Of a stretch of DNA of 64,000 nucleotides, positions 1 through 64,000 are shown in pieces. The stretch's first letter is position 1. Each line of letters opens with the position of its first letter. The stretch spans positions 1 to 64,000 of the forward strand of contig NZ_AOFD01000007.1 in the NCBI RefSeq assembly GCF_000332815.1. The letters run 5' to 3'. This DNA comes from Arthrobacter nitrophenolicus. Its GTDB lineage: Bacteria > Actinomycetota > Actinomycetes > Actinomycetales > Micrococcaceae. Made by a program: the position numbers and the translations under genes. The notes beneath the pieces were generated by a model that worked only from the letters and a program-made list of their open reading frames with translations, made no database searches and had not been told where the DNA came from.

Positions 1-1968
1 CCCAGCCGCCGCCGTCGCTGTGGCCGCCGCCCCAGCCGGCGCCACCTCCGCCGTTGAGGATGGAGTTGATCAGGATGCCGCCCAGGATGGCGCCGCCCAG
101 GCCGCCGCCTCCGCCTCCGCCGAACATGCCGCCCCGGCCGTAGCCCTGGTTGGCGTAGCCGCCGAAGTGGTCCACGTCCGCCTGTGCCAGCTGGGCTGCC
201 TGCGCCGCCAGGGCGTGGGCCTGCTGGGCGTAGGTCAGGGCCGTGACGGGATCGGTCCGCGAGATGGAGAGGGCGTAGTCCAGATTGCGCTGCGACTCGG
301 CCAGCCGGGTCCGGGCCTCTGTCCCCACGCCGCCGCGGCGGGCCGTGATGTAGTCCGAGGTGGCGCTGATCTGGGCCTGTGCGGACATGATGGTCTGCTG
401 GAGCGAGGCCTGCGCACGGCGGGACTGTTCCTGCTGGTCCCGGATGCCGGTCAGGGCCTGGTCCAGGGACTGGTGGGCTGTTTCCACGCGCTGGAGCGTG
501 GCGATCGGATCGATCTTGCCGCCCTGGATCTCCGACTTCACCTGTGCCAGCGCAGCTTCCACGCCGGCCACCGGCCCTGCCAGTTCGGGGTGGGCCCCGG
601 ACTGAATCATGGCCCGGGCCTGGGCGAGGTCCTGGGATGTGTCCACGACCGACGCTTCGAGCCTGTTCCGTGCCTCGTCGAGGTTGGACGAGACCTTGGA
701 GATTGCGTCCAGCAGGACATTGGTCTGGTGCAGGCTCTCTTCGGCGGCACGGACAGCGACGGCCGCCAGGCTGCCCTCCCTTCACTGAGCTTTTGCTCCG
801 CGGTGGCCGTGGCATTCTGGACGAAGGCCAGGCGTTCCTTGGCCTGCAGGATGTTGTCGGCGACCTGCGTCAGGGCACTTTCGGCATACTTTTCACGCAG
901 GCCGGCCAGGGACTGCTCCGCGCTGGCAATCTTGGCATCGGCCTCGCGCGCTCCGGCGTTGACGGTGGCGAGGGCCTGCGGGGCGTTCTTCTCAAGCTCG
1001 CGCAGGGAATCGAAGTCCGCCTTCTGCTCCTGGAGCGACGCCAACGCGGCCTCGGAACGGCGGATGATTTCGCCGTACCACGTGCGCTGCTGCTCCTCGG
1101 TGTCCGGGATATGGTCGTCCAGTTGCTGCTGGAGCTTGAAGGACTCGCTCATGTGGCCCTTGGCTTCATCCAGCGCCTTGGTGAAGTTCCCGACGGCGGC
1201 GTCCCCGTACTGCGCCTGGGCGAACATGAGCTCCTGCTCGCTGGACTTGATGGCGTCGTCGGCCTCGATCAACAGCGAACCGCTCTTGCGCCGCAGCTCC
1301 TCGAGGCTCAGCGACGCCAGCGGGTCCACATGCTCGCCCTGGGGCCCATAGCTGGCACTGGACGCCTGGCCGGCGGCCTTCCTGCGCTTGTTGCGGAAGT
1401 ACAAGTAGGCGCCCGCACCGCCTGCGGCCACAACGCCTGCCCCTACGAGAACAGCCGCACCGGCACCGTCACCCGGGACGTTGCCGCTTCCGCCGCCTGC
1501 TGCATCACCGATTGCGGCTGCAGCATTGATTGCGGCTTGGGCGTAATTGTCATTGGCAAGTTGCGGACCGATGGCCTTGCTCTTAATGTTTTCGAGCTGG
1601 GCATTGGTGATCTTGCTGCCGCCCTTGTTCAGGGTGTACTGGCGGGTTTCGGTGGCAATCGCGAAAATCAGGGCGTTGGACCCGAGGCCTGCCTTTTCCG
1701 CCACTGCATCCGTCCAAGCCTCCCGGTCACTGGGGTTCTCGAACCTCTTGACGGTGACGACGTGGAGCACGGTGGAATGCTCGGCCCCAAGCTTTTTGAT
1801 GGCGTCCTGGACCTCACCCTTTTGAGACCCCAGGACGCCGGCGGAGTCCACAATCTTTGTTGCCGGATCCAGGGTGACCGGGTCCTCGGCCCAGGCCGCG
1901 CCGGCCGGCACCGAAAACAGGCCCGCAAGGCCGATCACGGCGAATGTACGTATGAACTTTGACCGCAT
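1..1968 (-). CDS. TPM-domain membrane protein (3' end off window, frameshifted)
   Basis: The ATG has GAAGGG six bases upstream. A signal peptide (residues 1-27, cleavage after AWA) leads into a TPM (YgcG-like) domain at about 30-150, a transmembrane segment at about 170-190, a long coiled-coil region rich in Gln, Glu and Ala, and a glycine-rich tail that runs off the window. TPM domains are found in envelope-associated proteins of poorly defined function; some are linked to photosystem or membrane-protein maintenance in other lineages. One base is missing in the G3-A-G3 run at 774-780; beyond it the frame continues open to base 1 with the expected coiled coil, so this is one gene. It is divergent from the HtrA-like protease, which suggests a shared role in envelope quality control (inference). 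Confidence 0.8.
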
Positions 1969-2255
1969 GTGCAACCCTTCAGCACGCCTGACACCGATTC
2001 GGGACGAATCAGTCGTCTCAGAATCCAGCAGCGCCCCCACGCTTGGTGTGAAGCCGCAGGTCGCTGTGGCAATTCATCTTGATTCTATGGTGCACCCCAC
2101 ACCCCGTCCATTGGGGTGAATATGCCACCAGCGAAACGGTGAGGGGGCGGTCCTGAAGGGCCGCATGGACCCTTCAGGAAGCTCTCAGCAAACATCCGAG
2201 ATTGATCCAGCGAAGGGGGCCATAGTTAATGCAGACGAGGATGAAAGGAAGTCCC

Positions 2256-3842
2256 ATGACTGAGAACCAAACTCCCGGACCGGCTCCGGACGGCCGCGCC
2301 GGCCGCCAGAACCCCTGGGAGCAGCACTCCGCCCGCCAGGAGGAACGGAGCCCGGAGGCTCGGCATGAGGACAATGCGGGGGCGGCGAACGGGACAGCTC
2401 CGGCTGCCGGCGGACCGGGCACTCCGCCGTCGCAGCACCCCACCGAAAACCTGGGCCAGTACGGCACGAACCCCACCCAGGAGCTTCCCGGCGCGTCCCG
2501 CCCGGACTACCCGCAGCGCCAGCCGTTCTATGGGCAGCAAAACTACGACCAAGGCCAGTGGTCCGGCCAGCAGTACCAGCAGCACGGCCCACAGCAGCCC
2601 GGGAGCTATACCCCCAACCCCAAGGATGCGCCGCGCCGGAAGGCAAGTTTCGGCGTCGGAACCCTGGTGGCCAGCATCCTCGCTGCCGGCCTGGTGGGCG
2701 GCGGCGTGGCGACGGTCGGGTCGGCGGAGTTCTTCGGCAACACCGGGTCCTCGACGGTCGCGGGCAGCAACAGCCAGCCCGGCACCGTCATCGTCAACAA
2801 CCAGGATTCCGTGAACGAGATCACCGCAGCGGCGGTGAAGGCATCCCCGAGCGTCGTGACCATCAGTGCATCCAGCGGCAGCGCGGGCGGAACCGGCTCG
2901 GGCATCGTGCTGGACGACGATGGCCACATCCTGACCAACACGCATGTCGTCACCCTCGACGGCCAGACTGCGAATGCTGCCCTTGAGGTCCGCGCCAGTG
3001 ACGGCCGGGTCATCCCCGCCAAGCTGGTGGGTACCGACCCGCTCTCGGACCTCGCCGTCATTAAGGTGGACGCCGGCTCGGGCCTGACGCCCGCCACCCT
3101 GGGAGATTCCGGGAAGCTCAACGTGGGTGACACCGCGATCGCCATCGGTTCCCCCCTCGGCCTCACCGGAACCGTCACGGACGGCATTGTTTCCACCCTC
3201 AACAGGACCATCAGCGTGGCCTCCGCAGCAGCCCCCGAAGAGGGTGACAACGCCGAGGGCGACGACGAGGGCGGCTTCCAGTTCGCGCCTCCGGGCGGCG
3301 GCCAGAGCCAGCAGACGGCGGACCAGGGCGAGATTTCCATCAACGTGATCCAGACAGACGCGGCCATCAACCCCGGCAACTCCGGCGGCGCCCTGGTCAA
3401 CACCAGCGGCGAGGTCATCGGCGTCAACGTGGCCATCGCCTCCGCGGGCTCCAGCGCCTCGTCCACGAGCGGCAACATCGGCGTCGGCTTCAGCATCCCG
3501 ATCAACCACGCCAAGCGGGTGGCCCAGGAGATCATCGACACCGGCAAGGCTTCCCACGGGCAGCTGGGTGTCAGTGTCAAGCCGAAGGCCGCCTCCAGCA
3601 CGTCGTCCGAATTCTCGGTGGGCGCGGAGGTGGCCACCGTTGAGCCGGACTCGGCAGCCGCCAAGGCCGGGATCAAGGTGGGCGACGTGATCACCAGGTT
3701 CAACGACCTCACCGTCGGTGAACCCGAGCAGCTGACCGCGGCGGTCCGCGAACAGCCCGCCGGGTCCAAGGTCAGCATCACGGTCCTGCGCAACGGCCAG
3801 GAACAGGCCCTGGACGTCACGCTGGGCGCCGCGGCCAGCTAG
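2256..3842 (+). CDS. HtrA/DegP-like serine protease with PDZ domain
   Basis: 528 residues. Residues 1-130 are a Pro/Gln-rich cytoplasmic leader, one transmembrane helix lies at about 131-155, then comes a trypsin-like S1C domain with the triad visible as His230 (in TNTHVV), Asp265 (in LSDLAVIKV) and Ser376 (in GNSGG), and a C-terminal PDZ domain from about 435. An acidic insertion rich in Glu, Asp and Gly sits before the serine loop. The start chosen is the ATG preceded by AAAGGAAG at five bases; an in-frame ATG 27 bases upstream has no ribosome site. The family degrades misfolded proteins on the outer face of the membrane. It reads as intact over its full length. Confidence 0.93.
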   Translation: MTENQTPGPAPDGRAGRQNPWEQHSARQEERSPEARHEDNAGAANGTAPAAGGPGTPPSQHPTENLGQYGTNPTQELPGASRPDYPQRQPFYGQQNYDQGQWSGQQYQQHGPQQPGSYTPNPKDAPRRKASFGVGTLVASILAAGLVGGGVATVGSAEFFGNTGSSTVAGSNSQPGTVIVNNQDSVNEITAAAVKASPSVVTISASSGSAGGTGSGIVLDDDGHILTNTHVVTLDGQTANAALEVRASDGRVIPAKLVGTDPLSDLAVIKVDAGSGLTPATLGDSGKLNVGDTAIAIGSPLGLTGTVTDGIVSTLNRTISVASAAAPEEGDNAEGDDEGGFQFAPPGGGQSQQTADQGEISINVIQTDAAINPGNSGGALVNTSGEVIGVNVAIASAGSSASSTSGNIGVGFSIPINHAKRVAQEIIDTGKASHGQLGVSVKPKAASSTSSEFSVGAEVATVEPDSAAAKAGIKVGDVITRFNDLTVGEPEQLTAAVREQPAGSKVSITVLRNGQEQALDVTLGAAAS

Positions 3843-3869
3843 GCACCATAAGGCAGGACCAGCAGGCAG

Positions 3870-3914
3870 TGCGACGGCGGCGTCCCCACCTTGGGCGTGG
3901 ACGCCGCCGTCGCA
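3870..3914 (+). terminator. Strong hairpin after htrA-like gene
   Basis: Perfect 16-bp stem (TGCGACGGCGGCGTCC at 3870-3885 against 3899-3914) with a 13-base loop, followed by CGTTCTTG. There is no long T tract, as is common in high-GC actinobacteria. Confidence 0.7.
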
Positions 3915-3980
3915 CGTTCTTGATGGGTGGTGCTGACACAGGCGTTAACGGAAGAGGGCACAGGGGCGCGCCTTTGTGGT

Positions 3981-3993
3981 TAGCTAGGAGCTA
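3981..3993. promoter_or_regulatory. Short palindrome upstream of etfBA
   Basis: TAGCT-AGG-AGCTA is a perfect 5-bp inverted repeat about 80 bases before etfB, in an otherwise GC-rich leader. It could be an operator; no regulator is identified. Confidence 0.25.
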
Positions 3994-4070
3994 CCCGTAT
4001 GCCGGGCATCCCGCGGCCATGACCTCACCCGGCTGGCTGTCCACAAGCATGGAAGGCTGCTGTCACTACA

Positions 4071-4874
4071 GTGGAAGATACATTGAAGATCATCGTCCTG
4101 GTCAAGCATGTACCGGACGCCCAGTTCGACCGTCACCTCAACGGGGAGGGCTTCACGACGGACCGCGATGAGAGCATCCTGTCCGAACTTGACGAATACG
4201 CGCTGGAGGCGGCACTGCAGCTGGCCGAGGCGCGCGGCGGAAGCAAGGCCGGCAACCAGGTCATTGCACTCACCATGGGCCCGGCGGGCGCGGCCAACGC
4301 CGTCAAGAAGACCCTGCAGATGGGCGCCACCGAGGGCGTCCACCTTTCCGACGATGCCTTGGCAGGTTCGGATGCCGCTGCAACCTCCCTGGCGCTGGCC
4401 GCTGCAGTCCGCCACGTGGGCCAGGCGGACCTGATCATTACCGGCATGGCCTCCACGGACGGGGAAACCTCGCTGGTGCCGGCACAGCTGGCGGAACGCC
4501 TCGGCCTGCCGCAGGTCACGTTCGCCTCGTCACTTGAGGTGTCCGGCGGGCGACTGACCGCACGCCGGGATGCGGATACCTCCTCGGAGACCGTGGAAGC
4601 GCCGCTGCCCGCCGTCGTGTCCGTCACGGACCAGATCAACGAGCCCCGCTACCCCAACTTCAAGGGCATCATTGCCGCCAAGCGCAAGAGCATCACCACC
4701 CTGTCGCTGTCGGACATCGGCGTGGACCCCTCCCAGGTGGGACACAGCGGTTCCTGGACCAGTGTGGTCAACGCCGAGGAACGGCCGCCGCGGACCGCAG
4801 GCACCATCATCACTGACGAAGGCGACGCCGGCATCAAGCTGGTCGACTTCCTGGCCGCACAGAAGCTGCTCTAA
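4071..4874 (+). CDS. etfB: Electron transfer flavoprotein subunit beta
   Basis: 267 residues, FixA/EtfB family, with the AMP-binding fold and the conserved MGPAGAANAVKK and TGMASTDGETSLVPAQLAE stretches that mark the beta subunit. With EtfA it carries electrons from acyl-CoA and similar dehydrogenases to the quinone pool through ETF:quinone oxidoreductase. The start is either GTG at 4071 or TTG at 4083; the TTG gives the usual MKI-type N-terminus and has GGAAGA just upstream, so it is a serious alternative. etfA follows after 14 bases, so the two form an operon. Confidence 0.93.
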   Translation: MEDTLKIIVLVKHVPDAQFDRHLNGEGFTTDRDESILSELDEYALEAALQLAEARGGSKAGNQVIALTMGPAGAANAVKKTLQMGATEGVHLSDDALAGSDAAATSLALAAAVRHVGQADLIITGMASTDGETSLVPAQLAERLGLPQVTFASSLEVSGGRLTARRDADTSSETVEAPLPAVVSVTDQINEPRYPNFKGIIAAKRKSITTLSLSDIGVDPSQVGHSGSWTSVVNAEERPPRTAGTIITDEGDAGIKLVDFLAAQKLL

Positions 4875-4888
4875 GAGGGATCACAGAC

Positions 4889-5834
4889 ATGGCAAAAGTA
4901 CTCGTATTTCTTGACAACCCCGGCGCTGAACTGAAGAAGAGCAGCCTGGAGCTGCTGACGCTTGCCCGTTCCCTGGGGGAAAGCGCTGTCGCCGTGAACG
5001 GCGAGGTCTCTGACGCTGCCGCGGCAACGCTCGCCGAATACGGCGTCAGCACGGTGGTCCGGCCTTCCGCCCAGGACCTCAACGACTACCTGGTCGCTCC
5101 CAAGGCGGCCTACGTGGCAGCCGCCGCTGAGGCAACGGGTGCCGGCGTCGTCCTGCTGGACAACTCACCCGAGGGCAAGGAGATTGCCGCCCGCGTCGGG
5201 ATCCGCCTCAACGCCGGCGTGATCACCGACGCCGTGGGCGTGGACGCGGACGGAACAGCGCACAAGTCCGTCCTGGCCGGTTCGTACAACACGTCCTGCA
5301 AGGCAAAGACCGCTGTGTCCGTTGTGACCCTGAAGGCCAACAACGTAACCCCCGAGCCCGCCGCCGCTCCGTCCGCACCGGAATCCCTGACCGTGGAAGT
5401 GCCCGCAACGGCAGCGGTTGCCCGCATCACCGCCCGCGAGCAGAAGGTCGCCAGCGGCCGGCCGGACCTCACCGACGCCCGAATCGTGGTGGCCGGCGGA
5501 CGCGGCCTGGACGGCGACTTCGGACCAGTCGAGGAGCTCGCCGACGCCTGGGTGCAGCAGTGGGGGCGTCACGCGCCGCCACCGACGCCGGCTGGATCAG
5601 CACGATGCGCAGGTTGGCCAGACAGGCAAGACAGTCTCGCCGCAGCTGTACATCTCCGCGGGCATCTCGGGTGCCATCCAGCAGAAGGCCGGCATGCAGA
5701 CCTCCAAGGTCATCGTCGCCGTCAACAAGGACGCAGAGTCGCCGGTGTTCGAAATCGCCGACTTTGGCATCATCGGTGACGTCTTCGACGTGCTGCCGCA
5801 GGCCACCGCGGAGATCAAGAAGCGTAAAGGCTGA
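4889..5834 (+). CDS. etfA: Electron transfer flavoprotein subunit alpha (two frame breaks)
   Basis: About 315 residues once repaired. The N-terminal half carries the alpha/beta domain; the C-terminal FAD-binding domain (GGRGL, then [13 protein letters not shown] and VAVNKD motifs) is spread over three frames. One C is missing at about 5547 (GCCTGGG for GCCCTGGG) and another at about 5600 (AGCACG for AGCCACG). After insertion of both, the protein reads continuously from the ATG to the TGA at 5832-5834 and matches the family from end to end. Two losses 53 bases apart in a paired, functional operon point to sequence error. etfB lies just upstream and a PIG-L deacetylase starts five bases downstream. 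Confidence 0.9.
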
Positions 5835-5838
5835 GTCT

Positions 5839-6618
5839 TTGACTGCACTGGACCAGCAGGCACAGAGCCCGTTCAACCCGGCCACGGACCGGGTTGGGCG
5901 GGTCCTCTGTTTTGCGGCGCACCCTGACGACATCGACTTCGGCGCCGCCGGCACCATCGCCGCCTGGACGGCAGCGGGCGTCGAGGTGAGCTACTGCATC
6001 ATGACCGACGGCGATGCAGGCGGCTTCGACCCCGCCCACCGCGCGGACATTATCGCCCTGCGGGACGCGGAGCAGCGCCGTGCCGCCAAACTGGTGGGTG
6101 TCACCGATATCCATTACCTCCACCAGCGGGACGGGTACCTGGAGCCCTCGCACGAGGTGATGAAGGAAGTGGTGCGGCTGATCCGGAAGATCCGGCCCGA
6201 CGTCGTGCTGTCCATGCACCCCGAGCGGAACTGGCGGCGCATCCAGAAGAGCCACCCCGACCATCTGGCGGTGGGCGAAGCGGTGACCCGCGCCGTCTAC
6301 CCGGCCCTGGAAAACCCGTTCGCCTACCCGGAACTTACCGAATCCGGACTGGAGGCTTTCAAGCTGCCGTGGCTCTGGCTGTACGCCGGTCCGGAGGAGC
6401 GGGAAAACCACTTCGTGGACGTCACCGGCCAGGTGGAGGCAAAGCTGGCCGCCATCCACGTCCACGTCAGCCAGCACCCGGACGTGGAAGCCATGGAAGC
6501 AACCGTCCGCCACGGCATGCGGGCCAATGCGGCCCGCGCGGGACTCCCTGAGGGCAACAGCGCGGAAGCCTTCCATGTGGTGGCCATCAACGGACCCGGC
6601 ACCATCGCCGGGTTCTAG
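5839..6618 (+). CDS. PIG-L family deacetylase (LmbE/MshB-like)
   Basis: 259 residues. The zinc-binding AAHPDD motif lies near residue 25 and a second metal/active-site histidine is in SHPDH near 140, both typical of PIG-L enzymes that remove acetyl groups from N-acetylglucosamine conjugates (MshB, Mca and relatives). The substrate cannot be told from sequence; MshB proper is usually larger. The start is a TTG with AAAGG eight bases upstream, five bases after etfA, so it is probably co-transcribed with etfBA. A bidirectional terminator follows. Confidence 0.85.
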
Positions 6619-6629
6619 CCTGCAACAGG

Positions 6630-6669
6630 AAACGCCCCGTCCCCTTCCAGCGAAGGGGACGGGGCGTTT
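6630..6669. terminator. Bidirectional terminator between PIG-L gene and rskA
   Basis: Perfect 17-bp stem (6630-6646 with 6653-6669, AAACGCCCCGTCCCCTT arm) and a 6-base loop, with A and T flanks on both sides. It serves the convergent PIG-L and rskA genes. Confidence 0.9.
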
Positions 6670-6687
6670 GCCTTTTGTCGTTCGGTC

Positions 6688-7553
6688 CTAGGCGCCGAGG
6701 GGTGCTGCGGCGACTGTGGGCAGGGTGGGGGACTGGGACCCGCCCACCGGTTCCACCGTGATGCCCAGGGCGGACGCGGACGAGATGCCCTGGACAACGG
6801 CCGGCTTGGACAGCGCGTCCTCGTCCATCAGGCCCTGCGAGACGGGGGCCGAGCCGTCCTTGGGGATCAGCCACATCTGGTAGACCTTGCCCTCCGGCGG
6901 AGCGGGGACATCGTTCATCTTGACCACCGCGGCGTCTTCGGACGCGAGATGAGCAGTGTGGCGGTGCCGCCTGCGGACACGTCCACGGACGCCTCGCGAA
7001 GGTCGCCGGCCCGGATCACCTGGTTCACGGGATCGTTCTGGTCCGCAAGGTAGGAACCCACGCCCACGCCGCCCAGCGCAATGGCTGCGGCAGCCGCAAC
7101 CCCGGCAAGCCAGCGGCGCGCTCCACCGGGCCGTCGCCGTTCCTCCCGCCGCTGCCGTGCGGCGGCGAGTTCATCCACGCCGGCCGTTCCCGCAGCCGTG
7201 GCCGGCGGCGCCGAGATGGTTCCGGCGTTGGGCTGCCGGTCGTTCCGCTGGGTGGTGGCGTCAGGCAGTTGGGCAACGATGCGGTTGAAGAGGTCGGCCG
7301 GCGGCTCCTCCTCGAACCGGAATGTCGTGGCGAGGGTCTCGCGGGCCTGGCGGACACGCTCCAGGAAAGCAAGGCGCTCCGCGTCCGGGGCGGCCGAGAT
7401 GTAGTCCTCAATAGCCTGGCGCTCGTGGTCCGCCACGGCGTCCAGGGCGTAGAGTTCTGCAAGGTCCACGGCACGGCCGGAGGCAAGGTCCATGGCAACG
7501 GTGTCGCCGAAAGCTCCGGAGCGGCCGTTAGGTCCTTGGTTCATTTCTGTCAT
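6688..7553 (-). CDS. rskA: Anti-sigma-K factor RskA (frameshifted)
   Basis: About 288 residues: a cytoplasmic N-terminal anti-sigma domain (1-120), an Arg-rich linker, one transmembrane helix (RWLAGVAAAAAIALGG, about 143-165) and an extracytoplasmic RskA domain containing PPEGKVYQMWLIP. It holds SigK inactive at the membrane until cleaved by regulated proteolysis (family knowledge). One G is missing at about 6944 (TCGCGTCC for TCGGCGTCC), which splits the extracytoplasmic domain; after repair the protein is continuous. The ATG follows the sigK stop directly, so the two are translationally linked. Confidence 0.9.
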
Positions 7554-7554
7554 C

Positions 7555-8256
7555 TCAACTCACCCCCAAACAGGTCTTCAGTCGGATCAGTCCGTCGCGG
7601 ATGCGGGACTTGATGGTTGGTACTGCTGCGTTCAGCCGCTCTGCCACCTCGCGGTAGGTGAGGCCGCCGTAGTAGGCCAGGCGTACGGATTCCTGCTGTG
7701 TTTCGGTCAGGGTTCCCAGGCAGCGGACCACCGCTTCGGCCTCGAGCCTGCTGCCTACTTCATCGGAAACCGTGTCATGGTCAATGTCCTGCGTGCTTGC
7801 CCCGTACTTCGCCTCGCGGTCCGTAGAGGACTGCGAGGACCTGACCTTGTCCACCGCACGCCGGTGCGAAATGGTCATCAGCCAGGACAGCGGGCTGCCG
7901 GCGGCGGGATCGAACTTCGCCGCGCTCTGCCACACCTGCAGGAAGACCTCCTGCGTGGTGTCCTCGCTGAGCTCGGGGTCGATCAGCACCCTGCGCGCCA
8001 TGCCGAACACCCTGCGGGACGTCAGCTGGTAAAACTCCGCGAAGGCCGCCTGGTCCCCCTGGGCAATGCCCGCCAGGAGAAGCGCAAGGCGGTGGCTAAG
8101 GTCAGCCGGCGGATCTGTCACCGCGGCAGAAGCCTCGGCATTTGGCGCATTGGGAGTTTCCATTACTACCAAGCATAAGTCTCCCGGCGGTGAATCCTTA
8201 GCAGTTCCGCTCCGGCTGGTGGGGTTAGCCCGAGAGCCTGCTTCCAGTAGTGTCAC
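7555..8256 (-). CDS. sigK: ECF RNA polymerase sigma factor SigK
   Basis: 233 residues. Region 2 spans about 75-145 (AFAEFYQLTSRRVF, then EDTTQEVFLQVWQ) and region 4 about 175-230 (LTETQQESVRLAYYGGLTYREVA, HTH). The start used is GTG at 8256 because AAGGAG lies six bases upstream; an internal ATG at 8163 gives a 202-residue protein closer to SigK of mycobacteria but has no ribosome site. The extra 31 residues are low-complexity. It is encoded immediately before its anti-sigma factor, as is usual for this pair, so the operon is probably autoregulated. Confidence 0.88.
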   Translation of the reverse strand: MTLLEAGSRANPTSRSGTAKDSPPGDLCLVVMETPNAPNAEASAAVTDPPADLSHRLALLLAGIAQGDQAAFAEFYQLTSRRVFGMARRVLIDPELSEDTTQEVFLQVWQSAAKFDPAAGSPLSWLMTISHRRAVDKVRSSQSSTDREAKYGASTQDIDHDTVSDEVGSRLEAEAVVRCLGTLTETQQESVRLAYYGGLTYREVAERLNAAVPTIKSRIRDGLIRLKTCLGVS

Positions 8257-8367
8257 CTGCCGCTCCTTGATCAGCGCCGGAAATGTTTCCAGGAGTCATT
8301 CGGGGCAGAACGGGAAATGGATGGGTGGTGCAGAAGAATCTTTTGGACCGGGGGCGCGCCCGGGGTT

Positions 8368-8835
8368 TCAGATGCGCGCGCCCGCAAATCCCTGTTGCCG
8401 CCAGGCCTCGTAGACGGCGATGGAGGCGGCGTTGGCAAGGTTGAGCGAGCGCAGGGCAGGCAGCATGGGCAGCCGCACGGTGGCAGTGACGTGGGGGTCC
8501 TTCTTCAGCTCTTCCGGAAGCCCCACGGATTCCCTGCCGAACATCAGCACGTCGCCGGGCTGGTAGGAGATGTCCGTGTAGCTTGCCGTTCCGTCCGACG
8601 TGAAGGCATACACGCGTTCCGGCTGCAGGTGCTGCCAGGCGTCCTCGAGGGTCTTGTGGACCGTGACGACGGCGAGGTCATGGTAGTCGAGGCCGGCGCG
8701 GCGGAGTTTGGCGTCGGAGAAATCGAAGCCCAGCGGTTCCACAAGGTGCAGTTCAGCCCCCGTAATGGCGGCAAGCCGGATGGCGTTGCCGGTATTGCCG
8801 GGGATTTCAGGGGCGTGGAAGAGAATGCGGAACAC
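8368..8835 (-). CDS. trmL: tRNA (cytidine(34)-2'-O)-methyltransferase (SPOUT)
   Basis: 155 residues, the usual TrmL length. The SPOUT trefoil-knot motifs are NTGNAIRLAA (N-terminal), FGRESVGLPEEL and LNLANAASIAVYE (SAM-binding knot). The family methylates the ribose of the wobble base in tRNA-Leu isoacceptors. It starts with GTG and has no Shine-Dalgarno; instead a TAGGAT box ends exactly six bases before the GTG, so the transcript is probably leaderless. Confidence 0.92.
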   Translation of the reverse strand: MFRILFHAPEIPGNTGNAIRLAAITGAELHLVEPLGFDFSDAKLRRAGLDYHDLAVVTVHKTLEDAWQHLQPERVYAFTSDGTASYTDISYQPGDVLMFGRESVGLPEELKKDPHVTATVRLPMLPALRSLNLANAASIAVYEAWRQQGFAGARI

Positions 8836-8841
8836 GGTTCC

Positions 8842-8847
8842 ATCCTA
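8842..8847 (-). promoter_or_regulatory. -10 box of leaderless trmL promoter
   Basis: TAGGAT on the minus strand, six bases (GGAACC) before the GTG of trmL, with no ribosome site between. No convincing -35 is visible. Confidence 0.6.
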
Positions 8848-8872
8848 GCGACAGCCCGCTGGCCATGGCGTT

Positions 8873-9820
8873 TCAGTGCATGCCGCGCAGCAGCCGGGCC
8901 AGGACGGGGACGTTGACGGTGTTCGGCGCCGGTCCGGAGGCCAGGAACTCCTTGATGCCCCGGACCATGCCGGCCGCGTTGACGATCTGGACGGTTTCCA
9001 GGGCTCCGGACGGGCGCCGGTGGTGGTCGATGACGGGCTCGTGCAGGTTGCCGGTGGGACTGAGGACCACGGTCCAGCCGGTTACATTCAGTTCCGGAAA
9101 GATGTCCTGCATCGCCCGGACCAGGTGGGCCAGCTGCGGTGGGGCTATGGTGCGGGCGCCATGATTGAGGGTCCTGCCGTCCCAGGCATACGCGCCTTTG
9201 GGGAGGAGCATGGAATTGACCAGGGCCAACCGGTATCCGGAGAGGACCGCGTGGTCGATGTGGCTGTTGTCTGCCGGCGACTGGAGGCCGTTGACAAGCC
9301 GGGCGGCCGGAATCGCCGGCAGGACCTGGCGGGTCAGGAGCTGCACCGTGCGCATCTCCCGCTGGATCCGGGCCTCGGCGCCGAAGATGCCGCGCTTGCG
9401 TGGCATGCCGTGTACCTGCTGGCTGGCCTGTGCCAGGGGGATGAGTGGGACGCTGCCCGGCGTCACGCCGTCGTAGGCAGGTACGTAGATGGGCGGGTCT
9501 CCGGCAGTGTTCCGGGCGCTCCCCGGCCGGTGGACGGTGGCTGACGCGCGGCTGCCCGCTGGAGGGGCGTCGAAGTGGGCTTCATCGTTGGCGGTATCGC
9601 GGACAGTACCTGCCGCGTAGGACCGGTCATAGGCCTTGCGGCGTTGCGGATCGATGAGGGTCTCGTAGGCGGCAGTCACCCGGCGGAAGGCAGCAGCGTC
9701 ACCCCCGTGGTCCGGATGGGCGGTGCGGGCGGCACGGCGGTACGCCACCTTGATCTCCTTGTCAGTGGCAGTGACCGCGACCTGGAGGACCTGGTAGTGG
9801 GAGCTGTTGCGCTCGCTCAA
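8873..9820 (-). CDS. J-domain (DnaJ-like) protein
   Basis: 315 residues. An N-terminal J domain (about 1-70) has the HPD tripeptide in RTAHPDHGG and the helix II/III pattern; it lacks the zinc-finger and C-terminal domains of DnaJ, so it is a class III J protein that would deliver particular substrates to DnaK. The remaining 240 residues include a conserved-looking C-terminal region (RTLNHGARTIAPPQLAHLVRA) with no recognised domain. The start chosen is TTG at 9820, with AAGGA about seven bases upstream; GTG at 9826 is possible but too close to the same site. Confidence 0.8.
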   Translation of the reverse strand: MSERNSSHYQVLQVAVTATDKEIKVAYRRAARTAHPDHGGDAAAFRRVTAAYETLIDPQRRKAYDRSYAAGTVRDTANDEAHFDAPPAGSRASATVHRPGSARNTAGDPPIYVPAYDGVTPGSVPLIPLAQASQQVHGMPRKRGIFGAEARIQREMRTVQLLTRQVLPAIPAARLVNGLQSPADNSHIDHAVLSGYRLALVNSMLLPKGAYAWDGRTLNHGARTIAPPQLAHLVRAMQDIFPELNVTGWTVVLSPTGNLHEPVIDHHRRPSGALETVQIVNAAGMVRGIKEFLASGPAPNTVNVPVLARLLRGMH

Positions 9821-9995
9821 GCACACATCCTTTTCCTTGTGGACCGGCCCGTGAATGGAGCCGGGCCAGCCCAGTTTAGCCAGCATTGCTGCCGGCCCTG
9901 ATGTGACAACGAGCGCCCGGGTTCCGCAGGTTCCCGCGTACCCGCAGTCTAGACTCGTGGGGGCACGGCTGGGCGGCCGATGGGGAAGGCAGTGG

Positions 9996-10690
9996 GTGGA
10001 GATGGAAACACCGACGGCGGGACGGCCTGCCGGAGACGGCCGGCGGAGGGCGGTGCTGGCGGCCGCGCTCGTCACGGTCCTGCTCAGCGGGTGCAGCCTG
10101 GACGTGCGGGATCCCGCCGCACCGGAAGCCGCGGAGAGTCCAACGGTACCCGCCACCCCCACCATCACCCCGGGGCATGATGCCGAAGCCGTGGCCGCGC
10201 AGGACCTGCCCTTCAGCGCCGGCGGCATCCTTGCCCGCGGCGTGCCCGTCGGGATTTCCGACGGGTTGAGGGAGGCGCCGGCTGGCAGGTCGTCAAGGAA
10301 AACGTGGCGGGGGAAAGCCAGTACCTGAAGGCGGACGGTTGCCTGGTTTCTGCCAGGGTCCGCGGCAACCAGGAAGCCCTTGCCCGGGCGGACGACCGTG
10401 AATCGACTGTTGCGCTGTTCCAGTACCTGGACCCCACTGTCCTGCCGGGCTACCTGAAGACAGACTCGTTGCGGTGGGGTGAAGATCTGGAAGCACCGGA
10501 GCGCCGGGTGGAGGTCCTGCTTCTCGAGCAGGCCGCGCCCGGCGGCAGGGCAACAGCTGTCATGGCGCGGCTCTTCGCAACGGCAGGCTCTTCGGTCTAC
10601 GTCTCCGTTTCCTGTCCCGATGCCCCCTCCCTCGCGGGAGCCCGTGCGGACGTGGCCACCCGGCTCCAGGTCCTGCCGCCGTCGAACTAG
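9996..10690 (+). CDS. Putative secreted lipoprotein of unknown function (frameshifted)
   Basis: About 231 residues after repair. Residues 15-38 form a type II signal peptide with lipobox LLSGC, followed by a Pro/Thr-rich linker and a globular domain with no family I recognise (GESQYLKADGCLV, ending VATRLQVLPPS). GTG at 9996 has GGGGAAGG upstream. One G is missing at about 10280 (CCGGCTGG for CCGGGCTGG); the continuation gives WQVVKENVAGES, which joins smoothly. It lies head-to-head with the J-domain gene and just before the cysteine desulfurase. Confidence 0.65.
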
Positions 10691-10713
10691 GCTGCGAGGT
10701 AAACGTGGGCCAT

Positions 10714-10740
10714 GCTTCCCGGCATGTTTTGCCGGGAAGC
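10714..10740 (+). terminator. Hairpin between lipoprotein and cysteine desulfurase
   Basis: Perfect 11-bp stem (GCTTCCCGGCA at 10714-10724 with 10730-10740) and a 5-base loop. There is no T tract; it lies 24 bases after the lipoprotein stop and ends 19 bases before the next -10 box. Confidence 0.55.
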
Positions 10741-10758
10741 CGCCGCACCCGAAACGGC

Positions 10759-10764
10759 TAGAAT
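10759..10764 (+). promoter_or_regulatory. -10 box of leaderless cysteine desulfurase promoter
   Basis: TAGAAT ends exactly six bases (TACAGG) before the GTG start; no Shine-Dalgarno is present. Confidence 0.65.
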
Positions 10765-10770
10765 TACAGG

Positions 10771-12000
10771 GTGCCCGCCTACCTCGATCATGCTGCAACT
10801 ACCCCGCTTTCCGCTGAGGCTTTGGCTGCCCTGACCCGCGAACTGGCCCGCACCGGCAACCCGTCGTCGCTGCACGGCTCGGGCCGGCGGGCGCGCCGGA
10901 CGGTGGAGGACGCCCGGGAAACAATAGCCGCTGCCGCCGGGGCGCACCCGTCCGAAGTGATCTTCACCTCCGGTGGCACCGAATCGGACAACCTTGCCGT
11001 CAAAGGCCTCTACTGGGCCCGCCGGGCCGAAGACCCTGCGCGGCGGCGCATCCTGTGTTCCGCCGTCGAACACCATGCAGTGCTGGACACCGTGGAGTGG
11101 CTGGAGCGCCATGAAGGCGCGGAGGTGACGTGGCTGCCCGTTGACGGCGAAGGTGTGGTGGACCTGCCGTTCCTCGAGGCCGAACTCGCCCGTGATCCGG
11201 CCGGCGTCGCGCTGGTGACCGTGATGTGGGCCAACAATGAGGTGGGTACCATCCAGCCGGTCCACCGCGTGGTGGAGCTTGCCCATGCCGCGGGCGTTCC
11301 GGTGCATTCGGACGCCGTGCAGGCGTTTGGTTCCCTGCCCGTGCATTTCAGGGACTCCGGCCTGGACGCCATGTCCATCAGCGGCCACAAGATCGGGGGA
11401 CCGGTGGGCGTGGGTGCCCTCCTGCTCGGCCGTGCGGTCAAACTGACGCCGGTCCAGCACGGCGGCGGCCAGGAACGCGACGTCCGGTCCGGCACCCTGG
11501 ACACCGCCTCCATAGCCGCCTTCGCCGCTGCCGCTGCCGGGGTAACCGCGAATCCAGCCGACGAAGCCGCGCGCATCGCTGCCCTGCGGGACCGCCTGGT
11601 CGAGGGCGTCCTCGAACGGATTCCGGAAGCCGTCCTTCGAGGCGCCCCGGGAGCCGGGCGGCTCCCGGGCAATGCGCACTTCACCTTCCCGGGCTGCGAA
11701 GGTGACTCACTGTTGTTCCTTCTGGACCTCGCAGGGGTGGAGTCATCAACGGGATCCGCGTGCACCGCCGGAGTGCCGCGCCCCTCCCACGTCCTGCTGG
11801 CCATGGGGCTTGACGAGGAGACCGCCCGGGGTGCCCAGCGCTTCACGCTGGGCCACGCTTCCACGGACGCCGATGTCGACGCCCTCCTGGCTGCCCTGCC
11901 GGATGCGTATGCACGTGCCCGCCAGGCCGGTATGGCCGGTCACGAGTCCTCGATCCAGACAGCCGGGACCATTGCCCGCCAGGTGCCGGGCAGCCGCTGA
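10771..12000 (+). CDS. Cysteine desulfurase (IscS/NifS family)
   Basis: 409 residues, PLP-dependent class V aminotransferase fold. Visible marks are the N-terminal YLDHAATTP, the TSGGTESDN pocket, the PLP lysine in [10 protein letters not shown] and the active-site cysteine in STGSACTAG. It releases sulfur from cysteine and hands it on as a persulfide. The next gene is mnmA, which needs such a sulfur donor for tRNA 2-thiouridine, so that is the likely main partner; Fe-S assembly may be another. The GTG start is probably the 5' end of the mRNA (see the -10 box). The reading frame is intact. Confidence 0.95.
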
Positions 12001-12182
12001 CCCGGCACCCGCGGCGGACGACTTTACTCGAGGCCGTAGAATAGATAGGCAAGGATCGTCTCCGGGAGCCTGCCTGGTCGATTTGCGCAGTCCATTTGCG
12101 CAGCCGATCCGGGCAGTCGATTTTCACAGCCGGTCCGCGCCACCGGGCGCCGGCCAAAAACCTTCCCCTACAGAAAGCCAGC

Positions 12183-13310
12183 ATGCGAGTTCTAGCAGCC
12201 ATGAGCGGTGGAGTTGACTCCGCCGTTGCCGCCGCCCGCGCCGTCGAGGCCGGGCACGACGTCGTCGGCGTCCACCTGGCGCTGTCACGGATGCCGGGCA
12301 CCCTGCGGACGGGCAGCCGCGGCTGCTGCACCATCGAGGACTCGCGCGACGCGTGGCGGGCCTGCGACGTGCTGGGCATTCCGTACTACGTGTGGGACTT
12401 CTCGGAGCGCTTCAAGGAAGACGTGGTCCAGGACTTCATTGACGAGTACGCTGCCGGCCGCACTCCCAACCCCTGCATGCGCTGCAACGAGCGCATCAAG
12501 TTCGCGGCGTTGCTGGAGAAGGCGATCGCCCTGGGCTTCGACGCCGTCTGCACCGGCCATTACGCCAAGGTCATCGAGGACGCCGACGGAAACCGCGAAC
12601 TGCACCGCGCCGCGGACTGGGCGAAGGACCAAAGCTATGTCCTGGGCGTCCTGACCCACGAACAGCTCAAGCACTCCATGTTTCCGCTGGCCGATACACC
12701 GTCCAAGGCGGAAGTCCGGGCAGAGGCCGAACGCCGCGGGCTGTCGGTGGCCAACAAGCCGGACAGCCATGACATCTGCTTCATTCCCGACGGCGACACG
12801 GCAGGGTGGCTCGCCGAGAAGATCGAGATGACCCGCGGCGACATCGTCGACGAGACCGGAGCCAAGGTGGGCGAGCACCCGGGCGCCAACGCGTTCACCG
12901 TCGGCCAGCGCCGGGGCCTGAAACTGGGTACCCCTGCCGCCGACGGGAAGCCGCGCTTCGTGCTCGAGATCAGGCCCAAGGAGAACAAGGTGGTCGTCGG
13001 CCCCCAGGCATTGCTGGCCATCGACGAGATCCGCGGCATCAAGGTGTCCTGGGCGGGCCTGCCCATCCGGGAAGTCGAAACCGGCGAGGAGTTCGATTGC
13101 TACGCCCAGGTGCGTGCCCACGGCGACCCGGTGCCCGCCGCCGCCCGCATGGAGACGGCCGGGGACTCAGCTGGGCAGCTGGTGGTCCGGCTGGCAGACC
13201 CCCTCCGCGGGGTGGCGCCCGGGCAGACCGTTGTCCTTTACCAGGGCAGCCGGGTCCTTGGCCAGGCCACCATCGACGCCGCCCGGTCCCTGCAGCGGGC
13301 CGTGCTGTAG
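12183..13310 (+). CDS. mnmA: tRNA-specific 2-thiouridylase MnmA
   Basis: 375 residues. The ATP-pyrophosphatase loop is [12 protein letters not shown] at 7-18; the two catalytic cysteines are in TPNPCMRCN and [11 protein letters not shown], and the central TGHYAK and QSYVLG motifs bind tRNA. It thiolates U34 of tRNA-Lys, Glu and Gln, taking sulfur from the cysteine desulfurase encoded upstream. The ATG has AGAAAG upstream. The 182-base gap before it contains TAGAAT at 12037, a possible -10 giving a leader of roughly 135 bases. A clear terminator follows. Confidence 0.95.
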
Positions 13311-13325
13311 CCCACGAATCCCACT

Positions 13326-13354
13326 AACGCCGCCCCGGTCCCCGGGGCGGCGTT
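13326..13354 (+). terminator. Rho-independent terminator after mnmA
   Basis: 12-bp GC stem (AACGCCGCCCCG at 13326-13337 with 13343-13354), 5-base loop, then TTTGTTG. Confidence 0.92.
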
Positions 13355-13556
13355 TTTGTTGTGGAAGCACATTTCTGCGGACCGGACGGGGCGGATCGGG
13401 CCGGCACTTAAATTTTGTGGCGCGACTCACACAAATGGTCCGAGCTGAGTGTTGACTCTCTGATTGAATCTTTCCCATCCGTACAGCGTCCCCCGCCTAA
13501 GCAGACGAACCCCATGTGGTCGGCGGGCGCGCACTCATCGAACAGAAAGTTCACTG

Positions 13557-15186
13557 ATGACGAAGAGCACCAAAACCCTGCACGGCGCCATCGCGCTCGC
13601 AGGCATCTCTGCCCTGGCCCTGACTGCCTGCACGGGCCCCTCGGGCGGCGGCGGAACCTCGACCGGCAGCGCCGGGGGCGGCGCCATCACTTACGGGACG
13701 ACGGACAAAGTGGTCACGCTGGACCCCGCAGGCTCCTATGACGGCGGCTCATTCATGGTGATGAACCAGATCTATCCCTTCCTGCTGAACTACGCCCCCG
13801 GAACCGCCGACGCCGCTCCGGACATCGCGGAATCAGCCTCCTTCACCAGCCCCACCGAATTCACGGTGAAGCTGAAGCCCGGCCTGAAGTTCGCCAACGG
13901 CCACACCCTTGACTCCTCCGACGTCGTCTTCTCGTTCAACCGGGTCATGAGCATCAACGACCCCAACGGCCCGGCCTCCCTGCTGGCGAACATGGAAAAG
14001 ATCGAGGCGACCGACCCGGACACGGTGGTCTTCACCCTCAAGGCCGGCAACGACCAGGTGTTCCCGGGTGTCCTCGCCTCCAACCCCGGCCCCATTGTGG
14101 ACGAGGAAGTCTTCCCGGCCGACAAGATCATGGACGATGACGCCATCGTCGCGGCAAAGCCCTTCGCCGGGCAGTACACCATCGACAGCTACAAGAAGAA
14201 CGAGCTGGTCAACTTCAAGCCCAATCCCGACTATCAGGGCTTGCTGGGCGAGGCGGCGAACGACGGCGCCACGCTCAAGCACTACGCGGACCCTAACAAC
14301 CTGAAACTGGACGTGCAGCAGGGCAACATCGACGTCGCGGGCAGGATCCTGACTGCCACCGACGTTGCCGACCTCGAGTCGGACAGCAACGTAAAGGTCC
14401 ACAAGGGCCCCGGCGGCGAGCTGCGCTACATGGTCTTCAACTTCGACACCATGCCGTTCGGAGCCAAGACCCCCGAAGCCGACCCTGCCAAGGCCCTGGC
14501 AGTGCGGCAGGCAATCGCGCACCTGGTGGACCGGGATGTGATCGCATCCCAGGTTTTCAAGAACACCTACACCCCGGTCTACTCCTACGTGCCCAAGGAA
14601 TTCGAGGGAGCAACCGAACCCCTGAAGAGCCTCTACGGGGACGGCAGCGGTAAGCCCAGCCTGGAAAAGGCCAAGCAGGTGCTTACTGATGCCGGCATCA
14701 CCTCCGTGGTGGACGTCAAGCTGCAGTACACCGACAGGTACGGCACGTCCGCCGCGGACGAATACGCCCTGGTGAAGGAACAGCTGGAGAAATCGGGGCT
14801 CTTCACGGTGGACCTCAAGTCCACTGAGTGGACCACCTACACCAAGGAACGGCGCAGATGCCTACCCCGTCTACCAGCTCGGCTGGTTCCCGGATTACTC
14901 CGACGCCGACAACTACCTCACGCCGTTCTTCATCCCCGGCAACTTCCTGGGCAACCACTACGAGAACCCGGCCGTGACCGACGTCGTCAACAAGCAGCTG
15001 GTCACCACCGACAAGGCCGAACGGAGCGAGCTGCTTGGCCAGGCCCAGGAAGCCATCGCCAAGGACCTCTCCACCCTGCCCCTGCTCCAGGGTGCCCAGG
15101 TGATGGTCGCCGGAACTGATGTCAAGGGCGTGGAAAAGACCCTCGATCCGTCCTTCAAGACCCGCCTTGGCGTGATGTCCAAGTAG
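13557..15186 (+). CDS. ABC transporter substrate-binding lipoprotein, family 5 (frameshifted)
   Basis: About 543 residues after repair. A signal peptide with lipobox ALTAC ends near residue 22, a Gly/Ser linker follows, then the SBP_bac_5 fold (peptide/nickel/opine binding; FTVKLKPGLKFANG, RQAIAHLVDRD). The frame breaks at about 14850: the reading that restores WFPDYSDADNYL needs two bases (CGCGGCGCA read as CGGCGCA) or loss of one. It is the first gene of an importer operon with two permeases and a double ATPase. The ligand is not evident; dipeptides or oligopeptides are most likely. Confidence 0.88.
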
Positions 15187-15203
15187 GTCCAGCCGGCAAG
15201 CCG

Positions 15204-15245
15204 CACCACGGGGCGGGGCGCCCGCACGGCGTCCCGCCCCCGGTG
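15204..15245 (+). other. Intercistronic hairpin after substrate-binding gene
   Basis: Arms 15204-15218 and 15232-15245 (CACC-GGGGCGGG type with one bulge on each side) form a very GC-rich stem between the binding-protein gene and the first permease. Such hairpins commonly protect the upstream message or attenuate readthrough, so that the binding protein outnumbers the membrane parts. Confidence 0.5.
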
Positions 15246-15295
15246 CTGGCTGATGGCGCTGGCAGGACCAGCGCCCAGACGATCCGAAGGTTCCC

Positions 15296-16387
15296 ATGAC
15301 CACATTGATTGACGCGCCGCCCGGCGACACGGGCGGAATTCTTCCTGCCGCCAGGAAGTCCTCCGGCGGAGGACTGGGGCAGTACATCCTGGTCCGCTTC
15401 CTGCTGATTTTCCCCACTATCTTCATCCTCGTGACCATGGTCTTCTTCCTGATGCGGATTACCGGCGACCCCATCACGGCAGCCATGGGCGGACGGCTGC
15501 CCGCCGACCAGCTCCAGGAACGCATCGAGGCTGCAGGCTACGACCGGCCCATCCTCGTCCAGTACTTTGAGTACCTCGGCCAGCTGGCCACCGGCAACTT
15601 CGGCCGTACCCTGACCGACAATCGTGCCGTCGTCGAGATGCTCACCACATACGGTTCGGCCACCCTGGAACTCAGCCTCAACGCGCTCGTCGTGGCCCTG
15701 CTCGTGGGCATTCCCCTGGGAATGCTCGCAGCCCACCGCCGCGACAAGGCGCCGGACGCCGTCCTGCGGGTTTTCGCCATCCTGTGCTACGCCACCCCGG
15801 TGTTCTTCGCGGGAATGCTGCTGAAGCTCACCTTCTCGGTGTGGCTGGGCTGGCTGCCCGTGGCCGGCAGGGCAAAGACCTCCAGCGAACTTGCCCTGAC
15901 CTCGCTCGAGGCCCCGACCGGCATCTACTGGCTGGATGCCCTGCGCAGCGGCAACATGGCCGCCTTCGCCGACGTCCTGGCCCACGCCGTCCTTCCGGCC
16001 GTGGCGCTCGGGCTGCTGACGGCTGGCATCTTCCTCCGCCTGGTCCGGACCAACGTCATCGGTACCCTGGGCCGTGACTACATCGAAGCCGGACGGTCCC
16101 GCGGCATCAGCGAGTACCGGCTGGTGACCAAGCACGCCTACAAGCCGGCCCTGATTCCCATCATCACCGTGATGGGCCTGCAGATTGCCGTGATGCTCGG
16201 CGGGGCGGTGCTGACAGAAAAAACGTTCGAGTGGAAGGGGCTTGGATTCCAGCTGGCCAACTACCTGACCGCACGCGACTTCGTGGCGGTGCAGGGCATC
16301 GTGGTGCTGTTGGCGATCATCGTGGCCCTGACCAACTTCATCGTGGACATCATCGCCGCGCTGATCGACCCCCGCGTGAGGTACTGA
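15296..16387 (+). CDS. ABC transporter permease, DppB family
   Basis: 363 residues. An amphipathic leader precedes six predicted transmembrane helices; the EAA loop is visible as DYIEAGRSRGIS, and the C-terminal ALIDPRVRY is the classic DppB ending. With the DppC-type permease it forms the membrane channel of the importer. It overlaps nothing but sits one base before the next gene, so the two are co-translated. Confidence 0.93.
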   Translation: MTTLIDAPPGDTGGILPAARKSSGGGLGQYILVRFLLIFPTIFILVTMVFFLMRITGDPITAAMGGRLPADQLQERIEAAGYDRPILVQYFEYLGQLATGNFGRTLTDNRAVVEMLTTYGSATLELSLNALVVALLVGIPLGMLAAHRRDKAPDAVLRVFAILCYATPVFFAGMLLKLTFSVWLGWLPVAGRAKTSSELALTSLEAPTGIYWLDALRSGNMAAFADVLAHAVLPAVALGLLTAGIFLRLVRTNVIGTLGRDYIEAGRSRGISEYRLVTKHAYKPALIPIITVMGLQIAVMLGGAVLTEKTFEWKGLGFQLANYLTARDFVAVQGIVVLLAIIVALTNFIVDIIAALIDPRVRY

Positions 16388-16388
16388 C

Positions 16389-17426
16389 ATGGCCAATCCC
16401 GACGTGCCCCTTCCTGCGGCAAACCCCAGGGCACCGCTCCTCCGCCGCCTTCCGGTCATCTCCCATTACACCCGGAGCGTGGGACTCCAGCGCGGCATGC
16501 TGGTGGCCGGGCTGGTCCTGACCGGCGCGTTCGTACTGACGGCGCTCTTCGCCCCGCTCCTTGCGCCTTACGGCTACTCGCAACTGTCCGACGACGACGG
16601 CAACTTCCCCACGCAGCAGGCCCCGGGCGGCAAACACCTCCTGGGCACCACCGTGGGAGGGTACGACGTCCTGTCGCGGGTGATCTGGGGTGCGCAGACT
16701 GCGATCCTGGTGATCGTCGTCGCCGTCGCCATGTCAATCGTCATTGGCGTGGTCCTGGGCCTGGTTAGCGGATACCTGGGCGGCTGGCTGGACAGGATCC
16801 TCGTGGTGGTTGCCGACGCCGTCTACGCGTTTCCATCGCTCCTGGTAGCCATTGTGATGGCCATCGTCATCAGCGGCGGCCAGTCCAGCCTGGCGGGCGG
16901 CATCTTCGCCGCCGGGACCGCCATCACCCTGGTTTTCATTCCACAGTATTTCCGGGTCATCCGGGCGGAGACGGTCCGGCTGAAAGCGGAACCCTTCGTT
17001 GAATCCGCCAAGGTGGTGGGGGCGTCCAACATCCGGATCATGGGCAGGCACATCTACCGCAACGCCACCAGGACCCTGCCCCTGATCTTCACCCTCAACG
17101 CCTCGGAGGCAATCCTCACCCTCGCCGGCCTGGGCTTCCTCGGTTTCGGCATCGAGCCAAGCTCGGCCGCGGAATGGGGCTTCGACCTGAACAAGGCGCT
17201 CGCCGACACCACCTCGGGAATCTGGTGGACAGGCCTGTTCCCCGGGATGGCCATCGTGCTCACGGTGGTGGGCCTGACGCTGGTAGGAGAAAGCATCAAC
17301 GACCTGAACGATCCCCGCCTGCGGGGCCGGAAATCCGCAGCAGGCAAAGTGACACCGGGTCCTGCTGCCGCGGGTCCAGGCACTGCGGCGCACGCCGCCA
17401 TTGAAACGGAAGTGAGGGGATCATGA
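16389..17426 (+). CDS. ABC transporter permease, DppC family
   Basis: 345 residues with the DppC N-terminal OppC_N segment (about 40-90), five or six further helices and the EAA loop FVESAKVVGASNIRIMGRH. The C-terminus ends in NDLNDPRLRG followed by an Ala/Gly tail. It overlaps the ATPase gene by four bases (ATGA), which implies translational coupling. Confidence 0.93.
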   Translation: MANPDVPLPAANPRAPLLRRLPVISHYTRSVGLQRGMLVAGLVLTGAFVLTALFAPLLAPYGYSQLSDDDGNFPTQQAPGGKHLLGTTVGGYDVLSRVIWGAQTAILVIVVAVAMSIVIGVVLGLVSGYLGGWLDRILVVVADAVYAFPSLLVAIVMAIVISGGQSSLAGGIFAAGTAITLVFIPQYFRVIRAETVRLKAEPFVESAKVVGASNIRIMGRHIYRNATRTLPLIFTLNASEAILTLAGLGFLGFGIEPSSAAEWGFDLNKALADTTSGIWWTGLFPGMAIVLTVVGLTLVGESINDLNDPRLRGRKSAAGKVTPGPAAAGPGTAAHAAIETEVRGS

Positions 17427-19137
17427 GCGCCAACGCTGCTGCAGCCACCGCGAGCGCGGACCAGCCGGATATCCGGGTCCTGGACATCGGGCATCTGAGC
17501 GTTACCTTCGCTACGGACGGCGGCGACGTCCGGGCCGTCAAGGACGTCAGCCTGGACGTCAGGGCGGGGGAGGTGCTGGCCATTGTGGGGAGTCCGGTTC
17601 CGGGAAGACGGTGACCGCCAAGACCATCCTGGGATTGCTGCCGGAAACTGCCAGCAGCTCCGGCACTGTCCTCATCAACGGGGCGGACGTGATCAGCGTC
17701 AGTGCCGAACGGCTGCGCCAGATCCGCGGGCGTGACGTGGCAATGGTCTTCCAGGAGCCGTCCACGGCGCTGAACCCGGTGTTCACTGTCGGCTGGCAGA
17801 TCGCCGAGGGCATCCGTGCCCACTCCGGCCGGAACGGCGGGAAGCGTGTCTCAGCCAAGGAGGCCAAGGCCAGGGCCGTGGAGGCGCTGCGCAAGGTGGG
17901 CATCCCGGATCCCGACCACCGGGTCAATTACTATCCGCACCACTTTTCCGGCGGCCAGAAGCAGCGGGTTGTCATCGCCGCGGCCCTGGCACTCAATCCG
18001 GGCCTGATCGTTGCGGACGAGCCCACCACCGCACTGGACGTCACGGTGCAGGCCGAAATCCTGGAACTGCTCCGCGACCTGCGGGACAAGTACGGCACCT
18101 CCATAGTGCTGATAACCCACAACATGGGCGTGGTGGCGGACCTCGCCGACCGCGTGGTGGTCATGTACCAGGGCAACGTTGTTGAGGAGGCGCCGGCGCG
18201 CAAACTCTTTGCCGAGCCCAGGCAGGACTACACCCGGAAACTGCTGGCCGCCGTGCCGCACCTTGGACACAATTCGGCTTCGGAGGGCCAGACCGTGCGT
18301 CCCCACCAGGATGCGGAAGTCCTGGTGGCTGCCCACAACCTGTCCATCGAATACCCCGGCCGGCTCGGTACCCCTGCTTTCACCGCCGTGGACCGGGTCA
18401 GCTTCACCGTCTCCAGGGGTGAGGTCTTCGGGCTGGTGGGGGAATCCGGATCCGGCAAAACCACCATCGGGCGGGCCATCGCCGGACTCAACCGGACCAC
18501 GGGCGGCAGCCTCAAAGTGCTGGGCTACGAGATGCTGGACTTCCGGGAGCGGACCTTCAGGCCCCTCCGCAAGGACATCGGCTTCGTGTTCCAGGATCCC
18601 GCGGCGTCCTTCAACCCGCAGCTGACCATCGGGGAGTGCATCGCCGAACCTATGGTCATCCACACAAAGCCCAGCCCCGCCCAGGCCCGCAAACGCGTCG
18701 GTGAACTGCTCGAATCAGTCCAGCTGCCGGCGTCGTACGCCTGCCGCTACCCGCACGAACTCTCCGGCGGGCAGCGGCAGCGGGCGTCCCTGGCCCGCGC
18801 CCTGAGCCTGAATCCCCGGCTGCTGATTGCCGACGAACCGACGTCGGCCCTGGACGTTTCGGTCCAGGCGAAGGTCCTGGACCTGTTCAAGGACATCCAG
18901 CAGGAGTTCGGGTTCGCCTGCCTGTTCATCAGCCACGACCTGGCGGTGGTGGACATCCTCTCGTCCTGGGTGGGGGTTCTGTACAAGGGCAGGCTGGTGG
19001 AGCAGGGAGTCGGGAGCCAAGTCATGGGCAATCCCCGGCATGACTACACCAAACGGCTCATTGCCTCCCTTCCCGTGCCGGATCCGGAGGAACAGGCGCG
19101 ACGCCGGGAACAGCACCGGGCGCTGCTGGGCATCTGA
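17423..19137 (+). CDS. Duplicated ABC transporter ATPase (DppD-DppF fusion, frameshifted)
   Basis: About 571 residues with two complete ATPase halves. Half 1: P-loop GESGSGKT after repair, signature HFSGGQKQR, Walker B LIVADEPTT. Half 2: P-loop GESGSGKT near 285, signature ELSGGQRQR, Walker B LLIADEPTS. Fusing the two ATPases in one chain is common in actinobacterial peptide importers. One G is missing in the G-run at 17587-17590, exactly inside the first P-loop, leaving a false stop; insertion restores AIVGESGSGKT. It energises the importer encoded upstream. Confidence 0.92.
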
Positions 19138-19150
19138 GCGCAGTGCCGCC

Positions 19151-19189
19151 AAGCGCCGGTGCCGGGGCGGCACCCCGGCACCGGCGCTT
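19151..19189 (+). terminator. Terminator after ABC importer operon
   Basis: Perfect 17-bp stem (19151-19167 with 19173-19189, AAGCGCCGGTGCCGGGG arm), 5-base loop; the A and T ends make it usable in either direction. Confidence 0.88.
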
Positions 19190-19218
19190 AACACCCGGCC
19201 CATCAGGCCGGCTGCCCA

Positions 19219-19224
19219 TAGACT
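19219..19224 (+). promoter_or_regulatory. -10 box of leaderless chorismate mutase promoter
   Basis: TAGACT ends six bases (GGGATC) before the ATG, with no ribosome site. It stands just downstream of the ABC operon terminator. Confidence 0.65.
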
Positions 19225-19230
19225 GGGATC

Positions 19231-19638
19231 ATGACGCAGCACAACCTCCCCTCACCCGACTCAGACGAATACGATCCCTCCGCCAGCTCATTGGCTGGCC
19301 AGGTTGACAGTTCGGTGATGGCTGAACTGCTGTCCATCCGCTCCAGCATCGACAACATTGACGCCACGCTGGTGTACCTCCTGGCGGAGCGTTTCAAGGC
19401 CACGCAGAAGGTGGGTTTCCTGAAGGCCGCCCATCGGCTTCCCGCGGGTGACCCGGGTCGCGAGACAGCGCAGATCGCACGGCTCCGCAGGCTCGCCGAG
19501 GATGCCCACCTGGACCCCGCCTTTGCCGAGAAGTTCCTGAACTTCATCATCGGCGAGGTCATCCGCCACCACGAGGCCATCGCCGAGGACCACCAGGCCG
19601 CCGCCGGCCAGCACCCGCAGGCATCAGCACTCGCGTGA
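19231..19638 (+). CDS. Chorismate mutase, AroQ class
   Basis: 135 residues, all-helical AroQ fold. The first helix holds LLSIRSSIDNIDATLVYLLAERF and the catalytic Lys/Arg pattern continues in KATQKVGFLKA and at the C-terminal helix FLNFIIGEVIRHHE. It converts chorismate to prephenate for Phe and Tyr synthesis. In actinobacteria such stand-alone mutases often work in complex with DAHP synthase (family knowledge). Its stop overlaps the next gene's GTG by four bases. Confidence 0.9.
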   Translation: MTQHNLPSPDSDEYDPSASSLAGQVDSSVMAELLSIRSSIDNIDATLVYLLAERFKATQKVGFLKAAHRLPAGDPGRETAQIARLRRLAEDAHLDPAFAEKFLNFIIGEVIRHHEAIAEDHQAAAGQHPQASALA

Positions 19639-20698
19639 CCGTGGTTGAACGGCACGAACCCGCCGCCGCGCCGGAGAAAGCCCCGCCGGCGGAAGTAACG
19701 GCAACCGGGCTGGGACCATGGCCCGGCGAGGACCCCTTGGAAGCTGCCAGGATCATCCGCGGAGAGCTCGGCAGCCCGCACCTGCCGTTCCTGGCCGAAC
19801 TGCGGCCCGCGGCGTCGGTTCCGATTCCCTGGGCCGCACCGCATCCCTGCTCGAGGAGCTGGCCGTTGATGTGCAGCCCTACGGGTGGCGGCTCGTGGAC
19901 CGTCCGGGCAAGGATGTGCGCCGGGCAGCCTCGGCGCTTGCCACCGACATCAACGTCCTGGCCGATGTGGCGGGGACCGAGGAGGCGTCCGCCGAGGAAA
20001 TCAAGGTCCAGCTGGTGGGCCCCCTCAGCCTGGCCGCCGGCCTGCACCTGCACAACGGCGAACGCGCGCTGATCGATTACGGTGCACGGCGGGACCTGGC
20101 TGAGTCGCTGGCTGCCGGCGTCGGTGGCTACCTTAGCCGGGTGGCCGCAGCCGTGCCCGGTGCACGCCTGATGGTCCAGCTGGATGAACCTGATATCGCC
20201 GCCGTGCTCGCCGGCACCATCCCCACGGCCAGTGGCTACCGCACGCTGCGGGCTGTTGCCACGGCGGAAGCCCGCGAAGCGTGGCGGCTGGTGATTGAAG
20301 CCCTTCGGGCCGCGGGAGCCGTTGAAGTGGTGGTGTCCGTTCCCGCCGTCGAAGCCCCTTTCGAGCCGATCCTCGCTTCCGGTGCGGACGGTGTCGCGGT
20401 GCCCCTGAAGGCCCTGACCACCCGCCAATGGGAGCACCTTGCCGGGGCCGTGGAGGCAGGCAAGCGGCTGTGGGCCGGGGCGCTGGATGTGGACGGGGAC
20501 ACCCTTCCCAAGGTTGCGGACTGCGTGGAATCCGTGTGGCGGCCGTGGCGGCAGCTCGGTTTGCCGGCGTCGTCCCTGCGGACCCTCCGCGTCACGCCTT
20601 CGGCTGGCCTGGCGGACCGCACCCCTGCGCAGGCCACCGCGGTGCTGGGCAGGCTGACGCAGCTGGCGGACGGGCTGAACCAGCTCGCCCTCGGCTGA
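19635..20698 (+). CDS. MetE-like (cobalamin-independent methionine synthase fold) protein, frameshifted
   Basis: About 354 residues, TIM-barrel MetE C-terminal family, opening with TGLGPWPGEDP and containing VQLVGPLSLAAGL, MVQLDEPDI and the late VTPSAGLADRTP. It starts with a GTG overlapping the chorismate mutase stop (GTGA). One C is missing at about 19803 (CTGCGGCC for CTGCCGGCC); repair gives LPARGVGSDSLGRT. The zinc ligands expected for methionine synthase are not visible: the His-x-Cys strand reads VEVVVSVPAVEAP, and the Asp-Cys-Gly-Leu position reads PSAGL. The usual label 'methionine synthase' is therefore doubtful; the true reaction is unknown. Confidence 0.8.
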
Positions 20699-20726
20699 CC
20701 GGCGGAACCGGTCAACTCCCGTCGTC

Positions 20727-21440
20727 CTAGACCCGGTTCTCCCAGCGGTCCGGCTGCGCGTAGCGGGGAAGGAAGCTCTGGGCCGCGCTGCGTCCGGTGT
20801 AGGGCCGCAACCTGTAGTCGAAGCTTCCGGCGTAGACCAGGACCAGACCGATTTGCGGCTGGATGACCTTGACCTGGATGCGGTGCTTGCCGTTGGTGCC
20901 GCCCGCGGGATCCCACCACTGCTCGGCGTACGCCTTGGCGTCCACCGGTGCCGGCAAGGGCACCCGGAGCGGGCCAAGGAACAGGCGGGAGGCTTCAGAG
21001 ACGCCTCGCAGCCGTCCCTCCGGGGTGACACTCAGGTTCAGGTCGGTCACCATGCGGCGGTAGCGGCCCACGTAGTCAACCAGCTGCGGTGACCCGTTGC
21101 GGATGGTGGCGCTGGTGGTGTCCTGGAAAATCCGGGTCCTTCCGGGAAAGCGGATCTCCCGGCGGGCGGTAAGGCTGGAGCGGCCAAACGGGTCCTGGTG
21201 GGCGTGATTCTCGATCCGGAATGGAATGTTCTCGCCATATTCGGGGAAGAAGGCCTCCTCGCTGCTGGTCAGCCGCAGCAGCGGCCGCAGCCATTCCTGC
21301 CGGCAGCCCACTACATCGAATGTCCCTTCACCGATGCCGTAGCGGCCCGAACCGGGCACCAGGGAGAAGTACTCCTGCAGTTCCGGCTGCAGCCTGGCAA
21401 AGTCCGTTCCAAGGACCTGCTGGTAAATCGGTACGTTCAC
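20727..21440 (-). CDS. DUF4166-type conserved protein
   Basis: 237 residues, soluble, no signal peptide. It opens with IYQQVLGTDFARLQPELQEYF, the typical beginning of DUF4166 proteins, and is rich in beta strands. The GTG start has AGGAGGAG about five bases upstream. No function is known. It is convergent with the MetE-like gene and lies 33 bases beyond the DUF58 gene, with which it may be co-transcribed. Confidence 0.6.
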   Translation of the reverse strand: MNVPIYQQVLGTDFARLQPELQEYFSLVPGSGRYGIGEGTFDVVGCRQEWLRPLLRLTSSEEAFFPEYGENIPFRIENHAHQDPFGRSSLTARREIRFPGRTRIFQDTTSATIRNGSPQLVDYVGRYRRMVTDLNLSVTPEGRLRGVSEASRLFLGPLRVPLPAPVDAKAYAEQWWDPAGGTNGKHRIQVKVIQPQIGLVLVYAGSFDYRLRPYTGRSAAQSFLPRYAQPDRWENRV

Positions 21441-21473
21441 GAAGCTCCTCCTGCGGGCAACACACTACTGGTC

Positions 21474-22766
21474 TCACAATTTACCGGCAGCCTTGAGCCG
21501 GATGTACATGTCCGCGACGCGCGGCGGCAGCTGGTGCGGTTCGGCGTCCACCACTTCCACACCGTACCGGCGAAGCTCGGCGCTGACGGCGGCGCGCTGC
21601 AGGAGGGCCCGTTCCGCAGCGGCGGCCCGGAATACCCCGGCAGCATCGCCGCGCTCCCGGACCATGGCGCCCAGCTGCGGATCCCGGACAGCTGCCACCA
21701 CCACCACATGGTCCTGGGCCAGCCGGGCGGCGGCCGGCAGGAGCCCTTCCTCCGGCGCGCCGCCGTCGAGGGAAGTCAGCAGCACTACCAGGGAGCGGTG
21801 GGCCGTGACGGCGCGGACCTGGGCAGGGACGGCCGGCCAGTCCATCTCGATGAGCTCCGGATCCAGCGGTGCCATGGCCTGGACCAGCTGTCCCAGCAGA
21901 TTGCCCTGGATGGCGGTTCCTGCCCGGGCCCGTGCCCTGCGGTCAAACGCCAGGAAGTCCACCCGGTCGCCGCCGCGCTCGGCAAGCACACCGAGGAGGA
22001 GCGCCGCTTCCATCCCGGTGTCGAGGCGGGTCTCGTCGTCGATCCTCGCTGCCGCTGTCCGTGACGTGTCGAGGACCATCACCACCCGGCGGTCACGTTC
22101 GGGCCGCCAGGTGCGGACCACGACGGCGGACCTGCGGGCGGTTGCGCGCCAGTCAATGGACCGGACGTCGTCGCCCCGGACATAATCCCGCAGGGAATCG
22201 AATTCGGTGCCGGCCCCGCGGATCTGGACGGCAGCTTTCCCGTCCAGTTCCCGCAGTTTCCGCAGTTTGGAGGGCAGGTGCCGGCGCGAATGGAACGGCG
22301 GCAGGACACGCAGCGCCCCGGGGCAGTCAATGGTGCGCTGGCGTGCTGCCAGGCGCAGGGGGCCAAAGGAGCGCAGCGTCACGTGCGGGGCCTTGAGGTC
22401 GCCGCGGCGGACCGGCCGGAGCCGGACAGTGATGCGCCGGCTTTCATGCGCGGGAACATCAATGCCCTGGACCGGGTCCTGTGCTCCGGCTGACGGCTGC
22501 CAGCCGTCCCGCAGCAAGCCGTGCAGCCGCCGGCTCCCGTCATTGCGGACAATGAGCCTGGCCTCCGCCGTCCCGTTCAGGGTGACGTTGCCGGGATCGG
22601 AGCGCAGCACCTGGACCGGTTTCAGCGCGCCGGCGAGGAGCAGGTCGGTGCCGCACAGGACGGCGAGGACGGCCAGCACGGCACATACGGTTCCCCATCC
22701 GGGCAGCAGCAGGACCGGAACCAGGCCCAGCAGCACCAGCAGGACAAAGCGCCCGGAAATGGCCAT
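21474..22766 (-). CDS. DUF58 domain protein
   Basis: 430 residues. Two N-terminal transmembrane helices (about 5-45) precede a beta-rich region and the DUF58 core, marked by RDYVRGDDVRSIDWRATARR near 225-245, followed by a von Willebrand A-like fold (MVLDTSRTAA resembles a degenerate MIDAS). Genes of this type accompany MoxR ATPases and are thought to act with them in maturation or stress handling of envelope proteins. Its first base is the last base of the MoxR gene. Confidence 0.9.
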   Translation of the reverse strand: MAISGRFVLLVLLGLVPVLLLPGWGTVCAVLAVLAVLCGTDLLLAGALKPVQVLRSDPGNVTLNGTAEARLIVRNDGSRRLHGLLRDGWQPSAGAQDPVQGIDVPAHESRRITVRLRPVRRGDLKAPHVTLRSFGPLRLAARQRTIDCPGALRVLPPFHSRRHLPSKLRKLRELDGKAAVQIRGAGTEFDSLRDYVRGDDVRSIDWRATARRSAVVVRTWRPERDRRVVMVLDTSRTAAARIDDETRLDTGMEAALLLGVLAERGGDRVDFLAFDRRARARAGTAIQGNLLGQLVQAMAPLDPELIEMDWPAVPAQVRAVTAHRSLVVLLTSLDGGAPEEGLLPAAARLAQDHVVVVAAVRDPQLGAMVRERGDAAGVFRAAAAERALLQRAAVSAELRRYGVEVVDAEPHQLPPRVADMYIRLKAAGKL

Positions 22767-23761
22767 CAGCGCGGAACGGGAACGGACGCCAGGATGCTGC
22801 CCAGCACGTCATCCACCCGGACCCCGTCCATCTGGGCCTCGGGCTGCAGCGCCACCCGGTGCCGGAGGCAGGGCAGGGCCAGCGCCTTGACGTCGTCGGG
22901 GGTGACGAAGCTCCTGCCGGACAGCCAGGCCCAGGACCGGGAGGTGTTAAGGAGCGCTGTGGCTCCACGCGGCGAAACGCCCAGCAGGAAGGACGGTGCC
23001 GTGCGGGTGGCCCGCACCAGGTCCACGATATAGCCGATGATTTCCTGTTCGACGGCGACGCCCGTGACGGCCTGGCGGGCCCGCTCCAGGTCTGCGGCGC
23101 CCGCGACGGCACGGACCCCGGCCGCTGCCAGGTCGCGCGGGTCGAACCCGGCCGCATGGCGGCGGATGACTTCCATCTCCGCCGAACGCTCTGGCAGGGG
23201 CATGGTGAGCTTGAGCAGGAAGCGGTCCAGCTGGGCTTCCGGTAGGGGATAGGTGCCCTCGTACTCCACCGGGTTCTGCGTGGCGGCCACCAGGAACGGG
23301 GCGGGCAGCGGGCGGGACACGCCGTCCACCGAGACCTGCCGTTCCTCCATCGCCTCCAGCAGCGAAGCCTGGGTCTTGGGCGGCGTCCGGTTGATTTCGT
23401 CCGCCAGCAGGAGGTTGGTGAATACCGGCCCTTCCCGGAACGTGAACTCGGCGGTGTGCGCGTCGTAGACCAGGGACCCGGTGACATCGCCGGGCATCAG
23501 GTCCGGGGTGAACTGCACCCGCTTGGTGTCCAGGTCCAGTGCCGCGGACAGGGCCCGTACCAGCAGGGTCTTTGCCACGCCCGGCACACCCTCCAGCAGC
23601 ACATGCCCCTGGGACAGCAGGGCGATCAGCATGCCGGTCACCGTAGCGTCCTGTCCCACCACCGCCTTCGACACCTCGTGGCGCACATCCAGCAGGGCCT
23701 GCCGGGCGGAATCGTGCTCCATCGGGTCCAGGACCCGCTGGCCGCTGCCATATTCACTCAT
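22766..23761 (-). CDS. MoxR family AAA+ ATPase
   Basis: 331 residues. Walker A is GVPGVAKT near 60, Walker B LLLADEINR near 120, sensor 1 ATQNPVEYEGTYPLPEAQLDRF near 160, then the helical lid domain. MoxR proteins are chaperone-like ATPases that work with DUF58/VWA partners. It overlaps the DUF4350 gene by four bases on its upstream side and touches DUF58 downstream, so the block is one operon. Confidence 0.94.
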   Translation of the reverse strand: MSEYGSGQRVLDPMEHDSARQALLDVRHEVSKAVVGQDATVTGMLIALLSQGHVLLEGVPGVAKTLLVRALSAALDLDTKRVQFTPDLMPGDVTGSLVYDAHTAEFTFREGPVFTNLLLADEINRTPPKTQASLLEAMEERQVSVDGVSRPLPAPFLVAATQNPVEYEGTYPLPEAQLDRFLLKLTMPLPERSAEMEVIRRHAAGFDPRDLAAAGVRAVAGAADLERARQAVTGVAVEQEIIGYIVDLVRATRTAPSFLLGVSPRGATALLNTSRSWAWLSGRSFVTPDDVKALALPCLRHRVALQPEAQMDGVRVDDVLGSILASVPVPR

Positions 23762-24948
23762 CGGCTGTTGACCTCTTTCTCTAGGTTGTCCAGTTCCTGT
23801 GCCCAGGCGACCAGCCGGGACTCGCTGCCGGGATGGTGGTTGAGGAGGTCCCGTATATCGGCTGCCGGCCGGCCCAGCAACCGTGCCGCCGCCTCAATGA
23901 CGGTGCCGGCAGAGGCTCCCGGGCCGGGCCGGAGCCTGGCGGCCAGCCGTACCAGGATCCCGGCGCGGAGGTTGTCCCGTGCCTGGTCCACCGCGTGGGC
24001 GTCGTGGTACATCCGGGCGCGGCCCTCTGCGGTTTCCACTGCCTTCACCACCACCGGCAGCGGCTCGAACACCAGCGGGCCGAGCCGCCGGCCGCGCCAC
24101 GCGATCGCGGCCAGGGCAACCACCAGCAGCCACGGGCCCAGGAAACGGACCCACTCCGGTGCGAGCTCGTCCAGGGTCTGCCCTGACCCGGACGCGGCCA
24201 CATCCTCCAGTGACGGCAGGTACCAGACCAGGTCCGGAGACTTGCCCAGGGTACGGAGCGCAAGGGCAGCATGGCCCCGCTCATCCAGCTGCCCATTGCC
24301 CAGGACCACCGTGCTGCCCAACACCGTCAGCTGCCCGTCGCCGCTGACAGCCAGCAGCCCGGCGGCACTACCGGCAGGCCGGTAACAGGACACCCCGCCG
24401 TCGTACACGAAACCCTGGCTGCCCGAGACCTCCCCCGCGGCCAGGGCGTCCGGGAGCGGACAGCCGGGGGCCAGCGGGGGAGCATCGTCGGGCACCACTC
24501 CCGCCTGCCTGATACCGCTGCCCAGTGCGGTGAGTGTTTCCAGCCGCGGCGTGACCACTACAACCTCCCCGGCGGCGGCCGCCAGATCACGGAGCCGGGG
24601 TTCGTCGAGGATCCCGTTGCGGTCATACAGCAGGAGGGTTGCGGCTGAACTTTCCCCCAGCGCGGCCATCGCCTCCTCGAACGTTCCGGCTGTGTGCACG
24701 TCCACTCCGTGGCGCCCCAGGATCTGGGTGACGGCCCGTGCGCCGTCCGGACCTGCGTTGCCGGGGGACAGCGGAACGGCGTCACCCCGGGGAGCCAGCT
24801 GGCCCCAGACAACCAGGCCCAGGGCGACGGCCACCACCGCGCAGAGGGCCGTCAACGCACGGTGCTTGCGGAGCCAAGGCAGTGGTGTCCGCCCGGGAGC
24901 GGGAGAAGGAGCTGCCCCGCGGACACCGGCGGGAAGGGTGTCCGTCAT
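23758..24948 (-). CDS. DUF4350 domain membrane protein
   Basis: 396 residues. There is an N-terminal transmembrane helix (about 30-50), an extracytoplasmic DUF4350 domain that resembles the GATase/IFT52-like fold (about 65-260), a second transmembrane helix near 275-292 (FLGPWLLVVALAAIAWRGRR) and a helical cytoplasmic tail. The function is unknown; the family regularly neighbours MoxR, DUF58 and DUF4129. ATGA overlaps link it to both neighbours. Confidence 0.82.
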   Translation of the reverse strand: MTDTLPAGVRGAAPSPAPGRTPLPWLRKHRALTALCAVVAVALGLVVWGQLAPRGDAVPLSPGNAGPDGARAVTQILGRHGVDVHTAGTFEEAMAALGESSAATLLLYDRNGILDEPRLRDLAAAAGEVVVVTPRLETLTALGSGIRQAGVVPDDAPPLAPGCPLPDALAAGEVSGSQGFVYDGGVSCYRPAGSAAGLLAVSGDGQLTVLGSTVVLGNGQLDERGHAALALRTLGKSPDLVWYLPSLEDVAASGSGQTLDELAPEWVRFLGPWLLVVALAAIAWRGRRLGPLVFEPLPVVVKAVETAEGRARMYHDAHAVDQARDNLRAGILVRLAARLRPGPGASAGTVIEAAARLLGRPAADIRDLLNHHPGSESRLVAWAQELDNLEKEVNSR

Positions 24949-25586
24949 CCGAGGGCCGCCGGGGATTGCAGTGCCGACTCCGGTTTCGCCGCCTCGAGAT
25001 CCGCGTCCAGGCCGGCCAGCTCCTGGTAGTCGCCCCGGCCTGCCGGCCGGTTCCCGTACCGCACAGCGTCGAAGACGCCTGCCGCGCGCTCCAGGCGCCC
25101 TGCTTCCCTGGGGAACGGCACGGCCAGCTCCCGGGCCACCTCGTCCGCCGTGCGCCCGGGCTGCGGTTCGAGGATGGTCCGGTCTTCAGCCGCGCGGACC
25201 AGTGCACGGAAGCGTTCGACGACGGCGTCCCCCCATTCACCAGACGCGGCCGACGCCTCGGCGCGCTGCCTGTATTCAGCGGCGGAAAGGACGCTGTCCG
25301 CCTCGAAAACATCCCTGGTCCGGCGTGGCGCTGCGTTCAGGCGCGGCCTGGCCAGGATCACGGCGGCCGCGATGACGAGGGCAATGACAATCCCGATCAC
25401 GGGACCCGGCAGGGGACCTGCGGACTGCGAGGATCCGTCCAGGGACGAAAACCAGTCAAGGAAGTTCTCCCAGACTGTTTCGATCCACGACGGTGCAGTC
25501 TCACGGTATTCCGCCTTGGCGATTTCTTCCTCAGCCCACCGCCGGGCTTCCCCTGCCCCGGGGAGCACGGGGGGTTCAGCGGCCAT
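24945..25586 (-). CDS. DUF4129 domain membrane protein
   Basis: 213 residues from the ATG that overlaps the end of the upstream gene by 11 bases. One transmembrane helix at about 50-70 (PVIGIVIALVIAAAVIL), then a cytoplasmic DUF4129 helical domain (SVLSAAEYRQRAEASAASGEW, ARELAVPFP). The N-terminus is extracytoplasmic and begins VLPGAGEARRWAEEEIAKAEY. The ribosome site is weak, in keeping with translational coupling. Function unknown; it probably forms a complex with the DUF4350 partner. Confidence 0.8.
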   Translation of the reverse strand: MAAEPPVLPGAGEARRWAEEEIAKAEYRETAPSWIETVWENFLDWFSSLDGSSQSAGPLPGPVIGIVIALVIAAAVILARPRLNAAPRRTRDVFEADSVLSAAEYRQRAEASAASGEWGDAVVERFRALVRAAEDRTILEPQPGRTADEVARELAVPFPREAGRLERAAGVFDAVRYGNRPAGRGDYQELAGLDADLEAAKPESALQSPAALG

Positions 25587-26882
25587 GCGCCCACGGGCCG
25601 GAGGAAGGCCCGTTGTCCGGTCCCCGGACGTTGTCAGCCCCGCGGCCCGGAACGCCGTCGGGATCGGCGCCCGATTCGGCAAGGCGCAGGAGGCTGATGT
25701 CCAGGCCGTCTTTCCGCATCCGCAGGTCCATGTAGAGCAGCGCCATCACGGACGTCTGGAACGCATACCCGAGGGCGCCAACCAGGGCGCCGAGGACAGC
25801 AGTAACCACGCCGAGTGCCACGCGGTGGCTGCCGCGTCGCCGCCCCCGCCAAGTGGATCGGTGAAGGTGGTGAGGAACCCTGCCAGAAGGCTGACCGGGA
25901 TCATCACCACCTGGCTGATGACCCCCACCAAAATGCTGACAACCAGCGTGATGCCGAGGATCCGCCACCAGTTGGCACGGGTCAGCTCCCAGGACCGACG
26001 GAGCCCGGCCAAGGCTCCCAGTTCCTCAATCACGACGGCGGCGGGAGCCACCATCAGTTTGACGGCGATCCAGATGAACAGCGCGATAAAAGCAAGGACA
26101 AGCGGAATGAGCAGGAGCGCCCCGGTTCCTTCCATGCTGGACACCAGGGCTACCGCAAGCGCCGCGAGGAGACCGAAAGCCAGGATCCCGGCGGCCACCA
26201 GCAGCAGCGCCAGGCGGACCAGCGCCCCGGCCCGCGACCGGGAGAGTGCCCACATCTGGCGGAACCCTGTCCGCCGGTTCAGGATGGCGCGCGCCACCGG
26301 GACCACCATCGCACCCTGGAGAACTGCGGAAATCAGCAGCGTGAGCAGGCCGACCACGAGGAAGGCGGAAAAGAAACCGATGCCCAGTGACGCCGCTTCC
26401 GCCGGGCTGGCACTCTCCGCCCAGGCTTCGATGGATCCCATGGAGGTGGCGGTGACGGCGGTGATGACGGCCGCAAGGATGGCTGTCAGGGACTGGGCAA
26501 GCACGGCGGCCCCCAGCATGGCTTTCGGATTCCGCCGGATGGCCTGGAAGGAGCCGTCCATGATCTCCCCGAACATCAGGGGGCGGAGCGGGACGATGCC
26601 GGGCTTGGGCGGTGCAATGTAGCGGGGCTGGCCGTAGGGGCCGCCGTTCTGCATTCCCGGCTGCGGAGCCCCGGCGTAGGGGGAGCCGGGTGCGGGCGGC
26701 GGTCCCCAAGGTGGCTGCTGGCCGGCAGGCTGCTGCCAGCCCGGCGGTCCCCAGGGCTGCTGCCCGGGAGGCTGTTGCTGGCCGGGCCACTGCGAACCTG
26801 GCGGCTTTTGTCCCGGCCAAGGTTGCTGCCCCGGCCATGGCGCATCAGAGGGCCACTGCGGGCCTGAATCCTGTGGTGACAC
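25576..26882 (-). CDS. Multi-pass membrane protein, glycerophosphodiesterase-type membrane domain (frameshifted)
   Basis: About 435 residues. Residues 1-90 are a Pro/Gln/Gly-rich cytoplasmic leader with PGQQPWG-like repeats; from about 95 there are six or so transmembrane helices of the type found as the membrane part of GlpQ-like proteins (FGEIMDGSFQAIRRNP, LRRSWELTRANWWRILG). No phosphodiesterase catalytic domain is present. One base is missing at about 25822; beyond it the frame continues ALGVVTAVLGALVGALGY and ends at 25576. The GTG start has GGAAGGA upstream. It heads the operon that runs to DUF58. Confidence 0.75.
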
Positions 26883-27063
26883 CCTGTTCCTTCCCCCGTA
26901 CCAGGCCGTCGGCTGCCCGCCGCGCCCGGCGCACTGCGCGGAGGGCGCCGGGAAGGTCCGGCATGCCCCCAGCCTATAGTTCCGGCGTCGGCCGTCCTAG
27001 CGTTCCGCCATGCCGGGGGCCGCTGAACAGGACAAAGACTGCCTGATAAGGGAATATATAACT

Positions 27064-27738
27064 ATGAAGGCACGCATTCTGGTGGTTGATGATGACGAAG
27101 CGCTGGCCGAAATGATTGGAATTGTTCTCCGCAATGACGGCTTTGAGCCGGTCTTCTGCGCCGACGGCGCCCAGGCGCTGGACGTATTCCGGTCATCCAG
27201 GCCGGACCTTGTACTGCTGGACCTCATGCTTCCGGGCGTGGACGGCATCGAGGTCTGCCGGCAGATCCGTGCCGAATCGGACGTGCCCATCGTCATGCTG
27301 ACCGCCAAGTCGGACACATCCGACGTCGTCCGCGGCCTGGAATCCGGCGCTGACGACTACGTGCCCAAGCCGTTCAAGCCCGCCGAACTGGTGGCGCGCG
27401 TCAGGGCACGCCTCCGTCCCGGCGACCAGAAAGCACCGGAAACCCTGCGGATCGCCGACATCACCATAGACGTCGCAGGCCACACCGTCAGCCGGGGCAA
27501 CGAACGGATCTCGCTCACGCCGCTCGAATTCGACCTCCTGGTGGCACTGGCCCGCAAACCGTGGCAGGTGTTCACCCGCGAACTGCTGCTCGAACAGGTC
27601 TGGGGCTACCGTCATGCTGCGGACACGCGCCTGGTCAACGTCCATGTCCAGCGCCTGCGGTCCAAGATTGAACGCGACCCGGAGGCCCCGGAAGTTGTAA
27701 TGACGGTGCGTGGTGTCGGCTACAAAGCAGGGGCCTGA
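27064..27738 (+). CDS. mtrA: Response regulator MtrA
   Basis: 224 residues, OmpR class. The receiver domain has DDDE at 9-12, the phosphorylated Asp53 in LLDLMLPG and the switch Lys in MLTAKSD; the winged-helix DNA-binding domain occupies 135-222 and ends VRGVGYKAG. MtrA with MtrB controls cell division, wall metabolism and osmotic responses in actinobacteria. The ATG has AAGGGAA about nine bases upstream; an in-frame ATG 54 bases earlier is not supported. mtrB begins inside its last codons. Confidence 0.96.
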   Translation: MKARILVVDDDEALAEMIGIVLRNDGFEPVFCADGAQALDVFRSSRPDLVLLDLMLPGVDGIEVCRQIRAESDVPIVMLTAKSDTSDVVRGLESGADDYVPKPFKPAELVARVRARLRPGDQKAPETLRIADITIDVAGHTVSRGNERISLTPLEFDLLVALARKPWQVFTRELLLEQVWGYRHAADTRLVNVHVQRLRSKIERDPEAPEVVMTVRGVGYKAGA

Positions 27739-29656
27739 CCCCGCTGCTTCCGGTGAGGGACGCAAAGCCGGCGCAACGCCGCCCGCGCCCCACTCATCCG
27801 GAGGCCCCCCAGGCGTTCAGGGGGCAGACGGGGAGCACCCGGCCCCGGAACATACAGAGTCCCTGACCCCCGGATTCCGCGAACTGGCCTTCCGGGGGCG
27901 GATCTGGCAGCGCCGGGCCCTGATTGTCAGTCTTCGCGTGGCGCGGCTCGTCGGGACGGGCTTCCGCCGCTTCCTTCCCGCACTGCGCCACATCGGCCGC
28001 GCCCTCCAGCGCCGGTGGCGCCGCTCCCTTCAGTTCCGCACCGTCCTCACCACGCTCCTCCTGGCCGTGACCTCCTTCGCAGCGGTGGGGGCATACCTCT
28101 CCCACCAGATCGCCAACAACCTGTTCCAGGAGCGACTGACACAGGCGGAGTCGGAGACCCGGTACAACGTCAAGCAGGTCCAGGACACGTTCGACGGCGC
28201 CCAGGTCACCGACCAGTCCAGCGTCATCACCCTGGTCTATGACACCCTGAACGCCGTGGAAGGCAGGGGTTCCGTCATCCAGCGCCGCTACGTGTTCGAG
28301 GCGATGCCCGAGCAGACCAAGCCCAGGAACCGGTGGGTTGAGTCGCGCGCGTCGGACCAGTTGACGGTGAGCGTCATCCCGCCCGAACTCCGGAAGGCAG
28401 TCCAGGAATCCGGGAAGGACCAGTACTGGGCATCCACTGTCATTCCCGTGGGCACCGAGGACAGGCCCGGCATTGCCGTCGGCAACAAGGTGACATTTAA
28501 CGGCACCGTGTACGAGCTGTACCTGATCTATGACCTGAACACCGCCCAGCAGACCTTGGATGAGATCCAGCGCGTGCTCTGGGCCGGTGGCGCGGTGCTG
28601 GTGCTGCTGATCGGCGCCGTGGCCTGGTACGTCACCCGCAACGTGGTCAGCCCGGTCAGCCATGCCGCCATGGTGTCCGAAAAACTAGCCGCCGGGCAGT
28701 TGCAGGAACGCATGGTGGTCCGCGGCGAGGACGAGGTGGCGCGCCTTGGTGCTTCCTTTAACCACATGGCTGCCAGCCTCCAGGAACAGATCACCCAGTT
28801 GGCCACCCTGTCCCAGATGCAGCAGCGCTTCGTCTCCGACGTCTCGCACGAGCTCCGGACACCGCTGACAACCGTTCGGATGGCAGCCGAGGTCCTGTAC
28901 GACGCCCGCGACGATTTCGACCCCATTAATAAGCGGTCGGCGGAACTGCTCTACAACCAGGTGGAGCGCTTCCAGTCCCTGCTGTCGGACCTGCTGGAGA
29001 TCTCGCGCTTCGACGCCGGCGTGGCCGTCCTGGATGCTGAGCCGGAGGACATCCTGCAGGTTGTTGCGCATGTCATCGAAGGGGCTGCGCCCGTGGCGGC
29101 GGAGTACGGTTCCGAAATTGTCCTCAGCGCACCCGCGCAGCCCATCATCGTGGAGATGGACGCGCGTCGTATCGACAGGATCCTGCGGAACCTGATCCTC
29201 AATGCCGTTGAACACGGTGAGGGGAAACCTGTCACCGTCACCGTCGCAGCCAACCAGGCCGCCGTCGGAATTGCCGTCCGTGACCGCGGCATCGGCATGG
29301 AGCCTTCCGAGGCTGCCCGCGTCTTCGACAGGTTCTGGCGTGCCGACCCTGCCCGCGCCCGCACCACCGGCGGCAGCGGATTGGGCCTGTCGATCGCCAT
29401 GGAGGACACCAAACTGCATAACGGCTGGCTGCAGGCCTGGGGCAGGAAAGGCTCCGGCGCCAACTTCCGGCTCACGCTGCCGCTCCACCAGGGGGAAGAC
29501 ATCGATACGTCGCCCGTCCAGCTTGAACCCGACGACGTCATGGCACCGGGCGAACCGCGCAACATCCCCAGGGAAACGGACAACCGCAACATGCTGGTCC
29601 TCGAAACCGGCGCAGCACGCCTGGCCCCGGTGCCGACGTCGAAGGAAACTCCATGA
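27710..29656 (+). CDS. mtrB: Sensor histidine kinase MtrB
   Basis: 648 residues. Transmembrane helices at about 112-134 and 290-312 flank an extracytoplasmic sensor; then HAMP ([19 protein letters not shown]), dimerisation H-box [15 protein letters not shown]-box [10 protein letters not shown] and the G boxes DRGIGM and [10 protein letters not shown]. The first ~100 residues are a disordered, Arg-rich cytoplasmic stretch. The start (ATG, or the next codon GTG) lies 29 bases inside mtrA and has no clear ribosome site, so translation probably depends on mtrA. The stop overlaps lpqB by four bases. Confidence 0.94.
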
Positions 29657-31368
29657 TGCCCCGCCGCCTGCGCCTGGTGAAGGGCGCCGCGTTCCTGCTG
29701 GCCCTCGTGTTCGTCCTCGCCGGTTGTGCGCGGATCCCCACTTCCGGGCCCGTGGGAAAGAGCAGCGAGGGCAGCGCGGGCAACCTCAGCGCACCCGTCT
29801 TCCTCCCGGCAGCACCGCAGCCGGGCGCCTCGCCCGAGACGATCATCGACTACTTCTACCGGGCCGGAAGCGGCTATGAGGACGACTACGCCGTCGCTCG
29901 CCAATACCTGACCCAGGCTTCCTCCGTGTCCTGGAAGCCGGACCAGCGTGCCCTCGTCTACCGGGACGCCCGGGTGGTGGCTACAGACACCGAAAACGTC
30001 TACAACTACGATCTCGACGTCGCCTACACAATCGACGCGGACGGGATCGCCACGCAATCACCCGAAGGAACAGTGGAGAAGATCCCCGTGACCGTCACCC
30101 AGGTGGACGGTGAGTGGCGCATCTCGGCAATTCCCGACGGCACTGCCATCGCCGAGGAGACCTTCAAGGTGATCTACGGCGCGTATCCCATCTACTTCTA
30201 CGATCCCACTTTCACCTTTGCTGTCCCGGATGTGCGCTGGTTCATCAGGAACAAGACGGTGAAGTCGATGACCAGTGCCCTGCTTGCCGGGCCCGCCCCG
30301 TACCTGCGGGGCGCGGTAGCCAGTGCCTTCCCCTCCGGCATCAAGCTGGCCCGCGAATCCGTCCCGGTGGTGTCCGGGGCAGCGCAGGTTGACCTGACGG
30401 CCAAGGAACTGATGGAGACTTCGCCGGCGGACCGGCTCCGCATGCAGATGCAGCTGACGCTGACGTTCCGCAGCCAGCCCGATGTGGTCAATGTGGAACT
30501 GCGGGCGAACCAGGACCTGGTCCGGGTGGAGGATGACGGGTCCGTGCTGCCGCCGGTGCAGGACAAGAGCGTGCCGTCGCGCCAGATCGCCATCAGCGGC
30601 AACGAACTGGTGAGATACGAGAACAACAGGGTCTCCCCGCTGCCGGACATGCAGCCGGTCTCCGCCCTGAATCCGCGGTTCCCGGCCGAATCCCCGGTAT
30701 CGCAGACAGCAGCGTTCCTCAACGACGGCAGGACCACCCTCTACGGCATCAACCCGGGCCAGCCGGCACGGTCCCTTACCACCCGAAGCACGCTGAGCCG
30801 CCCCTCCTTCGACCTCAACGACTGGGTGTGGACCGCCGGGCCGGGAGGGAACGGCGCCACTGAAGTGGTTGCCTACCGCCCCGGCGGGGTGGCCGAGGGG
30901 GCGTCCGTCCCCGCGGTCACGTTGGCGCCCGCCTGGCTCGCCGGGCGGACCGTCAAGGAACTCCGGATCTCGCGGGAGGGGGTCCGGGCCCTGGTCATCT
31001 CCGAACAGAACGGCAGGACGCGGGTGCAGGTGGCAGGCATCATCCGTGGCGGTGACGGAACACCCCGGGAACTGACGGCACCGGTCACCCTCGCCACCGA
31101 CAGCAACCCTGACCAGGGGGCGTGGGTCAGCGACACAACGGTGGCGGTTATGAAGGGGGCAGCGGCGTCCAACGTCACCCCGGAACTGCTGTCCCTCACG
31201 TCCGGCCAGCCGCAGCAGCTGGCTCCGTGGCCCGGGCTTGTGGCACTCAGCGCGGGAAATGGTGCCGAGGAGGTCTACGGGCAGTCAGCCGAGGGTATTT
31301 TCCAGCGGCTGGGCAACGGGTGGTCACCGCAGATCAAGGGCCCTATCGACCCGTCGTTCCCCGGCTGA
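29653..31368 (+). CDS. lpqB: Lipoprotein LpqB
   Basis: 571 residues. A type II signal peptide with lipobox VLAGC anchors it outside the membrane; the GerMN domain (about 180-310) and a C-terminal beta-propeller-like region follow. LpqB binds the extracytoplasmic part of MtrB and modulates MtrA phosphorylation. Its ATG overlaps the mtrB stop, giving the standard mtrA-mtrB-lpqB operon. The frame is intact. Confidence 0.95.
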
Positions 31369-31470
31369 CACGGAGGAGCTGCGGCGCATCCTGCCGCCGC
31401 TCCACCGGCATTGTCCACATGCGACGACGGAGCATTGTCCTTCGATGCCCGCGGCGTGGAACGTGGAGCC

Positions 31471-32360
31471 ATGACCAGTCCAGCGCTGCTGCCTCCTCCC
31501 GGCCGCCGGCCCCGGCTGATCCGGATCTCTTTCCCCCGCCGCCGCGGTCAGCCCGGCACCGGTCAAGGCGCGGCAGCCGGCTGCTCCGCCTTGGGGATGA
31601 GCTGTCCGGCGCCGCCGCCGACCTCCTGGCATTGGCCGTTCCGGTGGATTGCGTGTGCTGCGGCGCTGAAGACTTTGAACTCTGCGCCGCCTGCGACCGC
31701 CACCTCAGACGCCTGACCAGGGATCCGTTCCGCGCGGAGACCGGGGCGCCTGCGCTGATGGACATTGGCGGCAGGGTGCTGCTGCCCGTCGTAGCCGCCG
31801 GCGTTTACCGGGAGGAGCTTGCGCAGGCGCTCCTCTCGTTCAAACGGCACGGCCAACGTCAGCTCAGGAGCAGCCTTGGCCGGGCACTGGCCCGTGCTGT
31901 CCTGGCGGCGGCGGGGGAAGATCGGGCGGTATGTCTTGTCCCCGTCCCCACCAGTTCCGCGGCCTACCTGAAGAGGGGTTTCAGCCCCGTCCACCTGCTC
32001 CTGGCAGAGGTGGCGCGGGCGACGCCGGGAGTCCCTGTGGCGGACGTCCTCGGCAAGGCAGGCAGGGCGGGACTCCGGCTGGCCGGAGGGCAGAAGGGGC
32101 TCGGCCGCGGGGCCCGGGCCAAGCGTGTTCGGGGCTCTATGAAGGTCTGCCGCCGCGCCCGGGCACGGATTGCCGGACGCCGCTGCATCATCGTCGACGA
32201 CGTCCTCACTACCGGTGCCACCCTCGCCGAAGCGGCCCGGGCCTTGCACCAGGCGGGGGCCATCGTCACCGGCGCGGTGGTCCTGGCTGCGACACGCCCG
32301 CCCGACGCAGGTGCCGCCGGGGCGGATGCCTCCGGTGCCGCGGAAGCAACCATGACTTAG
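31471..32360 (+). CDS. ComF family phosphoribosyltransferase-like protein (probable N-terminal frame break)
   Basis: About 296 residues if started at ATG 31471. The conserved part carries the zinc-binding CVCCG and CAAC pairs and the phosphoribosyltransferase motif RRCIIVDDVLTTGAT. In naturally competent bacteria ComF is needed for DNA uptake; in others the role is unclear. The conserved body is in the frame of ATG 31419, but the plausible basic N-terminus MTSPALLPPPGRRPRL is in the next frame; one lost base around 31560 would join them, in the same direction as the other breaks here. If the sequence is right as read, the start is 31419 and the first 45 residues are low-complexity. Confidence 0.72.
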
Positions 32361-32533
32361 AAAAAAATAAACCGGGAAAGGATGAATAACGGATGGCTAT
32401 GAACTAACGTCGGTGGTGGGTACCAAGAACAGAATGTACCTGTCGATGGCGGCTCGGAGAGGGGCTTGACTGTCAAACAGCTCGGCCCAGCGAAGTGCCG
32501 CCGTCGTGTCACCGAAGTCATTTGGAGGGCACC

Positions 32534-33286
32534 ATGGAGTTTATGATCAGCGGACGAAATCTGACAGTTTCAGACCGGTTCCGCGAATATGCCGGGGAGA
32601 AGATCTCAAAGATCGAGTCGCTTGGAGACAAAGTCCAGCGCGTCGATGCCAAGGTCTCCAAGGAGACGAACGCCCGGCAGACCGGCGACCAGCTGACCGT
32701 TGAGGTGACAGTGTTGGGCCGTGGACCTGTGATCCGTGCCGAAGCCAGTGCCGCCGACAAGTTCGCAGCGTTCGATCTTGCTTACAACAAACTGCTTGAG
32801 CGTCTCCGCCGCGCCAAGGACCGCAAGAAGGTCCACCACGGGCGGCACACTCCGAAGGCCGTCCGTGAAGCGACCGCCACACTCGAACCTGCCAGTGCCC
32901 ATGAACCGCTTTATGTCGAGGCGAGCCACCGGAATGACGCCGCGGCAGCCCCTGCTGACAAGTCCCCGTATGACGTGGACAACGACATCCCGGCCGGCGA
33001 TTCCCCCGTGCTGATCCGCCGCAAGGTCTTTCCGGCCGCATCCCTTTCGCTGGATGACGCCGTCGACAATATGGAGCTTGTGGGCCACGATTTCTACCTC
33101 TTCGTGGACAAGGCAACCAACACGCCGTCGGTGGTCTACCGGCGCCGCGGCTGGACGTACGGTGTCATCACGCTTGACCACGAATGCGAGCCCGGGGACA
33201 CGGTTATCGAGGAGAAAATCCTTGCCTACGCTCGGATGACGCTGCAGCCAACGCCTAGGGTGGCTGCAGCCACCGGGGAGGACTGA
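32534..33286 (+). CDS. hpf: Ribosome hibernation promoting factor, long form
   Basis: 250 residues: N-terminal S30AE domain (1-105, beginning MEFMISGRNLTVSDRFREY), a linker, and a C-terminal dimerisation domain (about 185-240, PVLIRRKVF to GVITLDHE). The long form joins two 70S ribosomes into inactive 100S particles in stationary phase or hypoxia. GGAGG stands five bases before the ATG. The 170-base leader is A-rich near 32360-32390 and may hold a stress promoter, but I cannot assign a sigma factor. Confidence 0.95.
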   Translation: MEFMISGRNLTVSDRFREYAGEKISKIESLGDKVQRVDAKVSKETNARQTGDQLTVEVTVLGRGPVIRAEASAADKFAAFDLAYNKLLERLRRAKDRKKVHHGRHTPKAVREATATLEPASAHEPLYVEASHRNDAAAAPADKSPYDVDNDIPAGDSPVLIRRKVFPAASLSLDDAVDNMELVGHDFYLFVDKATNTPSVVYRRRGWTYGVITLDHECEPGDTVIEEKILAYARMTLQPTPRVAAATGED

Positions 33287-33287
33287 T

Positions 33288-34493
33288 GTGCCGCCGCTGA
33301 GCCTGGAGCAGGCACGGCGGATCGCTTTGGCAGCGCAGGGACTCCACAAAGGACGGCCCGCCGGCCCCGTGACTTCACGGACGGTGGGCCGGACCTTTGC
33401 CCAGATACAGCTGGTACAGATCGACTCCGTCAATGTGCTTTCACGCAGCCATTTCCTTCCCTTTTTCTCGCGGCTCGGCAATTACGACCGCACCATCCTG
33501 CAGCGGATGTCCGGCGTCCATCCACGCCGCATGGTGGAGTACTGGGCCCACGAGGCGAGCTACATACGTCCCGAGCACTACCATGATCTCCTGCTCTGGC
33601 AGCGGCGCGCCTGGGTTGGCGCAGGACGGATGGATCCTGGCCAACGAGCCGCCATTGCCGCCAAAATACTCGACACCCTCGCGAACAGCCGCCCCCTGAC
33701 TGCTTCGGAACTGACCGCCAGGATTGGCCATATCGAGGAAAGACAGGAACTGAACTGGGGCTGGAACTGGAATGCAGTTAAGCGGGTGCTGGAGCATCTG
33801 TTCGAGGAGGGCCTGGTCTCCGCGGCCGCACGGACAGAACAGTTCGAGCGCAAGTACACACTGACTCCCAGAGTGCTGCCCCACCTGGACCGGAACGGGG
33901 ACCCGGATCCGGCAGGCGCGCTGCACCGCCTTACGGAGGCGGCAGCCCAGGCGCACGGTATTGGAAGCATCCGGTGTTTCGCCGACTACTTCCGCACGCC
34001 GGTCAAGGCAACGGCCCAGTCCGTTGAGCATCTGGTGCGCACGGGCAGGCTTGAGCCGGTAAAAGTGGCCGGCTGGAACCGAGACGTCTACCGGCACGTG
34101 GAAGCCGTGCTGCCGCGGCGGGCCGTGGGGCGCGCCCTGCTCAGCCCGTTCGACTCGCTGGTCTTCGAGCGCCGCCGGCTCGAGGAACTGTTCGGGTTCC
34201 ACTACAGGATCGAGATCTACACGCCGGAACATAAAAGGCGGTTTGGCTACTACGTCCTTCCGTTCCTCCTCCGCGACAGGATCGTCGCCCGCGTGGACCT
34301 GAAGGCCGACCGCGCCGGCGGGAAGCTGCTGGCGAGGTCCGCCTTTGCCGAGCCGGAAGCCCCGGCGGACACCGCCGTCGAACTCGCCGCGGAGCTGGCC
34401 CTCATGGCCCAGTGGCTGGGGCTGGGGAAGGTGGAGGTGCAGCCCACGGGCGACCTGGCGCCGGACCTCGCCAAAGCCGTGGCGCTCGGATAG
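33288..34493 (+). CDS. YcaQ/AlkX-like winged-helix DNA glycosylase
   Basis: 401 residues of the HTH_42 (YcaQ) family, with three winged-helix units and the conserved Gln-x-Asp in VQIDSVNVL near 45, which carries the catalytic residues in known members. Characterised relatives unhook DNA interstrand crosslinks or protect streptomycetes from their own alkylating antibiotics. The GTG start has GGGGAGGA seven bases upstream and begins one base after the hpf stop, so it is co-transcribed with hpf. Confidence 0.85.
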   Translation: MPPLSLEQARRIALAAQGLHKGRPAGPVTSRTVGRTFAQIQLVQIDSVNVLSRSHFLPFFSRLGNYDRTILQRMSGVHPRRMVEYWAHEASYIRPEHYHDLLLWQRRAWVGAGRMDPGQRAAIAAKILDTLANSRPLTASELTARIGHIEERQELNWGWNWNAVKRVLEHLFEEGLVSAAARTEQFERKYTLTPRVLPHLDRNGDPDPAGALHRLTEAAAQAHGIGSIRCFADYFRTPVKATAQSVEHLVRTGRLEPVKVAGWNRDVYRHVEAVLPRRAVGRALLSPFDSLVFERRRLEELFGFHYRIEIYTPEHKRRFGYYVLPFLLRDRIVARVDLKADRAGGKLLARSAFAEPEAPADTAVELAAELALMAQWLGLGKVEVQPTGDLAPDLAKAVALG

Positions 34494-34542
34494 ACGAGTA
34501 TCAGCTCTGAGGGAAACCGGCGTCTGCCGGTGGTCTCTCCCG

Positions 34543-34548
34543 TAGACT
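34543..34548 (+). promoter_or_regulatory. Candidate -10 box for secA
   Basis: TAGACT, 44 bases before the GTG of secA, in the 99-base gap after the YcaQ-like gene. No good -35 is visible. Confidence 0.4.
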
Positions 34549-34592
34549 AAAAACGCCAGAATTCGGCGGCATGAGACTGGGAGCATTTTCAC

Positions 34593-37332
34593 GTGGCATC
34601 ACTTATCGAAAAACTACTCCGCACGGGTGACAAAAAAACCCTGCGGCAACTGCGGAACTATGCCGACTCCATCAATGCACTCGAAGACTCGTTCAAGACC
34701 TTCACCGACGCTGAACTTCGCGAGGAAACGGACCGTCTGCGCGAACGGCACCAGGACGGCGAGAAACTGGACGACCTGCTTCCGGAGGCCTTCGCCGCGG
34801 TCAGGGAAGCCTCGTCCCGGACCCTGGGCATGCGGCACTTCGACGTCCAGCTGATGGGTGGCGCCGCCCTGCACCTTGGCAACATCGCCGAAATGAAGAC
34901 CGGTGAAGGCAAGACCCTGGTGGCAACCGCTCCTGCCTACCTGAACGCCCTCGCCGGCAAGGGTGTTCACGTGGTCACCGTGAACGACTACCTGGCCGAA
35001 TACCAGTCCGACCTGATGGGCCGCGTCTACCGGTTCCTGGGCCTGACCAGCGGATGCATCCTGTCCAACCAGGATCCTTCGGTGCGGCGCCAGCAGTATG
35101 CAGCCGACATCACGTACGGCACCAACAATGAGTTCGGGTTCGACTACCTGCGGGACAACATGGCCTGGGACCGGAACGAACTTGTCCAGCGCGGGCACCA
35201 CTTCGCGATCGTGGACGAGGTGGACTCCATCCTGATTGACGAAGCACGTACGCCACTGATCATCTCCGGCCCTGCCCAGGGCGACACCAACCGGTGGTAC
35301 AGCGAGTTCGCAAAGGTTGTTCTCCGGCTCCAGCCCGAGAAGGACTACGAGGTCGATGAGAAAAAGCGGACGGTCGGCGTGCTGGAGAGCGGCATCGAGA
35401 AAGTCGAGGACTACCTCGGTATTTCCAACCTCTACGAATCGGCAAACACTCCGCTGATCGGTTTCCTCAACAACGCCATTAAGGCGAAGGAACTGTTCAA
35501 GCGGGACAAGGACTACGTCATCCTCGACGGCGAGGTCCTGATCGTTGATGAGCACACGGGCCGCATCCTGGCCGGGCGCCGCTACAACGAGGGCATGCAC
35601 CAGGCGATCGAGGCCAAGGAAGGCGTCGAAATCAAGGCCGAGAACCAGACGCTGGCCACCGTGACCCTGCAGAACTACTTCCGCATGTACGCCAAGCTTT
35701 CCGGCATGACCGGTACCGCGGAAACCGAGGCCGCCGAGTTCATGAGCACCTACAAGCTCGGCGTCGTGCCCATTCCCACGAACCGGGATATGCAGCGCAT
35801 CGACCAGCCGGACCTGGTCTTCAAGAACGAGACCGTCAAATTCGACGCCGTGGTGCGTGACATCGCCGAACGCCACGAAAAGGGCCAGCCCGTCCTGGTG
35901 GGCACCACCAGCGTCGAAAAGAGCGAATACCTGTCCCGGCTCCTTGCCAAGGAAGGCATCCGGCACGAGGTCCTCAACGCAAGAACCATGCCCGCGAGGC
36001 TGCCATCGTTGCCCAGGCCGGCCGCAAGGCGCCGTCACCGTGGCTACCAACATGGCCGGCCGCGGTACGGACATCATGCTGGGCGGCAACGCAGAATTCA
36101 CCGCTGTTGCAGAACTCGCAAAGCGGGGTCTGGACCCGGAGGAAAATTCGGAGGAGTACGAGTCCGCGTGGCCTGCCGCCCTCGAATCAGCCAAGCAGTC
36201 GGTCAAGGACGAACATGAGGAAGTGCTGAACCTTGGCGGCCTCTACGTCCTGGGCACGGAGCGGCACGAGTCCCGCCGCATCGACAACCAGCTCCGCGGC
36301 CGGTCCGGCCGCCAGGGAGACCCGGGCGAGTCCCGCTTCTACCTGTCCCTGACCGATGACCTGATGCGGCTGTTCAACTCCGGTGCTGCCGAACGCCTCA
36401 TGAACAGCTCGGTACCGGACGACGTCGCGCTCGAATCCAAGCTTGTCTCGCGCGCCATCGCCTCTGCCCAGGGACAGGTGGAAGGCCGCAACGCCGAGCA
36501 GCGCAAGAACGTGCTGAAGTACGACGACGTCCTGAACCGCCAGCGCGAGGCCATCTACAGCGACCGGCGCCGCATCCTGGAAGGCGACGACCTGCACGAG
36601 AAGGTGCAGTTCTTCGTCGAGGACACCATCACGGCCCTGATCAACGACGCAACGGCAGAAGGGAACGGCGACGACTGGGACTTCCAGCAGCTCTGGACCA
36701 ACCTGAAGACGCTCTACCCTGTCACCGTCACTGCCGAGGAAATCATCGAAGAGGCCGGCGGCAAGTCAAGGGTCACTGTCGAAATGCTGAAGGAAGAGCT
36801 GCTGTCCGACGCCCGCCTGGTGTACCAGGCGCGGGAGGAAGCCCTCGGCTCCGAGAGCATGCGGGAGCTGGAGCGCCGCGTGGTCCTGTCCGTCATCGGG
36901 CGCAAGTGGCAGGAACACCTCTACGAGATGGATTACCTCAAGGAAGGCATCGGCCTGCGCGCCATGGCGCAGCGCGACCCGCTCGTTGAGTACCAGCGTG
37001 AAGGTTTTGTCCTGTTCCAGAGCATGATGGAGGCCATCCGCGAGGAAAGCGTGGGGTTCCTGTTCAACCTGGAAGTGGAAGTCACCCCAGCCCAGGACGT
37101 CGTGGTGCCGGACGCGGCCGGCGGACATACCGAGCACGTTGAGCCTCAGGTGAAAGCGGCCGGCCTGGAAGCGCCGGAAAAGCCTGCGCAGCTGCAGTAC
37201 ACGGCACCGAGCGAAAGCGGCGGAACCCAGACCCGCGTCGAGACCCGCTCGTCCGGCCGTTCCGGAAATCCCGCCAAGGCAGCGGCACAGGATGCGGCCC
37301 GGCGTTCCACGGGCAAGAAGAAGCGCCGCTGA
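34593..37332 (+). CDS. secA: Preprotein translocase ATPase SecA (two frame breaks)
   Basis: About 913 residues after repair. Walker A MKTGEGKT near 104, DEVD box in [17 protein letters not shown], the preprotein-binding domain, the helicase-2 motifs [16 protein letters not shown] and [15 protein letters not shown], and the helical scaffold/wing. The tail is Ala/Lys-rich (STGKKKRR) with no Cys-rich zinc motif. It drives Sec export and is essential. One A is missing at about 35981 (GCAAGAACC for GCAAAGAACC) and one G at about 36029 (AAGGCGCC for AAGGGCGCC); together they scramble only 16 codons. Start GTG with GGGAG ten bases upstream. This looks like the housekeeping SecA1. Confidence 0.96.
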
Positions 37333-37377
37333 ACCAGCAATTGTTGATGTAGCGCTGCCGGATGGCACGCAGCACAG

Positions 37378-37408
37378 GAGGCAGGTCCGCAAGTTCCGGA
37401 CCTGCCTC
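37378..37408 (+). terminator. Terminator after secA
   Basis: Perfect 12-bp stem (GAGGCAGGTCCG at 37378-37389 with 37397-37408), 7-base loop, then TTGTCT. It also lies just after the stop of the convergent Rv3235-family gene. Confidence 0.88.
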
Positions 37409-37445
37409 TTGTCTACGCATCAGCCGATGACAAGTTCGGTCACCC

Positions 37446-37922
37446 TCACACTTGCTTGCTGCGCTCCAGCCGGACGGCGACGGCGCGGGCACGGACGTCA
37501 TCCACCACCACCGCGCTTGCTTCGAAAACACCTTCGGCGACTTCGCAGACGCGGACCGAGCGGACGATGGAATTCCGGTGGAGGCGGGCCAGCGCGGGGT
37601 TTCCGGTGCGGGTTATCTCCCGCCTGATGAGGGAAGCCCGATGCTGCAGATTTCCCAGGCATCGCGGATCCAGCCGACGGGCCAGTTGGTGGACGGGCCG
37701 GATCCCCGCCAGTACTTCCATCGCGGCCTGGACTGTGCCGCGGGCTATGGCCCGTACCTCTGCTGTTTCGTCCACTGCCCGAAGCTCCGGTGCATTGGGA
37801 GGCCGCGGCGTCCTGCTGCGGCCGTGGTCCATCTGAGCTCCCGCTGTTCTGGGGGCGCGTCCTGTTCCCGGTTTGCTGGCTGTTGGTCCCTGGACGGCAC
37901 GGATTGGCGTGACGGCAGACAT
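37446..37922 (-). CDS. Rv3235-family protein
   Basis: 158 residues: a disordered basic leader (1-45), then the small alpha/beta domain of the actinobacterial Rv3235 family (AMEVLAGIRPVHQLARRLD near 70, ending ARAVAVRLERSKQV). Function is unknown; the family is often found near secA, as here. AAGGGGAA precedes the ATG by about four bases. Confidence 0.82.
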   Translation of the reverse strand: MSAVTPIRAVQGPTASKPGTGRAPRTAGAQMDHGRSRTPRPPNAPELRAVDETAEVRAIARGTVQAAMEVLAGIRPVHQLARRLDPRCLGNLQHRASLIRREITRTGNPALARLHRNSIVRSVRVCEVAEGVFEASAVVVDDVRARAVAVRLERSKQV

Positions 37923-38005
37923 GGGTTCCCCTTTGGTATTGGTTTCGTTTTTTGGATTCGTGCCTCTGGTGCCGCCGGGCCGCGTTCCTGCAGGGTGACG
38001 GCTGG

Positions 38006-38812
38006 TTACGCAGGTGCCGGCGGCAGCAGGATCTGTCCCGGCAGAAGGACATCCGGGTTCTGGCCAATGAGTTCCTTGTTGGCTTCATACCAGCGCGGCC
38101 ATTCGAGGGCTATGTCCACGTCCGACGCCCCGTGCCCCAGATGATTCGCCACAATCGTCCACAGACTGTCGCCGGCAAGGACGGTGACGCCTCCGGCAGG
38201 CCAACCCGTTGCACGTGAGGAGAACCCGCCCCGCACGGGGGACGCGGCCAGCGGCCCAGGTTCGACGACGGGTTCCCGCGGCTGCCACCCGGGTTCAACC
38301 GTTGACGGGGGAGCGGGGCTGGAAGGGGCCTTAGAGGCCTTTGCAGCAGAGGGTCGGGCGGCTTGTGGCTGAGCCAGGGAGTCTTTCCCGGCGGCAGATG
38401 AGGTGCTTTCCTGACCTTGGCTTGTGGGTAACCATTCAGGCCCCGGTACTGCCGCGTTGGCAGCAGCGCCCGACAAGAGCTGGAACGACACTGTGGCAAT
38501 GACCAGCCGCCGCATAAAAGCCGGAGACATCCTGCCTGCCGCTGCTGCGGCACGCCCCCTGCCACGTCTCTCAAACATCACACTGGCTGTCGCACAGGCG
38601 AGGGAAGCGAACCACCAGAGGAGGAGGACAGTACCGAAGGCTGCTGCGCCCGCCCCCAGAATCTGGTCCAGAGTGAACTGATGGTTCCGTGCCATGGATT
38701 CCTGCCATTGGCCGAGAAGTCCCGCTCCGATGGCGAGAAGCAGCCCGCCCAGGAGCAGCAGGGTGGCGGCCATCACAGCGTCCGCGCCGAGGGTGGTGCC
38801 CGGTCGTGCCAT
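38006..38812 (-). CDS. LysM domain membrane protein
   Basis: 268 residues. Transmembrane helices at about 12-34, 48-75 and 98-122 are followed by a Pro/Ser/Ala-rich extracytoplasmic linker and a C-terminal LysM domain (VTVLAGDSLWTIVANHLG to LLPGQILLPP, about 208-265) that should bind peptidoglycan. AGGGGA lies six bases before the ATG. It is divergent from the Sm-like gene; the AT-rich gap between them carries repeats listed separately. Confidence 0.88.
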   Translation of the reverse strand: MARPGTTLGADAVMAATLLLLGGLLLAIGAGLLGQWQESMARNHQFTLDQILGAGAAAFGTVLLLWWFASLACATASVMFERRGRGRAAAAAGRMSPAFMRRLVIATVSFQLLSGAAANAAVPGPEWLPTSQGQESTSSAAGKDSLAQPQAARPSAAKASKAPSSPAPPSTVEPGWQPREPVVEPGPLAASPVRGGFSSRATGWPAGGVTVLAGDSLWTIVANHLGHGASDVDIALEWPRWYEANKELIGQNPDVLLPGQILLPPAPA

Positions 38813-38828
38813 CTAAGTCCCCTTTAAT

Positions 38829-38880
38829 GCACTTTGATGCAGTTTGATACTGACTGAATCAGTTTGCTCGCATATTTGCG
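38829..38880. promoter_or_regulatory. AT-rich operator-like repeats between LysM and Sm-like genes
   Basis: Two adjacent 10-base repeats differing by one base (GCACTTTGAT 38829-38838, GCAGTTTGAT 38839-38848), then the inverted repeat ACTGA-N5-TCAGT (38849-38863) and CGCA-TATT-TGCG (38869-38880). The base composition contrasts sharply with the surrounding GC-rich DNA, which suggests protein binding and promoter function. Confidence 0.45.
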
Positions 38881-38939
38881 TGTTTGTCCAGACGCTGGAG
38901 CATGGAAATTGTTTTGTTGACCGGCCGGGGATGCGGCCC

Positions 38940-38945
38940 TACTCT
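38940..38945 (+). promoter_or_regulatory. -10 box of leaderless promoter for the Sm-like gene
   Basis: TACTCT ends six bases (GGCCGG) before the ATG at 38952; no Shine-Dalgarno. Confidence 0.5.
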
Positions 38946-38951
38946 GGCCGG

Positions 38952-39520
38952 ATGCGCTGGGATGCACTCTTCAATGACATGGAAAGCCAGATGGCGGAAT
39001 CGGACCGGCTGTCACTCGACGCCGAGGTCAATGAACGCGCCAAGGTGGAGGAGGTGGAGCTGGGGCTGGCCGACAGATTGCGATCGGCACTCGGCTGCTT
39101 GGTCACTGTGCACCTGTCCGGCGGGGAAACGCTGCACGGCACACTGGCGCACGCCGGAGCGGACGCCCTGGTGCTCCATGACGATCCACACCAGATCCTG
39201 GTTCCCTACGCCGCGGCGGCCCGATATGTGGGCCTGGGCAGGTTCTCGCATTCCGAGCCGTCGAAGGTGCGCCGCGGGTTGGGTCTCGCGCACTCTCTGC
39301 GTGCCTCGCGAGGGACCGGGCGGTTCTTACCGTTACCTTGGGGTACGGCGCCGGCCCCGTCCGCCTGGAAGGGGTCATCGACAGGGTGGGAAGGGACTAC
39401 TTCGACCTCGCGGCAGTGGTTCCCGGGGAACCGCGGCGAAGCGTTCACGTCACGGGCGTTTCGAGCATTCCATTCGCGGCGCTGGCAGCCATCAGGTCGC
39501 CCCTTCTGCGGGACATGTGA
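38952..39520 (+). CDS. Tandem Sm-like (Hfq-like fold) protein, frameshifted
   Basis: About 189 residues after repair; the function is not established. An acidic N-terminal helix (1-45) is followed by two similar units. Unit 1 (about 47-100): VTVHLSGGETLHGTLAHAG, ALVLHD, ILVPYAAAARY. Unit 2 (about 118-186): LTVTLGYGAGPVRLEGVIDRVGRDYFDLA, then SSIPFAALAAI. Each has the order beta-VxVxL, Gly, GxL/I, xxxG, strand, then I/L-P-Y/F-A-A, which recalls Sm/Hfq or similar small beta barrels. One C is missing at about 39304 (GCCTCGC for GCCCTCGC), which hides unit 2. The ATG fits a leaderless start. The fold call is by eye. Confidence 0.6.
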
Positions 39521-39558
39521 CAGGCCCGGCCGGTAGGCCTGTGGTTGCGCGTGCCTGG

Positions 39559-39774
39559 TCAGACAGACCGGGACTTGGACTCCTGGATCATGCGGCTGGC
39601 CTCGGCGTAGCGCTCCTCGATGTACTGCTCGAGCATTTTCTCTTCGACACGCCACTGGCCCCGGCCGCCCACCTGGATAGCCTTCAGTTCTCCGCTTCGC
39701 ACCAGTGCGTACGCGGCAGGCGAATTGATCTGGAGCTGCTCAGCGACATCCGCGAGCGTCAGGAACCTGGGCAT
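39559..39774 (-). CDS. Small excisionase-type HTH DNA-binding protein
   Basis: 71 residues, HTH_17/MerR-like winged helix: LTLADVAEQLQINSPAAYALVRSGELKAIQVGGRGQWRV is split between the HTH and wing, followed by a helical tail. Such proteins act as small transcription regulators or excisionases; no integrase is nearby, so a chromosomal regulator is more likely. GGAGG lies only one base before the ATG, closer than usual. It is convergent with the Sm-like gene and divergent from the SAF gene, which it might regulate. Confidence 0.8.
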   Translation of the reverse strand: MPRFLTLADVAEQLQINSPAAYALVRSGELKAIQVGGRGQWRVEEKMLEQYIEERYAEASRMIQESKSRSV

Positions 39775-39926
39775 GCCTCCATTTTGCCATCACTTGGCTC
39801 ACTTTGCGTCCGTTATCCACAGATTGGCATTGTTTGCGCCAATGACTTTCGTTTGGCAGCCCTTGCCGCAACAATGAGGTGTCCGGCCGCAACGGGGGTG
39901 CCGGCGCTACCAGGGGGAGAAGCGGC

Positions 39927-40577
39927 ATGGTTCCAGAATCGACGGCCACGGCCACGGCTGCGCGCCTGAGGCGCCCCTCTTGGAAAGATCCCCGCCTGCT
40001 GGTGGGCATACTGCTGGTCCTCGTGTCCGTGGCAGGCGTGGTCTTCCTGGTCAACGGTGCGGACCGGACGACGGAGGTTTACGCAGCCCGTGACGGCATC
40101 GCCGTGGGAGAGCAGCTCACCCCCGAAAACGTTGTCCGGGCCAAGGTCCGGCTGGGTGAAACCGAGCAGCACTACATCCCCGTCAAATCCGGTTTGCCGG
40201 AGGGGATGGTGGCCGTGCAGCGGATCGGCAAGGACCAGTTGGTTCCCCGGGCAAGCCTGGGTGAAGTAGATGACCTTGACCGCAAACCGGTGGCCATCAG
40301 CGTCGAGGGGACCCTGCCGTCGCAGGCTGTGGCAGGTGCAAGGGTTGACGTGTGGGTTGCCCAGCCTGATGCGAAGAACGGCTTCAGCGAGCCAAAGCTC
40401 CTTCTTCCCGGAGCTGAGATTGCTGAGGTGGCAGAAGGTTCTTCTGCCCTCGGTTCCACTAAAACAACCGTGCTCATGGTCCTCGTGGAGGACGGCCAGA
40501 TGCCGGCTCTGCTCGGCGCACAGGCCAACGACGCGAAGATCTCGGTTGTCTGGAATCCGGGCGGCGGAACGCGATGA
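39927..40577 (+). CDS. SAF domain membrane protein (CpaB-like)
   Basis: 216 residues. One transmembrane helix at 23-43, then a SAF domain (about 49-110, EVYAARDGIAVGEQLTPENV) and a beta-rich C-terminal region, the architecture of CpaB/RcpC-type proteins of Flp (Tad) pili. GGGGGAGAAG lies upstream of the ATG. The stop overlaps the CpaE-like gene by four bases. No secretin is expected in a Gram-positive, so its role may be at the membrane or in the wall. Confidence 0.8.
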   Translation: MVPESTATATAARLRRPSWKDPRLLVGILLVLVSVAGVVFLVNGADRTTEVYAARDGIAVGEQLTPENVVRAKVRLGETEQHYIPVKSGLPEGMVAVQRIGKDQLVPRASLGEVDDLDRKPVAISVEGTLPSQAVAGARVDVWVAQPDAKNGFSEPKLLLPGAEIAEVAEGSSALGSTKTTVLMVLVEDGQMPALLGAQANDAKISVVWNPGGGTR

Positions 40578-41886
40578 GCATCCCGGTGGTCACCGTAGGC
40601 CAGAGCCGGGAGGATCTGGTGGGCGGACTTGAACGGCTGCACGGGCCTGTCACGGTTGTCAGAAGATGCGCGGAGCTCGCGGAACTGCTGGCCGCATGCC
40701 AAAGCGGAATGGCGCGGGCGGCCGTAGTTGCGGATGGCAGCGAGGGATTGACGGCTTCGCTCGTGGACAGGCTTGAAGCCGTGGGAGTCGCCATCATTGC
40801 GCTGACGGACAATGCCGAAGAAGCCGCAAGGCTGCGAAAGATCGGCGTCTCCTGTGCATTGTCCGCGGTTGAATCAGCTGAGTTGTCCCAACGGATCTCG
40901 GAGGCAGTGGAGCAACTAACAGCTGGCGGCCGGGGATCAACAGGCCGGGGATCCTCCCTGGCGGACACCGGTGCAGCCCTTCAAACGAAGCTGGCGGACA
41001 CACCCGCAACTTCTCCCGACGTCCCCGGGGCCGGACGCGTTATTGCCGTGTGGGGTCCGGCAGGGTCTCCGGGGCGCACCACCCTCGCGGCGAACATCGC
41101 CGGCGAACTGGCCGCGGACGGGCAGCAGGTTCTCCTCATTGATGCCGACAGTTATGGCGCAAGCATTGCCGCAGTGCTGGGTCTGCTGGATGAATCGGCA
41201 GGCCTGGCGCAGGCCTGCAGGCTGGCTGACCAGGGGAGCTGGATGATGCCGCCCTTGAACGGATTGCCACCCCTGTTGCCACTGTTTCCGCGACGTTCAG
41301 GGTGTTGACCGGCATTACCCGCGCGGACCGGTGGACCGAGCTTCGGGCGCCCGCCCTTGCGCTGGTCCTGGAGCGGGCGCGCCGGAATGCCGACGTCGTG
41401 ATTGTTGATACCGGTTTTTGCCTCGAAGCAGATGAGGAGCTCAGCTTCGACACTTTGGCCCCGCGCCGAAATGCCGCCACGCTGCGTCCGCTGGAGCTGG
41501 CCGACACAATTTACGCCGTCGGCGCCGCCGATCCCGTAGGAGTGCCGCGCCTCGTGCGTGGGCTTGCAGAACTTGAGGCCGCAGTGCCGCAGGCCTCTCC
41601 CGTTGTGGTGATGAACAAGGTACGTGCCTCGTCCGTGGGCAGGAATCCCGAACGGCAGCTGCGGGAAGCATGGGAAAGGTTCGGTCCGGCGTTCGCCCTC
41701 AACGAGTTCCTTCCCTATGATGCGGCAGCTGCTGATGCAGCCCTGCTGTCAGGGTCACTGCTGCTTGAGGCAGCACCCGAGTCGATGCTGCGCCGCGCTG
41801 TGCGGAGGCTCGTTTGTGCACCTGACCAGCAAAAATCTCAATCCTCTGTCTTTTCTTCCACAGCAAGGCGTCGGGCAAAGGACTAG
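40574..41886 (+). CDS. CpaE/MinD-like ATPase with altered P-loop (frameshifted)
   Basis: About 437 residues. Residues 1-115 resemble the receiver-like domain of CpaE, a Gly/Ser linker follows, then a MinD/ParA fold from 154 (VIAVWGPAGSPGRTTLAANIAGEL, VLLIDADSYGASIA, ADVVIVDTGF). The P-loop reads GSPGRTT with Arg168 where Lys is invariant in working ATPases, and the deviant-Walker signature Lys is also absent. One G is missing in the G-run at 41233-41236. It is translationally coupled to the SAF protein. CpaE proteins localise Tad pilus assembly; here no CpaF, TadB or TadC follows. Confidence 0.82.
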
Positions 41887-41942
41887 GCTCGCCATAAGAG
41901 CTGCAATGGAGCGGCAAAAACTTGTGATGGAGGCGTGTGTCG

Positions 41943-44900
41943 ATGTCGTCGGGATCCAGCGTGGAGGATCAGCCCCTTTCCATTGAAGGCGCGGAAGGCT
42001 TCATTGGGGACTACTACCAGCATCTGGCCGAGGAGGACGCGCGGAGCTATCCCCGCGAAGTACTCGTTGCCCGGGCAGAGAACCACCGTGAGGTTGCGGC
42101 TGTGCGGCGGCCCGGCCAGGCGAAAACCGCCATTATTGACGAGGAAGACAGCAGTGTTGTCTTCGTGGTCACTGACGACATGCCGTTCCTGGTTGACTCG
42201 GTCAATGCCGAGCTCGTCCGCCAGCACGCCGCCATCAAGCTGGTGGTCCACCCCCTGATTGTCGCCACCCGCGACAGGGACAACGGAAACCTGGTCAAAG
42301 TGAACAGGGTCCCGTCCCACATCGGAATCTCCAGCGGTGACACGGCAGCAATGCCCAGCCTGTCCCACCTCATCGCGCAGGGTGAAAATGCCTCGCACAT
42401 GGAGTCCTGGATCGCCGTCGAAATCAACCGCGTGTCCGAGGAAACCAAGGCGTCCTTGCTGGAGGGCCTGAACCGGGTCCTTAATGATGTCCGGGCTGCC
42501 GTGGAGGACTGGCCCAAAATGCGCCAGAAGGCGCGGCAGATCTCCGAAAGCCTGGACCAGGTGGCAAACCCGGCACAGATCGCGGAGCTGCGGCAGGCGA
42601 AGGACCTGCTCCGCTGGCTGGACGACGGCAACTTCACCTTCCTGGGGTACAGGGAGTACGACCTCATCAACGTGGATGGCGAGGACGTCCTTGAACTGCG
42701 CGAGGACAGCGGCTGGGGCTTCTGCGGGCGGCTGCAGACTCGCCGCACATCCAGCACCTCACCGACACCGGGCGGAAGAAGGCCCGGGAAAAGCGGGCCC
42801 TCGTCATCACCAAGGCCAACTCCCGCTCTACCGTCCACCGCTCCGCGTACCTGGACTACATCGGGGTCAAGAGCTTTGACGCCGCGGGCAACGTCAACGG
42901 CGAACGGCGCTTCATCGGACTCTTTGCCACCAGCGCCTACACCGGCTCGGTCCGGAACATCCCGATTGTCCGCGAGAAAGTCGATGCCGTCCTGCGCAGT
43001 GCCGGCTTCCCGCCTGACTCCCACTCCGGCAAGGACCTGCTGGGAATCCTGGAAACCTACCCCCGTGACGAACTTTTCCAGATTGAAGTCCCGGACCTGG
43101 CAGCAACCGCCCTGGGCATCCAAAAACTGCAGGAACGCCGCAGGACGCGGCTGTTCCTGAGGCCGGACATCTACGGACGGTTCATGTCCGCCGTCGTCTA
43201 CCTTCCGCGCGACCGGTACACCACCAACGTCCGGCTCCGCATTGAACAGGAACTGCGCGAAACCTTCCAGGCCGTGTCCATCGACTATGAGGCACGCATG
43301 ACCGAATCGGCACTCGCGCGCCTGTTCTTCCGCATCCGCCTGCCCAAGAACGCCGACGTCAGCCACGTGAACACCGCGGAACTTGAAAAGCGGCTGGTCC
43401 GCGCGGCCCGCTCCTGGAGCGAAGGGATTGCCGAGGTCCTGCGCGAGGGCCGGGACGCCGAGGAAGCCAAGGAGCTCGCCGCCATCTGGGCTGAAGCCTT
43501 CCCCGCGGGCTACCGGGTGGACTACGAGGTGGAGGACGCCCTCGAGGACATCGCCCGCTTCGAAAGATACGGTGCGGCCGCGGAACGTGCGGTGGGGGCC
43601 CGCCAGGAACGGCCCGGTGTGCACGTCTACCTTCCCGAAGGGGCAGGGGCGACGCTCGAAGAGGACGCCCGCGTCAAGCTCTATATGCTTGAGCCCAAGA
43701 GTCTGAGCCAGATCCTGCCCTACTTCCACAACCTGGGGCTTGAGGTGCTCGACGAGCGCCCGTTCGAGATCGAAACCGCGGACCGCCGTGACTTTTTCCT
43801 CTACGACCTGGGGCTGAAGTACCCGGCCGGTGTGGATCCCGTGTCCACCGGGGAGCTGCTGGCCGATTCCTTTGGTGCCGCCGTGACAGGCGCCGCCGAG
43901 TCCGATGCGTTTGACCGGCTGGTCCTGCGCGAGGGCATGCACTGGCGGCAGGTCACCGTGCTCCGCGCGTACGCCCGGTACATGCGGCAGATGGGCAACA
44001 GCAACTCCTTCGGCTTCATGGCGGACACCCTGCTGGCCAACGCTGACGTCGCCAGGGGCCTAAGTGCGCTGTTTGCCGCTCGCTTTGACCCGGAGCTCAA
44101 CGACGCCGAGCGGCTGGAAGCCCAGGAGACCGTGCGGCAGGAGCTCGCTGCCTCCATTGAGAAGGTGGCCACGCTCGACGCCGACAGGGTCCTGCGTACG
44201 TTCGCCAACCTGATCGAAGCCACGCTGCGGACCAACTACTACCAGGACAAGCGGCACCTGAGCTTTAAGCTCGATCCCTCCCGGATCGACGGGCTGCCCT
44301 TCCCCCGGCCAATGTTCGAAATCTGGGTATACGCACCCCGCGTGGAGGGCGTCCACCTCCGCTTCGGCAAGGTCGCCCGCGGCGGGCTCCGCTGGTCGGA
44401 CCGCCGCGAGGACTTCCGCACGGAGGTCCTGGGCCTGGTGAAGGCACAAACCGTCAAGAACGCCGTCATCGTGCCCACCGGCGCAAAGGGCGGGTTCTTC
44501 GCCAAGCAGCTCCCGGACCCCGCCGTTGACCGGGCCGCGTGGATGGCTGAGGGGGTCGAGAGCTACAAGACGTTCATCAGCGGCCTGCTGGACCTCACCG
44601 ACAACCTCGTGACGGAAGGCGACGGCGAAAGGCTCGTGCCGCCGTCGAACGTTGTCCGGCACGACGATGACGACTCCTACCTCGTGGTGGCGGCCGACAA
44701 GGGAACCGCCACGTTCTCCGACATCGCGAACGGGCTCGCCGCCGAGTACGGGTTCTGGCTGGGCGACGCCTTCGCCTCCGGCGGATCCGTGGGATACGAC
44801 CACAAGGCCATGGCATAACCGCCCGCGGTGCCTGGGAGTCCGTGAAGCGCCACTTCAGCGAACTCGACCTGGACACCCAAACCCAGCCGTTCACGGTTGT

Positions 44901-46793
44901 GGGCGTCGGGGACATGTCCGGTGACGTCTTCGGCAACGGGATGCTGCTTTCACGGCATATCCGCCTGGTGGCGGCCTTCGACCACCGCCACATCTTCCTG
45001 GACCCCAATCCGGACGAGGAGGCCTCGTTCGTGGAACGGCAGCGGCTGTTCGAGCTGCCGAGGTCGTCCTGGGACGACTATGACAAGTCGCTGATCAGCG
45101 AAGGCGGCGGTGTCTTCCCCCGGCAGGCCAAATCCATTCCAGTGTCGCCGCAGGTCCGTGCCGCGCTCGGGCTTCCGGCCGAGACAACGGAACTCAGTCC
45201 GCCGGAACTCCTGCGGGCTATCCTGCTCGCCCCTGCCGACCTGCTGTACAACGGCGGCATCGGGACATACGTCAAGGCCAGCACCGAATCCAACGCATCG
45301 GTGGGGGACAAGGCGAACGACGCCATCCGGGTTGACGGCCGGGACCTGCGCGTCAAAGTCGTGGGTGAAGGTGGAAACCTCGGCATGACGCAGCGCGGCC
45401 GGATCGAAGCCGCCCTGCAGGGAGTAATCCTCAATACCGACGCCATCGACAACTCTGCCGGCGTGGACTGCTCCGACCATGAGGTCAACATCAAGATCTT
45501 CGTCGACCGGATGGTCGCGGCGGGCAAGCTCTCCCCGGAAGAACGGCCCGGGTTCCTCGCCTCGATGACCGATGAAGTCGCCCGCCTCGTGCTGGAAGAC
45601 AACATCGACCAGAACATCCTGCTGCTGAACGACCGGACCAAGGTGGCCGAGTGGAGCCCGAGTTACGAGAGGCTGATGGACTGGCTGGAGAAGTCGGCCG
45701 ACTGAAGCGGGACCTTGAAGCGCTGCCCAGCACGGAGTCGCTGCGCGAGCGGCTGCAGCAGGGACAGGGGCTGACGTCCCCCGAGCTGTCGGTCCTCGCG
45801 GCGTACGCGAAGATCGAACTGACGTCCGCGCTCCGGGACAGCAAGCTTGCGGACGACCCATGGTTCCGGCAGACGCTGCGGGACTACTTCCCCCTGCAGC
45901 TGCGCGAGCGGTTTGACGAGGAACTGGACACCCATCCGCTGCGCCGCGAAATCATCGCAACGGTCGTGGCCAACGACATCATCAACCTCGGCGGCATCAC
46001 CTTCGCCTTCCGGGTCATGGAAGAGACTTCAGCCAGTGAAGTGGCCGTCGCCAAAGCGTTTGTGGCGCTGCGGGAAATCTACGAGCTGGACTCGATGGTC
46101 GGGGAGCTCAACAGCCTGCCTGCATCCTTCCCGACCGAGCACTGGAGCGCCGTCCACCTCGACATCCGGCGGCTGCTGGACCGCGCGGTCAGGTGGCTCC
46201 TCACCCAGGGAACCATTTCCCAGCCGATCGCGGATGTGGTGGCCGAGTTCAAGCCGCTGATGGATCCGATGCGTGCCCGCCTCCTGGACTACCTGCGCGG
46301 CGATGACCGCGAACGGGTTGCCGGCTGGCTCGAAACAGCGCGTGAATGGGAACTTCCGGAGGGGCTGGCACTGCGCTGGGCCGAGCTCTTCGAGAGCTTT
46401 GTGCTGCTGGATATCGCCAAGATTGCCCGGGCCCGGAAGGAACCGGTGGAGGAGATCGCCGCCGTCTACTACACGGTGTTCAACCGGTTCCATGCAGACT
46501 CGCTGCTGGAACGGATCAGCAGCCTTCCACGGCAGGACCGGTGGCAGGCCCTGGCCCGGGCGGCGCTCCGGGACGATCTGTATTCCACAGTTTCGGATAT
46601 GACGACGGCGGTGCTGGACGCAACCGAGCCGGCTGACTCGCCGGAGGCGCGGCTAAAGGAATGGGAGGCCCGGAACGCCGAGCAGCTGGGACGGGCGAAG
46701 AGCATGTTCGACGAGGTGAACGCCCTCGAGTCAGACGATATGGCTTCACTGTCGGTAGCATTGAGGCTCTTGAGGTCAATCGTCCGACGCTAG
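41943..46793 (+). CDS. gdh: NAD-specific glutamate dehydrogenase, large (180 kDa) type, three frame breaks
   Basis: About 1617 residues after repair, the normal size for this family. N-terminal ACT-like regulatory regions (1-650) precede the catalytic domain (substrate loop [16 protein letters not shown], then [15 protein letters not shown] for NAD binding) and a long helical C-terminus. It deaminates glutamate to 2-oxoglutarate with NAD. Single bases are missing at about 42712 (GGCTGGG for GGCCTGGG), 44812 (ATGGCATAA for ATGGGCATAA) and 45702 (GACTGAAG for GACCTGAAG); the last two create false stops. ATG 41943 is chosen because GGAGG is nine bases upstream; GTG 41937 is too close. Confidence 0.94.
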
Positions 46794-46820
46794 CAATCCG
46801 GCGTCGCAAATGGAGGTGCA

Positions 46821-48287
46821 GTGGCAATCTTTACGGACCCCATCAGGGAACACGCTGATTTCGGGCCGGGCGATGCCGAATGGCTGCACCTGCTGGTGGG
46901 GGACTGGCAGATGGTCGCGGACCTGGCGTTCGCCGACCTGGCGCTCTGGTTCCCCCACCCGGAGCATGGGTATATCGCACTGGCGCACGTCCGGCCATCC
47001 ACCACGCACACGGTATTCCACGGGGACTTTGTGGGTGAGGGGATCCGGTCGGACCTGCAGCCGCTCGTGGACAAGGCATGGAACAGCCGGGCTATAGAGC
47101 GCTCGAGCGAAACAAACTGGAGCAGCGAGATGGCACTCCGGGTGGAGGCCGTGCCCATGGTCCGTAACGGCCGGACGCTGGCAGTGGTCACCACCCACAT
47201 GGACCTGTCCAGTTCGCGGATGCCGTCCCGCCTTGAACTGACATACCGCCAGTGCGCCTATGACCTGCTTCGCATGGGCACGCTGGGTCTGTGGCCCGAC
47301 TTTGCTTCGCCCACCGGGTCCCGGCGCGGTGCTCCGCGTGTGGGGGATGGACTGATCCGGCTCGATGCGGAGGGCGTGGTGCAGTACGCCAGTCCCAACG
47401 GGGTCTCGGCTTTCCGGCGCCTTGGCGACGGCGAGTCCCTGGAAGGCCGCTCACTCGCCGAAGTCACGGCCAGCCTGCTCAAGGACCGGCGGATGGTGGA
47501 CGAGACGCTGCCGCTGGTGGTCACGGGCAGGATGCCGTGGCGGAGCGAGATCGAGTCGCGGGGTGTCAGCCTGTCCCTCCGGGCCATCCCGCTCCGTGAC
47601 GAACAGCAGCGCTTCGGTGCGCTGGTCTTGTGCCGGGATGTGTCCGAGCTGCGGCGGCGCGAGATGGAACTGGTGACCAAGGATGCAACCATCCGCGAGA
47701 TCCACCACCGCGTGAAAAACAACCTCCAGACGGTCGCGGCGCTTTTGCGGATGCAGTCCCGGCGGATGGTCAGCGAAGAGGCGAAGCAGGGGCTGGAACA
47801 GGCGATGCGCCGGGTCGCCACGATTGCACTCGTGCACGAAACGCTGTCGCAGGGACTGACCCAAAGTGTCGATTTTGACGAGCTGATCGGACGCCAGTTC
47901 AGGCTGTCCGCCGAAGTTGCCTCGCCTTCCCAGCAGGTCAGGACCGAGAGGTCCGGCACCTTCGGTGAGCTTCCCAGCGACCTGGCCACGCCATTGGCTC
48001 TTGTCATCAATGAACTCGTAACCAACGCAGTGGAGCACGGCCTGGAGGGCAGGGCGGGAACCGTGTGGCTCATTGCCGACCGTTCTGAAGGGGAAGACGG
48101 CGAAGAACTTACCGTAACGATCGCCGACGACGGGGTGGGATTGCCGGATACGCCCCACGTTGAAGGACTTGGCCTGCAGATTGTGCGCACGCTGGTGACC
48201 AGCGAGCTCGGGGGCACTATCCAGTGGCGGCCGCGCGAGGGCGGCGGCACGGCCGTGCAGATCCGCCTCAGCCTGTCGGGCAAGTAG
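46821..48287 (+). CDS. PdtaS-like sensor histidine kinase
   Basis: 488 residues, soluble. An N-terminal GAF-type domain (about 1-150), a PAS domain (about 175-285), then a HisKA_2 phosphoacceptor region (IHHRVKNNLQTVAALLRMQSRR, His near 295) and an HATPase with NELVTNAVEHGLEG, ADDGVGLPD and GLGLQIVRTLV. The family phosphorylates PdtaR, an RNA-binding ANTAR response regulator; no such partner is in this window. The GTG start has GGAGG five bases upstream. It follows gdh after 27 bases. Confidence 0.92.
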   Translation: MAIFTDPIREHADFGPGDAEWLHLLVGDWQMVADLAFADLALWFPHPEHGYIALAHVRPSTTHTVFHGDFVGEGIRSDLQPLVDKAWNSRAIERSSETNWSSEMALRVEAVPMVRNGRTLAVVTTHMDLSSSRMPSRLELTYRQCAYDLLRMGTLGLWPDFASPTGSRRGAPRVGDGLIRLDAEGVVQYASPNGVSAFRRLGDGESLEGRSLAEVTASLLKDRRMVDETLPLVVTGRMPWRSEIESRGVSLSLRAIPLRDEQQRFGALVLCRDVSELRRREMELVTKDATIREIHHRVKNNLQTVAALLRMQSRRMVSEEAKQGLEQAMRRVATIALVHETLSQGLTQSVDFDELIGRQFRLSAEVASPSQQVRTERSGTFGELPSDLATPLALVINELVTNAVEHGLEGRAGTVWLIADRSEGEDGEELTVTIADDGVGLPDTPHVEGLGLQIVRTLVTSELGGTIQWRPREGGGTAVQIRLSLSGK

Positions 48288-48330
48288 CTCCGCAAGGGCG
48301 CCAGTCGCCGCCTTTGCCTTAAACGGAAAA

Positions 48331-48359
48331 AGCCCCTGCCGCAGTTTGCGGGAGGGGCT
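48331..48359. terminator. Bidirectional terminator between kinase and whiB
   Basis: 12-bp stem with one mismatch (AGCCCCTGCCGC 48331-48342 with 48348-48359), 5-base loop, a run of A before it and T-rich DNA after it; it serves the two convergent genes. Confidence 0.85.
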
Positions 48360-48371
48360 CTTGCGTTGTTG

Positions 48372-48638
48372 TTAGGAAGCGCGGCGTGCGCGGGCTGCGC
48401 GGCGCTTGAGGGCGCGGCGTTCGTCTTCGCTCATGCCACCCCAGACGCCGGCGTCCTGGCCGGATTCAAGTGCCCACTGCAGGCAGGTGTCCACCACTTC
48501 GCACCGGCGGCAGACGCTCTTGGCTTCCTCGATCTGCAGCAGGGCCGGGCCCGTGTTCCCCACGGGGAAGAAGAGTTCCGGGTCCTTATCCAGGCACGCT
48601 GCGCGGTTACGCCAATCCATGCTGATCAGTTGCTCCAT
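48372..48638 (-). CDS. whiB: WhiB family Fe-S transcription regulator (WhiB1-like)
   Basis: 88 residues from ATG 48638 or 82 from ATG 48620; the shorter form starts MDWRN as WhiB1 proteins do. Four cysteines in the pattern C-x(27)-C-x2-C-x5-C (residues 15, 43, 46, 52 of the long form) bind a 4Fe-4S cluster that senses NO and redox state, and GVWGGMSEDERRALKRR is the turn and basic DNA-contacting tail. WhiB1 binds sigma A region 4 and regulates transcription. Neither start has a convincing Shine-Dalgarno. A palindrome lies just upstream. Confidence 0.94.
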   Translation of the reverse strand: MEQLISMDWRNRAACLDKDPELFFPVGNTGPALLQIEEAKSVCRRCEVVDTCLQWALESGQDAGVWGGMSEDERRALKRRAARARRAS

Positions 48639-48656
48639 TTCTGGGAAGTGCTATTT

Positions 48657-48670
48657 GTGAAATAATTCAC
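48657..48670. promoter_or_regulatory. Palindrome upstream of whiB
   Basis: GTGAA-ATAA-TTCAC, a perfect 5-bp inverted repeat about 19 bases before the longer whiB start. It sits where the 5' UTR or core promoter should be and may be an operator. Confidence 0.4.
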
Positions 48671-48838
48671 TAGTAGCTACAAAGGAAAAGGGCCCGGCAG
48701 GCCCCCTTGGTCATCTGAATCAAGCCTGTCATGTTAACGCTGTGTAAACAAGGGGTAATAACGCCTGATATCCCCGTAACGCTGAGCGATACATCACACT
48801 GCCCATGCTGGCCCTCACCAATGTCCGACTATGTCCGG

Positions 48839-48844
48839 TAGGGT
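48839..48844 (+). promoter_or_regulatory. -10 box of leaderless promoter for the small membrane protein
   Basis: TAGGGT ends six bases (GCCAGT) before the GTG at 48851. Just upstream, ATGTCCG occurs twice ten bases apart (48821 and 48831). Confidence 0.55.
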
Positions 48845-48850
48845 GCCAGT

Positions 48851-49336
48851 GTGTCAAGACCCCCTGAAAACCCCGAACCTGGGTCCCCTCCAAGCGGGCC
48901 GCAGCCTGTCCCTGGCCGCGGGAGTGCCGGTCCGGATGGAAGCGCGCCGCCGGCGGTCATCATTGTGGCGCTCATCGTGGCTGCCGAGGCGACAGCCCTC
49001 CTGGTGGCGGCAGGCTGGTACGGCTATCAGCTGCTGGCCGGAAGCCCTGTCCTGTCCTTGTGGGGGGCGGTTTTCACCCTGGTGCTCCTGCTTGCGTTCG
49101 CTGCTTGGCTGTACGCCGTGGCGGTCTTCCTCTACCGGGGGTACCGCTGGACCCGTGCTGCTGCCCTTGTGGCCCAGCTGTTCGTCCTCACCATCGGGTT
49201 CCCCACCCTCACCGGTGGCCTTGTCGCGGCCGGGCTGGCGATGCTCGTACCAGCGGTCACTGCCATCCTGCTCCTGTTCCACAACAACGTCATCAGCTAT
49301 GCATCCCGCACCGGAAGCGCTCCGCCCGCGCTGTAG
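48851..49336 (+). CDS. Small multi-pass membrane protein of unknown function
   Basis: 161 residues. A Pro/Gly-rich leader (1-33) precedes four predicted helices (about 35-58, 68-92, 102-122, 124-146). No family is recognised. The GTG is probably the first base of its mRNA. The last 40 bases overlap the end of the convergent FtsK-like gene, an unusual tail-to-tail overlap. Confidence 0.7.
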   Translation: MSRPPENPEPGSPPSGPQPVPGRGSAGPDGSAPPAVIIVALIVAAEATALLVAAGWYGYQLLAGSPVLSLWGAVFTLVLLLAFAAWLYAVAVFLYRGYRWTRAAALVAQLFVLTIGFPTLTGGLVAAGLAMLVPAVTAILLLFHNNVISYASRTGSAPPAL

Positions 49337-52300
49337 CGGGAAGCAGCTGCCTGGTTCCGGGCCTGCTCCTTCAATTCTGCCTCCGAGGCCCGGGCCACTT
49401 GGATGGCCTGGGCCCGTCCTGCGGAGATGAGCACCGCCCTGCCCGGGGGCGGAGCCGGTTCCACTTCGAAACGGACCCCAAACGCGTCTCCGTCCGCAAA
49501 GGATGCCGGTCCGAGCAGCAGGGCCGTTCCGGCAGCACGGGCACCCATGGCGGGCGGAACACGCTGCAGGAGCAGCGGGCTGTAGCTGGCAGTCAACACC
49601 AATGGGTGGCCGAGCGCCTGCAGTTCCGAGAGGTCGCGCATGGCGGCCGGCGACAGGAGGTCTGCGTCGTCCGCGAGAAGCACAGCATCGCTGGGCAGAT
49701 CGCCGGCGCGGGCAGCCGACAGGATCCTGATCCAAGGGTTGGCCGCCGGCGTTGGGGAGTTCGGGCTGAGCCAGTGATGAGCGGGGTTCAGTTCCTGCAA
49801 CGACTTCAAGGTGTTGGTCTTGCCGCTCCCGGACCTTCCGAGGACGGCGACGGTGCCCGCGGCGGCCAGCCGAAGGTAAACAGGGGAAAGCTCGTCTCCG
49901 CCCACTCCAATCAGCATGTCCTGCGTGGACCGTGTTAGTGCAGCATTTGCCGATACCCCCTCACGCTCATGGATGCCGCGGACCTCTGGCGCCGTGACCC
50001 GGAGGGGCAGCGGCTCCACCCGGAATGGCAGTGGTTCAGCGGGGTCGCCGACGCCCAACGGACCTTCGGGCCACTGCCGGCCGGGCGCCAGCCGGAACAC
50101 CTGGCAAACTGCAGAGTCACCATTTGCTACCGGACCGAAAGCCACCGCCCTGCTTTTGATTGCCGTCGTGGACGGCAGCCGGGGCCAGGCCACCCTGCTG
50201 TCCTGGTTGGACCCGGCAGGAAAATACAGCCGGCTGGACAACGCCCCACAGAACCTGGCGCTGACCAGCTCCCGGTCACCCGAGATAACCACGGTGACGC
50301 CCGCCCGGACGCCGTCCCTGACCACATCGTGCATGAGTTCCTCGGCCCACGCCAGCGGACCTGATCTGAAGGCCGACACCCACGCGCCCCAGCCGGAGAC
50401 CAGCACCACCAGGGGAACGGCAGCCTCCGCGGGCCTGCTGAGCCGGCGGGTCATCTCCAGGGCTATACGCTCAAGGATCCGCACCGCACGGCGAAGCTCG
50501 TGAAGACCCGTGGCAGCCCCCACACGCGGGTGCCTGGCCGCAGAACTGAAAGACCCGGTGCCGTCGAGGATGTAGCAGTGCGCCGGCTCGCGGTGGAGCA
50601 GCAGGCCCCGAAGCACCAGTTGCGCCGCTTCGTCTGCGCCGGATTCGGGGGCACCTATCAACGCCAGGTGACTGTCGGCGCCCGGTCTCCAAACGAGCGG
50701 ATGAACGGACTGCTCCTTCGGCAGGTCCATCGCTCCAAGTGTGAGGGCCCAGGCCGGGTCGCCGGGAAAGGGATCGGGCCCGCTGCAACCCATCGATGGC
50801 TCCACGATGTCATCGGGCAGGGGAGGGGCGACCGGAACACGTGGCGCTGCCCCCTCCCTGGAGGTCCACGCACCGCGAATCATGGCAATCAGGGGTGCCG
50901 CGGCCTGCGCTGGAGTCTGCGGTTCCGCGTGCCCAGGCTCAGGCGCCCCTGCAGTAAGGTGCTCGGTGGTGAGCTGCACGGTGATGGCCGTGAGAGGGGC
51001 TGACTGTGTCCGGACCAGGTTTGTTGTTGCGGCCTGGAACTCCCGGGCTGGTTCCGTACCGCGCGTCATGAATGCCCGCCCCGGGGCGTCAAGCCGGATG
51101 GCAGCTGCCTCCTTGGAGCCGATGATGTCAACGGATTCCATGTCCGACTGCACCCGCAGGGCGATGCTGGAGGTAACGTTTGCCCGGATATCAGCCGTCA
51201 GGGCTCCCTGCGGCCGCTGGGTCGCCATGACGAGGTGGATCCCGAGGGACCTGCCGATGGATGCTATCCGCATCAGCTCGCGGAGTACCTCCGGTGCGTC
51301 GTCGACGAGCATCCGGAATTCGTCGATGATGATCACCAGGTGGGGGATGGGGAATCCTTCGGCTTCCGCGGTGGACCGGTATCCGGCAAGGTCCGGAACG
51401 CGCGCGGCCGCGAGCGCTTCCTCACGCAGCCGGATTTCCGCCCGCAGCGAGGTCAGTGTGCGTTCCAGTTCATCCCTGGTCAGGTCGGTCAACAGCCCCA
51501 CGCAGTGCACAAGCCCGGTCAGGGGGCCGAGCCCGGAACCACCCTTGAAATCCAGGAACAGGAAGTTGATGCGGCTGGGCGGATGGGTGAGCGCCAGGGC
51601 CAGGGTGAGGCTGCGCAGCAGCTCGGATTTCCCGGCCCCTGTGGTCCCGGCCACGAGCACATGGGGTCCATCGGCCTGCAGATCAATCACCAGGGCCCCG
51701 TCCGCATCGAGTCCCAGCGGCGCGGCAAGGCCCGCTTCCCCGATGCTCGAATCCCAGCGTGCGGCCAGGTGGGCGGGTGACAAAGGCAGGACATCCTCCA
51801 GCGCGCAAGTGCGCGCGATTGGGTGTTTCCCCATGTTCGGCCGGGGTGGCGCAGCGGCCAGCTGCCGGCAGAATCCGTCGAAGACGTCGTTTTGTGCCAG
51901 GTCGGCCACGAAGGTGATGTCTTCGCCCTGTCCTCGCAGCGTTGAGCCGTGGTGGTGCAGGACGACATCGACGGCGGGTGTGCCGGCCGCTGCCCTGGAA
52001 CGGAATTCAAGGACCTGCCAGCCGTGCCGGTGCGCTTCTTCCATGAGCATGGCTGCCGTCCTGCCGTCAGCTGTGGCGTCCGCGAGCAGGAGGACACCGT
52101 GCTCATAGCCGGGTGGGAATCCCTCTTTTAGGGAATCACGGCAGGCCTCCGCTGCCACCATCAGGACCACATCAGGAAGATATCGAGCGGCAAGGGGAAG
52201 ACTTGTTGCCGGTCCGAAGATAATGATCCGGGTGCTCCTGCACCTGGGATATCCCGAGAGCTGCATGACAATGGCCCTGATCATTCCATCCCGGAGTGGC

Positions 52301-53373
52301 TTTGTCCCCACGAAGACTGTCCGGGGTTGCAGCAGGTCAAAGGTCACCGGAACCGAATCAACAGATGGGACCTCGAGGGCGGCGGCCGGCACGGTTGTGA
52401 CGTTCGCGTCCTGCTCCGCCTCGCCCAGCCGCAGCCAGATGCCACCGGTATCCGGCACGGAAGCAGCTGACCTTGCCCCCTTCCGCGTGGCCAGGGCAGT
52501 AACCGCAAGCGAAGGTCCCGAGGCCAGGCGCCTTTCCCGGTCCTGGGCCGCCGCCTTCCTGACTGCCCTGGCGGCATCCCGCCGCTGGCGCCGTCCGGAA
52601 ACAACGGGAACCAGGAGGGCAACCGCCGAGGTGGCCGCGAAAGCCAGGAACATCCACATGCCCGTGAAGAGGGCCAGGCCGATGCCTATGGCCAGTGGGA
52701 GCGCTGCTGTCACAAGAAGGGCAGCCCGGTTTCCCGGATCGCCCCGTCCAGGCACAGTGATCGGTTCCTGTGCTGAAACTCCGGCCATGGCCAGGGACTT
52801 GATCGGGACGTCGGCGAACATCAGCGACATGGTTGAATTACCGCACCTGATGGTTGACCCCGCAGTGACGGCAGAGTGGCGGATTCTCTCGCCGTCCACG
52901 TAGGTGCCGTTGGCACTGTCCAGATCCTCAATGAAGATGTCTTTGTCGGTCAACGTCAGGCGGGCATGCTCCCGGGACAGCTCAGCATCGGGAAGGACGA
53001 TGCGTGCATTGCTCCTGCCCACGGTGTATTGGCCACGCTGCAGCGGTACGACTGTTCCGGCGCCGGCGCCGGTGTGGACGGCAAGGACGAGCCCGGCAGG
53101 ATGGCCGCCACAAGGACTGCGCCGTTGCTTCCGGCGCCTTGGTTCCGGGCCGCCGTCGACAAGTATTGCGCCTGGGATGAGGGGCGGGATCCCCAACCGT
53201 GCCGACTGGAGATCCTCGCCTGCGACGGTGACCATCCCTGTTCCGAATTGTTCCGCGAGCTGCCGGCAAAGTGCGGCGCCTGGAGCGCCTTCCGGGGCGT
53301 CGATTGTCAGCTCAAGCGGGTGGGAAGCCAGGCCGGACCCGGGTCCACCCACCAGTGTGCAGTGCAGCCTCAT
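49297..53373 (-). CDS. FHA-FtsK/SpoIIIE ATPase, EssC-like architecture
   Basis: 1358 residues, intact. Order: N-terminal beta domain (1-75), FHA domain (110-180, YTVGRSNARIVLPDAELSREHA and SANGTYVDG), two transmembrane helices (217-237, 238-258), then three FtsK-type modules. The first is complete (Walker A GTTGAGKS at 576-583, Walker B LVIIIDEF near 682, and the ATQRP motif); the second has a degenerate P-loop (GAPESGADE); the third keeps GRSGSGKT and LLADDADLL. FHA plus two helices plus three ATPase modules is the plan of EssC/EccC, the motor of type VII secretion. The start ATG has AAGGA about nine bases upstream. No WXG100 gene is in the window. Confidence 0.88.
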   Translation of the reverse strand: MRLHCTLVGGPGSGLASHPLELTIDAPEGAPGAALCRQLAEQFGTGMVTVAGEDLQSARLGIPPLIPGAILVDGGPEPRRRKQRRSPCGGHPAGLVLAVHTGAGAGTVVPLQRGQYTVGRSNARIVLPDAELSREHARLTLTDKDIFIEDLDSANGTYVDGERIRHSAVTAGSTIRCGNSTMSLMFADVPIKSLAMAGVSAQEPITVPGRGDPGNRAALLVTAALPLAIGIGLALFTGMWMFLAFAATSAVALLVPVVSGRRQRRDAARAVRKAAAQDRERRLASGPSLAVTALATRKGARSAASVPDTGGIWLRLGEAEQDANVTTVPAAALEVPSVDSVPVTFDLLQPRTVFVGTKPLRDGMIRAIVMQLSGYPRCRSTRIIIFGPATSLPLAARYLPDVVLMVAAEACRDSLKEGFPPGYEHGVLLLADATADGRTAAMLMEEAHRHGWQVLEFRSRAAAGTPAVDVVLHHHGSTLRGQGEDITFVADLAQNDVFDGFCRQLAAAPPRPNMGKHPIARTCALEDVLPLSPAHLAARWDSSIGEAGLAAPLGLDADGALVIDLQADGPHVLVAGTTGAGKSELLRSLTLALALTHPPSRINFLFLDFKGGSGLGPLTGLVHCVGLLTDLTRDELERTLTSLRAEIRLREEALAAARVPDLAGYRSTAEAEGFPIPHLVIIIDEFRMLVDDAPEVLRELMRIASIGRSLGIHLVMATQRPQGALTADIRANVTSSIALRVQSDMESVDIIGSKEAAAIRLDAPGRAFMTRGTEPAREFQAATTNLVRTQSAPLTAITVQLTTEHLTAGAPEPGHAEPQTPAQAAAPLIAMIRGAWTSREGAAPRVPVAPPLPDDIVEPSMGCSGPDPFPGDPAWALTLGAMDLPKEQSVHPLVWRPGADSHLALIGAPESGADEAAQLVLRGLLLHREPAHCYILDGTGSFSSAARHPRVGAATGLHELRRAVRILERIALEMTRRLSRPAEAAVPLVVLVSGWGAWVSAFRSGPLAWAEELMHDVVRDGVRAGVTVVISGDRELVSARFCGALSSRLYFPAGSNQDSRVAWPRLPSTTAIKSRAVAFGPVANGDSAVCQVFRLAPGRQWPEGPLGVGDPAEPLPFRVEPLPLRVTAPEVRGIHEREGVSANAALTRSTQDMLIGVGGDELSPVYLRLAAAGTVAVLGRSGSGKTNTLKSLQELNPAHHWLSPNSPTPAANPWIRILSAARAGDLPSDAVLLADDADLLSPAAMRDLSELQALGHPLVLTASYSPLLLQRVPPAMGARAAGTALLLGPASFADGDAFGVRFEVEPAPPPGRAVLISAGRAQAIQVARASEAELKEQARNQAAASRYSAGGALPVRDA

Positions 53374-53497
53374 AAGCACCGATCCTTCTTGCCGTTGACC
53401 CCACGCTAGCCATACTTGGCTGGTCCTGGCGCCGCCGAAGGAGGCTATGTGGACAACCATATGCGTGCCCTGGGCGGGCGGCGCCAGTGGCCGCTGA

Positions 53498-56792
<3,295 letters not shown>

Positions 56793-58401
56793 CTAGCCGC
56801 TGTGCGAGTGCTCGGCCGGCCGGGCAGCAGGTGCCGGGGCTGCCAGCCTGGACTGCCATGCAGGCGCGGTCAACAGGCGGTACAGCAGGGTTCCGCTGAC
56901 CGCCAGCAGCACGAGGTAGGCGACGGCGAGCACCTGCCAGGTGCCCGGCGGCTGCCACTCCGGCTGGAACATCTCCGTCCAGTTGACGTGGTCCATGACG
57001 CCGATCGTGTAGCGCCGGAGTCCTTCCATGAACACGTAAAAGTGGGCCAGGGCTCCCAGCACCAAACCCCACCGCACCATGGACTTTGTCCACGGCGTGA
57101 TCCTGAAGCGGCGGAAACGGGTGGTCACACCGGCAGCCAGGATCAGCGTCACCACCATGGCCAACGTATACCGTCCCTGCCAGATCCAACCCAGGGTCTC
57201 GCTTGAACTTGCCTGCAGGGCGGCCGGTACAACGATGACGGTCAGGGCCAGGAGGGCCATGACCCACCGTCCCCGGACCGGGCGTGCCGTAAAAGCCAGG
57301 AAGAGCATGGCACCGAATCCAAGGACCCACGCGTAAACTGCAGCAGGAGGAGGCAGGGTGTCGATCCACCCAAGAACCCCAACGTACTCGACCATGAAGA
57401 ACACGGTCTTGTCCAGCATCGCAACGGCGGCTTCCTCGGCCGGTAGCGGAGCACCAGCGAGCAGGCTGTCAAAGCTCTTGGCGGACAGCACCCACCACAG
57501 GGCAAACAGGCTGGACAGGCCGACAGCGAGGACGGCCAGTTGGAAGCCACGGACCGCAAAAGTGCGAATAAACGTCTTGAATCCGAAGCAGAGAATAGCG
57601 GACACGGCGGCGATCGCAAGCATAGCAGGGAAAGCGGCCGGGTATGGGCCAGCAGGCTGCCGGACAGCGCTGCAATGACAAAGAGCAACCTGCTGCCGGG
57701 CATTCCGGCCGCGGTCCGCTCGAAGATCGCACACAGGCTCATGAAGACAGCACCTGCCGCAGCGATCTCAAGGCCGTTGGGATTAACGGAGCCGGACAGG
57801 AAGAAGACGGCAGGCGTCAGCGCGATGGCGCAGGCTATGACCGGTCGATGGTAGTGACGCAACGACGATGCAGCGCACATTATGGCCGCGAGGAAAAACG
57901 CAACCAGCCATGCGCTGATAAGCCGCATCGCATACAGCGCCGGCTCACCACTGAGACCACGGCTTCCGATTCCCACGATGCCGTAGTACACCGGATTGTA
58001 ATTTCCGGCGGAAGTCTGTGCGGGTACCCAGCCGCGGTCTGTCGAATCGATGGGTGGCGCGCACGCCGGAGTCAGGTAGGGGTGGTGGGCGAAGCACTTG
58101 TAGGCGTCGAGGCTGGCCACATAGCCTGGAACGTTTACAGTCAGCCGTTCCCCCTGGACACCGGTACTGGCGCCGCTGAACTGTCCCCGGGCAACGGCCG
58201 CGGCTTGATGGCGTGCGCCGGCTCATCGGGTATGGACATCAGGGGAGAGGCGAAGCTCCAGAGGGTGCCAATGCAGCCGAACAGAAGCCAGGAAACCAAC
58301 AAAACGCGCAGCGGCGAAGGGCGTTTTTTGTCGGGCAGGGGTGAGTTGAGCGGACGCGGCAGCGTCGGCCTGAGGGAATTTTGCATGATAGGTTTAACCA
58401 T
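56793..58401 (-). CDS. DUF2142 membrane protein, copy 1 (two frame breaks)
   Basis: About 536 residues and roughly 12 transmembrane helices. The start region carries LMSIPDEPAHAIK and later SAGNYNPVYYGIVG and SGSVNPNGLEIAA, shared with the second DUF2142 protein 2 kb to the right. The layout, with conserved acidic residues in the first outer loop, is like GT-C glycosyltransferases (inference). Single bases are missing at about 58204 (ATCAAGCC for ATCAAGGCC) and 57621 (TATGCTT for TATGGCTT). It is convergent with glfT2, the two stop codons being adjacent. The start may be ATG 58401 or 58386. Confidence 0.8.
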
Positions 58402-58459
58402 ACTTTGGACGTACGGGGTTTATATCTGTGCGCTCCAGCTTCCGGGGAGGATAACAACG

Positions 58460-58925
58460 ATGCGCAGTTCTATTTCTGGTGCATCGTCGTCTCCACAATC
58501 ACCTGCAAGCGCCCCCGTCAGTCCCGGGGCTTGCCCTTGGCCTTTACCAGAACGCTGTTGTCCGGTTCCTGTTTGTCGGCGGTCTTTCCTTCGCCCTTGA
58601 CCTGGGGCTCCTTGCACTGCTGCATGAAGTCTTCGGAGTGGAACTGTGGCTTGCGACACCTATTGCATTCGTCGTCAGCCTGGTGTTCAACTTCCTGTTG
58701 CAGAGAATGTTCACCTTCCGCGCCACCAACAAGGGCAGCGTTTCCGCCGTTAAGTACATCCTGCTGGTGATTGTGAACATCGCGGTCAGCGACCTCGTGG
58801 TGACAGGGTTTGACGCCCTCGGCTGGTCCTACCTGATCGGTAAGGCATGTGCCACGGTCATGACCACGGTCTGGAATTACTTCCTGTACCGCCACTGGAT
58901 CTTCAAGCGGGACGCGGGAGAATAG
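58460..58925 (+). CDS. GtrA family membrane protein (probable frame break near N-terminus)
   Basis: About 154 residues with four transmembrane helices, GtrA family (FLFVGGLSFALDLGLLALL, VVSLVFNFLLQRMFTF, NYFLYRHWIFK). GtrA-type proteins help move lipid-linked sugars across the membrane for cell-surface glycosylation. GGGGAGGA stands eight bases before ATG 58460, but that ATG is out of frame with the conserved body; an extra base in the G-run at 58526-58529 would reconcile them. The alternative GTG 58479 is in frame but has no ribosome site. It is divergent from DUF2142 copy 1. Confidence 0.78.
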
Positions 58926-59178
58926 CGCTGGCGCTCACTGTCGGGTTCTCCTGAACACGCCAGGACTCCGCCTCCCGCTCCAGCCGCCGGGTACCGCATC
59001 CTAAGTGGTCAGGCGGATACAGCTTCACCCATAGCCGGCAGGTCACGCGCCGGTGAATCCGACGGCAGCGCCGTCCGGGCGACACAACGTAAGCCCCACG
59101 GCCTTTGACGGGCTGAAACCGTCTCCCCGGGCGGCGGGAGATGACGCCTTTGTCCCCTCCCGCCCCTTGGAACGGAAC
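58926..59178. other. Intergenic gap between convergent GtrA and DUF2142 genes
   Basis: 253 bases without a supported gene. A small hairpin (AGCGC-TG-GCGCT, 58924-58935) overlaps the gtrA stop; no convincing terminator or other element is seen. Confidence 0.5.
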
Positions 59179-60873
59179 CTAGGACTGGCCGGGACCTGTC
59201 TTTACCTCGGACCCGGAGGTAACAGGGTCTCCGGTATTCGGCATTGTAGAGGCCGTTTCCCCCACGTGCGGCTGCTCATGCTGCCTGCCCGCCCTGGCCG
59301 GACCCTTACCCTTGCCGCCAGAAGCGGCAGCCCGGACAATCAGCGGCTGGCCCGGGTGCAGGTAGCGGAACAGGAGCAGGACCCCGGCTGCGGTCACCAG
59401 CAGATAGGCCGCCGTTAGAGTGAACCAGCCGAGCGGCGGCTGCCAGTCGGGTGAAGAGAAAAGTGTTTGCCAGTTGGCAATCTCACTGATTCCCACCACA
59501 TAACGGCGGAGGACGTAAACGAACGTCAGGGTGTGGCAAAACACAATCAGCCAGAACATCACCCGCGAAATGTGCACTGCAACCGGGGAGGTCGGGAACC
59601 GGAGCTTCCGGAGCCCCAGGCCAACACTGACGAACAGCACGACGACGAGAGGCAGCGTATACCGTCCCTGCCAGATGAATCCCATGCCGCGCCAGAGCGC
59701 CGTCTGCAGGAGTGCAGGGACAAGGTAGAGCATGGCGAGGGCCACCCAGTAGCCCGTCCAGTTGCGCAGGGGGCGGACGCAGAAGGGAACAACCAGTGCG
59801 GCGATCATCAGGCCGCCCCACACAAGTGTCACCAGCTCAGGCGCCGGTGTGTCCAGCCATCCCATGGTGCCGATGTACTGCGGGAAGAAATCGTAGGTCC
59901 GGTCGAGCATGATCATGAAGCCGCGGTAGAGAGGGGCGTCCGGGTGCGGATTCGCTATCCCCTCCGGTGCCACGCCGACATTCGCAGGCCCGTTGGCGGC
60001 AACGTACATCCACAGGAATCCCAGCAGCGCGCCCGGGACAGCCACCGCGACGGCGGTCAATACACGCTTGTCGGTGAAGACGGCGAGCGTGCGGCGCAGC
60101 CGGAACGAACATACGCCGACGATCAGGGCACACAGCAGCCACACCAAGGAAATCTGGCGTGCATTTGCCAGGACCACTGTCGCTGCCACGACCGTTGCGA
60201 GCGCTGGCAGGACCCGTCGTGTGTTGCGCCAGTTGTCCAGCACCACGACGAAACCGGCAAAGGCTGCCATGGTGGCTGCGATTTCGAGGGAGTTCGGGTT
60301 GATGCCTCCGCCGAGGAACAGGATCATCGGAGTCATGGTGAGGGCCGCGACGAGGACGGGGTATTTGGGGCGCCGCAGTTCGGTCAGGGCGGTGAACCCG
60401 GCGGCAAAGAACAATGCGCAGAGAGCTGCACTGACAAGCCTCATCGCATAGATGGCCGGAGCGCCGGACATGAACAGGGTGGGGAGCCCGACCACCCAGT
60501 AGTACATCGGGTTGTAGGAGCCGGCGGAGGTCACACCGATATTCGTGAAAGTGTCGTCCGCATAGACCGGCGCTGCGCAATCGGCTGCTTGTGCGCGGTT
60601 GAATTTATAGCAGCTTTGGGCGTGAAGGCTTGCGATGTAGTTGGGGACCCGGACATGAACACCGTGACCGAAGGAAGTGCCCTCCTCCACGAGGACCTGG
60701 CCGCGGACCACGGCTGCGGCCTTGATCGTGTGTGCGGGCTCGTCGGGTGCACCCATGAGCGGGGTGGCAACCGCCCACAGCCCGAACAAGAGGGCGAAAA
60801 TTGTGGCCAGGAGCCCGAATGTCGGCAGGGGACGTGGAAGTCCGCGTCGGACGTTGCTGAGGAAAAGGGTCAT
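59179..60873 (-). CDS. DUF2142 membrane protein, copy 2
   Basis: 564 residues, intact, about 12 transmembrane helices. It shares with copy 1 the LMGAPDEPAHTIKAAAVVRGQ loop, SAGSYNPMYYWVVG, GGGINPNSLEIAA and the FIWQGRYTLP segment near helix 9. The conserved acidic first loop and topology suggest a GT-C-like enzyme acting on lipid-linked sugars outside the membrane (inference). GGAG is seven bases before the ATG, and the start overlaps the stop of the PstS-like gene by four bases. Confidence 0.85.
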   Translation of the reverse strand: MTLFLSNVRRGLPRPLPTFGLLATIFALLFGLWAVATPLMGAPDEPAHTIKAAAVVRGQVLVEEGTSFGHGVHVRVPNYIASLHAQSCYKFNRAQAADCAAPVYADDTFTNIGVTSAGSYNPMYYWVVGLPTLFMSGAPAIYAMRLVSAALCALFFAAGFTALTELRRPKYPVLVAALTMTPMILFLGGGINPNSLEIAATMAAFAGFVVVLDNWRNTRRVLPALATVVAATVVLANARQISLVWLLCALIVGVCSFRLRRTLAVFTDKRVLTAVAVAVPGALLGFLWMYVAANGPANVGVAPEGIANPHPDAPLYRGFMIMLDRTYDFFPQYIGTMGWLDTPAPELVTLVWGGLMIAALVVPFCVRPLRNWTGYWVALAMLYLVPALLQTALWRGMGFIWQGRYTLPLVVVLFVSVGLGLRKLRFPTSPVAVHISRVMFWLIVFCHTLTFVYVLRRYVVGISEIANWQTLFSSPDWQPPLGWFTLTAAYLLVTAAGVLLLFRYLHPGQPLIVRAAASGGKGKGPARAGRQHEQPHVGETASTMPNTGDPVTSGSEVKTGPGQS

Positions 60874-61933
60874 TGTCCGTCTCCGTTGGTGCCAATCAAT
60901 GCACGGGCTTCGCTTACTGCCGTCTTGCTGGGTGACATGACAAAGGCGAATGCGTTGGCGTTCTTCTGCGCGTCTTCGCTGAGGAGGCTCTGGCCCAGGG
61001 ACCGGCTCAGCCGGGTCAAGGCGGGCTCGGAGTATTCCCGGCACATATGAACGTAAAGCACGGTGCCCAACGCATAGCCGGAGGCCCCGTCCAGTTTCTG
61101 AACCACGCCGCGCGGGGACGAATCCACTTCCCCTGTGGTGACGGCGTCGACGACAGAGGAGGCCTGCAGCCGCCTCGGCTTGCCGTCAAAGACGAGCTGC
61201 GCTGCAGTGAAACGGTTGCCGATGATGCTTCCGTCGAGAATGGAAAGCCCGCCGTTGGTGTCATCCAGCTTGTCTGCGAGGTCCAGCGGCGGCGAAGATA
61301 CCTGTCCTATGACCGTGGACGGCCAGCTGTCCGGGGAATCGGGGTCCCAGGCAACACCGGCCTCCCCGTTGAGGTAATCGTTTACCGGACGTACCGTATC
61401 CGAGGGGCCTTCCGGCGCGATGACGGTGATTTCAAGGTCGGGGAGCTCGGTTCCGGTATTCAGGCCGGTGATGCGGGGATCATTCCAGCGCGTGATCTCA
61501 CCCTGCAGGATCGCGGCGAGGGTGGGGGCGTCCAGCACCACATCGTTGACACCCTTGATTTTGATGGCAACGCCCACAGGCAAAACCCCGGCCGCCACCG
61601 ATACGGCGCCGTCAGATGTGCACATGCCGCGAACGGATATGGCTTCCTGCTGGGTAAGGGGGGCGGAACTTACCGCGAAATGTGCCTGCCCGTCCTGGAA
61701 GGCCTTGAGCCCGGCTGCGGAGCCGTCGGGGGAGTAGCTCACCGAGGTGCCTTTGACGGCACCGCCCCATGCCAGCCCCCACGCGCTGACCGCGCCCTGG
61801 GCAGCGTTGCTGCCGATTCCTGTGAGGGCACCCTGAACAGTGCCCGGGGGAGTGGTGGCACATGCAGACAGGGACAAGAGCCCCGTCAACAAGGCGGCAG
61901 CCTTATTTTTGCTCGGAGAGAAACGGGAATCAC
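60870..61933 (-). CDS. PstS-like lipoprotein without canonical phosphate ligands (N-terminal frame break)
   Basis: About 354 residues when started at GTG 61933. The lipobox LSAC marks a lipoprotein; the rest is the PBP-like-2 (PstS) fold with DGSAAGLKAFQDG, VLDAPTLAAILQGEITRWNDPRI and a YVHMCRE ending. The Asp of the PstS SDAPL motif is Ser (VSSAPL), and the Arg/Ser-Gly-Thr loop reads APEGPSDT. As read, the frame opens at GTG 61958 with no ribosome site. GTG 61933 lies six bases after TAGGCT and joins the body if the T5 run at 61906-61910 is really T6, giving the short leader VIPVSLRAKNKAAALLTG. It is translationally coupled to DUF2142 copy 2. Confidence 0.78.
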
Positions 61934-61939
61934 CCTTCC

Positions 61940-61945
61940 AGCCTA
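61940..61945 (-). promoter_or_regulatory. -10 box of leaderless promoter for the PstS-like gene
   Basis: TAGGCT on the minus strand, six bases (GGAAGG) before GTG 61933; it supports the revised start. Confidence 0.55.
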
Positions 61946-62000
61946 GTGCCCGTGCCACGGATGTTGAGGCAGGGCAACGTTCGATGGTGCAGGGGGTTTG

Positions 62001-63974
62001 TCATGCGCACGCCGAAATTTCGTACAGCCGGGCAGATGGGCCCTGGGAATCGACCAGCTTAAAGCCGGGGGCATCCCCGATGTCGGTGACGCCTGGATAC
62101 TCTCCGGATCCGGGGAGATCTATCAGGTACCGGCTGCCGAAGTCCAGCACGTACCGTACGTTTTTGCTTTTCAGTGCTTCGCACATCCGGGCATCATCCG
62201 GTGTGTCCTTCAGGTGTTCGTCAATCAGGACTGCGTCCTGGTCCTTTTCCGCGAACAGGTGGGCGGTCAGAACAGGCCGGTCGCTGTAGGCGTAGGCGAG
62301 GGAACTGCCGTTCCAGGGGTTGTCTGCAATGACCGCATCGGCGGGAACATGATGTGGGAGACGCTTCAACAGCGCGAGCTCATCCGGGGTCAGCAGCTCT
62401 GAGGCTGCATCGAACCGGTAAACAGTGGACGCACCACCGATATAGTGCGTGACAGGGCCGGCGAATGTCGCCAGCAGTGCGAACACAGCAGTAGCAAGAG
62501 CCGCCCCGGCAACCGGTCCCCGGTCTGCCAGCCAGCGGAACCGCCGCTCCAGGGTGCCGTGCAGGCGGCGGGCAGCAGCGGAGTTCCGCCATGAATCCCA
62601 GAGCCGCAGGCCGCCCACGACCGCAAGCGGGGTTGCGAACAGCGGCAGCAGGGCAGCAAGCCGGTACGTGTCCTGGTACCACGTGCCTATGAGGGCATCG
62701 CGCAGGGCACCCTTGGGAAACGACGCAGCCACCACGTACAGTGCACCGACGACGCCATAACAGGCTGCCAGCCAGCGCAACCTTCGGGTTTGGAAGACCG
62801 TGAGCAGACCGGCAACCGAAAGGATGGCGACAACCAGCGCCGGTATGGCTGATTGCATGGGGCTTACAGTCAGGATTTCCCCGACGGCGGCGCCAGGTTT
62901 CACCGTCGGCCCCCAGTTGTCGTAGGGTGCAGGGCGCAATTTCAACCAAAGTGCGGCAGCCAGCACAAGGGAGAGCAGGGTCCCGCCGATGAAGAGCCAT
63001 GCCCGCAGCACGCTGGCTTGGAACTTGGTGTTCCTCGCGAGGTGCCACCAGAGCAGTCCGAGAATGGGAAAACTTACGGCGATGGTGGTGTTGATCGAAC
63101 TGGTATGTGCAAAGGCAAGTCCCGCAAGTGCGAGCAGCAGTGCCGGGACCCAGCTGCGCAGCGGGTCTGTCCGTGTACGGCCCAGCCGGGCGACAGCCGC
63201 GAGGCAGGCTATGACCGCCGGCATCATGCTGAGCGCCAGCGCATACGGAAACAGCGGACCCCAGACGATCATGAGGAACGGGAAGGCGACCTGGGCGGCA
63301 GCGATCACTGAAGCGACCACGAGGGCGGCCGGCCGGCGCGAGATGGTCTTGGCCACCAGGAACAGGCACGACGCCGGCCAGAGGACAGCCGCGAGGACCA
63401 GGTTGAGCACGTTTTGCGACGTAGGGATGTCGACGGCGGCCACCTGGACCAGGAGCGCCGCGAACGAATGCCACGCGGCAGGATACACAGCATCGAAACC
63501 GGAGACCCCCTGGAGCGACGCGAGATTCAGCGACGAGGCGTTGCCGGTGTCCAGGATGTACCGGATGGCGTTCAGGTGGAAGACGTTGTCGAAAACCTGG
63601 GAGGGGTGCTCGGGGGAGCCGACCAGCTGGATGAAGCGTACGGAGATAGGGACAGTGGCAAGGGCCATGGCAGCGAAAGGCAGCCACTGCCGCCAGGGCG
63701 GCGCGCCCGCAATCCGATGGCGGAGGCCGCGCGTGACCAGCAGGGCGGCCCCGGCAAGCAGAGCCGTCACTGCGGCAAACGGCAGGACGCTCCAAGGGAC
63801 GCCAAGGATACCGGCGAGCACTCCGGCCAGTCCTGCCGCTGCCGTCGACAGAAGGGGGGCAAGGCCGAGGATGCCGCCCAGACGGAATTTCAGGCATGCC
63901 GCCACCACAGCACCGGGAACGTAGAGCAGGAGGATGGCGGTCACCACCGCGGGAAGAATACCAATCCAGCTCAC
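62001..63974 (-). CDS. DUF6541-type multi-pass membrane protein
   Basis: 657 residues, intact. About 13 transmembrane helices, with the first large outer loop (HPSQVFDNVFHLNAIRYILDTG) and a C-terminal extracytoplasmic domain from about 530 (PDELALLKRLPHHVPADAVIADNPWNGSS), a GT-C-like plan seen in actinobacterial wall and exopolysaccharide clusters. The GTG start has GAGGAAG eight bases upstream. It probably belongs to the same surface-polysaccharide cluster, which continues off the right edge. Confidence 0.8.
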   Translation of the reverse strand: MSWIGILPAVVTAILLLYVPGAVVAACLKFRLGGILGLAPLLSTAAAGLAGVLAGILGVPWSVLPFAAVTALLAGAALLVTRGLRHRIAGAPPWRQWLPFAAMALATVPISVRFIQLVGSPEHPSQVFDNVFHLNAIRYILDTGNASSLNLASLQGVSGFDAVYPAAWHSFAALLVQVAAVDIPTSQNVLNLVLAAVLWPASCLFLVAKTISRRPAALVVASVIAAAQVAFPFLMIVWGPLFPYALALSMMPAVIACLAAVARLGRTRTDPLRSWVPALLLALAGLAFAHTSSINTTIAVSFPILGLLWWHLARNTKFQASVLRAWLFIGGTLLSLVLAAALWLKLRPAPYDNWGPTVKPGAAVGEILTVSPMQSAIPALVVAILSVAGLLTVFQTRRLRWLAACYGVVGALYVVAASFPKGALRDALIGTWYQDTYRLAALLPLFATPLAVVGGLRLWDSWRNSAAARRLHGTLERRFRWLADRGPVAGAALATAVFALLATFAGPVTHYIGGASTVYRFDAASELLTPDELALLKRLPHHVPADAVIADNPWNGSSLAYAYSDRPVLTAHLFAEKDQDAVLIDEHLKDTPDDARMCEALKSKNVRYVLDFGSRYLIDLPGSGEYPGVTDIGDAPGFKLVDSQGPSARLYEISACA

Positions 63975-64000
63975 GAAGGTACTTCCTCGGTCCTGTCCTC

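Follow-up and report, generated by a model that had tools for sequence, protein, structure and literature searches.

A predicted tandem Sm-fold protein of Arthrobacter and related actinobacteria

Introduction

Hfq has one Sm domain per chain, forms a hexameric ring and anneals small RNAs with mRNAs; Sm-type barrels occur also in proteins other than RNA chaperones. To our knowledge Actinomycetota lack Hfq, and how small RNAs are handled in this phylum without it is a standing question. Two described proteins bear on what else an Sm-type barrel may do. PafBC of Arthrobacter aurescens has WYL domains with the Sm fold (PMC6789036, accessible text), and mycobacterial PafBC binds single-stranded DNA (PMC11804915, accessible text), so that an Sm fold in an actinobacterium need not be that of an RNA chaperone. 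Rof (YaeO), as described in the accessible text of PMC11018626, combines a single Sm-like barrel with a functional N-terminal helix and binds Rho via this helix, the β3–β4 loop and the C-terminus. The nearest solved structure, PSV ORF137 (PDB 2x4j) of Pyrobaculum spherical virus, is an archaeal virus protein that holds two barrels in one chain of 109 residues.

Here we describe a gene of Arthrobacter nitrophenolicus whose product is predicted to carry two Sm-fold barrels behind an acidic helix. It lies in the first 64,000 nucleotides of contig NZ_AOFD01000007.1, the whole of which is called the window below. No description of this family was found in the literature searched, the coverage of which was partial. 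Many soil actinobacteria carry a single copy of the protein, which is unstudied and for which two Hfq-shaped barrels per chain are predicted. It is a concrete and directly testable candidate for small-RNA handling in Actinomycetota; even without RNA binding, it would contribute an architecture of two barrels that finds its best fold match, among solved structures, in a protein of an archaeal virus.

Results and discussion

A gene split by a probable assembly error

An earlier note, made from the letters of the window, had placed two similar units at 38952–39520, with the second hidden by a frameshift and the frame stopping before it. Two such units are present there (Table 1) and the remainder of unit 2 does lie in another frame; the first frame, however, does not stop ahead of unit 2. 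It opens with ATG at 38952, and the 117 residues encoded up to 39302 comprise unit 1 with the N-terminal helix ahead of it and the beginning of unit 2 behind it; from there the frame runs on open, but out of register, as far as 39536. The family profile accordingly matches the window in two pieces, model positions 1–118 at 38952–39305 and 118–180 at 39302–39499, and an uninterrupted two-unit protein is encoded at 46 of 48 homologous loci (L002–L049, the exceptions being L017 and L036).

The frameshift is most likely technical, an assembly error, because 16 of the 41 window genes are split over at least two frames when set against the syntenic stretch of a genome of the same genus (a mechanical criterion, by which 55 open frames of the relative were tried and 41 aligned to the window). 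The split genes include secA (pieces 97% and 94% identical), the ParA-like ATPase gene and that of a 1709-residue protein. A programmed or otherwise biological frameshift was rejected because of the same split genes, secA among them, and in so error-rich an assembly any frameshift within the window is to be distrusted. The genome assembly comprises 4.4 Mb in 142 contigs and is 90.6% complete. Further copies appearing frameshifted or truncated were seen at loci L107 (Hiyo4), L121 (Fe7), L017 and L036.

Table 1. Features of the tandem Sm-fold locus, in window coordinates.
Feature	Position	Strand	Basis or remark
DUF6459 (PF20060), syntenic neighbour	37446..37922	-	
LysM-like (by eye), divergent syntenic neighbour	38006..38812	-	No Pfam match at 0.01
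Promoter-like element: TTGACC at 38917, 17-base spacer, TACTCT at 38940	38917..38945	+	Ends 6 bases before ATG
Tandem Sm-fold gene	38952..39520	+	Product of 189 residues among close relatives; split by assembly frameshift
Predicted N-terminal acidic helix, residues 1–35, motif MRWDxLFxDLExQ	38952..39056	+	Structure model and conservation
Unit 1, residues 36–101: helix and five strands, predicted Sm-type barrel	39057..39254	+	Structure model and profile
Unit 2, first part (frame 1), with L116-R117 of its helix	39261..39302	+	Model and alignment
Frameshift point, assembly or sequencing error	39302..39305	+	Family profile and genes of a relative
Unit 2, remainder in the other frame: LARDR helix end, five strands, stop	39305..39520	+	
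HTH_17 protein, 71 residues, convergent syntenic neighbour	39559..39774	-	
SAF/CpaB-like (by eye), syntenic neighbour	39879..40577	+	L080 orthologue without Pfam match at 0.01
ParA/CpaE-like P-loop ATPase, syntenic	40574..41886	+	Pfam on L080 orthologue; split over frames in the assembly

Predicted structure

The earlier note had expected a five-strand Sm-like barrel in each half and had named a different fold in either half, or homologues with unlike halves, as what would speak against it. Both points were examined on homologues, and in both the expectation held. The AlphaFold2 model of the protein from Arthrobacter sp. P2b (locus L080, which shares 69% identity with the window across the first 118 residues) has a pLDDT of 90.5 and a pTM of 0.79, and consists of a helix at residues 2–35, a helix at 39–45 with five strands, and a helix at 112–121 with five further strands. 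A second model (pLDDT 83.6, pTM 0.72) is of a divergent member from a genome of the same family; this protein has 22% identity to that of P2b and 18–29% to the others aligned. The model shows the same order of elements, with a low-confidence stretch of some 30 residues separating strand 3 from strand 4 in unit 2. In the predicted structures of both homologues each half thus has the N-terminal helix and five-strand bent barrel of the Sm fold, and these models support a chain that begins with an acidic helix and continues with two Sm-fold barrels. The low-confidence insertion in unit 2 of the divergent member L172 (L172:1907–2554) is rich in Gly and Tyr, contains Arg and is probably disordered.

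When solved structures were searched with Foldseek, PSV ORF137 ranked first (E 5.5e-5) and was the sole match below 0.001. Hfq accounted for 41 of the best 50 rows, at E of about 0.01, the others being Spindlin, Tudor and DegP/HtrA, mostly at lower probability. Among viral structure models the best match was a protein of Pyrobaculum spherical virus 2 (E 2.1e-6). With VIA-align, PSV ORF137 extended across both barrels of the P2b model (Z 12.8, rmsd 2.4 Å, 109 of 109 residues), while Hfq and Lsm chains aligned separately to approximately residues 35–99 and to residues 107–186 (Z 6.9–7.6). For the second model PSV ORF137 again led (Z 11.9, with 109 residues over both barrels at 2.4 Å), and the next rows, mostly Hfq and Sm, lay at 6.3–7.5. 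The main structural matches of each half are therefore Hfq and Lsm proteins, as the earlier note's proposal would have it.

Since PSV ORF137 spans both barrels of both models, the relative placement of the barrels is the same in the predicted family structures and in the viral protein, each chain carrying its pair of barrels in a matching arrangement. This likeness is known from the structural match and not from homology: identity is 10–13%, no relation at the sequence level was seen, and the viral chain differs in being without the long N-terminal helix. In the P2b model, 63 residues of unit 2 superpose on E. coli Hfq (5new_A) with 25% identity and an rmsd of 1.5 Å.

Repeat and relation to Sm and Hfq profiles

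The similarity of the two halves, also claimed in the earlier note, is borne out by profiles built from 82 members (a set thinned to 70% identity), of which 64 columns align from the helix to the last strand (hhalign 89.3%, score 39.3, versus a best score of 8.0 among 60 column-shuffled controls). As far as sequence goes the repeat is a profile-level result. For the window sequence alone, alignment of one half to the other gives a score of 27, where shuffled sequences average 13.4; this is marginal, 29 of 1000 shuffles reaching 27; among single proteins, half against half gave z>3 in 20 and z>2 in 34 of the 82. The two barrels most likely derive from one ancestral unit.

Each unit was also compared with known proteins. 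At E<=10 the unit 1 profile had five matches among PDB sequences, all Sm, Lsm or Hfq and each of them weak (E 0.05–1): three are so by name, and the other two, KLLA0A11308p (5lop) and 1ycy, we take to be Lsm-type proteins. The unit 2 profile matched Hfq in 14 of 16 cases (E 0.25–0.75), individually weak and not independent, since many are variants of one E. coli sequence; the remaining two were a mud crab virus protein and a designed SH3 binder. The register of unit 2 on Hfq in these matches is LRALARDRAEVRV on LNALRRERVPVSI. The search with the whole-protein profile was led by EF-2 and ribosomal S14 (E 0.028–0.45), in matches straddling both units, and neither protein was found when PDB sequences were searched with the single-unit profiles.

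The commonest Pfam match was DUF2642 (PF10842), a family of unknown function, which was matched by 17 of 46 whole proteins (best E 5.3e-6) and by 15 and 8 of 67 members for units 1 and 2 respectively. Behind it came SM-ATX, RimP C-terminal, LSM, Hfq_1 and Hfq, amid unrelated single matches. The two Hfq families were each matched by one of the 46 whole proteins, with best E-values of 0.28 (PF17209) and 0.019 (TIGR02383), and Hfq profiles on single units reached 0.19 for unit 1 (1/67) and 0.14 for unit 2 (3/67). LSM (PF01423) gave 0.031 at best in unit 1 (4/67) and 0.18 in whole proteins (1/46). As inferred from the E-values, the Hfq matches, of whole proteins and of single units, and those to LSM lie below the cut-offs of these families. 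Unrelated weak matches comprised thiE (2/46, best 6.8e-4), Amino_oxidase (1/46, 0.0017), the FlgD Tudor domain (1/67, 0.0027) and, for the first half of the window protein, ETF (0.082). The family resembles LSm/SmAP proteins in its unit 1 PDB matches and in weakly matching SM-ATX, LSM and the C-terminal domain of RimP, but all these matches are weak and none amounts to membership.

When aligned directly to 11 Hfq sequences with hhalign, unit 1 reached 3.5% and unit 2 reached 0.7%, values that are weak yet in each case above all 60 shuffles. Because these values are so low, direct homology to Hfq by profile was dropped and is not claimed. The predicted fold is that of Sm proteins; membership of the Hfq family does not hold, and no descent from Hfq itself is proposed. 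What is shared with Hfq is the helix and five-strand Sm fold predicted for each half (Z about 7), together with putative rim-type arginines in unit 2. The family differs from Hfq in having two units per chain, an extra acidic helix and weak profile matches, and in being without a Lys–His pair.

It is very improbable that the resemblance arises by chance, or from a generic SH3-like small barrel that is not of the Sm type. A Z near 7 is common among small barrels and, taken alone, could be generic; Spindlin, Tudor and DegP/HtrA do stand among the best 50 Foldseek rows, and Hfq profile matches are weak, with unrelated families scoring equally well or better in single members. Nevertheless, the models of two sequences only 22% identical agree, Sm and Hfq chains fill nearly all VIA-align rows, the two-barrel Z of 11.9–12.8 is far above all others, and the separate unit profiles match Sm proteins in register. 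We place the weight on the two-barrel match and on this consistency; that a structural search lists no other fold does not rule one out.

Conserved residues and candidate functions

The residues M1, R2, W3, F7, D9, R42 and D149 are identical in all 82 members. Loci L080–L159 were collected by a scan for either RW[DE]xLFxD[LM]E or a pattern from unit 2, and their N-terminal invariance is in part a product of this selection; R2, W3, F7 and D9 are likewise present in all 52 members from L002–L079 that were not found by peptide pattern, these being the best-scoring matches. The divergent member L172, which lies outside the 82, begins MSMEKFLRDIEARL, and several weaker members from the class match the profile only from model position 5–12.

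In the helix of unit 2, R117, R121 and R123 occur jointly in 74 of 82 members, a pattern missing from unit 1. In the register of the profile alignments they align with what we take to be N13, R17 and R19 of Hfq, residues presumably belonging to its rim. This naming is matched in part by the accessible text of PMC6789036. The earlier note had also read the final P-Y/F-A-A layout of each unit as a sign of the Sm type. The predicted fold is of this type; the position, though, is that of Y-K-H-A in Hfq, where the family has P-x-x-A (P in 68/82 for unit 1 and 76/82 for unit 2, A in 64/82 and 60/82), and a K-H pair was found there in none of the 82 members, in either unit or in any register around the Sm2 motif, compared with 9 of 11 reference Hfq. 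Because the Lys–His pair is missing from both units we propose no binding of the Hfq type at a proximal pore; the conserved residues argue for a rim-like surface instead, if nucleic acid is bound at all.

The earlier note had offered RNA binding as no more than a hypothesis. Whether the Sm-fold protein binds nucleic acid, probably RNA, we regard as evenly poised. The arginine-rich helix of unit 2 would be the main contact for single-stranded nucleic acid, most likely RNA, and the conserved acidic N-terminal helix would either dock a partner protein or shield the basic unit 2. The retention of R117, R121 and R123 and the basic character of unit 2 (median pI 11.3, with 8.3 for unit 1 and 4.3 for the N-terminal helix) are consistent with such binding; the median pI of the whole protein, just 6.4, speaks against it, and none of the identified neighbours of the gene is a known gene of RNA metabolism.

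The N-terminal helix raises a second, rather doubtful reading, in which the protein is an adaptor similar to Rof, the barrels forming a scaffold and the helix docking on Rho, RNA polymerase or the ribosome. Conservation is indeed densest in this helix (M1, R2, W3, F7 and D9, all 82/82), and docking on Rho is what the N-terminal helix of Rof does (PMC11018626, accessible text). Such an adaptor would, however, leave the conserved basic helix of unit 2 unexplained; the N-terminal motif is not universal, given L172 and the weaker class members whose match begins at model position 5–12; and Rof itself has a single barrel, its profile (PF07073) touching only 1 of 67 unit-1 members at E 0.1.

A nucleic acid-binding role could go as far as that of an Hfq counterpart. 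Three two-barrel chains might build a six-barrel ring with unequal, alternating faces, in which the arginine helix of unit 2 would lie on RNA, the N-terminal helix would act as a gate, and the whole would serve as a matchmaker of small RNA and mRNA, i.e. an RNA chaperone. A ring of three chains, in line with the earlier note's suggestion of a ring from fewer subunits, is conceivable; the full proposal is unlikely. If true, it would place an RNA chaperone in a phylum believed to have none. The statement in the earlier note that actinobacteria generally lack a recognised Hfq agrees with our sampling, PF17209 at E 0.01 having no match in any of 60 sampled Actinomycetota genomes; of 14 named controls, 5 gave a match in the same search.

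The Sm-fold WYL domains of PafBC (PMC6789036, accessible text), with single-stranded DNA binding in mycobacteria (PMC11804915, accessible text), offer a precedent for a single-stranded DNA sensor or transcription co-regulator, and at 74 of 75 loci the gene converges with that of a small HTH protein. We consider this role improbable. PafBC has HTH and WCX domains besides WYL, whereas the modelled chain of helix, barrel, linker and barrel leaves no room for either, and thus no space for a DNA-binding domain; moreover, WYL is not among the Pfam matches listed for whole proteins, for unit 1 (25 of 28 families) or for unit 2.

Promoter-like element and gene neighbourhood

The order of the locus is secA, DUF6459 (opposite strand), LysM-like (opposite), the Sm-fold gene, HTH_17 (opposite), SAF-like and ParA-like ATPase, so that the Sm-fold gene stands by itself, one neighbour being divergent and the other convergent. 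In 76 of 80 named loci a TANNNT hexamer lies 5–7 bases upstream of the start codon, a pattern found at 80 of 10,016 other ATGs, and TTGAC precedes it by 16–20 bases in 58 of the 80, being missing mainly outside the closest relatives. A Shine–Dalgarno-like sequence was seen in 3 of 79 loci. As TANNNT abuts the start codon, a leaderless transcript is implied, and the Sm-fold gene would be expressed from a leaderless mRNA. A generic sigma-70 scanner did not report the promoter-like element of the window, and Rfam had no match at gathering scores over 36000–42500.

Flanks were complete for 75 of the 80 named loci, most of them Arthrobacter-like, and in these BLAST with the genes of L080 showed the neighbourhood to be strongly kept: DUF6459 and the LysM-like gene were found in 75/75, the HTH, SAF-like and ATPase genes in 74/75 and secA in 69/75. 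Around DUF6459 in eight profile-negative genomes no open reading frame of the family was found (best E 0.052); in the same eight the LysM-like gene was missing throughout and the HTH gene in seven, one genome keeping it. Presence within this module in 74–75 of 75 loci (secA 69/75), and the joint absence of the LysM-like and HTH genes where the Sm-fold gene is lacking, would suit a structural small β-barrel that binds no nucleic acid and serves a surface or secretion module of secA, DUF6459, LysM-like, SAF-like and ParA-like proteins. This too we find improbable, as the divergent and convergent orientations and the gene's own promoter pattern speak against co-transcription, and one of the eight, a 1.3-Mb genome (L210), retains the SAF-like and ParA-like genes beside DUF6459 and secA without an Sm-fold gene.

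Distribution of the family

Orthologues of the Sm-fold protein are single-copy and 167–199 residues long. With the first half of the window protein as query, 52 of 59 relatives matched. Among these, 36 of 37 genomes of the genus matched, that of the window included, the sole negative genome being 68% complete. At the order level the same query matched 106 of 149 genomes. Matching genomes had one copy each, except for one with two matches; the misses are partly due to the insensitivity of a single-half query, as genome G092 carries a divergent member in spite of its miss. A 46-sequence profile matched 143 of 296 genomes at the class level and 22 of 246 in a phylum-wide draw, several of the latter weakly. 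No match was found by profile search among the genomes listed for two families with large genomes (f37 and f22), apart from a short and probably spurious match (1.8e-4) within a 1536-residue frame of one f37 genome. A single half of the window protein found nothing when searched against genome contigs, and a profile scan of contigs did find members. At E 0.01 plasmids (query L002) and phages (query L157) gave no match, and matches in PHROGs were scattered and weak (best 3.6e-4, in 1/46).

The best 80 of 433 relatives include Arthrobacter, Pseudarthrobacter, Paenarthrobacter, Kribbella, Kineosporia, Phycicoccus and Cellulomonas, as well as uncultured Frankiales and Pseudonocardiales. An Arthrobacter-like member with its neighbourhood was also found on a contig titled Vibrio cholerae strain 35D (L140), most likely a mislabelled or contaminated assembly.
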